Assembly (NCBI GenBank): GCA_030431575.1
Contig: JAUIIS010000003.1
Coordinates: 1 to 61,278, forward strand
DNA: 61,278 nt
Direction of reading: 5' to 3'
Origin: Acidimicrobiia bacterium
GTDB taxonomy: Bacteria > Actinomycetota > Acidimicrobiia > Acidimicrobiales > UBA8592
The translations under genes were made by a program, and so were the position numbers. Shown here one piece after another: positions 1 through 61,278 of the stretch. The stretch's first letter is position 1; each line of letters opens with the position of its first letter. Under the pieces are notes generated by a model. It did no database searches. It was not told where the DNA came from and worked only from the letters and a program-made list of their open reading frames with translations.

Positions 1-2
1 CC

Positions 3-1097
3 GGTTCAAAGGTCACGGTGTACGTTCGCCGCTGGCACAACGACTTACCCACTGAGGTGCAGGTCGAGCCTGGTGTACGCGTCGTGCACGTTCGTGCAGG
101 CGATGTTGGTCTGGCCAAAGAAGACCTTCCCGACGCCGTAGATGAGTACACCAGCGGCGTGCGAGCCGATATCGAGCGCAGCGGCGGCGCAAACATCATC
201 CACGCGAATTATTGGCTCTCCGGAGTTGCAGGCCACGCACTAAAGCACCAGCTCAACCTTCCACTTGTCACTACGTTTCATACGTTGGCGCGAGTCAAAG
301 CCGAAACAGGTGACGCCGAACCTCAGCGACGTATCGACGCGGAGATTGAGGTCATCAACTGCAGCGACGTGATCACGGCCAACAGCCTGGCCGAGGCCCA
401 GCAGCTTCAGCGCTACTACAGTGCACCGGCCGAGCGCATCAAGGAGATTCCGCCAGGCACTGAGCACGCCTTCTTTTCACCGGGCGACCAGACGGCGGCT
501 CGTCGAGCGCTCGGGCTTGGGTCTGGCCCGGTAGTGACCTTCGTTGGTCGTATTCAGCCGTTGAAGGGCGTAGACGTAGCAGTCCGTGCTTTCGCCGCGC
601 TGGCCCGCCCAGACGCGACCCTGCTTGTGGTTGGTGGAGCTAGCGGCACAGCAGGCGACGCCGAGGTGCAACGCATCTACCAAATGGTCGGAGCGCTGGG
701 CATCCGCGATCAAGTGCGGTTTGTGGCCCCGCAGCCCCATCACAAGTTGTCCAGCTACTACCGGGCGTCTGACCTTGTGATGGCACCCAGTCGTTCCGAG
801 AGCTTTGGTCTGGTTGCGCTCGAAGCCGCTGCCTGTGGCACCCCAGTTGTGGCTGCCGCGGTGGGCGGACTACGGACGCTAATCCACCACGGAGACACCG
901 GCTTTTTGGTCGATGGCCGCGACCCAGCTGTTTATGCGGCTTTCGCGAACGAGATTCTCGACAACCCGTTGTTGGCCGCAGAAATGGCCATGAACGCGGC
1001 CGAGCATGCCCGGTCCTACACCTGGGGGGCAATGGCGCGTCAGCTAACCGAGGTTTATGGGCGGCTTGGCGAGCGCCAGTTGGTCTCCTGCTCTTAG
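3..1097 (+). CDS. mshA: GT4 glycosyltransferase, MshA-like (D-inositol-3-phosphate glycosyltransferase), 5' truncated by window edge
   Basis: Frame stays open upstream of the GTG at 18 (GSKVTVYVRRWHNDLP, MshA-like); FHTLARVK, ITANS, GRIQPLKGVDVAVRAFA, SRSESFGLVALEAAACGTPVVAAAVGGL motifs. Confidence 0.8.
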   Translation, partial: GSKVTVYVRRWHNDLPTEVQVEPGVRVVHVRAGDVGLAKEDLPDAVDEYTSGVRADIERSGGANIIHANYWLSGVAGHALKHQLNLPLVTTFHTLARVKAETGDAEPQRRIDAEIEVINCSDVITANSLAEAQQLQRYYSAPAERIKEIPPGTEHAFFSPGDQTAARRALGLGSGPVVTFVGRIQPLKGVDVAVRAFAALARPDATLLVVGGASGTAGDAEVQRIYQMVGALGIRDQVRFVAPQPHHKLSSYYRASDLVMAPSRSESFGLVALEAAACGTPVVAAAVGGLRTLIHHGDTGFLVDGRDPAVYAAFANEILDNPLLAAEMAMNAAEHARSYTWGAMARQLTEVYGRLGERQLVSCS

Positions 1098-1100
1098 GGT

Positions 1101-1568
1101 TTGACCATGAGCACCTTGGCCTCAACTCCTGCCCAACTCGACGCCATCACAGCAGGCATGGATGCTTGGCTCGAAGAGCAGCTGCGCGACAACCCCATTG
1201 TCGATTCCGTCGAACACGGGGAGCCGGGGGAGCGACGCTGGTATGTGCGCATCAAAGGCGAGGATAAAGACGTCTACAGCGTCTGGTTTACGCTTGGCCA
1301 ACGCACGCTTCACTTCGAGACGTATTTCATGCCCGCGCCCGAGGAGAACGCCGGCGCGTGCTACGAACACCTGCTCAAGCGCAACAACAAGCTGTATGGC
1401 ATCACGTTCGCCATTGGTGGTGAGGGCGCCATCTATCTCGTGGGCCAGCTGGCGAACACGGCCGTGAGTAACGACGAACTCGACCGCATTTTGGGCACCT
1501 TCTACGCAACTGTTGAGCAGTGTTTTCGCTCTGCGCTTCGCATTGGTTTTGCGAGCAAATTCTCCTGA
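1101..1568 (+). CDS. YbjN domain-containing protein (alternative ATG start at 1107)
   Basis: Sequence resembles actinobacterial YbjN proteins encoded next to mshA; starts 4 nt after the previous stop. Confidence 0.65.
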   Translation: MTMSTLASTPAQLDAITAGMDAWLEEQLRDNPIVDSVEHGEPGERRWYVRIKGEDKDVYSVWFTLGQRTLHFETYFMPAPEENAGACYEHLLKRNNKLYGITFAIGGEGAIYLVGQLANTAVSNDELDRILGTFYATVEQCFRSALRIGFASKFS

Positions 1569-1615
1569 CCGAGACCTTTGGTTAATTTTCAATACATTTC
1601 ATGTATAGTCACACG

Positions 1616-1840
1616 GGCAATGGTTGGTGGGCGAGGCTAGTTCCATCGGGGAAGCAAGCTGGTCTTGCCCGCCGCCATTGACGCCAGCCGGAAGGTCCGC
1701 ACCCTCAGGTTTGCGGCGCCAGGTAGGGCGTTGTTCCCCCATTACAAAAGGGTGACAAAAACCCGGCGCTCCCGAGCTGGTAATCAGCAACCAACCTGCT
1801 AGGTTCCTGCCGATGGCGGAACGCTTCCGCTGACATTTTT
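1616..1840 (+). ncRNA. Candidate structured leader RNA upstream of M23 peptidase gene
   Basis: Non-coding interval; TATAGT -10-like hexamer at 1604-1609; long helix 1620-1632/1667-1678 (ATGGTTGGTGGGC / GCCCGCCGCCAT); further small hairpins; ends in GCGGAA-CGC-TTCCGC plus ATTTTT. Confidence 0.4.
1816..1840 (+). terminator. Terminator/attenuator-like hairpin
   Basis: GCGGAA CGC TTCCGC followed by TGACATTTTT. Confidence 0.5.
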
Positions 1841-1912
1841 CTGATGCCACGACTCCTCCCGCCCTCCAGCGTTCAACGCCGCAGCCCCGCACCACCGCAC
1901 GTGCGCTCCGCC

Positions 1913-3127
1913 ATGCGTGCGCTGGCAGCGATTGTGGCGATGGCGGCGCTGGCTCTGAGCCTCCCCGCTTCAGCGCAGACGGCCGAGATCGAAGACGCTC
2001 GAGTCGAACGCGAACGCACCCGGGCCGAAGCAGCCGAAACAGCTGCGGGTCTCGATCCGCTCCTTGCTGAAGATGCCGTCCTCGAAGCCGCCGTCAACGA
2101 CCTGCAACTCCACGTCGACACCCAACAAGCCAAACTCGAAAGTATCCAACAGGCCCTCGCGACCAGTCGCGTCGAAGCAAACGCTGCGGCCGAACGCGTT
2201 ACCGACATGCAGATCAGCATCGGCGCCATCCGCGGCGACCTCATCTCACGATCGGTCGAGGCATACACCTACTCCGACAACCAGCGCGTCGACACCATCT
2301 TCACCACCGACGATGTCACTATTGCGGCGCACAAGCGGGCGCTACTCGACACCATTGCCTCCAACGAAGTCGATCTCATCGACCAACTGCGAGCTGCCGA
2401 GTCCCAACTCGACGACCTCGCCGCTGAAGCCGACGAGGCCGTGGTCCGTGTCATCGAAGAAGAAGCTGCCGAACAAGAACAACTTGCCGCCCTCCAAGTG
2501 GCACTCGCTGACCAGCGCCGGCTCAAGGCTGCTCTCGAAGAACGCATAGCCGAGGTCAACGCCGAAATCGACGCCCTCGAGGCTGAAGAAGCCGGCCTCA
2601 CCGGGCTTATCACCTCGCTCATCGCCGAAGAAGAAGCTCGCATCCGGGCCGAAGAAGAAGCAGCGCGACGCGCCGAAGAGGCACGCCGCCTGGCCGAGCA
2701 GGCCCCCAAAGTGGCCGAGCCCCAAGCCCCCACAGTCGAGCCGCTGCCAGCGCCAGAATCCGCCGGCAACGTTGCCTGGCCGGTCGGTGGCACCGTCACT
2801 TCAAACTTTGGGCCTCGATGGGGACGCATGCACAACGGCATCGACATCTCAGCCCCCTCGGGGACGCCCATTGCTGCGGCAGCGGCAGGCACCGTTATCT
2901 CGGCACAAAACTATGGCGGCTACGGGAACATGGTTGTGGTCGACCATGGCGGCGGCTTCACCACCGTCTACGCACACATGTCCCAGATCCAAGCCAGCGT
3001 TGGCCAATCTGTGGGGCAGGGGACCCAAATTGGTCTAGTGGGCTGCACCGGAAGCTGTACGGGCGACCACCTGCATTTCGAGACCCGGGTCAACGGCGTC
3101 GCACAAGACCCATTCCTTTACTTGTAG
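1913..3127 (+). CDS. Secreted coiled-coil M23 family metallopeptidase (EnvC/NlpD-like); ORF also open from ATG at 1844
   Basis: Signal peptide MRALAAIVAMAALALSLPASAQ; long coiled coil; C-terminal GPRWGRMHNGIDISAPSGTPIAAAAAGTV...GDHLHFE LytM motifs. Confidence 0.85.
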   Translation: MRALAAIVAMAALALSLPASAQTAEIEDARVERERTRAEAAETAAGLDPLLAEDAVLEAAVNDLQLHVDTQQAKLESIQQALATSRVEANAAAERVTDMQISIGAIRGDLISRSVEAYTYSDNQRVDTIFTTDDVTIAAHKRALLDTIASNEVDLIDQLRAAESQLDDLAAEADEAVVRVIEEEAAEQEQLAALQVALADQRRLKAALEERIAEVNAEIDALEAEEAGLTGLITSLIAEEEARIRAEEEAARRAEEARRLAEQAPKVAEPQAPTVEPLPAPESAGNVAWPVGGTVTSNFGPRWGRMHNGIDISAPSGTPIAAAAAGTVISAQNYGGYGNMVVVDHGGGFTTVYAHMSQIQASVGQSVGQGTQIGLVGCTGSCTGDHLHFETRVNGVAQDPFLYL

Positions 3128-3152
3128 GCGCTCGCCGCTAACCTCCGGCTCC

Positions 3153-3941
3153 ATGACACGATTGACAGTGGTTGGTGGCGGCAAGATGGGCGAGGCCCTC
3201 ATAGGAGGCCTCCTTGGGGCCTCTTGGCGGGCCGAAGACATTCAGGTCGTCGAACCCGACGCCGCCCGCCGAGAAGAGCTCATGGGCGCCTTTGAAGGCA
3301 TGGCAGTCGTCGCTACACCGACAACAGTGGCAGACGCACTGGTTGCGGTGAAGCCACAACACTGCAAGAGCGCCTGCGAAGCCATCGCCGACAAAGGCAC
3401 CACACGAGTCCTTTCGATTGCCGCTGGCGTAACCACGGCGTCGCTCGAATCGTGGCTGGCACCTGACACTCCGGTGGTTCGTTGCATGCCCAACACGCCG
3501 GCACTGGTGGGCGCTGGGATGTCGGCCATTGCGCCGGGCCTTGCCGCTGGCTCTGCCGACCTTTCCTGGGCCGCAGACATCCTTGCTGCGGTAGGCGAAG
3601 TCATTACCGTCGACGAGACCAGTCTGGACGCCGTAACTGGCATGAGTGGGTCGGGTCCGGCCTATGTGTTCTTGTTGGCAGAGGCCCTTGTCGAAGCCGG
3701 AGTGAGCGTTGGCCTCGAGCGTGGCACCGCCGACGTGCTCACCCGGCAGACCTTGCTGGGCGCAGCCAAGCTGCTCGCCGAATCCGGCGAAGATCCAGCC
3801 GTGTTGCGAGCCAACGTGACCTCTCCGGGTGGCACAACCGCCGCTGGTCTGGCAGTGTTTGGCGAGGCGGGGTTTTTGGACCTTGTCGAACGAGTTGTCG
3901 CAGCGGCAACCCAGCGGAGTAAAGCACTCGGTGGCTCGTAG
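3153..3941 (+). CDS. proC: Pyrroline-5-carboxylate reductase
   Basis: N-terminal VVGGGKMGEALIGGLL; VRCMPNTPALVGAGMSA; MSGSGPAYVFLLAEALVEAGVSVGL; TSPGGTTAAGL. Confidence 0.95.
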   Translation: MTRLTVVGGGKMGEALIGGLLGASWRAEDIQVVEPDAARREELMGAFEGMAVVATPTTVADALVAVKPQHCKSACEAIADKGTTRVLSIAAGVTTASLESWLAPDTPVVRCMPNTPALVGAGMSAIAPGLAAGSADLSWAADILAAVGEVITVDETSLDAVTGMSGSGPAYVFLLAEALVEAGVSVGLERGTADVLTRQTLLGAAKLLAESGEDPAVLRANVTSPGGTTAAGLAVFGEAGFLDLVERVVAAATQRSKALGGS

Positions 3942-4108
3942 GCCAGCTGACGCAAGATTTTTTGCCGAGGCTGCCTACGGAAATCGCAGCAAGAACAGGG
4001 CCAAATCGCCCCATATTCGCTGAATCAGAAAATTTCCCGGCGTCCGTTTTTGGACACAACGCAAAGGTGACCTAAGGTGACGCCGGCCAAGCGGAAGGGG
4101 TAGGAAGC

Positions 4109-4303
4109 ATGGCGCAGCCTGAAGGTCTTGCACGGTTTATGACAGTCGCAGAAGTAGCAACATTGATGCGGGTGTCAACCATGACCGTCTACCGACTCAT
4201 TAAGGCAGGAGACATCCCAGCCGTGCGTGTCGGCAAGTCATATCGCTTACGCGAAGACGACGTCGATCGCTTTCTTTCCAGCCGGTATACCGAGGCTGGT
4301 TAA
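4109..4303 (+). CDS. BldC-like excisionase-family helix-turn-helix protein
   Basis: FMTVAEVATLMRVSTMTVYRLIKAGDIPAVRVGKSYRLREDDVDRFL; downstream of proC as in other Actinobacteria. Confidence 0.9.
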   Translation: MAQPEGLARFMTVAEVATLMRVSTMTVYRLIKAGDIPAVRVGKSYRLREDDVDRFLSSRYTEAG

Positions 4304-4323
4304 TAGGCCACACGGGAATCAAT

Positions 4324-4357
4324 GGGGCCGGCGCAAGCCGGCCCCCTTGCCTTTTTT
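4324..4357 (+). terminator. Intrinsic terminator after the BldC-like gene
   Basis: GGGGCCGGC GCAA GCCGGCCCC followed by CTTGCCTTTTTT. Confidence 0.9.
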
Positions 4358-4425
4358 GGCGATCTCGGCCGGTGACACCGCTAGCTGAGTGGGCTGTTTG
4401 ACCTTGCTGCCAATACGCTCGGACT

Positions 4426-5283
4426 GTGAGCGACTTGCGCTACCGCACCATCAGTTTTCTCAGCGACTACGGACTCCGTGACGAGTCTGTGGGTGTGGTG
4501 AAGTCGGTCATCAAGTCTGTGGCTCCGTCAGTCGACATTGTGGACGTCACCCACGACATCAGACGCCACGACACTCGCGCTGGCGGTCTTGCTCTGGCTC
4601 GTGCCGCGCAATACCTCAACCCTGGGGTGGTGCTTGCCGTGGTGGACCCTGGTGTTGGTACCAGCCGCCGCGCTATTGCGATCGAAGTTGGAGATGGCCA
4701 GTCGGTGCTTGTTGGCCCCGACAATGGATTGCTGGCCCCCGCAGTGGCTTTGGTGGGCGGGGCAACACGTGCCATCGAACTCGACAACGCCGTGTACCAC
4801 GTGCCTGCGCCTGGCCCCACCTTTGGTGGTCGCGACATCTTTGGTCCGTGTGCCGCTCACCTGTGCGCCGGGGTCCCTTTGCTGGAGCTTGGCAACGAAA
4901 TCTCTACGGCGACCCTCATGCCGGGCGTGTTGCCAGTGGGTGGGCGAGAAGGCGATGTCGTTGAGGGTGAGATCTTGTGGATTGACCACTTCGGCAACCT
5001 GCAGCTCAACCTCGACCCCGACGATCTCGACGGTCTTGACGGCCCTCTCATGTTGCGTTCTGGCGAGGTGGCCAGGCGCATCGACCGGGTGACCACGTTT
5101 GATCAAATTGGTCCCAGCAACGTTGGCCTGTTGGTTGATTCGTACGGTCTGCTTAGCATCGCGATTGCACGTGGGTCCGCTGCAGAAGAGCTGGGTCTCA
5201 AGGAGTCAGACTCGGTTCAGCTTGGTTTGGCTGAGGTTGAGCCCGGCGTGTCGACCCCCGTCGAGCTAGGAAAGCGGAGCTAA
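4426..5283 (+). CDS. SAM hydroxide adenosyltransferase / SAM hydrolase (DUF62 family)
   Basis: FLSDYGLRDESVGVVKSVIKSVAPSVDIVDVTHDI; VVLAVVDPGVGT; GPDNGLLAP; GRDIFGPCAAHL; IDHFGNLQLNL. Confidence 0.85.
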   Translation: MSDLRYRTISFLSDYGLRDESVGVVKSVIKSVAPSVDIVDVTHDIRRHDTRAGGLALARAAQYLNPGVVLAVVDPGVGTSRRAIAIEVGDGQSVLVGPDNGLLAPAVALVGGATRAIELDNAVYHVPAPGPTFGGRDIFGPCAAHLCAGVPLLELGNEISTATLMPGVLPVGGREGDVVEGEILWIDHFGNLQLNLDPDDLDGLDGPLMLRSGEVARRIDRVTTFDQIGPSNVGLLVDSYGLLSIAIARGSAAEELGLKESDSVQLGLAEVEPGVSTPVELGKRS

Positions 5284-5286
5284 GGC

Positions 5287-5376
5287 ATGCGCCCGGCCAC
5301 CACGCTTGTCATTGCGATCCTCATCGGCATGATCATGCTGGCGAGCGTCATCCAGCTGTTTGTCATGGCGCGCTAA
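5287..5376 (+). CDS. Candidate 29-aa single-transmembrane small protein
   Basis: MRPATTLVIAILIGMIMLASVIQLFVMAR*; GGAG at 5276-5279, 7 nt before ATG; below the ORF-track length cutoff. Confidence 0.5.
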   Translation: MRPATTLVIAILIGMIMLASVIQLFVMAR

Positions 5377-5487
5377 GCGCGGCGTGTTGGGGCGCGCTAA
5401 GCGCGGCGTGTTGGGGCGCGCTAAGCGCGGCGTGTTGGGGCGCGCTAAGCGCGGCGTGTTGGGGCGCGCTAAGCGCGGCGTGTTGGG
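5368..5487. repeat. Five exact tandem copies of a 24-bp hairpin-forming unit
   Basis: Unit GCGCGCTAAGCGCGGCGTGTTGGG x5, starts 5368, 5392, 5416, 5440, 5464; each contains CGCGC-TAA-GCGCG. Confidence 0.97.
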
Positions 5488-5493
5488 TTGGCC

Positions 5494-6177
5494 CTAGCGT
5501 CCGGCTTCAACAAGAAGTTCAAGTGTGGTCACTAGCCGGTCTTGGCTGGTGGCATCTTGGGCGGCTTCAAAAGCCAGGTCTTCGGGTGCCTGGTCGGCTT
5601 GGGTGGCGGGGTCGGGGACGGTCAGGTCAGCGAGGTCATCCAACGTAGAAGCGAAACGATGGGTGGTGTAGTGGCGCCCGTCTTCGTGCCACATCACGCC
5701 CACCCCCACAACGGTGTAGGAAGGGTCCAAGACGTTTGCACGATGGCCTGGGCTGTCCAGGAACGCTTGCCAGACGCGGGGCACTGTTGGGCCGCGGCCC
5801 ACGTTCTCGCCAGCTCGGAGCCAATTTGGCGGGGCGCCGGTGACAATGTCGTCGGCATGTTGCAGGGTGCTGTTGTGCACCATCCAGGTGGTCCACTCGC
5901 GTGCAGCCTCGGTCATGTTTGGGTCCACCCTCAGCGGAATCAACCCGTGCTCGACTCGCACCGCGTTGATGGCGTCGACGTAGGCCGCCTCGTCCATAGG
6001 AGAGAATGTCTCGCCGGCGTCTTCGGCAGAGGCAGGTGCGGAGGCTCTGCCACCTCCAAGGACTGCCGCAATAACCGCGACAAGCAGGACGACGCGCAGG
6101 ATCGTCTTCCCTGGCGGTGACAACCTTGGCCGACCCCATGCCGAGGCAGCAGTTTGGGGCAGCGCGAGGAGGGACAT
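5494..6177 (-). CDS. Secreted CAP (SCP/PR-1) domain protein
   Basis: N-terminal hydrophobic segment; INAVRVEHGLIPLRVDPNMTEAAREWTTWM; GENVGRG; WQAFLDSPGHRANVLDPSYTVVGVGV. Confidence 0.85.
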   Translation of the reverse strand: MSLLALPQTAASAWGRPRLSPPGKTILRVVLLVAVIAAVLGGGRASAPASAEDAGETFSPMDEAAYVDAINAVRVEHGLIPLRVDPNMTEAAREWTTWMVHNSTLQHADDIVTGAPPNWLRAGENVGRGPTVPRVWQAFLDSPGHRANVLDPSYTVVGVGVMWHEDGRHYTTHRFASTLDDLADLTVPDPATQADQAPEDLAFEAAQDATSQDRLVTTLELLVEAGR

Positions 6178-6400
6178 GCACCGCCATCGGTCTTACATCT
6201 CTACGGGCCATGGGCCACTCGGCCCCACTCGCCTCAAACCGAGCCGTCTGACCTACGACTTTTGTGAGACAGGCTTGGGTACTGGGCCGAACGGACTACC
6301 GGTGGTGTGAGGGCTTTATTCGCACGAACGGCGTGAACGATTTAGCCTGGCGGTTTCGACACACCGTGGCCACGGGCCAATCACTCCGCCGGGACCGTAG

Positions 6401-7894
6401 ATGAACATCACAGAACTCCTAGAGCCGTTTGCTGCGACCGATCGTGCGGCCCTGCACCACCGCGATCGCACGTTCACCTACCGCGAGCTAGCCGAGCAAG
6501 TCCAACAGGTACAGGCGGGCCTTGCTGATGCCGGGGTACAGCCCGGTGACAAGGTCATGCTCATTGCCGGGACATCGCCGCAGTTTGTGGCAGCGCTGTT
6601 TGGGATCTTGCGCGAGGGGGCAGTGGCGGTGCCTATTAACCCGTTGTCGCCCGTACCCGAAATGGCGCCCGAGATCGCGGCCATCAACCCGTCGCTGGTA
6701 TTTGTTGGTCCAGCGGCAGCAGCAGCGGTGGCCGAGATTGCACCTGCCTGCCCGGTGGTGGCCCTCATGTCTGCGCACTACGACGGGGCTATTGCGTTCG
6801 AGGACTTCTTGGGCGAAGCACCCCGTCGAGGCGTGCAACGCGCGCCCGAAGACTTGGCGCTGCTGATCTTCACCAGCGGTACCGCCGGCCTTCCCAAGGC
6901 CGCCATGCTCACCCACGGCAATTTGGCGGCCAACATCGGTCAGGTCGACGCGCATGGCGCAGGTCTGGCGAACGCCGACGACGTCGTGCTTGGTGCGCTA
7001 CCGCTCTTTCATATCTTGGGCCTCAATATGTTGCTTGGGGTCTTCATGCGATCGGGCGCATCCATTGTCTTGGTGGAGCGCTTCGATGCCCACGGCGCAC
7101 TAGAACTCGTCCGTCGACACGGTGTCACCTCGGTCTCGGGCCCTCCAGCAATGTGGCAAGCCTGGGCCAGCCTTCCTGATGTTGGGCCAGAAGACTTCAA
7201 GACGCTGCGCGTTGCCATTTCCGGTGCAGCGGGGCTGTCACGTGAGGTCGCTAACGCGGTACAAGAGCGCCTTGGGGTACCGCTTAGCCAAGGATATGGG
7301 CTTACCGAGGCGGCACCGGTGCTTACGTTGGGTGCTGGAACCGGCGCACCAGCCACCTCTGTTGGAAGGCCGGTCCCAGGGGTCAGCCTGCGCCTTGTCG
7401 ACCACGATGGCGAGGATGTCCCCGTGGGTGACGAGGGCGAGATTTGGGCCAAGGGCGACAACATCTTCCCTGGCTACCTCGATAACCCCGAGGCCACTGC
7501 GCTGGCGCTCACCGAAGATGGGTGGCTGCGTACCGGCGACATTGGCGTCGTCGACGATGATGGCTATCTCTACATTGTCGACCGCCGCAAAGACCTCATC
7601 GTCGTCTCCGGCTTCAACGTCTTTCCGGGCGAGGTCGAAGCTGCGTTGCTGACACATCCCGATATCGAAGACGCCGCTGTTGTCGGCGTGGCGCACCCCA
7701 CGACGGGCGAGTCGGTTCGAGCCTTTGTCGTGCCCGTCGAGGGCGTCCCATTGGACGAGAATGAGGTGATTGCGCACTGCGAGTCGTTGATGGCTCGGTA
7801 CAAGTGCCCCCAGGCGGTCGAGGTTGTGAGCGAACTGCCTCGCGGAAACGCCATGGGTAAACTGCGCCGACGGAACTTGCGGCCAGCTTCATAG
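6401..7894 (+). CDS. AMP-binding acyl-CoA synthetase (long-chain fatty-acid-CoA ligase family)
   Basis: IFTSGTAGLPKAAMLTHGNL; GYGLTEAAPVL; DGWLRTGDIGVVDDDGYLYIVDRRKDLIVVSGFNVFPGEVE; GKLRRRNLR. Confidence 0.9.
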   Translation: MNITELLEPFAATDRAALHHRDRTFTYRELAEQVQQVQAGLADAGVQPGDKVMLIAGTSPQFVAALFGILREGAVAVPINPLSPVPEMAPEIAAINPSLVFVGPAAAAAVAEIAPACPVVALMSAHYDGAIAFEDFLGEAPRRGVQRAPEDLALLIFTSGTAGLPKAAMLTHGNLAANIGQVDAHGAGLANADDVVLGALPLFHILGLNMLLGVFMRSGASIVLVERFDAHGALELVRRHGVTSVSGPPAMWQAWASLPDVGPEDFKTLRVAISGAAGLSREVANAVQERLGVPLSQGYGLTEAAPVLTLGAGTGAPATSVGRPVPGVSLRLVDHDGEDVPVGDEGEIWAKGDNIFPGYLDNPEATALALTEDGWLRTGDIGVVDDDGYLYIVDRRKDLIVVSGFNVFPGEVEAALLTHPDIEDAAVVGVAHPTTGESVRAFVVPVEGVPLDENEVIAHCESLMARYKCPQAVEVVSELPRGNAMGKLRRRNLRPAS

Positions 7895-8041
7895 CGCGCC
7901 AGCGAGTACCCGCTCGGGTTACTCCAACAGTCAGGACGCGTGACGCTAGGCGGCCTGGTCCTCGGCTACTACCAGCGGCGTGGGGGGTGTCGGCGGTCGT
8001 GGTTCAGCGGTGTGACGCTCGTGGGTTAGTGGCTGGGACGC

Positions 8042-8059
8042 TCGTGAAATAGTGAACAA
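8042..8059. promoter_or_regulatory. Candidate Rex operator upstream of rex
   Basis: TCGTGAAATAGTGAACAA matches 11 of 14 specified positions of TTGTGAANNNNTTCACAA. Confidence 0.4.
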
Positions 8060-8077
8060 TCGTTCTAGGCTGGGCTC

Positions 8078-8740
8078 ATGACGACACGCCGCATCCCCGA
8101 TGCAACGGTCGACCGGCTCCCGGTCTACCTGCGGGTGCTGCTCGACCTGGCAGCCGGTGGCCAAACCACGGTGTCTTCCGAGCAGCTTGCAGAGTTGGCT
8201 GGCGTCAACGCGGCCAAGGTGCGCAAAGATCTGTCGCATCTGGGAAGCTACGGAACCCGTGGCGTCGGCTACGAAGTCGACTACCTGCGATTCGAAATCA
8301 CCAGCCGGCTAGGACTCTCACACGAGTCCGCAGTAGCTATTGTTGGCATCGGCAACTTGGGCCGGGCTCTGGCCAACCATGCAGGGTTCCGAGACCGAGG
8401 CTTTCCGGTAACAGCGCTCTTCGATGTCGACGACGCCAAAGTCGGCACTGAGGTGGACGGCCACGTCATCCGTCACCTAGACACCGTCGGCGACCCCGAG
8501 CTTGGTCCAATCTCCATTGGGGTGCTGACCACGCCTCCCGCTGTGGCCCAAGAGGTAGCCAACCGCCTGGTTGCCGCTGGGGTTACTGCGATTTTGAACT
8601 TTGCCCCGATCGTCATTGCGGTTCCCGACCACGTGACCGTCCGCAAGGTCGACCTCACGCTCGAACTCCAGGTGCTGAGCTATCACCAGCAACGCAACGA
8701 GGCCGACGCTGCTGGCGACACGCCACCAATGGCGGGTTGA
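8078..8740 (+). CDS. rex: Redox-sensing transcriptional repressor Rex
   Basis: IPDATVDRLPVYLRVL; GVNAAKVRKDLSHLGSYGTRGVGY; VGIGNLGRALANHAGF; adjacent to heme genes as in other Actinobacteria. Confidence 0.95.
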   Translation: MTTRRIPDATVDRLPVYLRVLLDLAAGGQTTVSSEQLAELAGVNAAKVRKDLSHLGSYGTRGVGYEVDYLRFEITSRLGLSHESAVAIVGIGNLGRALANHAGFRDRGFPVTALFDVDDAKVGTEVDGHVIRHLDTVGDPELGPISIGVLTTPPAVAQEVANRLVAAGVTAILNFAPIVIAVPDHVTVRKVDLTLELQVLSYHQQRNEADAAGDTPPMAG

Positions 8741-8746
8741 ACTCAC

Positions 8747-9415
8747 GTGCCCCTCGACGAACCCCTCTACCCAATCAACCTGCGCATCAAGGGCCACCGT
8801 TGCCTGGTGGTAGGTGGAGGCCGTGTTGGGGCACAAAAGACCCAGGGTTTGCTGGATTGCGGAGCGCTGGTCACCCTCGTCGCTCCCGACATTTCATCTG
8901 AGGTCCAAGCCCTAGCCGCCGATCTCGAGAGCGGGGCTCAAGACGCAACAGCGCTTGAAATCGTGCAACGCGAGTACTGCCGCGAAGACCTCGTAGGCAA
9001 ACGTGTGGTTGTTGCTGCAACCAATGATTCAGCGGTGAATGCCCGCGTCTTTGCCGACGGTCAAGCCGTTGGAGTGCTCGTCAACAGTGCCGACGATCCA
9101 CAGAACTGCGACTACACCTTGCCCTCCAAGGTGCGGCGTGGACCGCTCTTGGTGACAGCATCCACACAAGGCAAAAGCCCTGCATTGGCCACTTGGCTCA
9201 GAAGACAGTTCCAGGCCGAGTTTGGGCCCGAATACGAGCTACTCTTAGAAGTGTTGATCGAAGCCCGAGAAGAGCTCCGCGCCGCTGGAGTTTCTACCGA
9301 GGGTTTGGGTTGGCAGGAAGCTCTCGATTCAGGGATGCTTGCATTGGTCCGAGAGGGCCGCGTAGCCGAAGCGAAGGAGCGCCTACAGGCGTGTCTGTCG
9401 TCGTCATTGGAGTAA
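8747..9415 (+). CDS. Precorrin-2 dehydrogenase / sirohydrochlorin ferrochelatase-type protein (CysG N-terminal/Met8-like)
   Basis: YPINLRIKGHRCLVVGGGRVGAQKTQGLLDCGALVTLVAPD; VNSADDPQNCDYTLPSKVRRGPLLVTASTQGKSPALATWLR. Confidence 0.85.
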   Translation: MPLDEPLYPINLRIKGHRCLVVGGGRVGAQKTQGLLDCGALVTLVAPDISSEVQALAADLESGAQDATALEIVQREYCREDLVGKRVVVAATNDSAVNARVFADGQAVGVLVNSADDPQNCDYTLPSKVRRGPLLVTASTQGKSPALATWLRRQFQAEFGPEYELLLEVLIEAREELRAAGVSTEGLGWQEALDSGMLALVREGRVAEAKERLQACLSSSLE

Positions 9416-10653
9416 ACAACCGCACAATGCCCCTCGACTTGTTCGAGCGGGTAACCGTGCCAGCCCAGCGCCTAGACAAGGCCCTGGCTGACCTGCGCGC
9501 TCGCCGCCACATCTCTGAAGCCGTGGTGCTCTCTACCTGTAACCGCACCGAGGTCTATGTCTACGCCGAGAAGTTCCACGGCGCATACCAAGATGTGCGC
9601 GACTTCTTGGCCGAATCAGCCCAGCTCGCCCCCGAGGCATTCTCAGACCACATTTACCTGGCCTATGACGACGAAGCCATACGGCATCTGTTTTCGGTTG
9701 CGTCCGGTCTTGATTCGGCAGTCCTTGGCGAGAACGAAATCCAAGGCCAAGTAAAACAAGCCTGGGAAACCGCACGCCTCGAAGGCGGCTCAGGCAGCGT
9801 CCTAAACCAGCTCTTCCGCCACGCGCTCGAAGTCGGCAAGCGAGTCCGCACAGAAACCGGCATCTCCCGCAACATCACCTCGGTGTCTCAGGCGGCAGTG
9901 GCCATGGCCAGCCAACGTCTCGGTGGCCTCGCAGGGCGAGACATCATTGTGTTGGGTGCTGGCGACATGGGCGAAGGAATGGCGGCCACCCTCGATGGTG
10001 CTGGGCTTGGCTCCATCGTGTTCGCCAATCGCAGCGCCGAGCGAGCACAACGTCTTGCAGAGCGATTCGACTGCGGCAAAGCCATCACCCTCGATGCGCT
10101 TCCAGATCACCTCGACACCGCCGATGCGCTCTTGACCTCCACCGGAGCGCAGTCGCTCATGGTCGAGCAAGCAGAACTCGCGGAAGTAATGAGCCGCCGC
10201 AACAGCAAGCCACTCCTCATTGTCGACATCGCCGTGCCTCGAGACGTCGACCCAGCGGTGGGCAGTCTCGACGGCGTCACCTTGCTCGACATGGACGACC
10301 TTCGGGCGTTTGCTGATGCCGGGCGCAGAGAACGAGAAACCGAACTCGCGGCGGCGCGTCGCGTGGTGGCCGAGCAACTCGACCGCTTCGCCGAGTCACA
10401 GTCCGCACGCCAAGTAGCGCCCCTTGTTGCCAGCTTCCGCAGTAACGCTGAGGCCATCCGTCAAGCCGAACTCGAGCGCTTCGCCGCCAAGTTGGCTCAC
10501 CTCGACGACGAGCAACGCGAAATGGTCGAGGCCCTCACTCAGGGGATCCTTGGCAAACTGCTCCATGAGCCGTCAGTTCGTATTGGCGAAGCCGCAGGCA
10601 CCCCGCGAGGCGAGCGCCTCGCCGACGCACTGCGCGATTTGTTCGACCTCTAA
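9391..10653 (+). CDS. hemA: Glutamyl-tRNA reductase (GTG start overlapping the previous gene; ORF track start at 9193 is too long)
   Basis: VSVVVIGVNNRTMPLDLFERVTV; VVLSTCNRTEVYVYAEKFHGAYQDVRDFL; SGLDSAVLGENEIQGQVKQAW. Confidence 0.95.
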   Translation: MSVVVIGVNNRTMPLDLFERVTVPAQRLDKALADLRARRHISEAVVLSTCNRTEVYVYAEKFHGAYQDVRDFLAESAQLAPEAFSDHIYLAYDDEAIRHLFSVASGLDSAVLGENEIQGQVKQAWETARLEGGSGSVLNQLFRHALEVGKRVRTETGISRNITSVSQAAVAMASQRLGGLAGRDIIVLGAGDMGEGMAATLDGAGLGSIVFANRSAERAQRLAERFDCGKAITLDALPDHLDTADALLTSTGAQSLMVEQAELAEVMSRRNSKPLLIVDIAVPRDVDPAVGSLDGVTLLDMDDLRAFADAGRRERETELAAARRVVAEQLDRFAESQSARQVAPLVASFRSNAEAIRQAELERFAAKLAHLDDEQREMVEALTQGILGKLLHEPSVRIGEAAGTPRGERLADALRDLFDL

Positions 10654-10736
10654 CCCACGGATCGTCCCATGATCTCCAGCCAACAGCGGTTGCTGTCGGG
10701 TGCAACGCACGCTGGCGCTCGGGGCAGGTGAACAGC

Positions 10737-11651
10737 ATGACCACACTGCGTGCGGCTACCCGAGCAAGCGCTCTGGCGCTGTGGCAGACCCGCCACGTCG
10801 CCGCCTTGCTTGCCCCTTTGGGCATTGAGATCGAACAAGTCTTGGTGTCCACCTCTGGTGACAGAAACACCGATGTGCCCATTCACACAATGGGAGGCAA
10901 AGGCGTCTTCGTGAAAGAGGTGCAAGCAGCGGTGCTCGATGGGCGGGCCGACATTGCCGTGCATTCCATGAAGGATCTACCCAGCGGCACCCCAGATGGC
11001 CTGGTATTGGCTGCGGTCCCTGCACGAGCCGACGCCCGCGACGCGCTTGTGGGGTCGACGCTCGATGGGCTCGCTCATGGGGCTACCGTGGCCACTGGGT
11101 CAATCCGCCGCCGAGCCCAGTTGCAAGCACTTCGCCCGGACCTCACCTTCTGCGAACTGCGAGGAAACATTGCCACCCGGCTCGCGAAGGCGTCCGATTT
11201 CGATGCCATCATCATGGCGGCCGCGGCCCTCCAGCGCCTTGGCGAGGCCCCCAGCGTGATCGACATTCTTGAGCCCGAGGTCATGTTGCCCCAAGTTGGC
11301 CAAGGCGCACTCGCGGTTGAGGCCGACGCTGCCAATACGGCTGCGGTTGAGGCCTTGGCTACCATTCAGGATCCTCTTACTCGGCTAGTCACCAGCGCCG
11401 AGCGAGCGTTTCTTGGTGCGCTGGGCGGCGACTGCGACCTGCCAGCTGGGGCGTATGCCACCGCGCACGATGGTGAGATCTTCCTTAGGTCCCTGCTGGC
11501 CGCCCCCGACGGCACCACGGTCCTCCAAGATGAACGCCGGGGCACCAACCCACACCATCTCGGCACCAGCGCTGCTGCGCACCTGCTGGCATCGGGCGGA
11601 CGGGCCATCCTCGACGGCAGCCGACCAGGTGCCGATTCTGGCCCACAATGA
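10737..11651 (+). CDS. hemC: Porphobilinogen deaminase (hydroxymethylbilane synthase)
   Basis: LRAATRASALALWQTRHVAALL; GGKGVFVKEVQAAVLDGRADIAVHSMKDLPS; GSIRRRAQLQALRPDL; GDCDLPAGAYA. Confidence 0.95.
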   Translation: MTTLRAATRASALALWQTRHVAALLAPLGIEIEQVLVSTSGDRNTDVPIHTMGGKGVFVKEVQAAVLDGRADIAVHSMKDLPSGTPDGLVLAAVPARADARDALVGSTLDGLAHGATVATGSIRRRAQLQALRPDLTFCELRGNIATRLAKASDFDAIIMAAAALQRLGEAPSVIDILEPEVMLPQVGQGALAVEADAANTAAVEALATIQDPLTRLVTSAERAFLGALGGDCDLPAGAYATAHDGEIFLRSLLAAPDGTTVLQDERRGTNPHHLGTSAAAHLLASGGRAILDGSRPGADSGPQ

Positions 11652-13135
11652 CGGTCTATCTCGTTGGCGCAGGCCCCGGCGACCCCGATCTCATAACGGT
11701 GCGGGGCGCACAGCTACTTTCTGAAGCCGATGTCGTCATCTATGACCGGCTTTCGGTGGCCGACTTGCTGCGTCTCGCTCCAGCAAACGCCCAGCTCATT
11801 AGCGTGGGCAAAACGCCCGACGGCCCAACGGTCCCCCAAGAAGAAATCAATCGACTCTTGGTCGAGCATGGCCGGGCAGGCAAACATGTGGTCCGCCTCA
11901 AAGGCGGCGACCCGTTTGTGTTCGCCAGAGGTGGCGAAGAAGCCCAAGCGTTGATGGCCGCGGGCATTCCTATCGAGGTGGTCCCAGGCATTACCTCGGC
12001 CATTGCAGCGCCCGGAGCCGCCGGCATTCCTGTAACCATGCGCTACTCCAGTACGGCCTTTACCGTAATCACCGGCCACGAGGACCCGTCCAAGAGCACC
12101 CAGATCGACTGGGAGGCTGTAGCTGGATTCGGCGGCACCATCGTGATTCTCATGGGCGTGAAACGCTGGCGCTCGATCGCTGCGGCACTAATGCGTGGTG
12201 GATTGTCACCAGACACGCCCGCTGCCGCGGTGCGCTGGGGGACCAGGCCCGAACAGCACACAACCCGAGCCACGTTGGCCACACTTGGCGACCACGACCT
12301 CTTGGCGCCCTCCACCATTGTTGTGGGCAGCGTCGCCGGTATCGACGTCGGTTGGTTCGAAGCCCAACCACTGTTTGGGCGCCGCGTCGTGGTCACGCGG
12401 ACACGCACCCAAGCCAGCGAACTCGTCCATCAATTACGCCGGCGCGGCGCCGCCCCAATCGAGGTCCCCACCATCGAGATTGCAGACCCGCCCCAACCCG
12501 AGGCCATGCGAGCCGCGGCCGAGGCCGCGGCCACCTTCGACTGGGTGGTCTTTACTTCCCCCAACGGCGTCAGCCGGTTCTGCGATTGCCTTCGGGACGC
12601 TCGCCAGCTCGGCAACGCATCCGTTGCCGCCATCGGCCCAGGAACAGCTAGTGCGTTGGCCCGCTACAACATCGAAGCTGACCTCGTCCCCGAGCGCTAT
12701 GTTGCCGAAGGTCTTCTCGAAGCGTTTCCTCATCCCCCGGCCGGGGGTGGACGAGTGCTTATGGCCAGAGCGCTTGAGGCCAGAGATGTTCTGCCTGACG
12801 GCCTAAGCGCTCTTGGCTGGGACGTCCATGTGGTTCCCGTTTATCAGACGTTGCAGCCAGTGCTTAGCCCCAGCGAAGTCCAAGCCGCTCGGTCAGCCGA
12901 CATTGTCACGTTCACGTCGTCGTCGACCGTGCGTCACTACGTCGACTTGGTGGGCGTCGACGGGGTGCCACCCGTCGTTGCTTGCATTGGCCCAATTACC
13001 GCGGAGACTGCGCGAAGCCTTGGGCTGGAGGTAACGGTGGAGGCCCAGACACACACGATTGCTGGCCTGGTTGAAGCCCTGGAGTCCTGGGCGCTGGTGG
13101 TGCCCGGCCAAACTGGCCCTCTCGGAGGCAGTTGA
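11648..13135 (+). CDS. Fused uroporphyrinogen-III C-methyltransferase / uroporphyrinogen-III synthase (CobA-HemD)
   Basis: N-terminal VYLVGAGPGDPDLITVRGAQLLSEADVVIYDRL and HVVRLKGGDPFVFARGGEEAQAL; C-terminal HemD domain from GRRVVVTRTRTQASEL; ATGA overlap with hemC. Confidence 0.92.
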   Translation: MTVYLVGAGPGDPDLITVRGAQLLSEADVVIYDRLSVADLLRLAPANAQLISVGKTPDGPTVPQEEINRLLVEHGRAGKHVVRLKGGDPFVFARGGEEAQALMAAGIPIEVVPGITSAIAAPGAAGIPVTMRYSSTAFTVITGHEDPSKSTQIDWEAVAGFGGTIVILMGVKRWRSIAAALMRGGLSPDTPAAAVRWGTRPEQHTTRATLATLGDHDLLAPSTIVVGSVAGIDVGWFEAQPLFGRRVVVTRTRTQASELVHQLRRRGAAPIEVPTIEIADPPQPEAMRAAAEAAATFDWVVFTSPNGVSRFCDCLRDARQLGNASVAAIGPGTASALARYNIEADLVPERYVAEGLLEAFPHPPAGGGRVLMARALEARDVLPDGLSALGWDVHVVPVYQTLQPVLSPSEVQAARSADIVTFTSSSTVRHYVDLVGVDGVPPVVACIGPITAETARSLGLEVTVEAQTHTIAGLVEALESWALVVPGQTGPLGGS

Positions 13136-13160
13136 GTAACCGCCGTTCCGACGGCCGCGA

Positions 13161-13937
13161 TTATTCGGACGCCTCCTCGGCGTCTAGCAACAGTCGCGCT
13201 GCGCCGACCACTGCGGTAATGGCGTCGGCCTCGGTCTTGGCAATGACGGATTCGTCTGGGATCTCTTGTTGCATCCGGTTGACGATGGCGCCGGCAATAC
13301 AGCCCGCGCGCCAGCCCTGCGTGGCGCACATGGTGAACAGCGTGGCCGATTCCATTTCGAAGTTCAGCACCCCAAGCGTCGCCCATTCGTCCACGCTGCC
13401 TTGCAGGTGCTTGGCAACGCGCCCCGACACGGTGTCGTAGCGTTCTTGGCCTGGATAGAAGGTGTCCGCGGATGCGGTAATGCCAACCCGGTAGGTGGCG
13501 CCCATGGCTTCGGCGCTGTCGACCAGTGCACGGGTGCAGCCAAAATCGGCGACGGCGGGGTAGACGGCCGGTGCGAAGTGGTGGCTGGCCCCGTCTAAGC
13601 GAACTGAAGCGCTGGATACGATGAGCGCGCCGGGCTCGATGTCGGGCTGGATAGCTCCAGTTGTGCCCACCCGCAGGAACGTTCTGACGCCCAGTTGGGC
13701 GAGCTCTTCAACCGCGATCGAGGTCGAGGGGCCACCGATCCCGGTCGAGCAGGCAACGATTGGCTTGTCGCCCAACGTGCCCCTCCACGATGTGAATTCG
13801 CGGGCCGACGCCATGAACTCGGGGTTGTCGAACTCCGAAGCAATGCGCTCTACCCGGCCCGGATCGCCGGGCAGGATTGCAATGGAGGCTCCGCGGAGCT
13901 GGTCCCTAGTGAGGCCAAGGTGAAAGACGTCTGCCAT
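13161..13937 (-). CDS. udp: Uridine phosphorylase / nucleoside phosphorylase
   Basis: [89 protein letters not shown]. Confidence 0.88.
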
Positions 13938-14008
13938 GACCCGACAGTAGCGGGATGCCAAAGCTGAAACGAGAACTTGCCGTCTGACCACTCCAACGCG
14001 CGGACTTC

Positions 14009-14707
14009 GTGAGACTATTACGCACGTGCCGAAGAACTCTGAGGGGAGGGCAAGTGGCAGCCACCAAGCGCGCCGGCTCTAGTAGCGGTGCTCAGACAAA
14101 GATGCGTATTGTCGATGCCACGCTGGAGACCTTGCAAGAAGAGGGCATTGTGGGCACCAGCGCTCGGGCCATCGCTCGCAGAGGCAACTTCAACCAGGCC
14201 CTCATCTTCTACCATTTTGGCAGCGTCGATGAGGCCATTGTGGCTGCCATTGGCGAGCTCTCTGCCCGGCGCATTGCCCGGTACCGCGAGCCCCTCATGA
14301 GTGTGGATTCGCTCACCGACCTCATCGAGGTTGCACGCGAGCTTTATGAGAACGACCGGGCCTCGGGCGAGGTCACCGTCTTGACCCAGGCCTTTGCTGG
14401 AGCAAGCCGCAACCCCGACATGGGCCCCGCCATGTACGACCACATCCAGACCTGGAACACCCTGGTTGCCGAGGTGGTCGAGCGCTCTATTGCAGCCTCT
14501 CCAATGGGCGGAACCCCTATCGCTGCGATGGTGCCAATCCAACAGGTCGCAACCGCCATCTCTGCGTTGTTTCTGGGCATCGAACTCTTTGGACAGCTGG
14601 ACCCGGAGCGCTCAGACACCGACGCCATGTTTACCTCCATTGCCGCAATGGCTCAGTTGGCAGAGTCGATGTTGGCATCAGCGTTCCCGCAGGATCTCGG
14701 TACGTAG
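14009..14707 (+). CDS. TetR family transcriptional regulator (start may be GTG 14054)
   Basis: [50 protein letters not shown], TetR N-terminal HTH. Confidence 0.85.
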
Positions 14708-14785
14708 CGCCGCTGGCCGGTTGGCTGGACCACGCGCCGCTACCCGTGGCCGCCCGGATTCTTCCGCGATAAACAACGGTTCTCA

Positions 14786-14921
14786 GGACCTGAGCGGATA
14801 GGCCATGGTCACCGCACAGGTCCTTACGCCCATTTCTCGCTCTTGGCCCCACGGGCCGGGCCGCTCGGGCCCAGGGGCCTGGCGTCTCGGCCAGCTGCGC
14901 CTACCTAGCCGCTAGGCCCCT
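14786..14921 (+). repeat. Dispersed palindromic repeat element, copy A
   Basis: Reverse complement aligns along its length with 59847-59983; starts with imperfect palindrome GGACCTGAGCGG...CCGCACAGGTCC. Confidence 0.88.
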
Positions 14922-14928
14922 AAAGCGC

Positions 14929-15603
14929 GTGCAGACGAACGGTGGTGCGTTACGGTTCGTCGCTGTGGACGCATTTGTCTTTGACTTCGATGGCCTCATT
15001 GTCGACACGGAATGGCCCGCGTACGTGAGCGTTCGTGATCAGTTCGCGGCGCATGGCGTTGAGCTCTCGCTGGTGCAATGGCAGGCGCGGATCGGTCGAG
15101 GCGACAACCCACCGTGGACGGTTTTGCTCGAAGAGCAAGTTGGAGCCATCGATGTCGACGCTGTCGAAGAGGCTCGGCGCACACATAAGAACGAGCTCAC
15201 CGATGCCCAGCCGGTGCTCCCCGGAGTTGTGTCGCTTCTCGACCAGGCAAAGTCGCGAGGGCTCGGTGTGGCCGTTGCGTCGAGTTCGCCCAGCACGTGG
15301 GTTCGACCACACCTGGAGCGCAGAGGACTGTTAGACCGATTCGCTGCGGTCTGGACGCGCGACATGGTTTCGCGCGGCAAACCGTGGCCCGACCTGTTCT
15401 TGGCCGCCAGCAGCGCGCTCGATGCCAAACCGGAGCGAACCGTTGCTTTCGAGGATTCGGTTCATGGGGTGACCGCTGCAAAGGAGGCGGGTATGTTTGC
15501 TGTTGCGGTGCCAAACAGGGTGACCGTGGGTGGTGACTTCTCCCACGCCGACTTGGTTGTGGACACGTTGGCCGATGTCACGTTGTCTGATCTGGGCCTC
15601 TGA
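14929..15603 (+). CDS. HAD family hydrolase, beta-phosphoglucomutase-like (start may be GTG 14965)
   Basis: VDAFVFDFDGLIVDTEW; LGVAVASSSPSTWVRPHLERRGLLDRF; KPWPDLFLAASSALDAKPERTVAFEDSVHGVTAAKEAGM. Confidence 0.88.
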   Translation: MQTNGGALRFVAVDAFVFDFDGLIVDTEWPAYVSVRDQFAAHGVELSLVQWQARIGRGDNPPWTVLLEEQVGAIDVDAVEEARRTHKNELTDAQPVLPGVVSLLDQAKSRGLGVAVASSSPSTWVRPHLERRGLLDRFAAVWTRDMVSRGKPWPDLFLAASSALDAKPERTVAFEDSVHGVTAAKEAGMFAVAVPNRVTVGGDFSHADLVVDTLADVTLSDLGL

Positions 15604-15627
15604 CAGCCAGCGCTTTACACTGGGGCA

Positions 15628-16601
<974 letters not shown>

Positions 16602-16605
<4 letters not shown>

Positions 16606-17870
16606 CCAACCCCCCAGTCACCAACAAGGCGCTGTTCGCACGCGGCCAGGCCGTCATGCCCGGAGGGGTCAATTCGCCCGTGCGGTCATTCCGTTCGGTG
16701 GGTGGCACCCCGTATTTTGTCGACAATGCCGAGGGCCCCTACGTTTGGGATGTCGAAGGCAACCGGTACATCGACTACGTGATGAGCTACGGGCCCGGCA
16801 TCTTGGGCCACTCGAACGTGGCCGTCATCGACGCCATTCAACAAGCCGCTGGGCGTGGCACCTCCTACGGTGCGCCCACGTTGGGCGAGATCGAAATGGC
16901 CGAAGAGCTCTGTGCTCGCGTGCCCGGCCTTGAAATGATCCGTCTCGTGTCCAGCGGCACCGAAGCAACCATGTCGGCAATTCGTTTGGCTCGCGGGGCA
17001 ACCGGCCGTGACAAGATCGTCAAGTTCGCTGGTCACTATCACGGCCACGCCGATGCACTGCTGGCTGCCGGCGGCAGCGGGGTAGCCAACCAAGGGCTGT
17101 CGGGCTGCGACGGTGTCCCTGCAAACGCCGTGGCAGACACCGTGGTTGTGCCGTGGAACGTTGTCCCGGAGCTTGACGACTCGGTGGCGGTCCTTGTGGT
17201 CGAACCCGTGCCTGCGAACATGGGGTTAGTGCCAGCTCGCGACGGGTTCCTTCAAGAGCTGCGCGCTGCCTGCGACGCCAACGGCACGTTGTTGATGTTT
17301 GATGAGGTCATCACGGGCTTTCGCTTGGCCCGGGGCGGAGCGACCGAATGGTTCGGCATCCAGCCCGACATCTGGGCGTTCGGCAAGGTCATCGGTGGGG
17401 GCCTGCCCGTGGGGGCGTATGGAGCCTCAACCGAGCTAATGCAACACATTGCCCCCCTTGGAGGCGTCTACCAGGCCGGCACGCTCTCGGGGAACCCGTT
17501 GGCCACTGCAGCGGGTCTCACCCAGTTGCGGCTGCTGACACCCGACGCCTACGCCCAACTGGAGGCAACTGCCACACGACTACAGGCTGGCCTTGCTTCG
17601 GCGTTTGCCGGTGCGGGCGTGACCGCCATTGTCCCTCGGGTTGGCCCTTTGGTGGGGTTGTTCTTCACCGACACCCAACCCACCAATTTCGACGAAGCCC
17701 AGGCCGCTGCCGAAAACGGCGTCTACCCCCGTTTCTTCCACCAGATGCTCGATCGCGGCATTGCCCTGGCCCCGGGCGCCTACGAAGCCATGTTCCCCAG
17801 CCTGGCCCACACCGACCAAGTCATCGACACCACCATCGCGGCCGCCCGCGAAGCCGCCGCCGCGCTGTAG
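16602..17870 (+). CDS. hemL: Glutamate-1-semialdehyde 2,1-aminomutase
   Basis: MPGGVNSPVRSFRSVGGTPYFV; VSSGTEATMSAIRLARGATGRDKIVKFAGHYHGHAD; LLMFDEVITGFRLARGGATEWFGIQPD; GKVIGGGLPVGAYG. Confidence 0.95.
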
Positions 17871-17873
17871 GGG

Positions 17874-17927
17874 GCGTGAGCGAAGCCCCCGGCCCTAGCG
17901 GGCCAGTTTGGGGGCTTCGCTTCACGC
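17874..17927. repeat. Nested inverted repeat downstream of hemL
   Basis: GCGTGAGCGAAGCCCCC (17874-17890) pairs with GGGGGCTTCGCTTCACGC (17910-17927) with one bulge; inner hairpin GGCCC-TAGC-GGGCC. Confidence 0.85.
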
Positions 17928-18052
17928 ATATCTTTGCCGCAAGGCTCATTCCGCTTCGCTTCATTCGCGCTGCGGATTTTCCGCTGCCCGGCCCGGCTGT
18001 GGCGCCTTTTGGTGGTCTGCGGGTGGCCGCGGCGTGTGTCGGGGATGCCAAT

Positions 18053-18136
18053 GGGGTCGGGTGTGGTGCATTTCATTTCGATGGTCGGTGTGGGGTCAGT
18101 GTTGTGTGTGAAATGAAATGCACCACACCCGACCCC
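18053..18136. repeat. Long palindrome: 27-bp perfect arms, 30-nt spacer
   Basis: GGGGTCGGGTGTGGTGCATTTCATTTC (18053-18079) and exact reverse complement (18110-18136). Confidence 0.97.
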
Positions 18137-18197
18137 GGACAAGTGGCGGTCTGCCAAGTGCGCCAACGCCGCGTGTTGGTGGGGCGTGGCGGCGTCG

Positions 18198-18860
18198 CTA
18201 GGTGGTCGGCCCCGGCGACCGAGGCCCGAAGAGGCGCAGGCCGAGGATTGCGCCGATGATGCCTCCGGTGGTCGACAAGGTGAGGTCGCCAATGGTGTCG
18301 CCGTAGGTGAGGCCGAGGCCGCCGCCGGCCCCGGTCTCCTCAACGGCCCATTCCATGATTTCCCAGGCGACGATGGCCAGGGCCCCAAATCCGGCGCCAA
18401 CAAGCACGGCGTCGACGGTGGAGTTGGTGCGGCGAAACCGAAAGGCTTGGAAGGCCATGACCAGCAGGATCCAGTTGGTGCAGTGCAGCACGTCGTCGGT
18501 GACGGCGAAGTTGTCGTAGAAGCCGAACAGGTTGCCCAGGGTGTCCACCAGAAAAGGGGCCACGACCAACGCATCGGCCACGTGCGGGTAGGGGTCGCGT
18601 TTGGTGCGACGAACCCATTCGACAAAGGGCACTACCGCTGCGGCACCCACAAAGAGCGGAATGCGCATACCCATCGCCTTCCCCTCGAGATGGTCGAGTG
18701 GCACCAGGATGGCGATGGCGAAGGCGACGAGGATGCCTACCTTCATAGCGATGTTGCATTTGCGGGCTAGCGGCGACGCATCGATGAGCTCGATGCGAGT
18801 GCCGAGCCTGCCTGACGCCGTATTGGTCATCTCTTGCTTCGTGGTGGGTTGGGTCCCCAT
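18198..18860 (-). CDS. Polytopic membrane protein, DUF2238/YjdF-like
   Basis: Several TM segments; VDTLGNLFGFYDNFAVTDDVLHCTNWILL and YGDTIGDLTLSTTGGIIGAILGL resemble DUF2238. Confidence 0.55.
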   Translation of the reverse strand: MGTQPTTKQEMTNTASGRLGTRIELIDASPLARKCNIAMKVGILVAFAIAILVPLDHLEGKAMGMRIPLFVGAAAVVPFVEWVRRTKRDPYPHVADALVVAPFLVDTLGNLFGFYDNFAVTDDVLHCTNWILLVMAFQAFRFRRTNSTVDAVLVGAGFGALAIVAWEIMEWAVEETGAGGGLGLTYGDTIGDLTLSTTGGIIGAILGLRLFGPRSPGPTT

Positions 18861-18906
18861 CGGGGACCATCGGCCGGTTGGGGCAAAGCTGGAGCGGTGT
18901 TGACGC

Positions 18907-20559
18907 TCACGACCGGCCTCGAGCGGCCCGATACCGGGCGATCAATGCGTTGGTTGATGCATCGTGGCTGCCCCCAGAGGGGGTGGGCGAAGTGAGCTCG
19001 GCTGCGATAGTGGTGGCGAGTACCTTGCCAAGCTCCACACCCCACTGGTCGAAGCTGTTGATCTGCCAGATCACCCCTTGGGTGAACACCTTGTGTTCGT
19101 AGAGGGCCACGAGCTGGCCCAACGTAGATGGCGTGAGCGCTGGGACCACAATGGTTGTAGACGGCCGGTTCCCAGGGAACGTCTTGTGCCCGACGAGATC
19201 CTCAGCTACACCGCTGCTGCGCACTTCGTCGGCGCTGCGCCCAAAGGCCAGCGCTTCTGTTTGGGCAAAGCAGTTGGCCACCAGGAGGTCGTGCTGGTCT
19301 CCGCCGCTGTCGACAGGCAGGGCATCGGCGGGGGAGAGCACAGCAACAAAGTCGCTGGGCACCACGCTGGTCCCCTGGTGGAGGAGCTGATAGAAGGCGT
19401 GTTGGCCGTTGGTGCCGGGCTCGCCCCAAACTACCGGGCCGGTGTCGCAGGTCACCGGGCTGCCGTCGAGGCGCACCCGTTTGCCGTTGCTTTCCATGTC
19501 GAGCTGTTGGAGGTAGGCAGCGAAGCGATGAAGGTCCGCGGCGTAGGGGAGTACCGCGTGGGTTTGCCAGCCAAAGAAGTTGCGGTACCAAACGCCGATG
19601 AGGCCAAGGAGAACTGGGACGTTCTCGCGTAACGGTGCATACCGGAAATGGTCGTCCATGGTGGCGAACCCTGCCAGGAGTTCGGCGAACGCTTCGGCGC
19701 CAATGGCGATCATGAGGCTGAGGCCAATGGCCGACGACAACGAGTAGCGGCCGCCAACCCAGTCCCAGAACCCGAACATGTTGTTGGTGTCGATGCCGAA
19801 GGCGGCCACGGCCTCGGCGTTTGTTGATACCGCTACGAAGTGCTTTTTGACCGCTTGATAGTCGCCACCGAGACCCTCGATCAGCCAGCGTCGGGCGCTG
19901 GTTGCGTTGGTGATGGTTTCGATGGTGGTGAAGGTCTTGGAACTCACCACAAACAGGGTCGTGGCTGGGTCGAGATCGACGAGGGCTGCAGTGAGGTCGC
20001 TGCCGTCGATGTTGGACACGTATCGGCAGGAAATATCGGGGTGGCGGAAGTCTCGGAGAGCTTCGTAGGCCATGACCGGCCCCAGGTCCGAGCCCCCTAT
20101 CCCTATGTTGACCACGGTGCGGATGGGTTGTCCCGTAGCCCCCAACCATGCGCCAGCGCGGACGCCTTCGGCAAAAGCAGCCGCACGATCGAGCACTTCG
20201 TGGACCTGGGGGACCACGTTCACGCCGTCGACAAAGACTTGTCGTTCTCGAGGGGCCCGGAGCGCTGTGTGGAGCACGGCTCGGTCCTCTGTGCTGTTGA
20301 TGTGTTCGCCGCTGAACATGGCTTCGACCTTGCGGCGTAGCTCTGCTCGTTCTGCCAGAGCAATCAACAAGTCGATTGTTTGGTCGGTGATCCGGTTCTT
20401 TGAGTAGTCGACGACAAGGTCGCCGGCGGTGGCGGTGAACGCCTCGGCACGGCCGGGGTTGGTAGCAAAGAGTTCGGCGAGCGTCAGGTCGCTGGCGATG
20501 CTGTGATGGCCTCGAAGTTCGTTCCATTCGGGCATCGCGGTCAGATCTAACAGAGCCAT
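18907..20559 (-). CDS. pgi: Glucose-6-phosphate isomerase
   Basis: [71 protein letters not shown]. Confidence 0.95.
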
Positions 20560-20887
20560 TGGCCGTCCCTTGTGTGCGGTGGTGCCCTGCCAACAGTACT
20601 GGCGCCACGAACTTGGCTGCGGCCATCTCAGCATGTGCTTGTCGTACCTCGCAAAGATACGTTCAGCCCGTACGGCGTCAACCCCATACGACATCAACCC
20701 CATACGACATCAACTGGGTGTGAGTTAGCTTCTCGCGAACCCGGGTGGGCACGGCCACCGTGGCGATAGCCCCGGCTAGATCTCAAACCATGGCTGTCTA
20801 TCTCGTGCCAGTGGCACCTTGATCGTCACCGACTGCAACGTACGTGCCGCTGATGAGCTTGCCTTGGCTGTACTGACCGAGCTGTAA

Positions 20888-21688
20888 CTATCCCTCGCCG
20901 CCAGCTTCGGCTGCCTCAAGGGCTTCAGTGGCCGCGGGGTTGCCTGCAGCCCACTCTTGGAATTGGGCTTCGATCGCTTGCGGAGACACGCCAGCTTCCC
21001 AATCGGGGACTTCGCCAGACTCGGCCCACAGGATCCAGGCTTCCACTGCCTCTTCGGGGGCGAGACCGTGCTGGACTCGTTCGTAGAGCACAGATTCGAG
21101 CACGGCCAGACCGCCAAGGTCGGCAAAGGAGGGCATGTTGCCCTGGGCGCCGGTAACGCGCTGGCCACCGGGGCGATCGGCGGAGCCGTAGTTTGGCCCG
21201 GTGTTTTCGGTGCCGTTAACAACCCAAGCTATGTGTGGCGCAACCTCGGGGAACGTAGCCAAAACTTCGCCCTCGTTGAGCTGGTAGCCAACCCCGCCAC
21301 CGCCGCCACCACCGTGGCAGGTGCTGCAGTTGACGGCGTAAAGCTCGGCGCCTGCGGCCAACGGGCCTTCGGCTTCTCGGGTTGGCTCTTCGAGCGTGCC
21401 CCAAACCATAAAGGCCCACAGTGGCAAGAACAGCGCCACTGGCGCCATCCACACGGGAATCTTCTTCCGTGACTGAGCGGCCTCTACCCATGGGGTAATC
21501 GGCGCGGGTGGTTCTTCTTCGATTTCGGCTGGGACCGTGGCCGCTGCAGGTGCGGGGGCCGGGGCAGCATCGGCTGACGCCGCAGGAACAACAGCAGCAC
21601 TGTCGCCGCCGCCATCGCCGGACTCAAGCCCAAGGGCGGCACGACGTTCGCGTGAACGTTGCAGGAGATAATCTGGTACTTCGGTCAA
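20888..21688 (-). CDS. Membrane-anchored cytochrome c (one CxxCH), N-terminal TEVPDYLLQRS motif, TTG start
   Basis: TTG start preceded by GGAGG (reverse strand); KKIPVWMAPVALFLPLWAFMVWG TM; CSTCH heme site; QGNMPSFADL. Confidence 0.8.
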   Translation of the reverse strand: MTEVPDYLLQRSRERRAALGLESGDGGGDSAAVVPAASADAAPAPAPAAATVPAEIEEEPPAPITPWVEAAQSRKKIPVWMAPVALFLPLWAFMVWGTLEEPTREAEGPLAAGAELYAVNCSTCHGGGGGGGVGYQLNEGEVLATFPEVAPHIAWVVNGTENTGPNYGSADRPGGQRVTGAQGNMPSFADLGGLAVLESVLYERVQHGLAPEEAVEAWILWAESGEVPDWEAGVSPQAIEAQFQEWAAGNPAATEALEAAEAGGEG

Positions 21689-21909
21689 CGCTTCCTCCGC
21701 TGGCCTTTCGGGGAGCCATAGGGCGGGACTCGTCAGGTGACGAATCAACACACGGGCAGGTGCCCGTGGAGCCACTGTATGCAACGAGCACCCTACAGCA
21801 ACAAACCGTAGACAGAAGTGAACCCTCGAAGAAGATCTCGCTGGGCTTCCCAGTAGGTCTGGGTGAGTTGCCCGTCTCAGAGAAATCGGGCGGTTGGTTG
21901 GTTATGAGG

Positions 21910-21927
21910 GCGTGAGTCGCGTCACAA
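21910..21927. promoter_or_regulatory. Weak Rex-like palindrome between divergent cytochrome c and bc operons
   Basis: GCGTGAGTCGCGTCACAA; reverse complement matches about 10 of 14 consensus positions. Confidence 0.22.
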
Positions 21928-22065
21928 TGGAATATGCAATCAGCGTGGTTGGGTCTCGACCCTCCACCACCAGACCAAGAATGGATGCGACGATGTGTCG
22001 AGCCGCGAATCATCGTGGTAGACCAAACGACTGGGAGTGTGCGCCTGACCGCGGGCTACACTCGA

Positions 22066-22083
22066 TTGTGATCTGTTTCACGA
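22066..22083. promoter_or_regulatory. Candidate Rex operator upstream of bc-nuo operon
   Basis: TTGTGATCTGTTTCACGA matches 12 of 14 specified positions of TTGTGAANNNNTTCACAA; 22 nt before the GTG start at 22105. Confidence 0.55.
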
Positions 22084-22104
22084 AGACATTTGAGGAGAGC
22101 CAGC

Positions 22105-22695
22105 GTGGCCCAGCAACGGCCCATTGATGTCGCAGTAATGAAGGTGTACGGCGCAATGATTGCGTCGACCATCGCCGTTATTGGTCTCCTGACGGTTTGG
22201 GTAGCACTCACCAAAGACGACAACCTCCAGTCAGCACCATTCATGAACACTGCGTTCGTGTTGAGCTGGTTGATTTCGCTCGTCATGGTTGCCGGCGTAC
22301 TCGAATACGCAAAGCGCCGCCCGGCTGACGCTGCGGTCAGTTGGGGCGAAGCCAACATTGGCGCGGTGTATGTCTTCTTCTTGTTGTTCTGGGTGTACGG
22401 CATCGTCCCGCACCAGTTCCTTACCTATGCAGACAACGAACTCTCTTGGCGTGTCGACCGGTTGGTGGTGGGCCCAGACCTGGGCTTTACCGGCGGCGAA
22501 GGCATCGTCGAGTGGATCTTGCCCATGGACATCACCTACTTGGTCATCCGTGACATCTTCGCAGTAGTCATCTACGGCATCTTGCTTGGCTTCAACGTCG
22601 CCCTGTTCAGCGTGTGGCAAGCCCGGGGCAAGGTTGCTCCCACCGAAGTCGAGCAATCCACCTATGGTCGCCCGCTGGTCCGGGAAGGGGTGTAG
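22105..22695 (+). CDS. Respiratory-cluster membrane protein of unknown function
   Basis: GTG start with upstream GAGGAGAG; about four TM segments; first gene of the bc-like operon. Confidence 0.75.
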   Translation: MAQQRPIDVAVMKVYGAMIASTIAVIGLLTVWVALTKDDNLQSAPFMNTAFVLSWLISLVMVAGVLEYAKRRPADAAVSWGEANIGAVYVFFLLFWVYGIVPHQFLTYADNELSWRVDRLVVGPDLGFTGGEGIVEWILPMDITYLVIRDIFAVVIYGILLGFNVALFSVWQARGKVAPTEVEQSTYGRPLVREGV

Positions 22696-22698
22696 GGC

Positions 22699-23115
22699 AT
22701 GGGAGTTCTCGATGCCAATCCTCGGATGCCCGAGTTCCGCGACGACTACGTCCTTCAAGAAGTCGACGCGGCCTGGCTTTCGGCCGCAGTCAAGCCAAAG
22801 CAGTTCATCCACATCGACCAGTCCGAGTGCATCATGTGCGAAGGCTGCGTCGATATTTGCCCCTGGAAGTGCATCTTTATGGTGCGACCAGAGGCCATCG
22901 ACGAAGCCATCGGTACAGAACTCCCTGGTCGCGACCCCAACGACCATGTCATTTTCACCATCGATGACGACGTGTGTACGCGCTGTGCACTCTGCGTTGA
23001 TCGATGCCCCACTGGTGTCATCATCCTCGGAAAGATCGGCGACGCTCCAGCCGAAGGCGACGGACACCAGCGCATGCCCACCCACGGATATGGCTATGGC
23101 ATGCGGCTTGGCTAA
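22699..23115 (+). CDS. 2x[4Fe-4S] ferredoxin-type protein
   Basis: CIMCEGCVDICPWKC and CTRCALCVDRCPTG cysteine motifs. Confidence 0.9.
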   Translation: MGVLDANPRMPEFRDDYVLQEVDAAWLSAAVKPKQFIHIDQSECIMCEGCVDICPWKCIFMVRPEAIDEAIGTELPGRDPNDHVIFTIDDDVCTRCALCVDRCPTGVIILGKIGDAPAEGDGHQRMPTHGYGYGMRLG

Positions 23116-23136
23116 GGGCCAATCCAGCGCCAGCCC

Positions 23137-23204
23137 GCAGTAGTTCCCCCAGCAGTACCGATTCCCCCAGCAGTACCAATTCGCACAGCAGTACCAATTC
23201 GCAC
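23137..23204. repeat. Short imperfect tandem repeat, 18-bp period, upstream of cytochrome b
   Basis: Units 23151-23168, 23169-23186, 23187-23204 (AGCAGTACCRATTCSCMC) plus a degenerate preceding copy. Confidence 0.85.
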
Positions 23205-23251
23205 AGCAAGCAAACCGCCCAGAACGTAGTAAACACAAGGACCTGAACCCA

Positions 23252-24031
23252 GTGCCGAAGAAGCAGCCACTGAGCGAGCGCATGAGTCAGAGCGCTAGCC
23301 AGCTCACCGACCAGGTGCAGAGCTCACAAGCGTGGAACTCAATCTTCCGTCCCGGATCCATCTTCCGGAAGGGCTATAACGACAGCCCTAGGAACCGTTC
23401 CTATGTCGTCATGAACAGCGTGCTCTATCACCTCCACCCCGTGAAGGTGAAGCGCCACGCGGTCAAGGTCAGCTACACCCTTTGCCTGGGTGGTCTGAGC
23501 TTCTTCTTGTTCATCCTCTTAACGGTTACGGGCATCTTCTTGATGTTCTTCTACCGCCCCACCGCCGCTCAAGCCTGGGACGACATCTACACCTTGCAGA
23601 CCTCGGTGACCTTTGGACTCTTGGTCCGCAACATGCATAGATGGGCCGCTCACCTCATGGTGTTGTCGGTCTTCTTGCACATGGCTCGAGTCTTCTACCA
23701 CGGCGCGTACAAGGCGCCTCGCGAGTTCAACTGGGTCATTGGCGTCATCTTGTTGCAGCTGACCTTGTTGCTCTCGTTCACCGGCTACCTCCTCCCATGG
23801 GACCAATTGGCGCTTTGGGCCGTGACGGTGGGTACGAACATGATGGGTTACACCCCCGTATTCGGTGAACAAGTCAGGTTCGTGTTGCTGGGTGGTGTCG
23901 AGATTGGTACCGACACGCTGTTGCGCTGGTATGTGCTCCACGTGTTGATGTTGCCCTTCGTCATCGTCATCTTCATGGCCATCCACTTCTGGCGAGTACG
24001 TAAGGACGGAGGTATTTCGGGTCCGCTCTAG
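23252..24031 (+). CDS. Cytochrome b N-terminal-type subunit (cytochrome b6-like)
   Basis: HRWAAHLMVLSVFLHMARVFYHGAYKAPREFNWVIGV; GYLLPWDQLALWAVTVG; LLRWYVLHVLMLP. Confidence 0.92.
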   Translation: MPKKQPLSERMSQSASQLTDQVQSSQAWNSIFRPGSIFRKGYNDSPRNRSYVVMNSVLYHLHPVKVKRHAVKVSYTLCLGGLSFFLFILLTVTGIFLMFFYRPTAAQAWDDIYTLQTSVTFGLLVRNMHRWAAHLMVLSVFLHMARVFYHGAYKAPREFNWVIGVILLQLTLLLSFTGYLLPWDQLALWAVTVGTNMMGYTPVFGEQVRFVLLGGVEIGTDTLLRWYVLHVLMLPFVIVIFMAIHFWRVRKDGGISGPL

Positions 24032-24046
24032 GACGCCGAGAACACC

Positions 24047-24805
24047 ATGACTGAAGTACCAGAACATCTCCTCAAACGAGCCCAGGCAGCACGCGACCGT
24101 GCCGCTGGCGGCGACGCCGATACGTCGACGGCTGCCGCTGACGCCAGCGCCACCGCCGACGATGGGCCCAAGATCCCGCCGCACCTCCTCGAACGGTCCA
24201 AGTCGGCCCGTCAACAGGCCGATAGCGGTGCCGCAGTGGCAACCGCTGCTCCGGCTGGTGGCGGCGCAGTCGCCACCGCAGCCCCACCTCCTGTAGCCAG
24301 TGGCCCTGGCGGCCATACCCAGCGTCTGTTGACGGTGGTGAAGTCCGGCTCCATTCAGGACGTCAAGCTCAAGCCCATGGACAAGGTCCATGTGTGGCCG
24401 CACCTGCTTATTGTCGAGTTTGGCGCTGCCTTGGCGTGCCTCACCTTCACGCTAATCTTTTCGATCTTTGTGAACGCTCCGTTGCTGGAGTTGGCCAACT
24501 TCAACGAGACGCCAAACCCATCGAAGGCCCCTTGGTACTTCTTGGGTCTGCAGGAACTGCTCACCATGTTCCACCCAATGGTGGCCGGTGTGACTATTCC
24601 CGGTATCGGCATCTTCTTGTTGATCTTGGCGCCGTACATTGATCGCAACCCCTCTAACAAGCCCGAAGATCGCAAGTTCGGGATCTCGCTCATGACCGTG
24701 CACCTGATGTTCTGGGCTGTCTTGGTCATGATCGGTTCGTTCTTCCGAGGCCCTGGCTTCAACTTCATCTTCCCTTGGGCCGACGGCCTGTTCTTCGAAC
24801 TCTGA
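24047..24805 (+). CDS. Cytochrome b C-terminal-type subunit (subunit IV-like) with N-terminal extension
   Basis: PNPSKAPWYFLGLQELL; three TM segments; N-terminal MTEVPEHLLKRAQAARD and internal KIPPHLLERSKSARQ. Confidence 0.88.
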   Translation: MTEVPEHLLKRAQAARDRAAGGDADTSTAAADASATADDGPKIPPHLLERSKSARQQADSGAAVATAAPAGGGAVATAAPPPVASGPGGHTQRLLTVVKSGSIQDVKLKPMDKVHVWPHLLIVEFGAALACLTFTLIFSIFVNAPLLELANFNETPNPSKAPWYFLGLQELLTMFHPMVAGVTIPGIGIFLLILAPYIDRNPSNKPEDRKFGISLMTVHLMFWAVLVMIGSFFRGPGFNFIFPWADGLFFEL

Positions 24806-24900
24806 TGCACCTCCAGACCGTCGTCTCATTGCGGGACCAAATCCTCACCTGCCTGGGTTGTACTAGTTACACAGCCCCCGTGGCCCAGTAGGAGCAAACC

Positions 24901-25773
24901 ATGGAACTTCTAGCCATCATCATCCCCGTCATCATCGTCCTCAGCGGCGTCTTGATCTTTGCCGCTTCGCGACGCAGCGATTCCGCTGCTGCTCAGGGCC
25001 AACTCAGCCGTGAGACGCGTCAGCGCGACAACGCCCATGGCGGGTTCTCCCAAGCAGAACCCGAAGCCGCAGTGGTCTCTGGCCGCGAAGTCGAACGTGC
25101 TGCTGCCCTAGCTCGACGCGACGACGGGGGCGAACTCGTCGCCGCCGGTGCTGCACCGCCAGTGCCGTGGACCCCGCCCGATGACGAAGCGATCGGTGTG
25201 GCGCGTCGCCAGTTCCTCAACCGTTCCATCATTGGTCTCATGGGCTTCAGTCTGGGCACGTTTGGCACAGCCTGCGTTGCGTTCCTTTGGGGCGGCGAAG
25301 GGGGCGGCGGCTTCGGTTCCAAGATCACCGTCGGCAGCGTCGAGGACGTCAAGTCCAGCATCGAAGCGAGCAATGGCTTCTTCTACGCACCCGAGGGGCG
25401 TATGTGGATCACCGAATACCCCTTGGCTTCGCTGAAGAAGGCAGAGGCTGCCTACTCCGCGCCCGAGCTCGCTGGCATGAGCGCTGGTCTCGTGGCGCTC
25501 TACCAGAAGTGTCCGCACCTTGGTTGCCGTGTGCCCGAATGTGTTACCTCACAATGGTTTGAGTGCCCATGCCATGGCTCTCAGTACAACCGAGTCGGCG
25601 AGAAGCGCGGCGGCCCCGCTCCTCGTGGCATGGACCGCTTCGCCATGGAAGTCAGTGCCGACGGCGTGTTTACCGTAGATACCGGCACCATCATCCAAGG
25701 CCCGCCCATTGGCACCAACACCACTGGCCAAGAAGCTGAAGGCCCAAACTGCATTGGTGAGTCGTCGCATTAA
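24901..25773 (+). CDS. Rieske [2Fe-2S] protein
   Basis: CPHLGCRVPEC and CPCHGSQYNRVG Rieske motifs; RRQFLNRS Tat-like motif before second TM. Confidence 0.93.
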   Translation: MELLAIIIPVIIVLSGVLIFAASRRSDSAAAQGQLSRETRQRDNAHGGFSQAEPEAAVVSGREVERAAALARRDDGGELVAAGAAPPVPWTPPDDEAIGVARRQFLNRSIIGLMGFSLGTFGTACVAFLWGGEGGGGFGSKITVGSVEDVKSSIEASNGFFYAPEGRMWITEYPLASLKKAEAAYSAPELAGMSAGLVALYQKCPHLGCRVPECVTSQWFECPCHGSQYNRVGEKRGGPAPRGMDRFAMEVSADGVFTVDTGTIIQGPPIGTNTTGQEAEGPNCIGESSH

Positions 25774-25832
25774 GCGGCTCATCATCATGACCCCTACTAC
25801 TTCCCTGTAAGAGACCTCCGGAACCACGCTAA

Positions 25833-27053
25833 ATGTTGCTTCTCGCTGTATCGACCCAACGTACGATCGGACTGGTCATCGCCCTTATTGTGGGCGGCGC
25901 CGCTGCGGTCTATGTGTTGTTCAACGTCTTCTCGACGGGCAAGGACGAGATCGGCTCGGAAATCGAGCTGGCTCCAAACCGCAAGCCCTACTTCGATGAC
26001 GAGATCTTGGAAACCAAGAAGCTTGACCTGTCGCTGGCCTTTGGTGCTGGTGGTCTTGCCATTATTGCCATTGCCTTACCGTTGTATTGGCTTGGCGAAC
26101 CTGGCCGCCAAGAAGGCTATGTGGACTTCACCGACCGGGTGGCTGCCGATCGCGGTGGCGAGATCTACGAAGCACAGTGTGTTGCTTGCCACGGTGCTGC
26201 TGGTGTGGGTGGCGCAGCGGCCTACACGGTCCTTGACGAGAGTGGCCGGTTCGTCTCAAACGCGAGCTGGACCGCACCAGCGCTCAACAACATCATGTAT
26301 CGGTTCTCCGAAGACGAAGTACTGCACATCCTTAACTACGGCCGCCCACAATCGCCCATGCCAGCATGGGGTGGCCCCGGCGGTGGTCCTCTCACGAGTC
26401 AGCAGATCGAAGAGATCCTGGCGTACCTCATCCGCATCCAAATCCCGGCTGAGCAAGTCCAAGACGATGTGCAACGCGGCTTGGCACAAGCAGTAAGCGC
26501 GGACGTCGAGGCTCAGAATCCCGAGCCGTTCGAGGCGCTTGCCGAGATCAGCGCAGACCCAGAAGCAACGCCCGAAGACATCGCTGCGGCCCAAGCCGAT
26601 GTCGACGCCGCCTTAGATGCCTACTTGGCTGATCTCGCCGAGAACGACGAGGTTGCTTACGGGGAGTTGCTCTTCAACAACGCTGTTGGTGCGGGTTCCT
26701 ACAACTGTGCTCGCTGCCACACCGCCGGGTCTTCCTGGAATGCCGACGATGTGCTGGCCGAGAACCCCTCACTCGAAGGACTGATTGAACCTGAGATGCC
26801 CGGAGGCGGTGGCTTTGCTCCAAGCTTGTTGGGCGTGGCCGATCAGTTCTTGACCGCAGAAGATCAAGCAGCCTTCGTCGAACGGGGCTGTGAGCCAAAC
26901 CTCCAGTACGGCACAAACGGTGTCTGTGAACCGTCGGGTCAGATGCCAGGGTTCGGCCCCGGCGCTACTGACTATGCCAAAGAGAACGGTGGTGGCTTGC
27001 TAACACCCGAGCAAGTGGCGGCGATCGTCGCTTACGAGAGGAGCTTGCAGTAA
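25833..27053 (+). CDS. Membrane-anchored diheme cytochrome c
   Basis: Two N-terminal TM segments; CVACH and CARCH heme sites. Confidence 0.9.
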   Translation: MLLLAVSTQRTIGLVIALIVGGAAAVYVLFNVFSTGKDEIGSEIELAPNRKPYFDDEILETKKLDLSLAFGAGGLAIIAIALPLYWLGEPGRQEGYVDFTDRVAADRGGEIYEAQCVACHGAAGVGGAAAYTVLDESGRFVSNASWTAPALNNIMYRFSEDEVLHILNYGRPQSPMPAWGGPGGGPLTSQQIEEILAYLIRIQIPAEQVQDDVQRGLAQAVSADVEAQNPEPFEALAEISADPEATPEDIAAAQADVDAALDAYLADLAENDEVAYGELLFNNAVGAGSYNCARCHTAGSSWNADDVLAENPSLEGLIEPEMPGGGGFAPSLLGVADQFLTAEDQAAFVERGCEPNLQYGTNGVCEPSGQMPGFGPGATDYAKENGGGLLTPEQVAAIVAYERSLQ

Positions 27054-28237
27054 TGCTCTCGTTTATCAACGTCATTGCTGGCATCAGCTGGGAACCCGAG
27101 ATACGCGGCGCCCTGGTTGTGCTGGTTGGCTCGACAGTCCTCTTTGGCAGCGTCTGGCTTCTGCTCACAACCAACATTGGTAGCCGCCTCAGTACCCTCA
27201 ACTCCCTGACTGGCTTCTTCGGCTGGATGTTCATCATGGGTGTGGTCTGGTGGATCTACGGCGGAAACGTGCTCAGCGGCGACGACCCGTCATGGGTACC
27301 CGAGGAGACCGTCTACGGGGACTTTGCGCTTGCCGAAAGCGAAGACGTGCCGAAGCTGGCTGATGCGACGCTCACGCCAGCGCCCGAGGTTGTCGACATC
27401 ATGTGTCCCGGCCTTGTTGATGCCACGGTCCAACTTCAGCGTGCCCGCGTGGTTGAGGACAACGTCAACCTCGAGCTATCCGAGTTCTATACGGCCCCTG
27501 CTGAGCACCCTTACTGTCTCAACGAACAGATTGGTGAACTGCTTGCGGTTGATGCCGAGACACTTGGCGAGGACCTCACCGCCGCAAACGAAGCCTACGG
27601 CGAAGACGACCCTCGTTTCCTTGACGATGCAGAGCTCGAAGCAGCCATTACCCAAGCCGTTGATGACGAAATCCGCAAAGACAATCAGCTGAGTTTGTCT
27701 GGATTGCTCTCGGTCTCCCCAGAGATCATCGACAACGCTGTCGACGAAGGCATTTTGGACTTCCAGGACTGGGACCTCGTGTCCTCCGCTGACGCAGGCG
27801 AGGCGCAGGCCACTGCCAGTGCGTTCTTGGTCGATCAGGCCAATAGCTTCAGCGCCCCAGGCGACTTCTTGATGCTCGACACCTTCCAAGAAGGCGGGAA
27901 GCCCAAGCGGGCCAGCGACGGCGTCTACGACCGTGTCGCCAACGAGATCCGCAATACCGTGGTGTTCTGGCACCCCAAGCACACCATCGTCGTTGAGATC
28001 CGACCCACGCTCGACAAGCCGACGATTGCTGGCCAAGCACCCCCATTCCCCGAAATCGACCCTGATGGTCAGCTGGTGTCGGTCGTCATGGTCCGTGACC
28101 TGGGTAGCAAGCGTCTCCCGGCCGCGCTCATTACGATGGGCTCACTTGTCATCTTCCTCGTGTTGTGCTGGATGCTGCACGTTCGTGACCTCGAACTACG
28201 GCGGAAACTCGACGAATGGGATCCAGCTAGCGCCTAG
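27053..28237 (+). CDS. Membrane protein of unknown function between bc genes and nuoA
   Basis: Two N-terminal and one C-terminal TM segments around a large acidic soluble domain; start overlaps previous stop. Confidence 0.78.
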   Translation: MLSFINVIAGISWEPEIRGALVVLVGSTVLFGSVWLLLTTNIGSRLSTLNSLTGFFGWMFIMGVVWWIYGGNVLSGDDPSWVPEETVYGDFALAESEDVPKLADATLTPAPEVVDIMCPGLVDATVQLQRARVVEDNVNLELSEFYTAPAEHPYCLNEQIGELLAVDAETLGEDLTAANEAYGEDDPRFLDDAELEAAITQAVDDEIRKDNQLSLSGLLSVSPEIIDNAVDEGILDFQDWDLVSSADAGEAQATASAFLVDQANSFSAPGDFLMLDTFQEGGKPKRASDGVYDRVANEIRNTVVFWHPKHTIVVEIRPTLDKPTIAGQAPPFPEIDPDGQLVSVVMVRDLGSKRLPAALITMGSLVIFLVLCWMLHVRDLELRRKLDEWDPASA

Positions 28238-28249
28238 GAGGCAGCCCGT

Positions 28250-28741
28250 ATGGGTCAGTATCTTCCAATCCTGGCGCTGCTCATCCTGGCAGTGCTCTTT
28301 GCAGCGATCAGCTTTGTGGCATCGGGTCTGTTCGCGCCCAAGCGCACCACCTCAGCCAAACGCGCACCCTATGAGTGCGGTGTAGAGCCTGCTCAAGACA
28401 CCCCCGACCGGTTCCCGGTTCGGTTCTTCTTGGTGGCCATGATCTTCATCGTGTTCGACATCGAGATCATCTTCTTGTATCCGTGGGCCACGATCTTCCG
28501 TCAACTCGGCCTGTTTGGCCTCGTGGCAATGTTCATCTTTGCCTTCGCAGTATTTGAATCGTTCGTGTATCTCATTGGCAACGGCGCTCTCGATTGGGGC
28601 CCCGTCAAGCGGGCGGTCCGCCGCGAGCTCGTCGACCCAGGCCGAACAGCCAACACAACCATTCGTCGTGTCGGCGCCGAAGGCCGTATGGAATTCGACG
28701 ATGTCGACACCCGAACCGCTACCCCCGGGGAAGCCGCCTGA
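28250..28741 (+). CDS. nuoA: NADH-quinone oxidoreductase subunit A
   Basis: [42 protein letters not shown]. Confidence 0.95.
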
Positions 28742-29340
28742 TGCCTACTCTGCCTGTCCTCGGCGACAGTACCGGCCCGGGCGAACAAGGCCTTGCTGGG
28801 CTCGAGCACAACTTCGCAACCGGCAGACTCGAAGACCTTGTCAAGTGGTCTCGTCGCATGAGCATGTGGCCAGCCACCTTCGGCCTGGCCTGCTGTGCAC
28901 TGGAGATGATGGCTACCGGCGCCGCGCACTACGACCTCTCCCGCTGGGGCATGGAAGTCTTTCGAGCTTCGCCCCGGCAAGCAGATCTCATGATCGTAGC
29001 CGGGCGCGTGTCGCAGAAGATGGCCCCAGTCTTGCGCCAGATCTACGACCAAATGATGGAACCCAAGTGGGTCATCTCCATGGGTGTGTGTGCCAGCTCC
29101 GGGGGTATGTTCAACAACTATGCGCTGGTTCAAGGTGTCGACCAGATTGTGCCGGTGGACATCTACGCGCCAGGCTGCCCGCCCGGGCCTGAAACGCTTA
29201 TGCACGCGATCTCGACCTTGCATGACAAGGTCAGAGATGGCGAACTCACCCAGCGACGCCAACAAACCGGTGGCGGCGCGGGCATTATCGTGGAACAGCG
29301 CGACGGCCAGACCGCAACCGAGATCGTGATTGCGCGTTAA
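28741..29340 (+). CDS. nuoB: NADH-quinone oxidoreductase subunit B
   Basis: [57 protein letters not shown]. Confidence 0.95.
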
Positions 29341-29372
29341 GCGCACACATCGGGCGAAGACGAGGAACACCA

Positions 29373-29909
29373 GTGTCACAAGAGGTTGAGGAGAGCGAAG
29401 AGGAGGCCCAAGAGGCCGCCCCTGAGGTGGAGGTCGAGACCCAGTACGGGGTCGCCGTCACTCGTTCTCGTGGCCAGTTGGTGCTGCACCCACCGGTCGA
29501 CCAACTCATTGAAACGGTCACTGCGCTTCGCGAGGACGGCTACAACATGTTGCTTGACGTCACCGCTGTTGACTACCTCACCCAACCCAACCGCGACTTG
29601 CCTCACGGTGTGGCAGGAGCCCGGTTCGAGCTCGTTGTGGGGCTTATCTCACACACCAAACGCGAACGCATCCGACTTCGGGTACAAGTCGACGAAGCAG
29701 ACCCCACCGTGCCGTCGCTGTTCGACCTCTACCCAGGGGCCGAAGCACTCGAACGCGAAACCTACGACATGTTTGGCATTGTCTTCGAGGGCCACCCCGA
29801 CATGAGCCGCATCCTCATGCCCGACGACTGGCACGGCCACCCCTTGCGCAAGGACTACGGCGTGGGCGCCATCCCTGTGCAGTTCAAAGGCGCCCCGGGA
29901 CCCCGGTAG
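29373..29909 (+). CDS. nuoC: NADH-quinone oxidoreductase subunit C
   Basis: PTVPSLFDLYPGAEALERETYDMFGIVFEGHPDMSRILMPDDWHGHPLRKDYGVG. Confidence 0.95.
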   Translation: MSQEVEESEEEAQEAAPEVEVETQYGVAVTRSRGQLVLHPPVDQLIETVTALREDGYNMLLDVTAVDYLTQPNRDLPHGVAGARFELVVGLISHTKRERIRLRVQVDEADPTVPSLFDLYPGAEALERETYDMFGIVFEGHPDMSRILMPDDWHGHPLRKDYGVGAIPVQFKGAPGPR

Positions 29910-29914
29910 AACCC

Positions 29915-31204
29915 ATGGCAATCGCAGACCCTCCCCAAGACATCACCCAAGGCGACCAACGAGTTCGCTTGCGCGATGACACCAGTGCCGTCCTGCGCCT
30001 CACCGAGGCACAAGCTTCTGAGCTCACCTACGACGACAACGATCGTCGCATGATCATGAACATGGGGCCCCAGCACCCGTCCACCCACGGTGTGCTGCGC
30101 GTCATGCTGGAGCTCGACGGCGAAGTGGTGCGTCGCTCGAAGCCCATCATTGGCTATCTCCACACCGGCATGGAAAAGACGGGCGAAACGCTCAGCTACC
30201 TGCAGGGTTCTACCAATGTGACCCGCATGGACTATGCAGCGCCGCTCTTTAGCGAGCTGGCTTTCTCGATGTCCACCGAGAAGCTCTTGGGCATCGAAGT
30301 TCCCGAGCGTGCGGTGTGGATCCGTATGCTCATGTGCGAACTCAACCGCATCAGCTCTCACCTGCTTTTCCAGGCCACCAACGGCATGGACATTGGTGCG
30401 GTTGGCATGATGATCTACGGCTGGCGAGAACGCGAAGAAGTCCTCCGCTTGTTCGAAAAGATCACCGGCCTGCGCATGAACCACAACTACATCCGCCCCG
30501 GCGGTGTAGCTGCAGACCTTCCCGACGGCTGGCGCGACGACGTGTTGTCCATCATCGACAAGCTGCCAGAGCGTCTCGACGAGTTCGACAATCTCCTCAC
30601 GGGCCAACCCATCTGGCGCGAACGCCTCCAAGGCGTCGGCGTTGTCAACACCGACGAGTGCATTGCGCTGGGCGTTACGGGCCCACTGCTGCGCTCCACC
30701 GGTTACGCATGGGATCTCCGTCAGGACATGCCGTACCTGGCCTACGACCAAGTTGACTTCGACGTGCTGGTGGGAAGCTACGGCGATTGTTTCGACCGGT
30801 ACGCCATTCGCCTCAACGAGATCCGCGAATCCATCAGAATCATCCACCAGATTCTCGACAAGATGCCTACCGGCGACTACCGGATCCAGGACAAGAAGGT
30901 TACGCCACCGCCACGGGCTCGGATCGACGAGTCCATGGAAGCGCTCATCCACCACTTCAAGATCTTCACCGAAGGTTTCAAAGTGCCCGAGGGCGAGGTG
31001 TATTGCGCCGTCGAGTCTCCTCGCGGAGAGGTCGGCTGCTACATGGTCTCAGACGGTGGTGCGCACCCGTACCGCATGCACATCCGCGGCCCATCGTTCG
31101 TCAACCTTCAGGTGATGCCACACATGATGCAAGACGCCATGGTGGCCGACGCAGTGGCCATCATTTCAAGTGTCGATCCAATCATGGGGGAGGTCGATCG
31201 CTGA
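29915..31204 (+). CDS. nuoD: NADH-quinone oxidoreductase subunit D
   Basis: MNMGPQHPSTHGVLRVMLELDGE; IGYLHTGMEKTGE; HIRGPSFVNLQVMPHMMQ. Confidence 0.95.
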   Translation: MAIADPPQDITQGDQRVRLRDDTSAVLRLTEAQASELTYDDNDRRMIMNMGPQHPSTHGVLRVMLELDGEVVRRSKPIIGYLHTGMEKTGETLSYLQGSTNVTRMDYAAPLFSELAFSMSTEKLLGIEVPERAVWIRMLMCELNRISSHLLFQATNGMDIGAVGMMIYGWREREEVLRLFEKITGLRMNHNYIRPGGVAADLPDGWRDDVLSIIDKLPERLDEFDNLLTGQPIWRERLQGVGVVNTDECIALGVTGPLLRSTGYAWDLRQDMPYLAYDQVDFDVLVGSYGDCFDRYAIRLNEIRESIRIIHQILDKMPTGDYRIQDKKVTPPPRARIDESMEALIHHFKIFTEGFKVPEGEVYCAVESPRGEVGCYMVSDGGAHPYRMHIRGPSFVNLQVMPHMMQDAMVADAVAIISSVDPIMGEVDR

Positions 31205-31815
31205 TGGCTCGCCTCAACGCCGACAACGAACGCATCGCTCATGAGATCATCGGGCGCTACCCGCGCAAGAAGTCTGCCCTCATCCCGTTGCTTCACCTGG
31301 CCCAAGAACAAGACGGATGGGTAACCGACGAGGCCATGTCGCACATCGCCGATCTCGTAGAGGTCACCCCTGCTGAGGTCTTAGGGACCTGCAGCTTTTA
31401 TGAAATGTTCAAGCGTCACCCGGTGGGCGACTACCACGTCAATATCTGCCACGGCATTGCCTGTCACCTGTTGGGCGCGGACGAGCTCATCCACCATGCC
31501 GAGGAAACCCTCGGGGTTAAAGGCGGAGGAACCACCGACGATGGTCGCTTCACCGTCGAAGGGGTCGAATGCATAGCTGCCTGCACCGAGGCGCCGTGCC
31601 TTCAGGTCAACTATCGCTTTGCGAACAAAGTCACCACCCAAGACTTCGACGCGCTGATTGCAGACATTCGCTCTGGCGCACGCAGCGACATTCCCCCACA
31701 CGGCACGTTGGCCAAGACCCGCCAGTCCATCCCCGAAGAGCGAGCCGCTGGACCGGCCCTGGTCGAAGATGCCCAAGAGCCTGCGTGGCTAAGCCGTAAC
31801 GGGAGCGACCAGTGA
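31204..31815 (+). CDS. nuoE: NADH-quinone oxidoreductase subunit E
   Basis: RYPRKKSALIPLLHLAQEQDGWVTDEAM; C-x4-C (CHGIAC) and CIAACTEAPC [2Fe-2S] ligands. Confidence 0.93.
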   Translation: MARLNADNERIAHEIIGRYPRKKSALIPLLHLAQEQDGWVTDEAMSHIADLVEVTPAEVLGTCSFYEMFKRHPVGDYHVNICHGIACHLLGADELIHHAEETLGVKGGGTTDDGRFTVEGVECIAACTEAPCLQVNYRFANKVTTQDFDALIADIRSGARSDIPPHGTLAKTRQSIPEERAAGPALVEDAQEPAWLSRNGSDQ

Positions 31816-33122
31816 GCATCCCTAAGATCACCACCGCACGCTGGGACGTCGAAGACGGCCACACGTTGGCTGGCTACGAACGAACCGGCGGATACAGCGC
31901 TCTCAAAAAGGCGCTCGAAATGACGCCGGCCGAGGTCCACGAAGAAGTAAAGACAGCGAGTCTCCTTGGCCGCGGCGGTGCCGGCTTCCCGGCAGGGGTC
32001 AAGTGGGGATTCTGTCCCCCCGGTGTGTGGCCCCGATACCTCGTGGTCAACGGCGACGAATCCGAGCCAGGTACCTACAAAGACCGCATCATGCTTGAGC
32101 GTGATCCCCATCAGCTCATCGAGGGCTGCTTGCTGGCTTGTTACGCGCTCGGCCTGTCGCAGTGCTTCCTCTATGTCCGAGGCGAAATGGCGCATGGGCA
32201 AGAGCGAGTAGCTGCAGCGCTAAACGAGGCGTATGAAGCCGGGTATGTGGGCAAGAACATTTTGGGCACAGAAGTCTCGGTCGACGTGGTGCTGCATTGG
32301 GGCGCCGGTGCCTACATCGTGGGCGAAGAAACAGCGCTTATCGAAAGCCTCGAAGGCAATCGCGGTATGCCCCGGCTGAAGCCCCCGTTCTTCCCAGCCG
32401 CCATTGGGCTCTACGGCAAACCCACCATTGTCAACAACGTCGAGACCCTCTCCAACATCCCGTGGATCATCAACAACGGCGGCCAAGCCTTTGCCGACAT
32501 CGGCGAAGCCCCAAGCACCGGAACTCGCGTGTTTGCGGTCTCTGGCCACGTCAACAACCCGGGTGTGTTTGAAGTCGAGTTTGGGACCACAACCTTCCGC
32601 GACCTCATCATGGGCGAAGAGTATGGCGGCGGCATCCGCAACGGCGGGTCCCTCAAAGCGTTCATCCCCGGCGGAGCATCTGCGCCCTGGTTCTTCGAAG
32701 AACACCTCGACCTCCCCCTCGAAAAAGGAACCGTCGACCGGGCCGGCTCCATGCTTGGATCTGGCGCCATTGTGGTCATGGACCAGACCACCGACATCGT
32801 TAAGGCCTGCCACAACGTGGTCCGGTTCTTCTCGCGAGAGTCCTGCGGCAAGTGTTCGCCGTGCCGCGAAGGTACGTCATGGCTCGAAAAGATCTTGCAG
32901 CGCATCATCGACGGAAACGGTCGCCGAGCCGACCTGGCCCTGTTAATGGATGTCTGCGACAACATCAGTCCCGGCATTGCCTGGCCGCCCAAGCAGACAA
33001 CTATTTGCCCCTTGGGGCCATCGGCAGTGTCGCCCATTGCTTCGGTCATCGAGCGTTTCGCCGACGAGTTCGATGCTTACCTGGGCGAACCCTCCACAGA
33101 GCAGGCGGTCGAGGTTCGATGA
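31812..33122 (+). CDS. nuoF: NADH-quinone oxidoreductase subunit F
   Basis: LGRGGAGFPAGVKWGF; NGDESEPGTYKDR; ESCGKCSPCREGTSW. Confidence 0.96.
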   Translation: MSIPKITTARWDVEDGHTLAGYERTGGYSALKKALEMTPAEVHEEVKTASLLGRGGAGFPAGVKWGFCPPGVWPRYLVVNGDESEPGTYKDRIMLERDPHQLIEGCLLACYALGLSQCFLYVRGEMAHGQERVAAALNEAYEAGYVGKNILGTEVSVDVVLHWGAGAYIVGEETALIESLEGNRGMPRLKPPFFPAAIGLYGKPTIVNNVETLSNIPWIINNGGQAFADIGEAPSTGTRVFAVSGHVNNPGVFEVEFGTTTFRDLIMGEEYGGGIRNGGSLKAFIPGGASAPWFFEEHLDLPLEKGTVDRAGSMLGSGAIVVMDQTTDIVKACHNVVRFFSRESCGKCSPCREGTSWLEKILQRIIDGNGRRADLALLMDVCDNISPGIAWPPKQTTICPLGPSAVSPIASVIERFADEFDAYLGEPSTEQAVEVR

Positions 33123-35611
33123 GCGACGACATGGTTACGTTCAACGTCGACGGCAACGAGGTGTCTGCACCGGCAGGCAAGCTCGTCATCGAAGCCTGCG
33201 AAGACGCAGGCGTGTACATTCCGCGCTTCTGCCATCACGAGCGCATGAACCCGGTGGGTATGTGCCGCATGTGCATTGTCGAAGTCGACACCGGCCGCGG
33301 CCCGGCCTTGCAGCCCAGCTGCATGCTCACCGTCAGCGACGGAATGATCGTCGACACCCAGTCCGATGTCACCAAGAAGGCCCAGGACGGTGTGCTCGAG
33401 TTCTTGCTCGTCAACCACCCTCTTGACTGCCCGGTCTGTGACAAGGGCGGGGAATGCCCGCTGCAAGATCAAACCATGGCCTACGGGCCGGGCGAGTCAC
33501 GTTTTGTCGAAGAGAAGCGCCACTACGAGAAGCCCATCCCGGTCAACGACAACGTGTATCTCGACCGCGAACGTTGCATCCTGTGCGACCGCTGCACCCG
33601 CTTTGCCGACGAGGTTGTTGGTGATCCGCTCATCCACTTCATGGATCGCGGCAACCAGACCCAGGTAAACACGTTCCCTGACGAACCCTTTGCCAGCTAC
33701 TTCAGTGGCAACGTGGTCCAGATCTGTCCTGTTGGCGCGCTGACGGCGAAGCCTTACCGCTTCAAGGCCCGTCCTTGGGACCTGGCCGAAGTCGATTCCA
33801 CCTACCCCAACGCGATGGGCGACCGCATCAACGTGCAGTCTTCACGCGACCAGGTGCTGCGGTTCCAAGGTGTGGACTCAGACGCCGTCAACTGGGGTTG
33901 GCTCGCTGACAAAGAGCGCTTCTCGTTCGAGGCGCTCCAAAGCGACAACCGAATTGGTAGCCCACTGATGCGCGGCGGTGGCCTCAACAAGGCTGATGCC
34001 GATGGCGACGAACTGGTTGCGGCCAGCTGGTCACAGGCACTCGGCTCTGCTGCCAAAGCTATTGCCGACACCACCCCCGACAAGGTCGGATTCGTTGGAG
34101 GTGCCCGGCTGTCCAATGAGGCGCAATACGCTTGGACCAAGCTTGCCAAGGGTCTCGTGGGCACCGACAACGTCGACGCCCAACTGGGCGACGAACTTCC
34201 TCCGCACGCCCTGCTGGGTTTGCCCCGGGCCACAGTGGCCGAGGCCTGCCAACCTGGTGGTGTCATCGTGCTCATTGGCTGCGACCCCAAAGAGACGTTG
34301 GGCACGCTGTACATCCGCTTGCGCCATGCCGTGGTTGAAGACGGCGCCAAGCTGATCGAGATCACGCCTACCGACACGGGCCTGACGAACGTGGCCAGTG
34401 CCTCGTTGCGTGCCCGCCCAGGCGAAGCCGGCACCGTCGCACGCGCCCTGCTTGCCGAAACCGTGTCGGGCCACATTGGTGGCGTCGACGAAGATGCCCT
34501 CGCTACTGCACGTGACCTTTTGGGTTCTGGCCCCGTGACGGTCGTGTTGGGGCGTGGCTCGCTTTCCGAGTCAGTCGACAGCGTCCTTGAAGCCGCTGAT
34601 GCGTTCCTCGATGTCGACGGCGTGCGTTTCCTGCAAGCCATTGGCCGTGGCAACACCATGGGTGCGCTGGACATGGGTATGTCTCCGGGCTTGTTGCCGG
34701 GGCGGACATCGCTGGCCGCTGGCCAAGACGCGTTTAGTGATCTCTGGCCCCAGCTGCCCAACAGCGACGGCATGAACACTGCTGCCATGCTCGAAGCTGG
34801 CGCAGCCGGCAACCTCGACGTGTTGGTCCTTCTTGGCGCTGACCCCATCAACGATGCCCTCGACCCTGCTGTTGCGGCTAAGGCGCTGGCGACAGTGCCC
34901 ACAGTCATCGCCGTCGACCTCTTCGTGAACGACTCAGTGTCCAAGGCCCATGTGGTATTCCCCGCGGCAGCGTTCACCGAGTCCTCCGGCAGCCATACCA
35001 ACCTCGAAGGCCGCATTACTGCTATTCGCCAAAAGGTCACCCCGCCAGGCACTGCCCGGTCCGACTTGGTAATTGCTGCGGAGTTGGCACGACGACTCGG
35101 ACACGACCTGGGCCTCGAAACCCCAAGTGACGTGTGGGAAGAACTCGGACCACGCTCAGCCGTGCATGGCGATGTATCGAGCGCGGCTATCGAAGCCGAC
35201 GTGGATGGTGTGCTTATCACCGCTACCGGCCGCGTGGCGTTTGCGCCGCCCGACCAGGCGGTCTCACGCGAGCCGGTCAATGCCTACGCCCTTCGTTTGG
35301 TAACCGCCCGGCGCATGTTCGACAACGGCACAATGGTGCAGCAAAGTCCCCACCTGGCTGGCTTTGCTGGTCAGGCCTCGTTGCGGGTAAACCCCTACGA
35401 CTTCAACCGCGTCGGCGTGGCCGATGGCGAAGAGGTACGAGTCAGCGCACCCAAGGGTTCGGTCAACGTCGCGGCCCGGGTCGACCCAGGGGTGCCCAAA
35501 GGCATCGTGGTCTTGGACTACAACCGTTCTGGTGCCGACGCTCGCGTGTTGCTGGACCCAGGCGCTACCAGTATCGATATCCGGCTCGAATCCAAGGGAG
35601 GTAAGGCCTGA
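33119..35611 (+). CDS. nuoG: NADH-quinone oxidoreductase subunit G
   Basis: N-terminal [2Fe-2S] and 4Fe-4S domains (CHHERMNPVGMCRMC, CPVCDKGGECPLQD, CILCDRCTRF); molybdopterin-oxidoreductase-like C-terminus. Confidence 0.95.
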   Translation: MSDDMVTFNVDGNEVSAPAGKLVIEACEDAGVYIPRFCHHERMNPVGMCRMCIVEVDTGRGPALQPSCMLTVSDGMIVDTQSDVTKKAQDGVLEFLLVNHPLDCPVCDKGGECPLQDQTMAYGPGESRFVEEKRHYEKPIPVNDNVYLDRERCILCDRCTRFADEVVGDPLIHFMDRGNQTQVNTFPDEPFASYFSGNVVQICPVGALTAKPYRFKARPWDLAEVDSTYPNAMGDRINVQSSRDQVLRFQGVDSDAVNWGWLADKERFSFEALQSDNRIGSPLMRGGGLNKADADGDELVAASWSQALGSAAKAIADTTPDKVGFVGGARLSNEAQYAWTKLAKGLVGTDNVDAQLGDELPPHALLGLPRATVAEACQPGGVIVLIGCDPKETLGTLYIRLRHAVVEDGAKLIEITPTDTGLTNVASASLRARPGEAGTVARALLAETVSGHIGGVDEDALATARDLLGSGPVTVVLGRGSLSESVDSVLEAADAFLDVDGVRFLQAIGRGNTMGALDMGMSPGLLPGRTSLAAGQDAFSDLWPQLPNSDGMNTAAMLEAGAAGNLDVLVLLGADPINDALDPAVAAKALATVPTVIAVDLFVNDSVSKAHVVFPAAAFTESSGSHTNLEGRITAIRQKVTPPGTARSDLVIAAELARRLGHDLGLETPSDVWEELGPRSAVHGDVSSAAIEADVDGVLITATGRVAFAPPDQAVSREPVNAYALRLVTARRMFDNGTMVQQSPHLAGFAGQASLRVNPYDFNRVGVADGEEVRVSAPKGSVNVAARVDPGVPKGIVVLDYNRSGADARVLLDPGATSIDIRLESKGGKA

Positions 35612-36867
35612 TGCCCGCCATCTTTAGCCTCGACCCCCTGTTTCTTGGCGATGCCGGAAACCTCGAGATATTGGCCATTGTGTTGGCCAAGGTAGTCATT
35701 GCCTTTGCGGGGTTGATGGTCTCGGTGATGCTGATGGTTTGGTGGGAACGCAAGTTCATTTCCGACCTCCAAAACCGCATCGGCCCAAACCGCGCTGGGC
35801 CATTCGGCATTCTGCAGACTCTGGCCGACGGCATCAAGCTCTTCTTCAAAGAAGACCTCATCCCCGACCAATCCGACCGTTTCGTGTTCAAGCTGGCCCC
35901 CTACCTGTCATTGGTCCCAGCGTTCTTAGTGTTTGCTGTGGTCCCTATTGGGGGTGACTTCAGCAATGGTGGTGACGGCCTCATCTCGGTATTTGGCAAC
36001 GACACCTACGTGCAGCTTGCTGATCCCCACATCGGCATCTTGTTTGTACTGGCCATGTCGTCCATTGCCGTCTATGGCATCATGCTTGCCGGTTGGTCAT
36101 CAGGATCGAAGTACCCGTTGCTTGGCTCGGTTCGAGCCTCGGCGCAGATGGTCTCCTATGAAGCAGCCCTGGGCCTGGCGCTTGTTGCGGTCTTGCTCAA
36201 GACCGGCTCGCTATCCACCACAACCATCGTGCGCGAACAGGCTGGCGAAGGCCCTGAGTTCTTGGGCTTGTTCCCCATGCCCGATTGGAACGTCATCGTG
36301 TTGGGCGTGGTGCCCTTCATCATCTTCTTCATTGCCACGACCGCCGAACTCAACCGGCCTCCGTTCGACCTGGTTGAGGCCGAGCAAGAGATCGTGGGTG
36401 GCTTCCACACCGAATACAGCTCCATTCGCTTCGCCCTGTTCTTCTTGGCCGAATTCATGAACGTGGTCACCATGTCCGCGGTCATGGTCACCCTGTTCTT
36501 TGGTGGTCCCGCTGGTCCGGACCTTGGGGTGTTGCCTGCAGCCCTGTGGGGATTCGTGTGGTTCTTTGCCAAGTTGTTCGTCTTCTTGTGCTTGTTCATT
36601 GGCTTGCGTGGCACGCTGCCTCGTTTGCGCTACGACCAGCTCATGGACTTGGGTTGGAAGCTCCTGATCCCCTTGGCCCTCGGCTGGGTCCTCTTCTTGG
36701 CAACCCTCGACGTCTTTAGCGATCGAGGTTGGACCAGTGGCGGCGAACGCCTCGTGGTCACCGGAGTCTTCCTAGCGGCCATGTTGGTGTTTGCTGGTTT
36801 GTTGATGGTTGCCATCAGTAACGGCAAGAAAGCCCGCGAACGCGACGGCGAAGAGGTGTTCGGATAA
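35611..36867 (+). CDS. nuoH: NADH-quinone oxidoreductase subunit H
   Basis: WWERKFISDLQNRIGPNRAGPFGILQTLADGIKLFFKED; ELNRPPFDLVEAEQEIVGGFHTEYSSIRF. Confidence 0.96.
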   Translation: MPAIFSLDPLFLGDAGNLEILAIVLAKVVIAFAGLMVSVMLMVWWERKFISDLQNRIGPNRAGPFGILQTLADGIKLFFKEDLIPDQSDRFVFKLAPYLSLVPAFLVFAVVPIGGDFSNGGDGLISVFGNDTYVQLADPHIGILFVLAMSSIAVYGIMLAGWSSGSKYPLLGSVRASAQMVSYEAALGLALVAVLLKTGSLSTTTIVREQAGEGPEFLGLFPMPDWNVIVLGVVPFIIFFIATTAELNRPPFDLVEAEQEIVGGFHTEYSSIRFALFFLAEFMNVVTMSAVMVTLFFGGPAGPDLGVLPAALWGFVWFFAKLFVFLCLFIGLRGTLPRLRYDQLMDLGWKLLIPLALGWVLFLATLDVFSDRGWTSGGERLVVTGVFLAAMLVFAGLLMVAISNGKKARERDGEEVFG

Positions 36868-37571
36868 TGGGTATTTTCGATCCACTGAAGGGCTTCAAGG
36901 TCACCTTCGGCAAGCTCAACAAACGCTCCGACACCGGGGCCATTGTTACCACCGACTACAAGGCTGGTAAGGGTTTCGCAAAAGGCGCCACCGACGAGAA
37001 GCGGCCAAAGGCCACGCGCCTGCACGGTCGTCACGTGCTGAACCGTTACGAAGACGGTATGGAGAAATGCATCGGCTGCGAGCTCTGCGCTGGCGTGTGT
37101 CCTGCAAAGTGCATCTACGTGCGCGGCGCAGACAACGATCCCGAGAACCCGACTTCCCCGGGCGAACGTTTCGGGTTTATCTACGAGATCAACTACTTGC
37201 GCTGCATCCATTGCGACCTCTGTGTCGAAGCATGCCCCACCCAGGCGATCACCGAATCCAAACTCTTCGAGTTCTCGTTCAGTAGCCGCGAACAGGCCAT
37301 CTACACCAAAGACGAGCTAGTGGTCGACGACAACGGCATGCCCCAGAAGCTGCCTTGGGAAGACTGGCGCCCGGGCGAAGACGAAAACACCAGCGCCTGG
37401 ATGCGTGCCACCTCGCCCAGTGGAAGTGCCGCCTACAGCGGCCGAGTCGGCTGGAGCGGCGAACTGGGCTACGGGGTCCGTGCCCCTGAGGCTGGCCAAA
37501 CTGCTGAAACCACTCCAGCCCCAGAAGCTGAGCCAACCCCACAACTCGATGCTGCGGGGGAGGGCCATTGA
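36867..37571 (+). CDS. nuoI: NADH-quinone oxidoreductase subunit I
   Basis: CIGCELCAGVCPAKCIYV and CIHCDLCVEACPTQAITES. Confidence 0.95.
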   Translation: MGIFDPLKGFKVTFGKLNKRSDTGAIVTTDYKAGKGFAKGATDEKRPKATRLHGRHVLNRYEDGMEKCIGCELCAGVCPAKCIYVRGADNDPENPTSPGERFGFIYEINYLRCIHCDLCVEACPTQAITESKLFEFSFSSREQAIYTKDELVVDDNGMPQKLPWEDWRPGEDENTSAWMRATSPSGSAAYSGRVGWSGELGYGVRAPEAGQTAETTPAPEAEPTPQLDAAGEGH

Positions 37572-38302
37572 TGGAAGCCATCGTCTTCTTTGTTAGCGCC
37601 GCCATCATCTTGGCCGGAGGGTTGGGCGTCATTGTCCTGCGTAACCCGGTACACGCAGCGCTCTCTCTTGTAGCCACCTTGTTTGGTGTCGCCGTGTTGT
37701 TCATCGATATGGAGGCGTACTTCTTGGCGGCGGTGCAAGTCATTGTGTACGCCGGCGCCATCGTGGTGCTGTTCTTGTTTGTCATCATGTTGGTTGGCGT
37801 CGATAAGGCCGAAGACATCTACGCCGAACCCATCATCAAGCAACGCCAGTTTGCGGCGCTGGCCGCGGCTGGCATGCTCATCTTGGTTGCGCTGGTTGGC
37901 GTTGCTTTTGCCGGCGATGTCACTGGTCAACCGTCTAACGAAGACATGACCATCTCCCGAGCCATCGAGAACCCCGACGGCACCACCACGCCAGCCGAGA
38001 CCAGCAACATCAACCAGCTAGCCGAGGCACTGTTTACCGACTACGTGTTCGCCTTTGAGATCACCGCTTTGCTGCTCACCATTGCGGTGGTTGGTGCTGT
38101 GGTGTTGGCCCGTCGCCCAAAGGGTGACCTCCAGCCGCTTCCCGATGTTGAGCCCTCCTGGGCGCTGCGCAAACCACGCGCCGTTACCCCGACCGAAGCC
38201 ACCGACCCCTCGGCCGGCGACGATGCCGATCAAGACCCAGACGAGACAACCGTGGACCAAGCAGCAACCGATGGCGCCGAGACTGACGAGGCCAAGGCAT
38301 GA
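37568..38302 (+). CDS. nuoJ: NADH-quinone oxidoreductase subunit J
   Basis: NPVHAALSLVATLFGVAVLFIDMEAYFLAAVQVIVYAGAIVVLFLFVIMLV. Confidence 0.93.
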   Translation: MMEAIVFFVSAAIILAGGLGVIVLRNPVHAALSLVATLFGVAVLFIDMEAYFLAAVQVIVYAGAIVVLFLFVIMLVGVDKAEDIYAEPIIKQRQFAALAAAGMLILVALVGVAFAGDVTGQPSNEDMTISRAIENPDGTTTPAETSNINQLAEALFTDYVFAFEITALLLTIAVVGAVVLARRPKGDLQPLPDVEPSWALRKPRAVTPTEATDPSAGDDADQDPDETTVDQAATDGAETDEAKA

Positions 38303-38616
38303 TTCTTGGACTCACCATCACCACTAGCTACTACCTGGCCCTGTCGGCCATGTTGTTTGTCCTTGGCGCCTTCGGCGTCATGGTGCGCCGCAACCCGCTG
38401 GTGATGTTCATGTGCGTCGAACTCATGCTCAACGCGGTGAACATCTCCTTTGTGGCCTTTGGTGATTCCATGGACGACATCCGAGGCCAAGTGTCGGTGT
38501 TCTTTGTCCTGGTCGTCGCAGCTGCTGAGGTCGTGATTGGCTTAGCGATCGTGGTGGCTATCATGCGTCGCCGCCCCAAGATCACCGCCGACGACATTTC
38601 GGTGTTGAGGGGCTAG
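38299..38616 (+). CDS. nuoK: NADH-quinone oxidoreductase subunit K
   Basis: MFMCVELMLNAVNISFVAF; AAAEVVIGLAIVVAIMRR. Confidence 0.95.
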   Translation: MILGLTITTSYYLALSAMLFVLGAFGVMVRRNPLVMFMCVELMLNAVNISFVAFGDSMDDIRGQVSVFFVLVVAAAEVVIGLAIVVAIMRRRPKITADDISVLRG

Positions 38617-38621
38617 TCATC

Positions 38622-40604
38622 ATGGAACATCTTCTCTGGGTTATCCCCGCCTTCCCCCTCGTCGGCTTCCTGACCTTGATGGTTGCTGGACGCCGCATGG
38701 GCGAGCCCATGGCCGGTTGGTTCGCGACCTCAATGGTGGGCGGCGCGTTTGCGGCAACCGCAGCCGTCTTCTTTGGGTTGTTGGGCCGCGACACCGGTGA
38801 ACGGGTCTATGAGTTCACGCTATTTGAATGGTTGCCCTCGGGCGAATTCAGTGTCAGCTTCGGCTTCCTGGGCGACCCGCTGTCCATCGCCATGGCGTTG
38901 TTCATTACCGGTATCAGCACCCTGATTCACCTCTACGCCATTGGCTACATGCACGGCGACCCGAACTTCTCGAAGTTCTTCTTGTACCTCAACATGTTCG
39001 TGTTCTCCATGCTGATGCTGGTCATGGGCGACAACATGTTGTTGACGTTCCTTGGCTGGGAAGGCGTGGGCGCTTGCAGCTACTTCTTGATCTCGTTCTG
39101 GTTTGGTGACGAGGCAAACGCATCGGCTGGCAAGAAGGCCTTTGTGACCAACAGGGTCGGCGACTTTGGGTTCATGCTGGCCATGTTCTTGGTGTTCTTC
39201 ACCGTTGGTTCGCTCAACTACTCCGACATGTTCTTGTCGGTCATGAGCCCCGATGGCATCGCTGAGTCAACCGCGACCGCCATTGTGGTGTTGTTGTTTG
39301 TTGGCGCGGCAGGCAAGTCAGCCCAGTTCCCGCTCTATCTCTGGCTGCCCGACGCAATGGCGGGCCCCACACCAGTCTCGGCGCTCATCCACGCTGCCAC
39401 CATGGTGACCTCGGGCGTCTACTTGCTCACCCGCATGAACCCGGTCATAGCCGAATCAGCGAATTGGGCCCCGGACATGATTGCCTGGATTGGCCTGTTC
39501 ACCGCACTCTTTGCGGCCACCATCGCAGTCGCTCAGAACGACATCAAGAAGGTGTTGGCCTACTCAACGGTCAGCCAGCTGGGCTTTATGTTTGTTGCTG
39601 TTGGTTCGGGCCTCTACGTTGCCGCCATCTTTCACATGATCACGCACGCCTTCTTCAAGGCGCTGCTGTTCCTGGGCGCCGGCTCTGTCATTCACGGCAT
39701 GGACGACGACCAGGACATGCGTCACTACGGGGCGCTCTCGAAGGCCATGCCAATTACCGCGGCCACCTTCATCGTGGGTTGGCTGGCGATCTCTGGCGTG
39801 CCCCCATTCTCGGGCTTTTGGTCCAAGGACGAAGTGCTCCTCGCTGCCTACGAGAACAACTTCGTGCTGTGGCTGCTTCTGTTGCTTGCCGCGATCATGA
39901 CGGCGTTCTACATGAGCCGCCTGGTATTCATGACCTTCTTTGGCGAAGCCCGCTGGAGCGATGGTCACGACGCCGAAGCTGTCGACGGCGAGATCGCAGC
40001 CGCAGAGGATGCCGACGACGACGCCACCGTCGAGGCCGCCGCAGAGGCACCCAGCCGTGAGTACCACCCCCACGAGTCGCCCTGGCAGATGTGGGTGCCC
40101 CTCGTGGCGCTCGCAGGTCTAGCTGCCGTTGGCGGCGTGTTGAACCTGCCCTTCAGCCACGACACCAAACTCCTCGAGAAGTGGCTCGAACCCATCTTGT
40201 TCGGTAACGAGGTCCACATCACCGCCTCCACTGGCACCAAGTGGCTGCTTGCCATCTTTGCCATCGTGGGCGGCGTTGTCGGGATCGGCTTGGCCGCTGC
40301 GGCCTATCTGCGTAAGCGGATCGACACCAAAGCCATCGAAGCACCGATCTTGGCCCAAGGGTGGATGTACGACAAAGCAGTCACTGACTTCATGGGCGGC
40401 CCTGGCCGACGCATGTTCGATGCCGCAACCTGGTTCGATGCCAACATCATCGACGGAGCCGTCAAGGGCACCGCGCGCATCACAACGACCGTCGGCTCGA
40501 GGCTACGTCTGGCTCAAACCGGCCTGGTGCGCACCTACGCACTTGGGGTCGTGGTTGGCACCGTCATCTTGGTGACGTACTTCGTGGCAAGGATGAGTTT
40601 CTGA
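38622..40604 (+). CDS. nuoL: NADH-quinone oxidoreductase subunit L
   Basis: LGWEGVGACSYFLISFWF; GKSAQFPLYLWLPDAMAGPTPVSALIHAATMVTSGVYLL. Confidence 0.96.
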   Translation: MEHLLWVIPAFPLVGFLTLMVAGRRMGEPMAGWFATSMVGGAFAATAAVFFGLLGRDTGERVYEFTLFEWLPSGEFSVSFGFLGDPLSIAMALFITGISTLIHLYAIGYMHGDPNFSKFFLYLNMFVFSMLMLVMGDNMLLTFLGWEGVGACSYFLISFWFGDEANASAGKKAFVTNRVGDFGFMLAMFLVFFTVGSLNYSDMFLSVMSPDGIAESTATAIVVLLFVGAAGKSAQFPLYLWLPDAMAGPTPVSALIHAATMVTSGVYLLTRMNPVIAESANWAPDMIAWIGLFTALFAATIAVAQNDIKKVLAYSTVSQLGFMFVAVGSGLYVAAIFHMITHAFFKALLFLGAGSVIHGMDDDQDMRHYGALSKAMPITAATFIVGWLAISGVPPFSGFWSKDEVLLAAYENNFVLWLLLLLAAIMTAFYMSRLVFMTFFGEARWSDGHDAEAVDGEIAAAEDADDDATVEAAAEAPSREYHPHESPWQMWVPLVALAGLAAVGGVLNLPFSHDTKLLEKWLEPILFGNEVHITASTGTKWLLAIFAIVGGVVGIGLAAAAYLRKRIDTKAIEAPILAQGWMYDKAVTDFMGGPGRRMFDAATWFDANIIDGAVKGTARITTTVGSRLRLAQTGLVRTYALGVVVGTVILVTYFVARMSF

Positions 40605-42301
40605 TGTCTGGTTTCATCTTCGCCGCCGAAGCCGCTGAAGCATCAGCGCTGTCGTTTCCCCTTATCCCCGCGCTTATCGCGCTGCCCCTCATTGGCGCCC
40701 TCGTTGTTGGGCTGATCCCAACCGCACGCGACGGCATCCACCAACAACTTGCGGTGCTCTTCTCGGGTGCGGCGGGTGCTATCAGCGTCTGGGCCTTGGT
40801 CGAGTTCGACAAAACCGATGCTGGCTTCCAGTTTGTGTCTCAGCAGGATTGGGTGGCAGATCTTGGCATCCAGTGGTTGGCAGGGATCGACGGCATCACG
40901 TTGTTCTTGGTCGTCCTAACGGGTCTCCTTTTTCCTTTGACCATGGTTGCGGTGAACCCGGGCCACGATCACAAGCCCTATTTCATCTGGCTACTTATTC
41001 TGCAATCTGGTTGTTTCGGCGTGTTTGTGGCTCTCGATCTCTTCATGTTCTTTGTGTTCTTCGAGATCGTCTTGGTCCCTATGTACTTCCTCATTGGCAA
41101 GTGGGGCCACGGCAACGCAAAGTACGCAGCAAACAAGTTCTTCTTGTTCACCATGGCTGGTTCGGCGCTCATGTTGGTGAGCATCGTGACTCTGGTGTCG
41201 CTCCAGGCACGCGAGTCCGGTAACGCAGCCACCTTCAGCGTGGTCGACATTGCCGAGAACCTCGCTATCGGCCAAGGGACGGCCCGCTGGCTGTTCTTGG
41301 GCTTTGCGTTGGCGTTCGCAGTGAAAGTACCGATCTTTCCGCTGCACACGTGGCTGCCCGACGCCCACACCGAAGCCCCGACGGCAGGTTCGGTCATTCT
41401 CGCCGGCGTCATGTTGAAGCTCGGCACCTACGGTTTTCTGCGTTTCGGGCTTTATCTGTTCCCTGAGGCCTCAAACTACTTTGCACCCGTCTTCTTGACC
41501 TTGGGCGTGATCGGGATTGTGTATGGGGCGGTGGTTGCCACCATGCAAAAAGACCTCAAGCGGTTGGTGGCCTACTCGTCGGTTGCTCACTTGGGCTTCA
41601 TTGTGTTGGGTACGTTCTCGCTGAACAGCCAAGGTATCCAGGGTGGCTTGGCGCAGATGATCAACCATGGCATTTCAACCGGTGCGTTGTTCTTGCTGGT
41701 TGGCTGGCTGTACGAGCGCCGCCACACCCGCCAGATCGCCGAACTCGGCGGCATCCAGAAGGCGGCTCCAGTGTTTGCTGGCGTGTTCACCCTGGTGATG
41801 TTGTCGTCCATTGGCCTGCCCGGCCTCAACGGTTTCGTGGGCGAATTCTTGGTGCTGCTTGGCGCCTTCACGGCGCACCGCTGGTGGGCAGTTGTGGCCA
41901 CCGTGGGCGTGATCTTGGCGGCCTTGTATCTGCTGTGGGCCTACCAGCGGGTATTCCACGGACCGACCGAGGGCGACAACGCTGATACGCCCGACCTTTC
42001 GGTCTGGGAGGGCGTTGTCATTGCCCCGCTGCTGGTCGGCATCGTGTTCTTGGGTCTCTACCCCAAGCCCATGCTCGAACGCATGGAGCCTGCAATTGAT
42101 CGCTTGGTCGAACATGTCGAAGCCGGTGTCGGCGGCGACTTCACCGAGCCAGTCCCGACAGTGGGCGAGTCGGGCACGTTCTCAGAGCTAGTCGAAACCA
42201 CCCATGCCGAGCACGAAGAGCACGGCAGTCACAGCGACGAACACGGCGATGAGGACCACAGTGACGAAGAAGATCACGGTGACGAAGAAGGGGGCGAATG
42301 A
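40604..42301 (+). CDS. nuoM: NADH-quinone oxidoreductase subunit M, His/Asp/Glu-rich C-terminal tail
   Basis: FFEIVLVPMYFLIGKWG; KVPIFPLHTWLPDAHTEAPTAGSVILAGVMLKLGTYG. Confidence 0.96.
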   Translation: MSGFIFAAEAAEASALSFPLIPALIALPLIGALVVGLIPTARDGIHQQLAVLFSGAAGAISVWALVEFDKTDAGFQFVSQQDWVADLGIQWLAGIDGITLFLVVLTGLLFPLTMVAVNPGHDHKPYFIWLLILQSGCFGVFVALDLFMFFVFFEIVLVPMYFLIGKWGHGNAKYAANKFFLFTMAGSALMLVSIVTLVSLQARESGNAATFSVVDIAENLAIGQGTARWLFLGFALAFAVKVPIFPLHTWLPDAHTEAPTAGSVILAGVMLKLGTYGFLRFGLYLFPEASNYFAPVFLTLGVIGIVYGAVVATMQKDLKRLVAYSSVAHLGFIVLGTFSLNSQGIQGGLAQMINHGISTGALFLLVGWLYERRHTRQIAELGGIQKAAPVFAGVFTLVMLSSIGLPGLNGFVGEFLVLLGAFTAHRWWAVVATVGVILAALYLLWAYQRVFHGPTEGDNADTPDLSVWEGVVIAPLLVGIVFLGLYPKPMLERMEPAIDRLVEHVEAGVGGDFTEPVPTVGESGTFSELVETTHAEHEEHGSHSDEHGDEDHSDEEDHGDEEGGE

Positions 42302-43857
42302 TGCTGAACATCTTGGCCCAGCCACCAACCGACGCAATCCCCACGCCCGACGTGGCCTGGTCTGGCCTGATGCCCCTGCTGATCCTCAGCGGAGGTGCGG
42401 TGCTGTTGTTGACCATCGTGTCGCTGGCAAAGGACTTCATTCCCCGCTGGTTCACCCCCATCTACACGGTGCTTATTGGCATCGCCACCGGTGTGGCAGC
42501 CATTCCGTTATGGCTACGTGTCACCGACACCCCTAGCGCCGCCGACCCCAACAACGGGCCGTTCGCCACGCTCGATAGCTCATTTGGCGTCGACGGCTTT
42601 TCGGTGTTCTTCACGATGTTGTTCGCTGCAGTGGTTGTGCTGGTGGCTCTGCTTGCCAACGACTACCTGCGTCGCGAGGACATCGACGGCCCCGAGTTCT
42701 ACGTCTTGATGATGCTCTCGGCCTCCGGTGGCATTGTGATGGCCAGCGCCAACGATCTCATTGTCATGTTCCTCGGACTCGAGATCCTCTCCATAGCCGT
42801 CTACGTGATGGCCGCAATGCACAGCCGCCGCATCGAGTCCCAAGAAGCAGGCATGAAGTACTTCGTGCTTGGTGCGCTTTCCTCGGCAGTGTTCTTGTAC
42901 GGCATCGCGCTGACCTATGGCGCCACCGGCTCTACCAACCTTGTCGAGATCCGAGAGTTCCTCTCCAACGTCATCCTGCTCAACGACGCGTTGTTGCTGG
43001 CTGGTTTTGCGTTGTTGCTGGTGGGATTTGGCTTCAAGGTGGCTGCGGTCCCGTTCCACTCCTGGACCCCCGATGTCTACCAAGGTGCCCCAACCCCTGT
43101 GGTCGGTTTCATGGCATCCGCGGTCAAGGCCGCTGCCTTTGCTGGCATGCTCCGCGTGTTCTGGCTCACCTTCGGCAGCTACCGCACCGACTGGCAGCCC
43201 GTCATCTACGGCCTGGCCATCGCCACCTTGCTTGTTGGCTCGTTTGTGGCCATCGTCCAGACCGACGTCAAACGGATGCTGGCCTACTCGTCCATTAGTC
43301 ACGCCGGCTACCTGCTGGTGGGTGTGCAAGCTGCCACCAACGAGGGCACAGCCACCGTGCTGTTCTACTTGGCCGCGTATGCGTTCATGGTCATTGGCAG
43401 CTTCACCGTTATCACTTTGGCCACCGGGCCCGGCGATGCAAAGACGTCGCTTACCGACATTGCGGGGCTTGCCCGTACCCGCCCGGTCCTCGGCATAGCG
43501 CTCACGGTGTTCTTGCTTGGACAGGCAGGGGTGCCGTTCACCTCGGGGTTCTTTGCCAAGTTCTATGTCATTAGTGCCGCCGCCGACGCCAACTCCTACG
43601 GTCTGGCCATCGTGGCAATGTTGGCCGCAGTGGTGGCAGCGTTCCTTTACCTTCGTATCATGATGGCAATCTGGCTTGATGGTGACGAAGTTGCGGATCC
43701 AACCGAGCTAGCTGCGGCCAAGGCGGGGATTCCGGTCCCATGGGGCGCTGCTGTGGTGCTCGTCGTCACGGTTGGGTTCACCTTGGTATTCGGGCTTTGG
43801 CCGGAACCAATGATCGAGATGGCTCGGGACGCAGTCCCAGCGCTCGCCATTGGGTAA
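42298..43857 (+). CDS. nuoN: NADH-quinone oxidoreductase subunit N
   Basis: FLGLEILSIAVYVMAAM; FKVAAVPFHSWTPDVYQGAPTPVVGFMA; RMLAYSSISHAGYLLVG. Confidence 0.95.
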   Translation: MMLNILAQPPTDAIPTPDVAWSGLMPLLILSGGAVLLLTIVSLAKDFIPRWFTPIYTVLIGIATGVAAIPLWLRVTDTPSAADPNNGPFATLDSSFGVDGFSVFFTMLFAAVVVLVALLANDYLRREDIDGPEFYVLMMLSASGGIVMASANDLIVMFLGLEILSIAVYVMAAMHSRRIESQEAGMKYFVLGALSSAVFLYGIALTYGATGSTNLVEIREFLSNVILLNDALLLAGFALLLVGFGFKVAAVPFHSWTPDVYQGAPTPVVGFMASAVKAAAFAGMLRVFWLTFGSYRTDWQPVIYGLAIATLLVGSFVAIVQTDVKRMLAYSSISHAGYLLVGVQAATNEGTATVLFYLAAYAFMVIGSFTVITLATGPGDAKTSLTDIAGLARTRPVLGIALTVFLLGQAGVPFTSGFFAKFYVISAAADANSYGLAIVAMLAAVVAAFLYLRIMMAIWLDGDEVADPTELAAAKAGIPVPWGAAVVLVVTVGFTLVFGLWPEPMIEMARDAVPALAIG

Positions 43858-43914
43858 GTCCAACACGCCACACCACATAGGTCCTTTGGCCTAGCTGGCA
43901 CCCAATATCTGCCC

Positions 43915-46722
43915 ATGTCTGAAGACGCGGGCCCTTTCTACGATGGATCTCCTATGAACCCCGTTGTTCGCGCTGCTTCGCGCTCCCTAGTTGTTCTGGT
44001 TGGCCTTGCCTTAGTGGCGAGCGTCGCGTTCACGTCGCCTGGCGAGGACGACGCGGCCGAAGCGATCGTTCGTCCTGCTATCGATCCAACCTCGATTAGT
44101 GAACTGCCGGTGCGTGGCGGTTGGGGCGTTACCACCTTCGATACTGGCGCGAGCCACAACTTCGAGAACCTGGTGTGGGACTTCGCCCAAATTGGCGACA
44201 CCATGTACGTGGCCGGGTCGTTCCTGCACGTCACCGACGGCCGCAACGGCACCCTTTACAACCAGCCATACCTGGCGGCTTTCGATATCTATACCGGCGA
44301 CTGGGTGCAGTCGTTTGCCCCAACGCTGGACGGCGCCGTTTACGCACTCGAGGTCTCACCCGATGGTTTCTTGATCGCCGGAGGCGAGTTCACCGCACTT
44401 GGTGGCGAAGCAAACACCGCTGGCCTGGTGGGCATCAACCCAGCTACTGGCGCCCGCGACAGCCGCTTCTTGGTGTCACTGGAGCGTCCATGGAGTAGCG
44501 AACCCGCAATCGCACGGGCCCTGGAGATCGTTGGCGATGACCTCTATGTTGGCGGCAACTTCTCCCATGTCCGCGGTAAAGACGACAACCAAACGCGCCG
44601 CGCCTACAAGGTGGCTCGAGTCAATGCCCGATGGGGGACCCCTGACGGGCTCTGGACTCCACAGATCACCGGCGGCGCCGTCTGGGGTTTGGCCGTCGAT
44701 ACGGCACGCAATCGCATTCATCTCAGCGGCATCTCCCTCAGCGGTGTCAACGGCGCCACCGCCGACCGCTTGGCCACCGTCGACCTGGCAACCGGGGCCA
44801 CTGTGCCTGGTCAAGCAGCAGTGAGTTGGAACAACGCCAGCGCGAAGGACATCTGGGACGTTGAGGTCGCTGGAGGAAACGTCTACACCGCTGGAACCGA
44901 ACACGTGCTCCAGGTGCTTGATGGCGCCAGCCGATCCATGGTGGGGTGGCATACCACTGGGCACCAAAGCGACGGCTACTCGTGGGTCAATTACTTCACG
45001 GGTGGCGACTTTCAGGTCGCTGAGCGCATTGGCAACTATGTGGTTGGTGGCTGCCACTGCACGTACGAATACCGCAGCAATCGCGGCTACACGGGCAACA
45101 CCTGGTACGACAACCAGGCAAACGCCCGCCTCCCCATTCGGCTTGCCGGGATCGTCAACACCGCAACCAATCAGGTCGTCGAATGGTCGCCAGACCTTGC
45201 AGGATCCGAAGAAGGGGTTTGGGCCGTTGGCTCCGACACGCTGGGATGTCTCTGGCTTGGCGGCCAGTTCGATGTGGCCGGCGCCGAGACCAACAGCGCG
45301 TTCTGGGTGGGCAACTTCGCCCGCTTCTGTCCGCCAGACGCTCCCGTGGGCACCGATAACGAGTCGCCCACAGCACCAGCCAACCTGGCGGCGACCGCTG
45401 CCCTCGATGAAGTGACGCTCACCTGGGATGCCGCAACCGACAACATCTTGGTTGCTGGCTACATCGTCGAACGCGACGGCCTCGAGATAGCAACCGTGGA
45501 CGCGCTCACGTATGTGGATGCAAGCGTTAGCGATGGCTGGCATGACTACCGCGTCCGTGCCATCGACCCAACGGGCAACCGCAGCACGATTTCCAACACG
45601 GTCAGCATTCAGATCGACTCGGTTGACAACGCCCCGTCGACGCCCACAAACCTGGTGGCCAACGTCACCGGTAGTGATGTCGCGTTGAGCTGGGAGGCAG
45701 CGATCGATGACGTGGCCGTCTCCGGCTATGCCGTGTACCGCGATGGGGCCTATCTCGGATGGGCGACGTCAACCACCTTTGCTGACAATGGCTTGCCTGA
45801 CGGCGAGTACAGCTACGAGGTGCGGGCCTACGACACCGCAAGCAATCGCAGTGCCAAATCCGATGCAGCTTTGGCAACGGTTGGTGTTGTGGCTGGTCCA
45901 GACACCGAAGCCCCCTCCATCCCTGCCAATGTTGTTGCGGTGGCAAATGGGGCCGATGTCAGTCTGAGTTGGGACCCCTCCACCGACAACGTTGGGGTCA
46001 CCGGCTACGCGGTCTATCGCAACGGCAGCTACGCCGGCTGGGCATCGGGAACTTCATTTGTCGACGCTGATTTGGCTGACGGCGACTACTCGTACCGTCT
46101 GCGGGCCTATGACGCTGCGGGCAACCGAACCACTAAGTCGCCAGCCGTCACCGTCTCGGTGGGCGTCGTGGCTCCGGCCGACACCGAAGACCCGACCGTG
46201 CCGGTGAATGTTGCCGCTGCGGTAGCAGGTTCAGATGTCACGGTCACTTGGGACCCAGCCACCGACAACGTTGGCATTGACGGCTATGCCGTTTACCGAA
46301 GTGGCGCTTACGCAGGTTGGGCAACAGGAACCAGTTTCACCGAGACCGGTGTAGCCGATGGCGATTACACCTACACCGTGCGGGCCTACGACACAGCCGG
46401 CAACCGCAGCGATCGCAGCGCTGGGGCGGAGGCCACCGTTGGCGCTCCCGTTGTCGACGTCCTTGCTCCCACGGTCCCAGAGAACCTGGCCGGGGTACTA
46501 GACGCCGCGGATGTGCTCCTGACGTGGGACCCGTCGGTGGACGAGACCTCCCTTGACGGTTATGCCGTGTACCGAGACGGCGCCTACATCGGCTGGGCTG
46601 CAACCGAGACCTACACCGACACCGGAGTTGGCGCAGGAACCTACGCCTACACCTTGCGGGCCTACGACGATGCAGGCAATCGCAGCGACCGGTCAGTCGC
46701 CGCAGTTGTCACGGTGCCCTAG
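43915..46722 (+). CDS. Secreted protein: N-terminal beta-propeller-like region plus five tandem fibronectin type III domains
   Basis: N-terminal hydrophobic segment; repeating YVAGSF/FLIAGGEFTALGG units; five FN3 repeats over about 45361-46719 (WD..TDN.GV.GYAVYR.G.Y.GWA..TSF....DGDY.Y.VRAYD.AGNRS). Confidence 0.8.
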   Translation: MSEDAGPFYDGSPMNPVVRAASRSLVVLVGLALVASVAFTSPGEDDAAEAIVRPAIDPTSISELPVRGGWGVTTFDTGASHNFENLVWDFAQIGDTMYVAGSFLHVTDGRNGTLYNQPYLAAFDIYTGDWVQSFAPTLDGAVYALEVSPDGFLIAGGEFTALGGEANTAGLVGINPATGARDSRFLVSLERPWSSEPAIARALEIVGDDLYVGGNFSHVRGKDDNQTRRAYKVARVNARWGTPDGLWTPQITGGAVWGLAVDTARNRIHLSGISLSGVNGATADRLATVDLATGATVPGQAAVSWNNASAKDIWDVEVAGGNVYTAGTEHVLQVLDGASRSMVGWHTTGHQSDGYSWVNYFTGGDFQVAERIGNYVVGGCHCTYEYRSNRGYTGNTWYDNQANARLPIRLAGIVNTATNQVVEWSPDLAGSEEGVWAVGSDTLGCLWLGGQFDVAGAETNSAFWVGNFARFCPPDAPVGTDNESPTAPANLAATAALDEVTLTWDAATDNILVAGYIVERDGLEIATVDALTYVDASVSDGWHDYRVRAIDPTGNRSTISNTVSIQIDSVDNAPSTPTNLVANVTGSDVALSWEAAIDDVAVSGYAVYRDGAYLGWATSTTFADNGLPDGEYSYEVRAYDTASNRSAKSDAALATVGVVAGPDTEAPSIPANVVAVANGADVSLSWDPSTDNVGVTGYAVYRNGSYAGWASGTSFVDADLADGDYSYRLRAYDAAGNRTTKSPAVTVSVGVVAPADTEDPTVPVNVAAAVAGSDVTVTWDPATDNVGIDGYAVYRSGAYAGWATGTSFTETGVADGDYTYTVRAYDTAGNRSDRSAGAEATVGAPVVDVLAPTVPENLAGVLDAADVLLTWDPSVDETSLDGYAVYRDGAYIGWAATETYTDTGVGAGTYAYTLRAYDDAGNRSDRSVAAVVTVP

Positions 46723-46771
46723 GTCTTTTGCCAAGGCGCCAGTCAAAGGGTCAGCCCGTCGTGCCGGCGGG

Positions 46772-48067
46772 TCAGCTTGCCACGGCAGTGGGGCGGTGCA
46801 ACGGAGCCGACGGCCTTGTCGCTGCTGCGCCCAATGCAGCGGCGCCCAGGAGAAGCAATGCGAACAGGGGAGCGAAGCCGACGCTTGATGCGCCTGCTTG
46901 GCTCCAGGCCAGCACCCACACAAGCGCCACTGGCAGCGTGGCACGAGTGCCCAGCGCGTTTACCGCGACGAGACCAGCGAGCAAGAAGAGGCCCCCGTCG
47001 TAGTACATGGCGTGGGGGGAGATGAAGACCAACCCAGCCACGGTGAGTGCCATGCGCTGGTCCAGGCCCTGGGCTCCGCGGAACCACAACCAAGCCAGCG
47101 CAGCCACCGTGGCCAGCACGAGCGGGCCCGCCACAAGGTATGCCGTCGTTGACGAAGCGCCGAAGACGCCCTCGGCGAAGCCAAGCCAAGAGATTGCGTT
47201 ATGGCCGTTCACGTCGGCATCTTTTTCGGCGAACGCCGCCACTTCGGTCCACCACGAGCCGAGCCAGCCCCAGCCCATTGTCGCCACGCCGAGGAGCCAT
47301 AAACCTGCGCCTGTCGCTGCCCCCGTCACTGTGGCGCGCCAATGCCCGCGCAGCAAGAACAATAAGAGCAACGGAATCGCGAACTGCGGCTTGTAGAGCA
47401 ACAAGCCGGCGCAAATGCCGGCCACAACGATGCGTCGTTCGTGCAGCCCTCGCCAGACCCCGGCCAACAGCAGCAACGTGAGCGCGGTGTTCTGTCCACC
47501 GGAAACCGCCCGAAACAACGGGAAGAACAGCAGCGCCGCAATGGCTACCAGCTCGAAATGCGTCTTGAGCACGCCGCCGATAGCGGGTCTCAGCAGCCAC
47601 AACGCCCCGATAACGCTCCCGACCATCACAAGGGTATGCAGCGCATAAGAGACCCGGTAGTCGACACCAGCAAGGGGCCGATACATCGAGGCCACGTAGG
47701 GCGGGTAGGCAAAATACAGAACCGAATTGTCACTGCCCGGGAACAGCGCCGCTTGCGCTTGAGCCTGACGCTGCGGGCTGTACAAGTTCTCCCAGTCGCC
47801 GTCGGCGACGATCTCGCCAGCAGCGTAGAACGCGGGATAGTCGCCCCCAAGGCGCCCTGCTGCCGTGTCGGCGCCACTACTCAGAAGGACCGTCAAGGTC
47901 CAAGCGACGACCACAGCGGCGGCCACAGCCCGGCTGTAGAGCTTCAGGCGGCGGCCCGAAGCGCGATCTGGCACAGGAACCCGCGATGTCGTGGCGGTGC
48001 GCACACGTAGCGGGGCCGGTGTGGGCGAACCCGGAGCCGTTTGGGGGCCTCGGCCCGGCGTCGGCAT
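46772..48067 (-). CDS. Polytopic DUF2029/GT87-family membrane glycosyltransferase-like protein
   Basis: GGDYPAFYAAGEIVADGDWENLYSPQRQ; YPPYVASMYRPLAG; many TM segments. Confidence 0.75.
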   Translation of the reverse strand: MPTPGRGPQTAPGSPTPAPLRVRTATTSRVPVPDRASGRRLKLYSRAVAAAVVVAWTLTVLLSSGADTAAGRLGGDYPAFYAAGEIVADGDWENLYSPQRQAQAQAALFPGSDNSVLYFAYPPYVASMYRPLAGVDYRVSYALHTLVMVGSVIGALWLLRPAIGGVLKTHFELVAIAALLFFPLFRAVSGGQNTALTLLLLAGVWRGLHERRIVVAGICAGLLLYKPQFAIPLLLLFLLRGHWRATVTGAATGAGLWLLGVATMGWGWLGSWWTEVAAFAEKDADVNGHNAISWLGFAEGVFGASSTTAYLVAGPLVLATVAALAWLWFRGAQGLDQRMALTVAGLVFISPHAMYYDGGLFLLAGLVAVNALGTRATLPVALVWVLAWSQAGASSVGFAPLFALLLLGAAALGAAATRPSAPLHRPTAVAS

Positions 48068-48858
48068 CAGGGCTGACGGACGGGACGACGTTGCGCTGGA
48101 CTAATAGACAGCCGGCGCGGCTCGACCGCAAGCTGGGCCACGCCATGTGCGTTCGTGCGCAATAGGCGCCGAACCTTCATGACATCAAGCAATGTCCACA
48201 AGTAGTCGACCGGCTTTACCTGGCTACCTTCGATATGTGTCCAGTCCACCGGGACCTCGACAATGGTGTATCCCATGCGCCGGCAGAGGGCGAGAACCTC
48301 AATATCGAACATCCAACCATTGGTGATCTGGGCAGAAAAGACCAGGTCAGCGACCTCTGCGGGAAAGAGCTTGCAACCACGCTGACTATCGGCGATGCCA
48401 GGCAAAACCATTGCCCGGATGATCCCGTTGCCCACCCGGCCAGCCAAGGTACGCAACAGTGGCTGCTTGCGGACCACATTGGTGCCCTCAGCTCGGACCG
48501 AGCCAATAGCCACCGACCGCTTGTTCTCCGTGGCAGCACGCAAAAGCCGATCGACTTCACAAATCGGGGTTGCCGCGTCGGCATCAAAAAAGGCTCGATA
48601 GGCGCCGGTCGCTTCTGTCATGCCGGTCGCGACCGCGCGGCCCTTGCCACAGTTCTGGGCAAGTGTCACGACCTTAAGTTCGGGAAAGGTCTCGGCGGCT
48701 TTGGCCAGCACCGCAACGGTGTTGTCCGTAGACCCATCGTCTACAACCACGACCTCGAGATCATGCTCCGTTGTTGCGCGATATGCACGTAGCTGGTCGA
48801 GCACTGCACCAATTCGATGCTCTTCGTTGTACGCAGGCAACACAATAGACAGCAGCAC
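48067..48858 (-). CDS. GT2 glycosyltransferase, dolichyl-phosphate glucosyltransferase-like
   Basis: SIVLPAYNEEHRIGAVLDQL; VVVVDDGSTDNTV; NCGKGRAVATGM; FFDADAATPI; DSQRGCKLF. Confidence 0.87.
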   Translation of the reverse strand: MLLSIVLPAYNEEHRIGAVLDQLRAYRATTEHDLEVVVVDDGSTDNTVAVLAKAAETFPELKVVTLAQNCGKGRAVATGMTEATGAYRAFFDADAATPICEVDRLLRAATENKRSVAIGSVRAEGTNVVRKQPLLRTLAGRVGNGIIRAMVLPGIADSQRGCKLFPAEVADLVFSAQITNGWMFDIEVLALCRRMGYTIVEVPVDWTHIEGSQVKPVDYLWTLLDVMKVRRLLRTNAHGVAQLAVEPRRLSISPAQRRPVRQP

Positions 48859-48916
48859 CTGTATCCATCGGCACCGCCCGGCACGGATTGAGCCGACCGA
48901 AGTATCGGCCCAGATT

Positions 48917-49020
48917 CCGCCTTGAGGGCGGTTCTATCCCGCCTTGAGGGCGGTTCTATCCCGCCTTGAGGGCGGTTCTATCCCGCCTTGAGGGCGGTTC
49001 TATCCCGCCTTGAGGGCGGT
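48917..49020. repeat. Tandem array of a 22-bp hairpin unit, four full copies plus one 16-nt partial
   Basis: CCGCCTTGAGGGCGGTTCTATC starts 48917, 48939, 48961, 48983, 49005; each contains CCGCC-TTGAG-GGCGG. Confidence 0.97.
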
Positions 49021-49130
49021 GCTGTGAAGCGAATCAGGCAATGTTCCACCGCACTCGATCCAGAGTCGAGTAGTTTGAATCGGGTCGACGCCTTGGCTCC
49101 ACCCCCCAGGGATCGCTACGCTCCAACGCC

Positions 49131-49496
49131 GTGTCCGAGTTCCTTCGCAGCTACCTGACAGTCGCCATCTTTGGCGCCACCGGATGCCTCCTAGTGGGGG
49201 CATTTGTCGGCCTTAGCGCGCTCGTGCGGCCGACCCGCCCACAAGCACAGAAATACCTCACCTACGAGTCCGGCGTAGACCCCGTTGGCACTGGTTGGTC
49301 CCAGAGCAACATCCGTTATTACGTGTTCGCGCTGCTCTTCGTCATGTTCGACGTCGAGGCAGTATTCATCTTCCCTTGGGCAACGCGCCTCGAGGCGTAT
49401 GGCTACTTCGGCCTCGTCGAAATGGCCATCTTCATCTTCATCTTGGCTCTGGGCCTGTTCTACGCCTGGCGTAAAGGAGTGCTCCGATGGGTTTAG
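49131..49496 (+). CDS. nuoA: NADH-quinone oxidoreductase-type subunit A, second operon
   Basis: [43 protein letters not shown]. Confidence 0.94.
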
Positions 49497-49987
49497 TCGA
49501 ATCCGGCAAGATGCCAAAGCCCATTACCAAGCTGCTCAACATCAGCCGCAAATACTCCATGTGGGTGTACCAGTGGGGCTTGGCGTGCTGCGCCATCGAG
49601 ATGGGCGCAGCCTTTGCGTCACCTCGCTATGACGTCATGCGCCTCGGCGTGATCCCACTGCCAGCCAGCCCCCGCCAAGCAGACTTCGTGGTTGTATCTG
49701 GCACCGTCACCGACAAGATGGCCCCGTCGGTGCGCCGCCTGTGGGAACAGATGCCCGACCCCAAGTACGTCATCTCCATGGGTTCGTGTGCCAACTGCGG
49801 CGGCCCCTACTGGGATTCCTACTCAGTAACCAAAGGCGTCGACCAGATCATCCCCGTCGATGTTTATGTCCCCGGCTGCCCACCACGGCCCGAAGCACTG
49901 CTCGAAGGCATCGTGTTGTTGCAAGAACGCATCCTCAACGAAGACATGGCAGAGCGCTGGCGCGGAGATCCCATCTATGTCGAATAG
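49487..49987 (+). CDS. nuoB: NuoB, second operon
   Basis: [72 protein letters not shown]. Confidence 0.95.
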
Positions 49988-50029
49988 CACCGCTGTCTTT
50001 GTCGACCCACCCCTCACCACCAGAACCGC

Positions 50030-50770
50030 ATGACCGAAGTCCCCGAACACCTCCTCAAAAAGGCTGCCGAAGCCAGGGCCAAGCGCGAAGCCGCTGCTGG
50101 CTCTAGCGCGCCTACAGATGCGCCAGAAGCCAAGGCCAAAGACGAGCCCGAAGAGGTCGTCGTTGAGCCTGACACCAAAGCCGAAGAAGCACTTGAGGTG
50201 CTTAAAGAAGCTTTGGGCGATGCCATCTTGGCTTCTCACATCGAGCCGCACCGCGGCCTTTGGATTCGCGTGGGGGCCCAAGACTGGCGAGCCGCAGCCT
50301 CTGCTGCCCGCGACGCACTCGACTGCAAGTTCTTCGACTTCTTGTCGGCAATCGACTGGCTGCCGTCACCGTATGGACGTGAACTCGAAGCCGAACAAGA
50401 CCTCAACGAGGCCAAAGAGCCCGAAGAAATGAGCTGGGGCTACACGGGCGGCGAAACCCGCTTCCAGATGCTCGCCCGGGTGTATTCGCTCAGCCACCAC
50501 ATCGGCGTGATGATCAAGGCCGACCTTCCCGACGACGAACCTCGCATCGACTCGTTGATCCCGGTGTATGCCGGTGCCAACTGGCACGAACGAGAAGCCA
50601 TCGAAATGTTTGGCATCGCAGTCAACGACCACCCAGATGTGCGCAACATCTATCTGCCCGGCGGTTTCGAAGGCCACCCCATGCGCAAGGACTATCCCCT
50701 TCTCGCACGGCGCATGAAGCCGTGGCCTGGCATCGTCGATGTAGAACTCATGCCAGGAGACGAATCATGA
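50030..50770 (+). CDS. nuoC: NuoC, second operon, with N-terminal TEVPEHLLKK extension
   Basis: IDSLIPVYAGANWHEREAIEMFGIAVNDHPDVRNIYLPGGFEGHPMRKDYPL. Confidence 0.92.
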   Translation: MTEVPEHLLKKAAEARAKREAAAGSSAPTDAPEAKAKDEPEEVVVEPDTKAEEALEVLKEALGDAILASHIEPHRGLWIRVGAQDWRAAASAARDALDCKFFDFLSAIDWLPSPYGRELEAEQDLNEAKEPEEMSWGYTGGETRFQMLARVYSLSHHIGVMIKADLPDDEPRIDSLIPVYAGANWHEREAIEMFGIAVNDHPDVRNIYLPGGFEGHPMRKDYPLLARRMKPWPGIVDVELMPGDES

Positions 50771-51939
50771 GTGTTTCTGAACAGGAACAGCTCGCGTATA
50801 TCGCTGCTCAGGCTGCCGATGCTCGCGTAAACCTCGAGCTCGAAACCGAAGATGGCATGACCCTCAACATGGGTCCCCAGCACCCTGCCACCCACGGCAC
50901 CCTTCGCCTGGTAGCAAAGCTCGATGGCGAACAGGTGGTCGCCGCCGAACCCATCATGGGCTACATGCATCGCGGCTACGAGAAGCTCACCGAGGTGCGT
51001 ACCTACCCGCAGGTCACCACCCTCATCAACCGCATCGACTGGTTGGGCAGCTTTGCCAACGAAGTGCCCTTCATCCTGGCTGCCGAACAGCTGATGGAAG
51101 TCGAGGCACCACCGCGAGCACAGTGGATCCGAACCATCTTGTTCGAGATGTCTCGCATTGCCAACATCAGTTTGTACATCGGCGATATGGCCGTGCAGAT
51201 TGGCGCCACCACGCCCATCTTCTTTGCCTTTCGCGACCGCGAACACATTCTCAACCAGATCGAACGCGTCACCGGCGGTCGCTTCCACCCCAACTTCGAC
51301 CGCATCGGCGGACTCAAGGACGACCTGCCCGCAGGTTGGATCGAGGAGACCAAAGCGGTCATCAAGAAGATGCAAACCTTCTGCGACCAAATGGACGATC
51401 TGGTCGCAGGAAACGAGATCTTCCAAGCCCGTACGCGTGGCATCGGCGTCATTCCTGCCGAGGTTGCACTGTCGTACGGTCTTTCTGGCGCAAACCTTCG
51501 TGGTTCGGGCGTCGACTGGGACCTCCGCCGAGATCAACCATGCGGTCTGGTCTACGACCAGTGCGACTGGAAGGTCTGGACCCACCCCGACGGCGACAGC
51601 TACTCGCGGTTCTGGGTGCGCCTCCAGGAAACCCGCGAAGCATGCAACATCGTCGACCAGCTGCTCGACAACATCCCCTCTGGCCCCATCATGGCCAAGG
51701 TGCCACGGATCATTAAGGTGCCCGCCGGCGAGGCCTACGTGGCCACCGAAAACCCGCTCGGCGAAATGGGCTACTACGTGGTGTCCAAGGGCGACCTCAC
51801 CCCATTCAGGGTCAAGATCCGCTCGGCGAGTTTCTCCAACATGTCCATCTGCCCCTGGGTACTCAAAGGCGTCTTCGTTCCTGACATCATCGCCATCTTG
51901 GGTTCGCTGTACTTCATTTTGGGAGACATCGATCGATGA
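50767..51939 (+). CDS. nuoD: NuoD, second operon
   Basis: LNMGPQHPATHGTLRLVAKLDGE; MGYMHRGYEKLTE; KIRSASFSNMSICPWVLKG. Confidence 0.95.
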   Translation: MSVSEQEQLAYIAAQAADARVNLELETEDGMTLNMGPQHPATHGTLRLVAKLDGEQVVAAEPIMGYMHRGYEKLTEVRTYPQVTTLINRIDWLGSFANEVPFILAAEQLMEVEAPPRAQWIRTILFEMSRIANISLYIGDMAVQIGATTPIFFAFRDREHILNQIERVTGGRFHPNFDRIGGLKDDLPAGWIEETKAVIKKMQTFCDQMDDLVAGNEIFQARTRGIGVIPAEVALSYGLSGANLRGSGVDWDLRRDQPCGLVYDQCDWKVWTHPDGDSYSRFWVRLQETREACNIVDQLLDNIPSGPIMAKVPRIIKVPAGEAYVATENPLGEMGYYVVSKGDLTPFRVKIRSASFSNMSICPWVLKGVFVPDIIAILGSLYFILGDIDR

Positions 51940-52964
51940 ACGTGCTTGCTGATCTTGCCTATTGGCAAGAAACCATCATCAAGGTGCTCATCGGCTTGGC
52001 CGCAGTCCTGCTGCCAGCAGGCACCATCGTGTACCTGTACCTGTTCAAGATGATGAGCTTCATGCAGAGTCGTCTAGGACCCATGGAGGCTGGGCCTTTC
52101 GGCTCTATGCAGCCCCTCGCCGAAGTTGGCAAGTGGATCCAAAAAGAAGACATCTTCCCCACGAAGGCCGACAAGCGAGTCTTTGCCGCAGCACCATTTG
52201 TGGTGCTGATGAGCACATTCTTGCTGGTCATCATCCTGCCTGGCGGTCCCGACGCTACGTTCGTTGACCTCAACGTTGGCATCTACTTCGGCCTCGCCGT
52301 CTCTTCAGTGTCGGTCATTGGCATCTTGATGGCGGGCTGGTCCTCTGCCAACAAGTACTCGCTTCTCGGCGGTATCCGTGCCGCTGGCCAGCTCATTGCT
52401 TATGAGCTCCCCATGATCCTCGCCGTTGTTGGTGTGGTCATTCAGGCCGGCACCATGAACATGCAAGGCATCGTCTTTGCCCAAGCCGAAGGCGAGATCT
52501 TTGGCTGGGGCGGTATTGGCAACCCCTACATCATCACCCAGTTCTTGGGTTTCGTGATCTTCATGATCGCCATTCAGGCCGAGCTCACCCAGCCGCCCTT
52601 CGACATGCCAATCGCAGAATCCGAGCTCATCTCGGGCTATCTCACCGAATATTCCGGCATCCGGTTCCTGTTGTTCTTCATTGGCGAGTTCGCCACCTCT
52701 GGTGTGTTCTCAGCCATTGCCGCCACCTTGTTCCTTGGTGGCTGGTACGTGCCCGGCATCGACCCACACAACGACATTTTCAACGTCATTGGGCCCCTCA
52801 TCTTGTTTGGCAAGATGATGCTCGTAGCGTTCTTCATCTATTGGTTCCGATTCACGTATCCTCGCTTCCGTGAAGATCAGCTCCAGCGCCTTGCCTGGAA
52901 AGTTCTGATCCCACTGAGCCTGGTGAACATCGTGGCCACCGGCGTCCTGAAGGTGGTGCTCTAG
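51936..52964 (+). CDS. nuoH: NuoH, second operon
   Basis: MMSFMQSRLGPMEAGPFGSMQPLAEVGKWIQKEDI; ELTQPPFDMPIAESELISGYLTEYSGIRF. Confidence 0.95.
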   Translation: MNVLADLAYWQETIIKVLIGLAAVLLPAGTIVYLYLFKMMSFMQSRLGPMEAGPFGSMQPLAEVGKWIQKEDIFPTKADKRVFAAAPFVVLMSTFLLVIILPGGPDATFVDLNVGIYFGLAVSSVSVIGILMAGWSSANKYSLLGGIRAAGQLIAYELPMILAVVGVVIQAGTMNMQGIVFAQAEGEIFGWGGIGNPYIITQFLGFVIFMIAIQAELTQPPFDMPIAESELISGYLTEYSGIRFLLFFIGEFATSGVFSAIAATLFLGGWYVPGIDPHNDIFNVIGPLILFGKMMLVAFFIYWFRFTYPRFREDQLQRLAWKVLIPLSLVNIVATGVLKVVL

Positions 52965-52968
52965 TTCA

Positions 52969-53505
52969 ATGCCTGCTGTGCCTGGCCTCGTAAAGGGTCT
53001 TGGAGTCACATTCAAGACCATGTTGGCAACGCTGTTTCCCGACGGCGCCAAAAACCCTATTCCGCGCCCCAGCGCTGGTGCTCAAACCGTGCAATATCCG
53101 CACGTCAAAGAGTCGCCCGCTCCGCGTGCGCGTGGCGTCATTGCGTTGCACGAAGAGAATTGCACTGCGTGCATGTTGTGTGCCCGCGAGTGCCCCGATT
53201 GGTGCATCTACATCGAGGGCCACAAGTACCTGGCGCCACCGCGCCGCGCTGGTGGCAGCCCGCGCCAAAAGAACGCACTAGACCGGTTCGACATTGACTA
53301 CAGCCTCTGCATGTTCTGCGGTATCTGTGTCGAGGTCTGCCCCTTCGAAGCATTGTTCTGGAGCCCCGAATACGAGTTCTCCGAGCTTCGGATTGCCGAT
53401 CTTCTCCACGACAAAGATCGTCTCGGCGAGTGGATGCACACCGTTCCCGACTTTGAAGCCTACGAGTCTGGCTCAGAGCAAAAGACCAAGAAGGTTCCTC
53501 GATGA
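52969..53505 (+). CDS. nuoI: NuoI, second operon
   Basis: CTACMLCARECPDWCIYIEGHK and CMFCGICVEVCPFEALFW. Confidence 0.94.
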   Translation: MPAVPGLVKGLGVTFKTMLATLFPDGAKNPIPRPSAGAQTVQYPHVKESPAPRARGVIALHEENCTACMLCARECPDWCIYIEGHKYLAPPRRAGGSPRQKNALDRFDIDYSLCMFCGICVEVCPFEALFWSPEYEFSELRIADLLHDKDRLGEWMHTVPDFEAYESGSEQKTKKVPR

Positions 53506-53557
53506 CACCAGCTACGCGAGCAATCGCGTCGCGCTCCCTGGCAGGGGAGGGACGCTG

Positions 53558-54052
53558 ATGGTTGCACAGAACATCTTCTTCGGGATCATGGCGGCCATCA
53601 TGATTTGGGCTGCGCTGCGCGTCGTCACGACCAAGAACGTCGTCCACGCCGCGCTGTGGCTGGTCATCGTTCTTGCCGGTGTTGCTGGCCAATTCTTGCT
53701 ACTTGGTGCCGAGTTCGTGGGCGTCACCCAGATCTTGGTGTACATCGGTGCGGTCGTGGTGCTGTTCTTGTTCGGCATCATGTTGACCCGGGCGTCAATG
53801 GGTGAAGACGAAAACGTCAACCTGCCGAACCGCATCGTGCCCGCCACTGTGGGCGTCTTGTTGTTCGGGCTCATGGCTTTTGCCACCATCGACTACTGGC
53901 GAGATGCCGAGCTTCCCAAAGACGGCTCACCAACCACAGTCGAAGCGGTGTCCGACTCCATCTTCTCCGACTTCATCGTGCCGTTTGAAGCGACCTCTGT
54001 ACTGCTGCTGGCAGCCCTCATTGGCGCCATCGTTGTAGCGAGGAAGGAATAG
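53558..54052 (+). CDS. nuoJ: NuoJ, second operon
   Basis: NVVHAALWLVIVLAGVAGQFLLLGAEFVGVTQILVYIGAVVVLFLFGIML. Confidence 0.92.
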   Translation: MVAQNIFFGIMAAIMIWAALRVVTTKNVVHAALWLVIVLAGVAGQFLLLGAEFVGVTQILVYIGAVVVLFLFGIMLTRASMGEDENVNLPNRIVPATVGVLLFGLMAFATIDYWRDAELPKDGSPTTVEAVSDSIFSDFIVPFEATSVLLLAALIGAIVVARKE

Positions 54053-54054
54053 CC

Positions 54055-54354
54055 ATGTTGCTTGTCCAGTTCCTCCTGTTGAGCGCAGTTCTGTTCTGCA
54101 TTGGCGTCTACGGCGTTCTTGCACGTCGCAACGGCGTCATGGTGCTCATGTCCATCGAGCTCATTCTCAACGCAGTCAACATCAACTTTGTGGCCTTCGG
54201 TGCCTTCAACGGCACCGTCACCGGCGAAGTCTTCGCCCTGTTTGTTATTGCCATTGCCGCTGCCGAAGTGGGCGTGGGTCTGGCCATTGTGTTGTTGATC
54301 TTCCGCAACAAGCGATCCGTCGACCTGTCCGACGTCGACCTGATGAAGGGCTGA
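54055..54354 (+). CDS. nuoK: NuoK, second operon
   Basis: LARRNGVMVLMSIELILNAVNINFVAFG; AAAEVGVGLAIVLLIFR. Confidence 0.94.
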   Translation: MLLVQFLLLSAVLFCIGVYGVLARRNGVMVLMSIELILNAVNINFVAFGAFNGTVTGEVFALFVIAIAAAEVGVGLAIVLLIFRNKRSVDLSDVDLMKG

Positions 54355-54355
54355 G

Positions 54356-56680
54356 GTGGGATCCTTGTTCATCCTTGGGGCTGAAGGCCCAACCGAATTT
54401 GTCGACATAGCCGGGTGGTTCCTCGAGAACGCCTGGATCATCCCGGCGCTTCCCGCCATCTCGTTTGTCATCATCTTGTTCTTTGGCAAGAAGCTGCCTT
54501 ACAAGGGCGCCGAGATTGGTATCACCGCGGTTGGTCTTGCCTTCATCTTGTCGGTATTGACCGCTGGCCAGTGGATGAACCAAGTCGACAACGCCCACGG
54601 TTCTGAAGGCGGCCACGGCGAAGAAGCCGCGTTGGTGCTGGTCGATGACGACATCGAGTTGGCCTCAGCTGAAGCTGATAGCGAGGCAGCAGCATTCTTT
54701 GCTGAAGAAGGCGAAGAGGGCCACTCAGTTGTTGGCCGAAACGCCGTTGTCGAACGCTTCACCTGGTGGGAGAACGGCGGCGTCGAATTCAAGGTCGGCA
54801 TCATGGTCGACGGCCTGACCGTCATGATGTTGTTTGTCGTGACCCTGATCTCGTTGTTGGTGCACATCTACAGCACCGACTACGTCGACGGCGACAGACG
54901 CTACACCCACTACTTTGCCTTTCTCAGCTTGTTCACGGCCTCCATGCTGTTCTTCGTTCTTTCCGAGAACGTGCTGCAGATGATTGTCGGCTGGGAGCTG
55001 GTGGGTGTCTGCTCCTTTGCTCTTATCGGCCACTGGTGGGAAGAGAAACCCAACTCCGACGCCGCCCTCAAAGCCTTCCTCACCAACCGCGTCGGCGACA
55101 TGGGCCTGCTGATCGGCATGATCATTTTGTTCTGGTCTGCCAACAGCTGGAGCATCATCGACATCAACGAAGCAGCTATAGGCCACGACATTGGCCACAC
55201 CACGTTGTTTATCGCCTCCCTGTGTCTAACTGCAGCAGTCATGTCTAAGTCAGGCCAGTTTGTCTTGCACACCTGGCTTCCAGACGCAATGGCTGGCCCC
55301 ACACCAGTGTCTGCCCTTATCCACGCAGCCACCATGGTTGTGGCCGGCATCTACATGGTGGCTCGCCTTTATGGCGTGTTCTGGGAGGGCTACAGCATTG
55401 CTGGCTCAAGCTTCAACATCTTGGCCCTCGTTGGCTCGGTGACCCTCGTTGGTGCCGGTCTACTGGCCTTTGTCCAAGATGACATCAAGAAGGTGCTGGC
55501 CTACTCCACGGTGTCCCAGCTCGGCTACATGTGTATGGCCCTAGGGGTTGGCGCCTGGACCGCTGCGGTATTCCACCTCTTCACCCACGCATTCTTCAAG
55601 GCAGGCCTGTTCCTTGGAGCTGGCTCGGTCAGCCACTCGGTCCACAGCTTCGACATGAAGACCCACATGGGCGGCATGCGAAAGTTCATGCCCAAGACCT
55701 TTGCCACGTTCATGATCTGCACCATCGCACTCATGGGCCTGCCGCCATTGGCTGGTTTCTGGTCGAAAGACGAAATCCTCGTGGGTACCGGTGGCTGGGG
55801 CTTCTTTGGTGGCACCAGCGCAAACGGCAGCTACACCTTTGCTCTGGTCATGGGCATCATTGGTGCCGCCCTCACCTGCGCCTACATGACTCGGGTCATC
55901 TACCTCACCTTCTTTGGTGAATGGCGTGGGGCCGAGCACATGCACCACGACGACCACGGTGATGGACACGACGACGACCACGGCCACGCACATGAGCCAC
56001 ACGAGTCGGGTCCACGCATCCTCATCCCGCTCTACATCTTGAGTTTCATGGCCATCGTGGCTGGCTTCTTCAACCTGCCACCGGGGTTCATCACCGGAAG
56101 CGAAGAAGGCTGGCAAGAACGGTTCTTCCACTACGTCGAACCAGTATCCAGCTACTTCCCGGCCATCAAGCATGGTGTACCCAGCTACTCGCTGGCCATC
56201 TTCGCCACCATTGTGGCGCTGCTTGGTGCCTTTGCTAGCTACTACTACTTCTTTGTTCGAGTCAATCGACAAAGCCCGGCAGCTACCGAGTTGGCCAATG
56301 GTCTCACCAGTACAAACAAAGTCGCCCGGGCCGGACACACGGTGCTCAAAGAGAAGTACTACCTCGACCACCTCTACACCGACATCATCGCCGGGGGCAC
56401 CAAAGGACCCGTCGCCGATGCTGCCTACTGGACCAACCAAAACGTCATCGACGAAACGGTCAACCAGGTCGGCCGCACCGCTGTTAGCACTGCAACCTTT
56501 GTGTACGAAACCATCGACCAAAAACTCGTGGACGGAGCCGTCAACTTGTCGGGTTCAGCCTCGGAGGGTTTGGGCGAGGTCAGCCGCTCCGCATTGCAAC
56601 GGGGCAAGGTCCAACAATACGCAGCAATCATGTTCATCGCCGCGACTGTTATCGCCGGCCTCTTGATGGTCTTCATCTAG
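54356..56680 (+). CDS. nuoL: NuoL, second operon, with acidic insertion and His-rich loop
   Basis: GWELVGVCSFALIGHWW; KSGQFVLHTWLPDAMAGPTPVSALIHAATMVVAGIYMVARL. Confidence 0.95.
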   Translation: MGSLFILGAEGPTEFVDIAGWFLENAWIIPALPAISFVIILFFGKKLPYKGAEIGITAVGLAFILSVLTAGQWMNQVDNAHGSEGGHGEEAALVLVDDDIELASAEADSEAAAFFAEEGEEGHSVVGRNAVVERFTWWENGGVEFKVGIMVDGLTVMMLFVVTLISLLVHIYSTDYVDGDRRYTHYFAFLSLFTASMLFFVLSENVLQMIVGWELVGVCSFALIGHWWEEKPNSDAALKAFLTNRVGDMGLLIGMIILFWSANSWSIIDINEAAIGHDIGHTTLFIASLCLTAAVMSKSGQFVLHTWLPDAMAGPTPVSALIHAATMVVAGIYMVARLYGVFWEGYSIAGSSFNILALVGSVTLVGAGLLAFVQDDIKKVLAYSTVSQLGYMCMALGVGAWTAAVFHLFTHAFFKAGLFLGAGSVSHSVHSFDMKTHMGGMRKFMPKTFATFMICTIALMGLPPLAGFWSKDEILVGTGGWGFFGGTSANGSYTFALVMGIIGAALTCAYMTRVIYLTFFGEWRGAEHMHHDDHGDGHDDDHGHAHEPHESGPRILIPLYILSFMAIVAGFFNLPPGFITGSEEGWQERFFHYVEPVSSYFPAIKHGVPSYSLAIFATIVALLGAFASYYYFFVRVNRQSPAATELANGLTSTNKVARAGHTVLKEKYYLDHLYTDIIAGGTKGPVADAAYWTNQNVIDETVNQVGRTAVSTATFVYETIDQKLVDGAVNLSGSASEGLGEVSRSALQRGKVQQYAAIMFIAATVIAGLLMVFI

Positions 56681-56695
56681 GAGATAGAGACAGCT

Positions 56696-58330
56696 ATGGA
56701 ATTCGACAACAACTGGCTCTTGAGCGTCATGACGTTCGTTCCCCTTGTGGGCGCGGCGATCGTGATGGCAATCCCCAAGGCCGAAGAAGAACTGATCAAG
56801 TGGGCGGCCCTTATCACCTCGCTGGTCGCAGCTGGGCTCGGTGTGTTCTTGCTCACCGACTTCAACTACGACAACGCCGGCGAGCTGCAATACGTGGCCG
56901 ACGCCCAGTGGATAAGCGTCATCAACAGCCGCTACATCATCGGCGTCGACGGCATTGCCCTACCCATGATTGCGCTCACCTTGTTGGTGGTGCCGCTATG
57001 CATCATCTACACGATGGGTCACTTCCCAGAGCCTCGTAACCCCAAGGCTCTGCTCTCATTGATTCTGATCCTTGAGACCGGCATGCTGGGCACCTTCATT
57101 GCCCAAGACCTCATCTTGTTCTTCGTGTTCTTCGAGGTTGTGCTCCTCCCGATGTTCTTCATGATCGCAGTTTGGGGCGGCGACGATCGTCGGTACGCAT
57201 CGCTGAAATTCTTCCTGTACACCATGTTTGGTTCAGCGCTCATGCTGGTCAGCTTCTTGGCCATGTACTTCTTGGCCGACGGCACCATCGTGGGCGACGA
57301 AGCCAACACGTTCTCCATGATTGCGCTCTCTGACGGCGCCACCGTGGGCATTGCTCGAACCAGCCAGCTTTGGATCTTCGCCGGCATGTTTGTGGGCTTT
57401 GGTGTGAAAGTCCCGATGTTCCCGTTCCATACCTGGTTGCCCGATGCCCACACGCAGGCCCCAACGGTTGGCTCGGTCATCTTGGCCGCCGTCTTGTTGA
57501 AGCTCGGCACGTACGGCTTCATTCGCATTGCGATCCCCATGTTGCCTGAAGCTGCCGCGGCTTGGGCTCCCTTTATTGGCCTGTTGGCGGTGATCGGCAT
57601 CATCTACGGTGCCCTTGGCTGTCTGGCCCAAACCGATATGAAACGCCTCATCGCGTTCTCGTCGGTGGCCCACATGGGCTTTGTCATGCTTGGCATCTCC
57701 ACCCTCACCGACTTCGGCATCAACGCAGCCGTCTTTGGCATGGTGGCTCACGGCCTCATCACCGGCATGTTGTTCTTCATCGCTGGTTCGGTGAAGGACC
57801 GCTACCACACCCTTGACATGGCGCGCCTTGGCGGCCTGTTGATTTCAGCGCCACGCATGGGATGGATCCTGGGCTTCTGTGCCATGGCATCGCTCGGCTT
57901 GCCCGGTCTTGCCGGGTTCTGGGGCGAATTCCCTGCGATCCTGGCCAGCTACAACCCCGCCGCCATCCTGCCCGAGGCCACGTTCCGCGGCTACATGGTT
58001 GTGGCCGCACTCGGCACCGTGCTTGCCGCTGGCTATCTGCTCTGGATGCTGCAAAAGACCGCAATGGGCACCCCCAAAGACGAGTTCGTTGACAACCCCG
58101 AGATCACCGACGTCAAGACCTACGAATGGATTGCTTGGGCGCCGCTGCTGGCCTTGATCCTGGCTTTGGGCCTGTACCCCAAGCCGCTGTTCAGCACCAC
58201 CGACGACGCTGTCGTGAAGTCGCTCCAGGTCAACGTCATGGACGACGTGCCTGACTGCTTGAACCTCGACACCGACCAAGGCGAAGCCTGCTTCGATGAC
58301 CTGCGCGAGCAGTTTGAGGCGGCGGGCTGA
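56696..58330 (+). CDS. nuoM: NuoM, second operon
   Basis: FFEVVLLPMFFMIAVWG; KVPMFPFHTWLPDAHTQAPTVGSVILAAVLLKLGTYGF. Confidence 0.95.
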   Translation: MEFDNNWLLSVMTFVPLVGAAIVMAIPKAEEELIKWAALITSLVAAGLGVFLLTDFNYDNAGELQYVADAQWISVINSRYIIGVDGIALPMIALTLLVVPLCIIYTMGHFPEPRNPKALLSLILILETGMLGTFIAQDLILFFVFFEVVLLPMFFMIAVWGGDDRRYASLKFFLYTMFGSALMLVSFLAMYFLADGTIVGDEANTFSMIALSDGATVGIARTSQLWIFAGMFVGFGVKVPMFPFHTWLPDAHTQAPTVGSVILAAVLLKLGTYGFIRIAIPMLPEAAAAWAPFIGLLAVIGIIYGALGCLAQTDMKRLIAFSSVAHMGFVMLGISTLTDFGINAAVFGMVAHGLITGMLFFIAGSVKDRYHTLDMARLGGLLISAPRMGWILGFCAMASLGLPGLAGFWGEFPAILASYNPAAILPEATFRGYMVVAALGTVLAAGYLLWMLQKTAMGTPKDEFVDNPEITDVKTYEWIAWAPLLALILALGLYPKPLFSTTDDAVVKSLQVNVMDDVPDCLNLDTDQGEACFDDLREQFEAAG

Positions 58331-58332
58331 TC

Positions 58333-59847
58333 ATGTTGGCCACCGTACTCGCCGAGGTCGCACCGTTTGTTCGGCCCCATATCGACTGGCATGCAGTCGC
58401 GCCCGAACTCACGCTGCTGGCCGTTGGTGCGATCCTCACGCTGATCGACATCGTCTGGCTCGAGCGGGGCCGCAAGCTCACCTCTTCGTTGGCAGGGTTT
58501 GGACTTCTGCTACCTCTGATCCCCATCGTCACGCTGGCTGTCAGCGATTCCGATACCCGTGTCATGTTCGATGGCGCCTATGTCATCGACGATTATTCGC
58601 TTGTGCTCAAGGCCATGTTCTTGCTCACCGGGTATGTGGTGGTGCTGTTGTCCACCAACTACATCGGCGAGGGCGACTACTGGGAGAACGAGTACTACGG
58701 CCTCTTGGTCTCAAGCATCTTGGGCATGGTGGTCATGGCCTCGTCGCGAGACCTGATCTCTATCTTTGTGGCTTTGGAGCTGCTGTCGATTCCGGCTTAC
58801 ATGTTGGCGACATGGCGTAAGCGCGATGTCAGAAGCAACGAGGCTGGTCTGAAGTACTACCTCATGGGCGTCTTTGCCTCGGCCATCATGTTGTATGGCA
58901 TGTCGTTGGTCTACGGCGTAGCTGGATCGACCCTGCTGACCGAGATCAATGCAGCCCTTTCTGAGGGTGGCTCCAGCGAGGCTGTGGTCACGCTGGGCAT
59001 CGTGTTTGTGGTTGTCGGGTTTGCCTTCAAGGTCTCGGCGTTCCCGTTCCACACCTGGTCTCCCGACACCTACGAAGGTGCACCTACACCAGTCACCGCG
59101 TTCTTGGCGGTTGGCTCAAAGGCAGCAGGCTTTGTGGCATTGATGTCACTCGTCGTTGTTGGCTTCTTAGGTCGCGACGACGTGTTCGGTCCTCTGTTCT
59201 GGGTACTGGCTGCAGGCTCCATGACCTTTGGCAACGTCATGGCGTTGCGCCAAAAGAACATCATTCGCCTCATGGCTTATTCGGGTGTCGCTCAGGCAGG
59301 GTTCATGCTGGCCCCACTCGCCGTGGCGGGTACCGGGGGCACCTCAGCCGATACTTCGATATCGGCCATTCTTACCTACTTGCTCATCTATGCCGCCATG
59401 AACCTCGGTGCGTTCGCAGTCATCATTTCGGTGGCCCGCAAGACCGAGACCGCGGAGCTAGAGAGCTACAACGGTCTGTTCACCACCGCGCCGGTCTTGG
59501 CCGTCTTCATGACCCTGTTCTTGGCGTCGCTGGCTGGCATTCCACCGCTGGGCGGCTGGTTCGCCAAGTTCTCGGTCTTCACCGCACTTACCAACGCCGA
59601 CACCGGCGCTGGCTACGCCCTCGCAGTTGTGGCTGCCATCAACGCCGTGGTGGCCTTTGGCTACTACGGGCGGCTTGCGTTGCGCATGTGGGTTGAAGAG
59701 CCCTACCTCGGCGACAAAGCGCCCATCAAGGTCCCTGTGGCGCTGGGGTTTGCGCTGGTCCTTACCGCAGTCATTACCGTTGCCTTTGGTGTGTACCCGC
59801 CTGTGGCCACACACTTCACCGACGTCACGCTGGTCGCCGGCGTCTAA
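58333..59847 (+). CDS. nuoN: NuoN, second operon
   Basis: FVALELLSIPAYMLATWRKRDVRSNEAGLKYYLMG; FKVSAFPFHTWSPDTYEGAPTPVTAFLAVGSKAA. Confidence 0.94.
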   Translation: MLATVLAEVAPFVRPHIDWHAVAPELTLLAVGAILTLIDIVWLERGRKLTSSLAGFGLLLPLIPIVTLAVSDSDTRVMFDGAYVIDDYSLVLKAMFLLTGYVVVLLSTNYIGEGDYWENEYYGLLVSSILGMVVMASSRDLISIFVALELLSIPAYMLATWRKRDVRSNEAGLKYYLMGVFASAIMLYGMSLVYGVAGSTLLTEINAALSEGGSSEAVVTLGIVFVVVGFAFKVSAFPFHTWSPDTYEGAPTPVTAFLAVGSKAAGFVALMSLVVVGFLGRDDVFGPLFWVLAAGSMTFGNVMALRQKNIIRLMAYSGVAQAGFMLAPLAVAGTGGTSADTSISAILTYLLIYAAMNLGAFAVIISVARKTETAELESYNGLFTTAPVLAVFMTLFLASLAGIPPLGGWFAKFSVFTALTNADTGAGYALAVVAAINAVVAFGYYGRLALRMWVEEPYLGDKAPIKVPVALGFALVLTAVITVAFGVYPPVATHFTDVTLVAGV

Positions 59848-59983
59848 GGGGCCTAGCGGATAGGGAAAGCTCAGATCGCCGAGGCGCCAGGACCCTGGGC
59901 CCGAGCGGCCCGGCCCGTAGGGCCAGGAGCGGGAAATGGTCGCAAGGACCTGTGCGGTGACCATGGCCTATCCGCGCAGGTCC
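59847..59983 (-). repeat. Dispersed palindromic repeat element, copy B (inverted relative to copy A)
   Basis: Aligns by eye with the reverse complement of 14786-14921; abuts the second nuoN stop codon. Confidence 0.9.
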
Positions 59984-60072
59984 CTGGGCCCGAGCGGCCC
60001 GGCCTGTAGGGCCAGGAGCGGGAAGTGGTCGCAAGGACCTGTGCGGTGACCATGGCCTATCCGCGCAGGTCC
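59984..60072 (-). repeat. 89-bp tandem duplication of part of copy B (copy C)
   Basis: 59895-59983 repeated at 59984-60072 with few mismatches. Confidence 0.96.
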
Positions 60073-60147
60073 TAAGCCCCCAACGTTCGCCTCCAGTGTT
60101 TGGGGTGAGCTTGGGATAGCGCCCTACCGGAGCAGTAGCGTGTGGCG

Positions 60148-61278
60148 ATGACTGGACGCGAGTTCATCCAAAACCCGGGACCCACAAATATCCCTGACGC
60201 TGTCCTGGAAGCGTTCAGACGCCCGTCTATCGATTTCGACAGCCCGGAGTTTGTGCAACTCGTCGATGGAATCTGGGACGAACTCCCGGCCCTGTTTGGC
60301 GGCGCAGCGCACGTCTTTGTCCTGACCTCGGTTGGGCATGGCGCATGGGAAGCAACGCTGGCCAACGTGCTGACCCCCGGCGACCGGGCCCTGTTTGCCG
60401 TTGGGGGCCTGTTTGGTCAGCGTTGGTGCGACATGGCCGAGCACCTTGGGTACAAGGCCAGGGCCCTGCCTATGGATATTCGCCGGGCCCCTGACCCAGG
60501 CCTGGTGTTTGATGCCTTGGACGCCGACGGCGGCCATGAGATCAAGGCAGTCTTTGTGGCCCAGACCGAGACCTCCACCGGAACGGTGGCAGACATAGCG
60601 GCATTCCGTGCTGCTATCGACCAAGCACAACACCCGGCGTTGTTGGTTGTGGACGCCATTGGGTCCTTTGGCAGCGAGCCGCTGCCCATGCAGGAGTGGG
60701 GCGTGGACGTGGTGGTCGCTGCATCACAGAAGGCGCTGATGATGCCGCCGGGTCTGGCCTTTTGTGCGGTGAGCGAGCGAGCACTGGCCGTGGCCGAACA
60801 AGAACCTACCAGAGGCTGGTATTGGCGCTGGACGCCGCGCCTCAACATGGATTACACCTACTGGCGTTTTGCGGGAACCCCACCGATACAGCACATGTTT
60901 GCGCTCCGGGCCGCGCTAGACCTCATCGCCGCAGAAGGGGGATTGGCACACGTCGTTGCCCGGCACCGGCGGATGCGAGACGCCGTGCACCGCTGCGTGG
61001 AGGCTTGGGGGAGCGCGGGGCCGTGGGCGCTCAACGCCACCGAGCCGAGCGAACGATCAGCGGCGGTCACCTGTGTCCGCACTGGCTCGATTGACGCCAA
61101 CGAATTTCGCATCACTGCCAGGGACCAATATCACGTTAGTTCGGGCGGGGGCATGCTGGAGTTGGCTGGCGGGGCCTTTCGCATAGGTCATCTCGGCGAC
61201 CTCAACGAGCCCATGCATCACCTCAACCTGCCACACGGCCCGGGCCTGGCCGCAGCTGCAGCGTCGCTAGCGGTGCCC
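60148..61278 (+). CDS. PLP-dependent class V aminotransferase (alanine-glyoxylate aminotransferase-like), truncated by window end
   Basis: MTGREFIQNPGPTNIPDAVLEA; SVGHGAWEATLANVLTPGD; VVDAIGSFGSEPL; VVAASQKALMMPPGLAF; frame open to end. Confidence 0.87.
   Translation, partial: MTGREFIQNPGPTNIPDAVLEAFRRPSIDFDSPEFVQLVDGIWDELPALFGGAAHVFVLTSVGHGAWEATLANVLTPGDRALFAVGGLFGQRWCDMAEHLGYKARALPMDIRRAPDPGLVFDALDADGGHEIKAVFVAQTETSTGTVADIAAFRAAIDQAQHPALLVVDAIGSFGSEPLPMQEWGVDVVVAASQKALMMPPGLAFCAVSERALAVAEQEPTRGWYWRWTPRLNMDYTYWRFAGTPPIQHMFALRAALDLIAAEGGLAHVVARHRRMRDAVHRCVEAWGSAGPWALNATEPSERSAAVTCVRTGSIDANEFRITARDQYHVSSGGGMLELAGGAFRIGHLGDLNEPMHHLNLPHGPGLAAAAASLAVP

Follow-up and report, generated by a model that had tools for sequence, protein, structure and literature searches.

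A long and perfect palindrome between two convergent genes raises the question of whether it acts on the transcripts that end there, serves the chromosome as a site in its own right or was brought in by a mobile element. The one considered here lies in an Acidimicrobiia bacterium, within a stretch of 61,278 nucleotides that was analysed whole (hereafter the window), in a 327-bp intergenic gap between hemL and a membrane-protein ORF. Read directly from the sequence, its two 27-nt arms are 100% complementary and enclose a 30-nt spacer, which makes a total of 84 bp (18053-18136; Table 1), and they form the sole perfect long inverted repeat in the window (arms of at least 16 nt, within 150 nt of each other). 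The coordinates and complementarity given in an initial annotation of this locus are thereby confirmed. As single-stranded DNA, the element has a predicted fold of -33.4 kcal/mol (z = -9.3 relative to dinucleotide shuffles, 0/200 of which equalled it), in which both arms jointly build one stem and no hairpin forms inside a single arm. No terminator-like or promoter-like site was detected at the gap and the 30-nt loop is too long for a standard terminator, which bears out the annotation's view that the palindrome is not one. On its hemL side, the hairpin adjoins a separate dispersed repeat, module B, with 42 partial matches across the genome that are frequently arranged in tandem arrays. Module B itself contains a 12-bp inverted repeat (AGCGAAGCCCCC/GGGGGCTTCGCT).

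Table 1. Features of the palindrome and its surroundings, with positions in the window.
Feature	Position	Strand	Basis
Left arm, GGGGTCGGGTGTGGTGCATTTCATTTC (27 bp)	18053..18079	+	direct read, genome arm search
Spacer/loop, 30 nt; A/C-rich on the minus strand (26/30), polarity common to the family	18080..18109	-	
Right arm, exact reverse complement of the left arm	18110..18136	-	direct read, genome arm search
Outer 3' flank in family polarity, minus strand ATTGGCATCCC	18042..18052	-	
Outer 5' flank in family polarity, CACTTGGCAGACCGCCACTTGTCC; also in copies L009, L011, L014, L025, L031	18137..18160	-	
Module B, separate dispersed intergenic repeat adjoining the hairpin	17871..18052	+	
hemL (glutamate-1-semialdehyde aminotransferase), upstream convergent gene	16602..17870	+	gene order same in relatives
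220-aa membrane-protein ORF, convergent neighbour	18198..18860	-	

The palindrome is one member of a family. In the source genome (4.17 Mb in 518 contigs, 83% complete, a fragmented metagenome-type assembly), targeted searches, from which all genome-wide statistics on the family come, returned 70 matches to the arm with up to three mismatches and none for a reversed-pattern control, which excludes a chance origin. These 70 matches resolve into 34 dimers, whose spacers measure 29-35 nt, and only 2 lone arms, so that the doublet is the repeated unit, as in REPINs. The annotation had proposed searching this and other genomes for the 27-mer, and would have abandoned its reading had the sequence been unique with diverging arms; there are instead 34 dimers here, with near-identical arms, and none in the other genomes searched. 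When the 34 dimers are used to build a covariance model, it recovers precisely these, each once per strand, with no weaker match, and it found no decayed dimers (150 of 1345 first-look candidates scored). Past ~11 bp, the flanks of most copies are unrelated. Exact 27-bp arms could cause assembly misjoins between copies; the correlation between flanks and spacers described below argues against widespread chimerism. The inner TGGGGTCAG that had been pointed out in the window spacer is present, and is incidental, only L020 among the other 33 spacers having a GGGGTC/GACCCC match. A PHROGs search gave nothing useful.

A search for REP-associated tyrosine transposases, which had also been recommended, connects this family with an enzyme. 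There are two Y1 transposase genes in the genome, one on contig C388 (RAYT1) and one on C476. RAYT1 (266 aa) is followed, ~100 bp past its stop, by a full dimer and preceded, ~75 bp before its start, by a single inverted arm (26/27), which makes a unit of ~1.1 kb with the same terminal inverted repeats (TIRs) at its ends; the rough probability of finding an arm by chance no more than 120 bp away on each side is ~2e-6. Its HUH/tyrosine motifs, SNHFH (residues 58-62; H60-x-H62) and YVHKNP (residues 119-124; Y119-xxx-NP), are conserved in a 21-sequence comparison and agree with the NH[VYF]H and Y---NP signatures. The protein matches Pfam Y1_Tnp above cut-off and, when searched alone against Pfam, gives no HTH match; a profile of RAYT1 and its relatives matches the C-terminal part of DnaA (2hcb, 1l8q; E ~4e-4). 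In its AlphaFold model (pLDDT 85.5) C-terminal helices are present, and the top fold match is 4er8, that is, E. coli TnpA-REP with a REP hairpin bound, then the ISDra2 and IS608 transposases, with a weak DnaA fold match (8btg). RAYT1 thus has the C-terminal DnaA_C/HTH-like extension of TnpA-Y1 subclass 2.1, for which a match to the C-terminal part of DnaA has been reported, and no REP-like hairpins in the survey concerned (Quentin et al., 2018; PMC6006769). With 48.9 bits against NF047646 (REP_Tyr_transpos), it falls under the 80-bit cut-off for the REP transposase equivalog.

The nearest named relatives of RAYT1 are from Ilumatobacter and Acidimicrobiales. Most of the 37 relatives inspected across phyla (Acidimicrobiales, Verrucomicrobia, Desulfuromonadales and others) have GGGGTCA-type TIRs ~1 kb apart, and those of the same order have TIR variants of their own in 13/29 cases when a strict GGGG-type pattern is applied. 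One relative, L053, comes from genome G041, in which there are 127 exact copies of the cognate arm GGGGTCAGGCACTT, many as inverted pairs; gaps within these pairs are 1-17 nt and triplets also occur, in what is a far larger TIR-dimer family. The second transposase of our genome, on C476, has palindromes of GGGGTCAG / GGGGTCAGACCCTCAACGTTTA-type on both sides, which have only the GGGGTC start in common with the RAYT1 arms. This second family (GGGGTCAGACCCTCAACGTT...) comprises 13 dimers, of which 2 have perfect arms, and 5 lone arms, with spacers of 31-44 nt (L043:811-892, 1924-2007; L178-L194), and a copy on C437 was picked up with a generic palindrome pattern. These findings support the notion of a common GGGGTC tag followed, for each such transposase, by an arm sequence of its own. 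Another GGGGTC...GACCCC palindrome, at G000:C327:8569-8645 with GGTTTGTC/GACAAACC inside, possibly represents a third family. Next to RAYT1 (L026:2013-2080), the single arm sits between direct repeats GTTGGAAAGGTGTTGGG, the first of which is preceded by a truncated GGGGTC (order GGGGTC-repeat-arm-repeat), and a half copy also adjoins the dimer, at L034:1117-1143; this could be the trace of a transposition or recombination event.

Elsewhere, the arm was found in none of 40 relatives, in none of 297 other genomes of the order and not in IMG/VR. The pattern GGGGTCAGNNNNNNTGCATTTCATTTC had no match in GTDB genomes either, a weaker test in that the GGGGTCAG-form excludes the commoner GGGGTCGG arm. 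In four sister-genus genomes, the stops of hemL and the membrane gene are separated by -4, 1, 7 and 13 bp, with no hairpin. These near-zero junctions indicate that the 327-bp insert (element, module B and a short flank) is lineage-specific, the comparison being cross-genus and the insert taking in module B, so that exact insertion ends are not derivable from it.

The perfection of the arms had been read as a sign of recent mobility or of selection on the structure. The window copy and the one on C127 have ~300 bp in common, in which the right flank (148/178), left flank (41/54) and spacer (23/31) have diverged by 17-26% while the arms are identical at 54/54 positions, for which the chance at ~18% divergence is ~2e-5. 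Across the family, 22/28 stem pairs are invariant and 99.7% of stem cells are paired, and the spacers have a mean identity of 41%. Two-sided (compensating) changes affect 4 pairs, one of them in the neighbour set of the loop-closing pair and counted within the 28-pair stem, compared with 0.3 in shuffles (0/500). The arm changes in L039, L040 and L041 are matched on both sides, and one-sided changes inside the 27-bp arms occur only in L019 and L036. The loop is strongly polarised, with a mean absolute AC-GT difference per length of 0.39 versus 0.14 expected and 0.17 in random 31-mers of the window. Orienting the copies by this A/C polarity brings out a consensus in the 3' outer flank, about NNTGGAAA.CC, which ends at ~position 11 and in which T hardly occurs at positions 4-7, 9 and 10. 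The possibility that the outer flanks extend the hairpin was rejected, left and right flanks of one element scoring 2.2 versus 3.8 in random pairings (over 11 positions); flanks of one element are thus unlike each other, which means that the element is polar and its stem no longer. Copies with similar spacers also tend to have similar left flanks (Mantel r=0.25, p=0.0005). Copies therefore appear to be inherited as flank-arm-spacer-arm-flank units whose arms were kept identical during divergence. The correlation of spacers also argues against independent insertion into similar flanking repeats, a process that could mimic arm conservation. Identical arms in diverged surroundings, paired changes and a polarised loop together imply that the hairpin is maintained, by selection or by arm-to-arm copying; recent mobility does not account for the perfect arms.

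Our preferred reading, which we hold with good confidence, treats the 84-bp palindrome as a REPIN-like element that is non-autonomous and consists of two inverted 27-bp TIRs of a TIRYT/RAYT-type HUH transposase, RAYT1, around an unstructured loop. It has behind it 34 intact, intergenic, lineage-specific dimers, a transposase bracketed by the same arms and a stem maintained with compensating changes, from which we infer cleavage and mobility of the element. RAYT1 would recognise the folded hairpin in single-stranded DNA and nick and join near its foot, whereby the element would be copied or moved into intergenic gaps, possibly at the replication fork, as is known for HUH/Y1 enzymes. Pairing and recognition, or the copying of one arm from the other in the formed hairpin, would keep the arms identical as loop and flanks drift. 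What sits badly with a simple transpose-then-decay scheme is that there are no decayed copies and that arms are identical in diverged surroundings.

These two observations, together with the paired nature of arm changes, are what a hairpin maintained by the host would also produce, its dimers having been co-opted as chromosomal sites (for 3'-end processing, as a readthrough barrier between convergent genes or as a site for DNA binding, perhaps by the DnaA-like domain of RAYT1) in which site-level selection keeps the arms perfect. Placement is suggestive in this respect. Our home-made, codon-usage-based gene calls place all 34 copies outside genes, although ~92% of the window is coding, and 13 lie between convergent, 15 between tandem and 1 between divergent genes (5 being unresolved), as compared with 4/47/4 convergent/tandem/divergent pairs in the window. 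However, the absence of the arms from every other genome searched and the hairpin-free junction in relatives make a required host function unlikely, loop polarity is unlinked to gene direction or GC skew, and the linkage to a transposase would be left unexplained; we consider co-option improbable. The polarity results themselves speak against two roles for the loop, namely an RNA-strand function (the A/C strand is sense in 7 cases and antisense in 8) and a replication-strand preference (16/28 relative to contig GC skew, Spearman p=0.28, a weak test on short contigs).

That 28/29 resolvable copies lie downstream of at least one gene, and that the stem is very stable, would also suit an intrinsic terminator or another RNA hairpin acting on the flanking convergent transcripts. 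Such a role is nevertheless very unlikely, since the short-loop G+C stem followed by a U-tract that defines terminators is missing, the loop is much longer than theirs, termination does not need an identical 27-bp sequence at all loci, there is no strand bias relative to transcription and the only Rfam matches, to miRNA hairpins, lie far below threshold, with no family above its gathering score. The arm could in principle also have spread by passive duplication of whole intergenic blocks, module B included, with no involvement of the transposase. The correlation of spacers with left flanks, the ~300 bp common to the window and C127, and the presence of module B, at varying distance and truncation, beside ~11/34 elements are in keeping with this, but most copies have unrelated flanks beyond ~11 bp, two different transposases are each bracketed by their cognate arm family and the arms are much better conserved than the surrounding blocks, which leaves passive duplication scarcely credible.

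Among known systems, the REPIN-like element preferred here comes close to the TIRYT/TIRtron group, in which GGGGWSAS terminal repeats sometimes form dimer families (Di Nocera et al., 2013; PMC3733652), rather than to canonical GTAG-tagged REPs. As in that group, an HUH/Y1 transposase with Y---NP and a C-terminal DnaA/HTH-like domain is encoded by a gene bracketed by inverted repeats that start with GGGG and recur, also as dimers, elsewhere in the genome. Unlike in that group, almost every copy is a perfect dimer of 27-bp arms with a loop fixed at 29-35 nt, and the main arm, which reads GGGGTCGG, departs from GGGGWSAS at position 7, whereas L039 and L041, two variant copies, fit it, as does the second family (GGGGTCAG). 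The resemblance to REP/RAYT-type palindromes that had been suggested thus holds for a dispersed family tied to a RAYT-type tyrosine transposase and fails for REPs in the strict sense, because the arm begins with GGGGTC, has no GTAG/GTGG foot (GT[AG]G) and needs its partner to make a hairpin. REPINs have ends that do not vary, spacers that are variable but constrained in length, and compensating changes (Bertels and Rainey, 2011; PMC3116915). The element shares these features with them, as well as its inverted doublet, hairpin potential, extragenic location and RAYT linkage; it differs in arms that lack a GTAG foot and are not themselves REP hairpins, in an unpaired, A/C-biased loop and in ~34 copies versus hundreds. 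Invariant ends, variable spacers and compensating changes are therefore not new in kind, and what sets the element apart is how extreme they are here, together with its link to TIRYT and its open, polarised loop. RAYT1 has the HUH fold of the IS200/IS605 enzymes (IS608, ISDra2), from which similar single-strand chemistry would be expected, yet it is single-copy, with long inverted-pair TIRs rather than short subterminal hairpins and Y---NP rather than Y---Q. The element is also reminiscent of MITEs, as a short non-autonomous palindrome whose TIRs are common to a transposase gene, except that no target duplication is seen and the transposase is HUH/Y1, not DDE.

A bolder idea, which we regard as possible though rather doubtful, is that the two arms of a hairpin are actively rewritten, each from the other, through hairpin-templated correction, or that selection for a DNA-hairpin function preserves them site by site. 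What began as a transposon TIR would by now be a stable chromosomal hairpin that corrects itself and whose A/C-rich loop is obligately open.

Few studies have dealt with TIRYT-associated repeats, a branch of the REP/RAYT world for which this genome offers a clean case. It combines a transposase and its one cognate hairpin family with junctions that are empty in relatives, and a second transposase, whose own family is more decayed, provides an internal control. The combination of invariant, covarying arms with a diverging, polarised loop turns how short bacterial palindromes keep perfect symmetry into a testable question.
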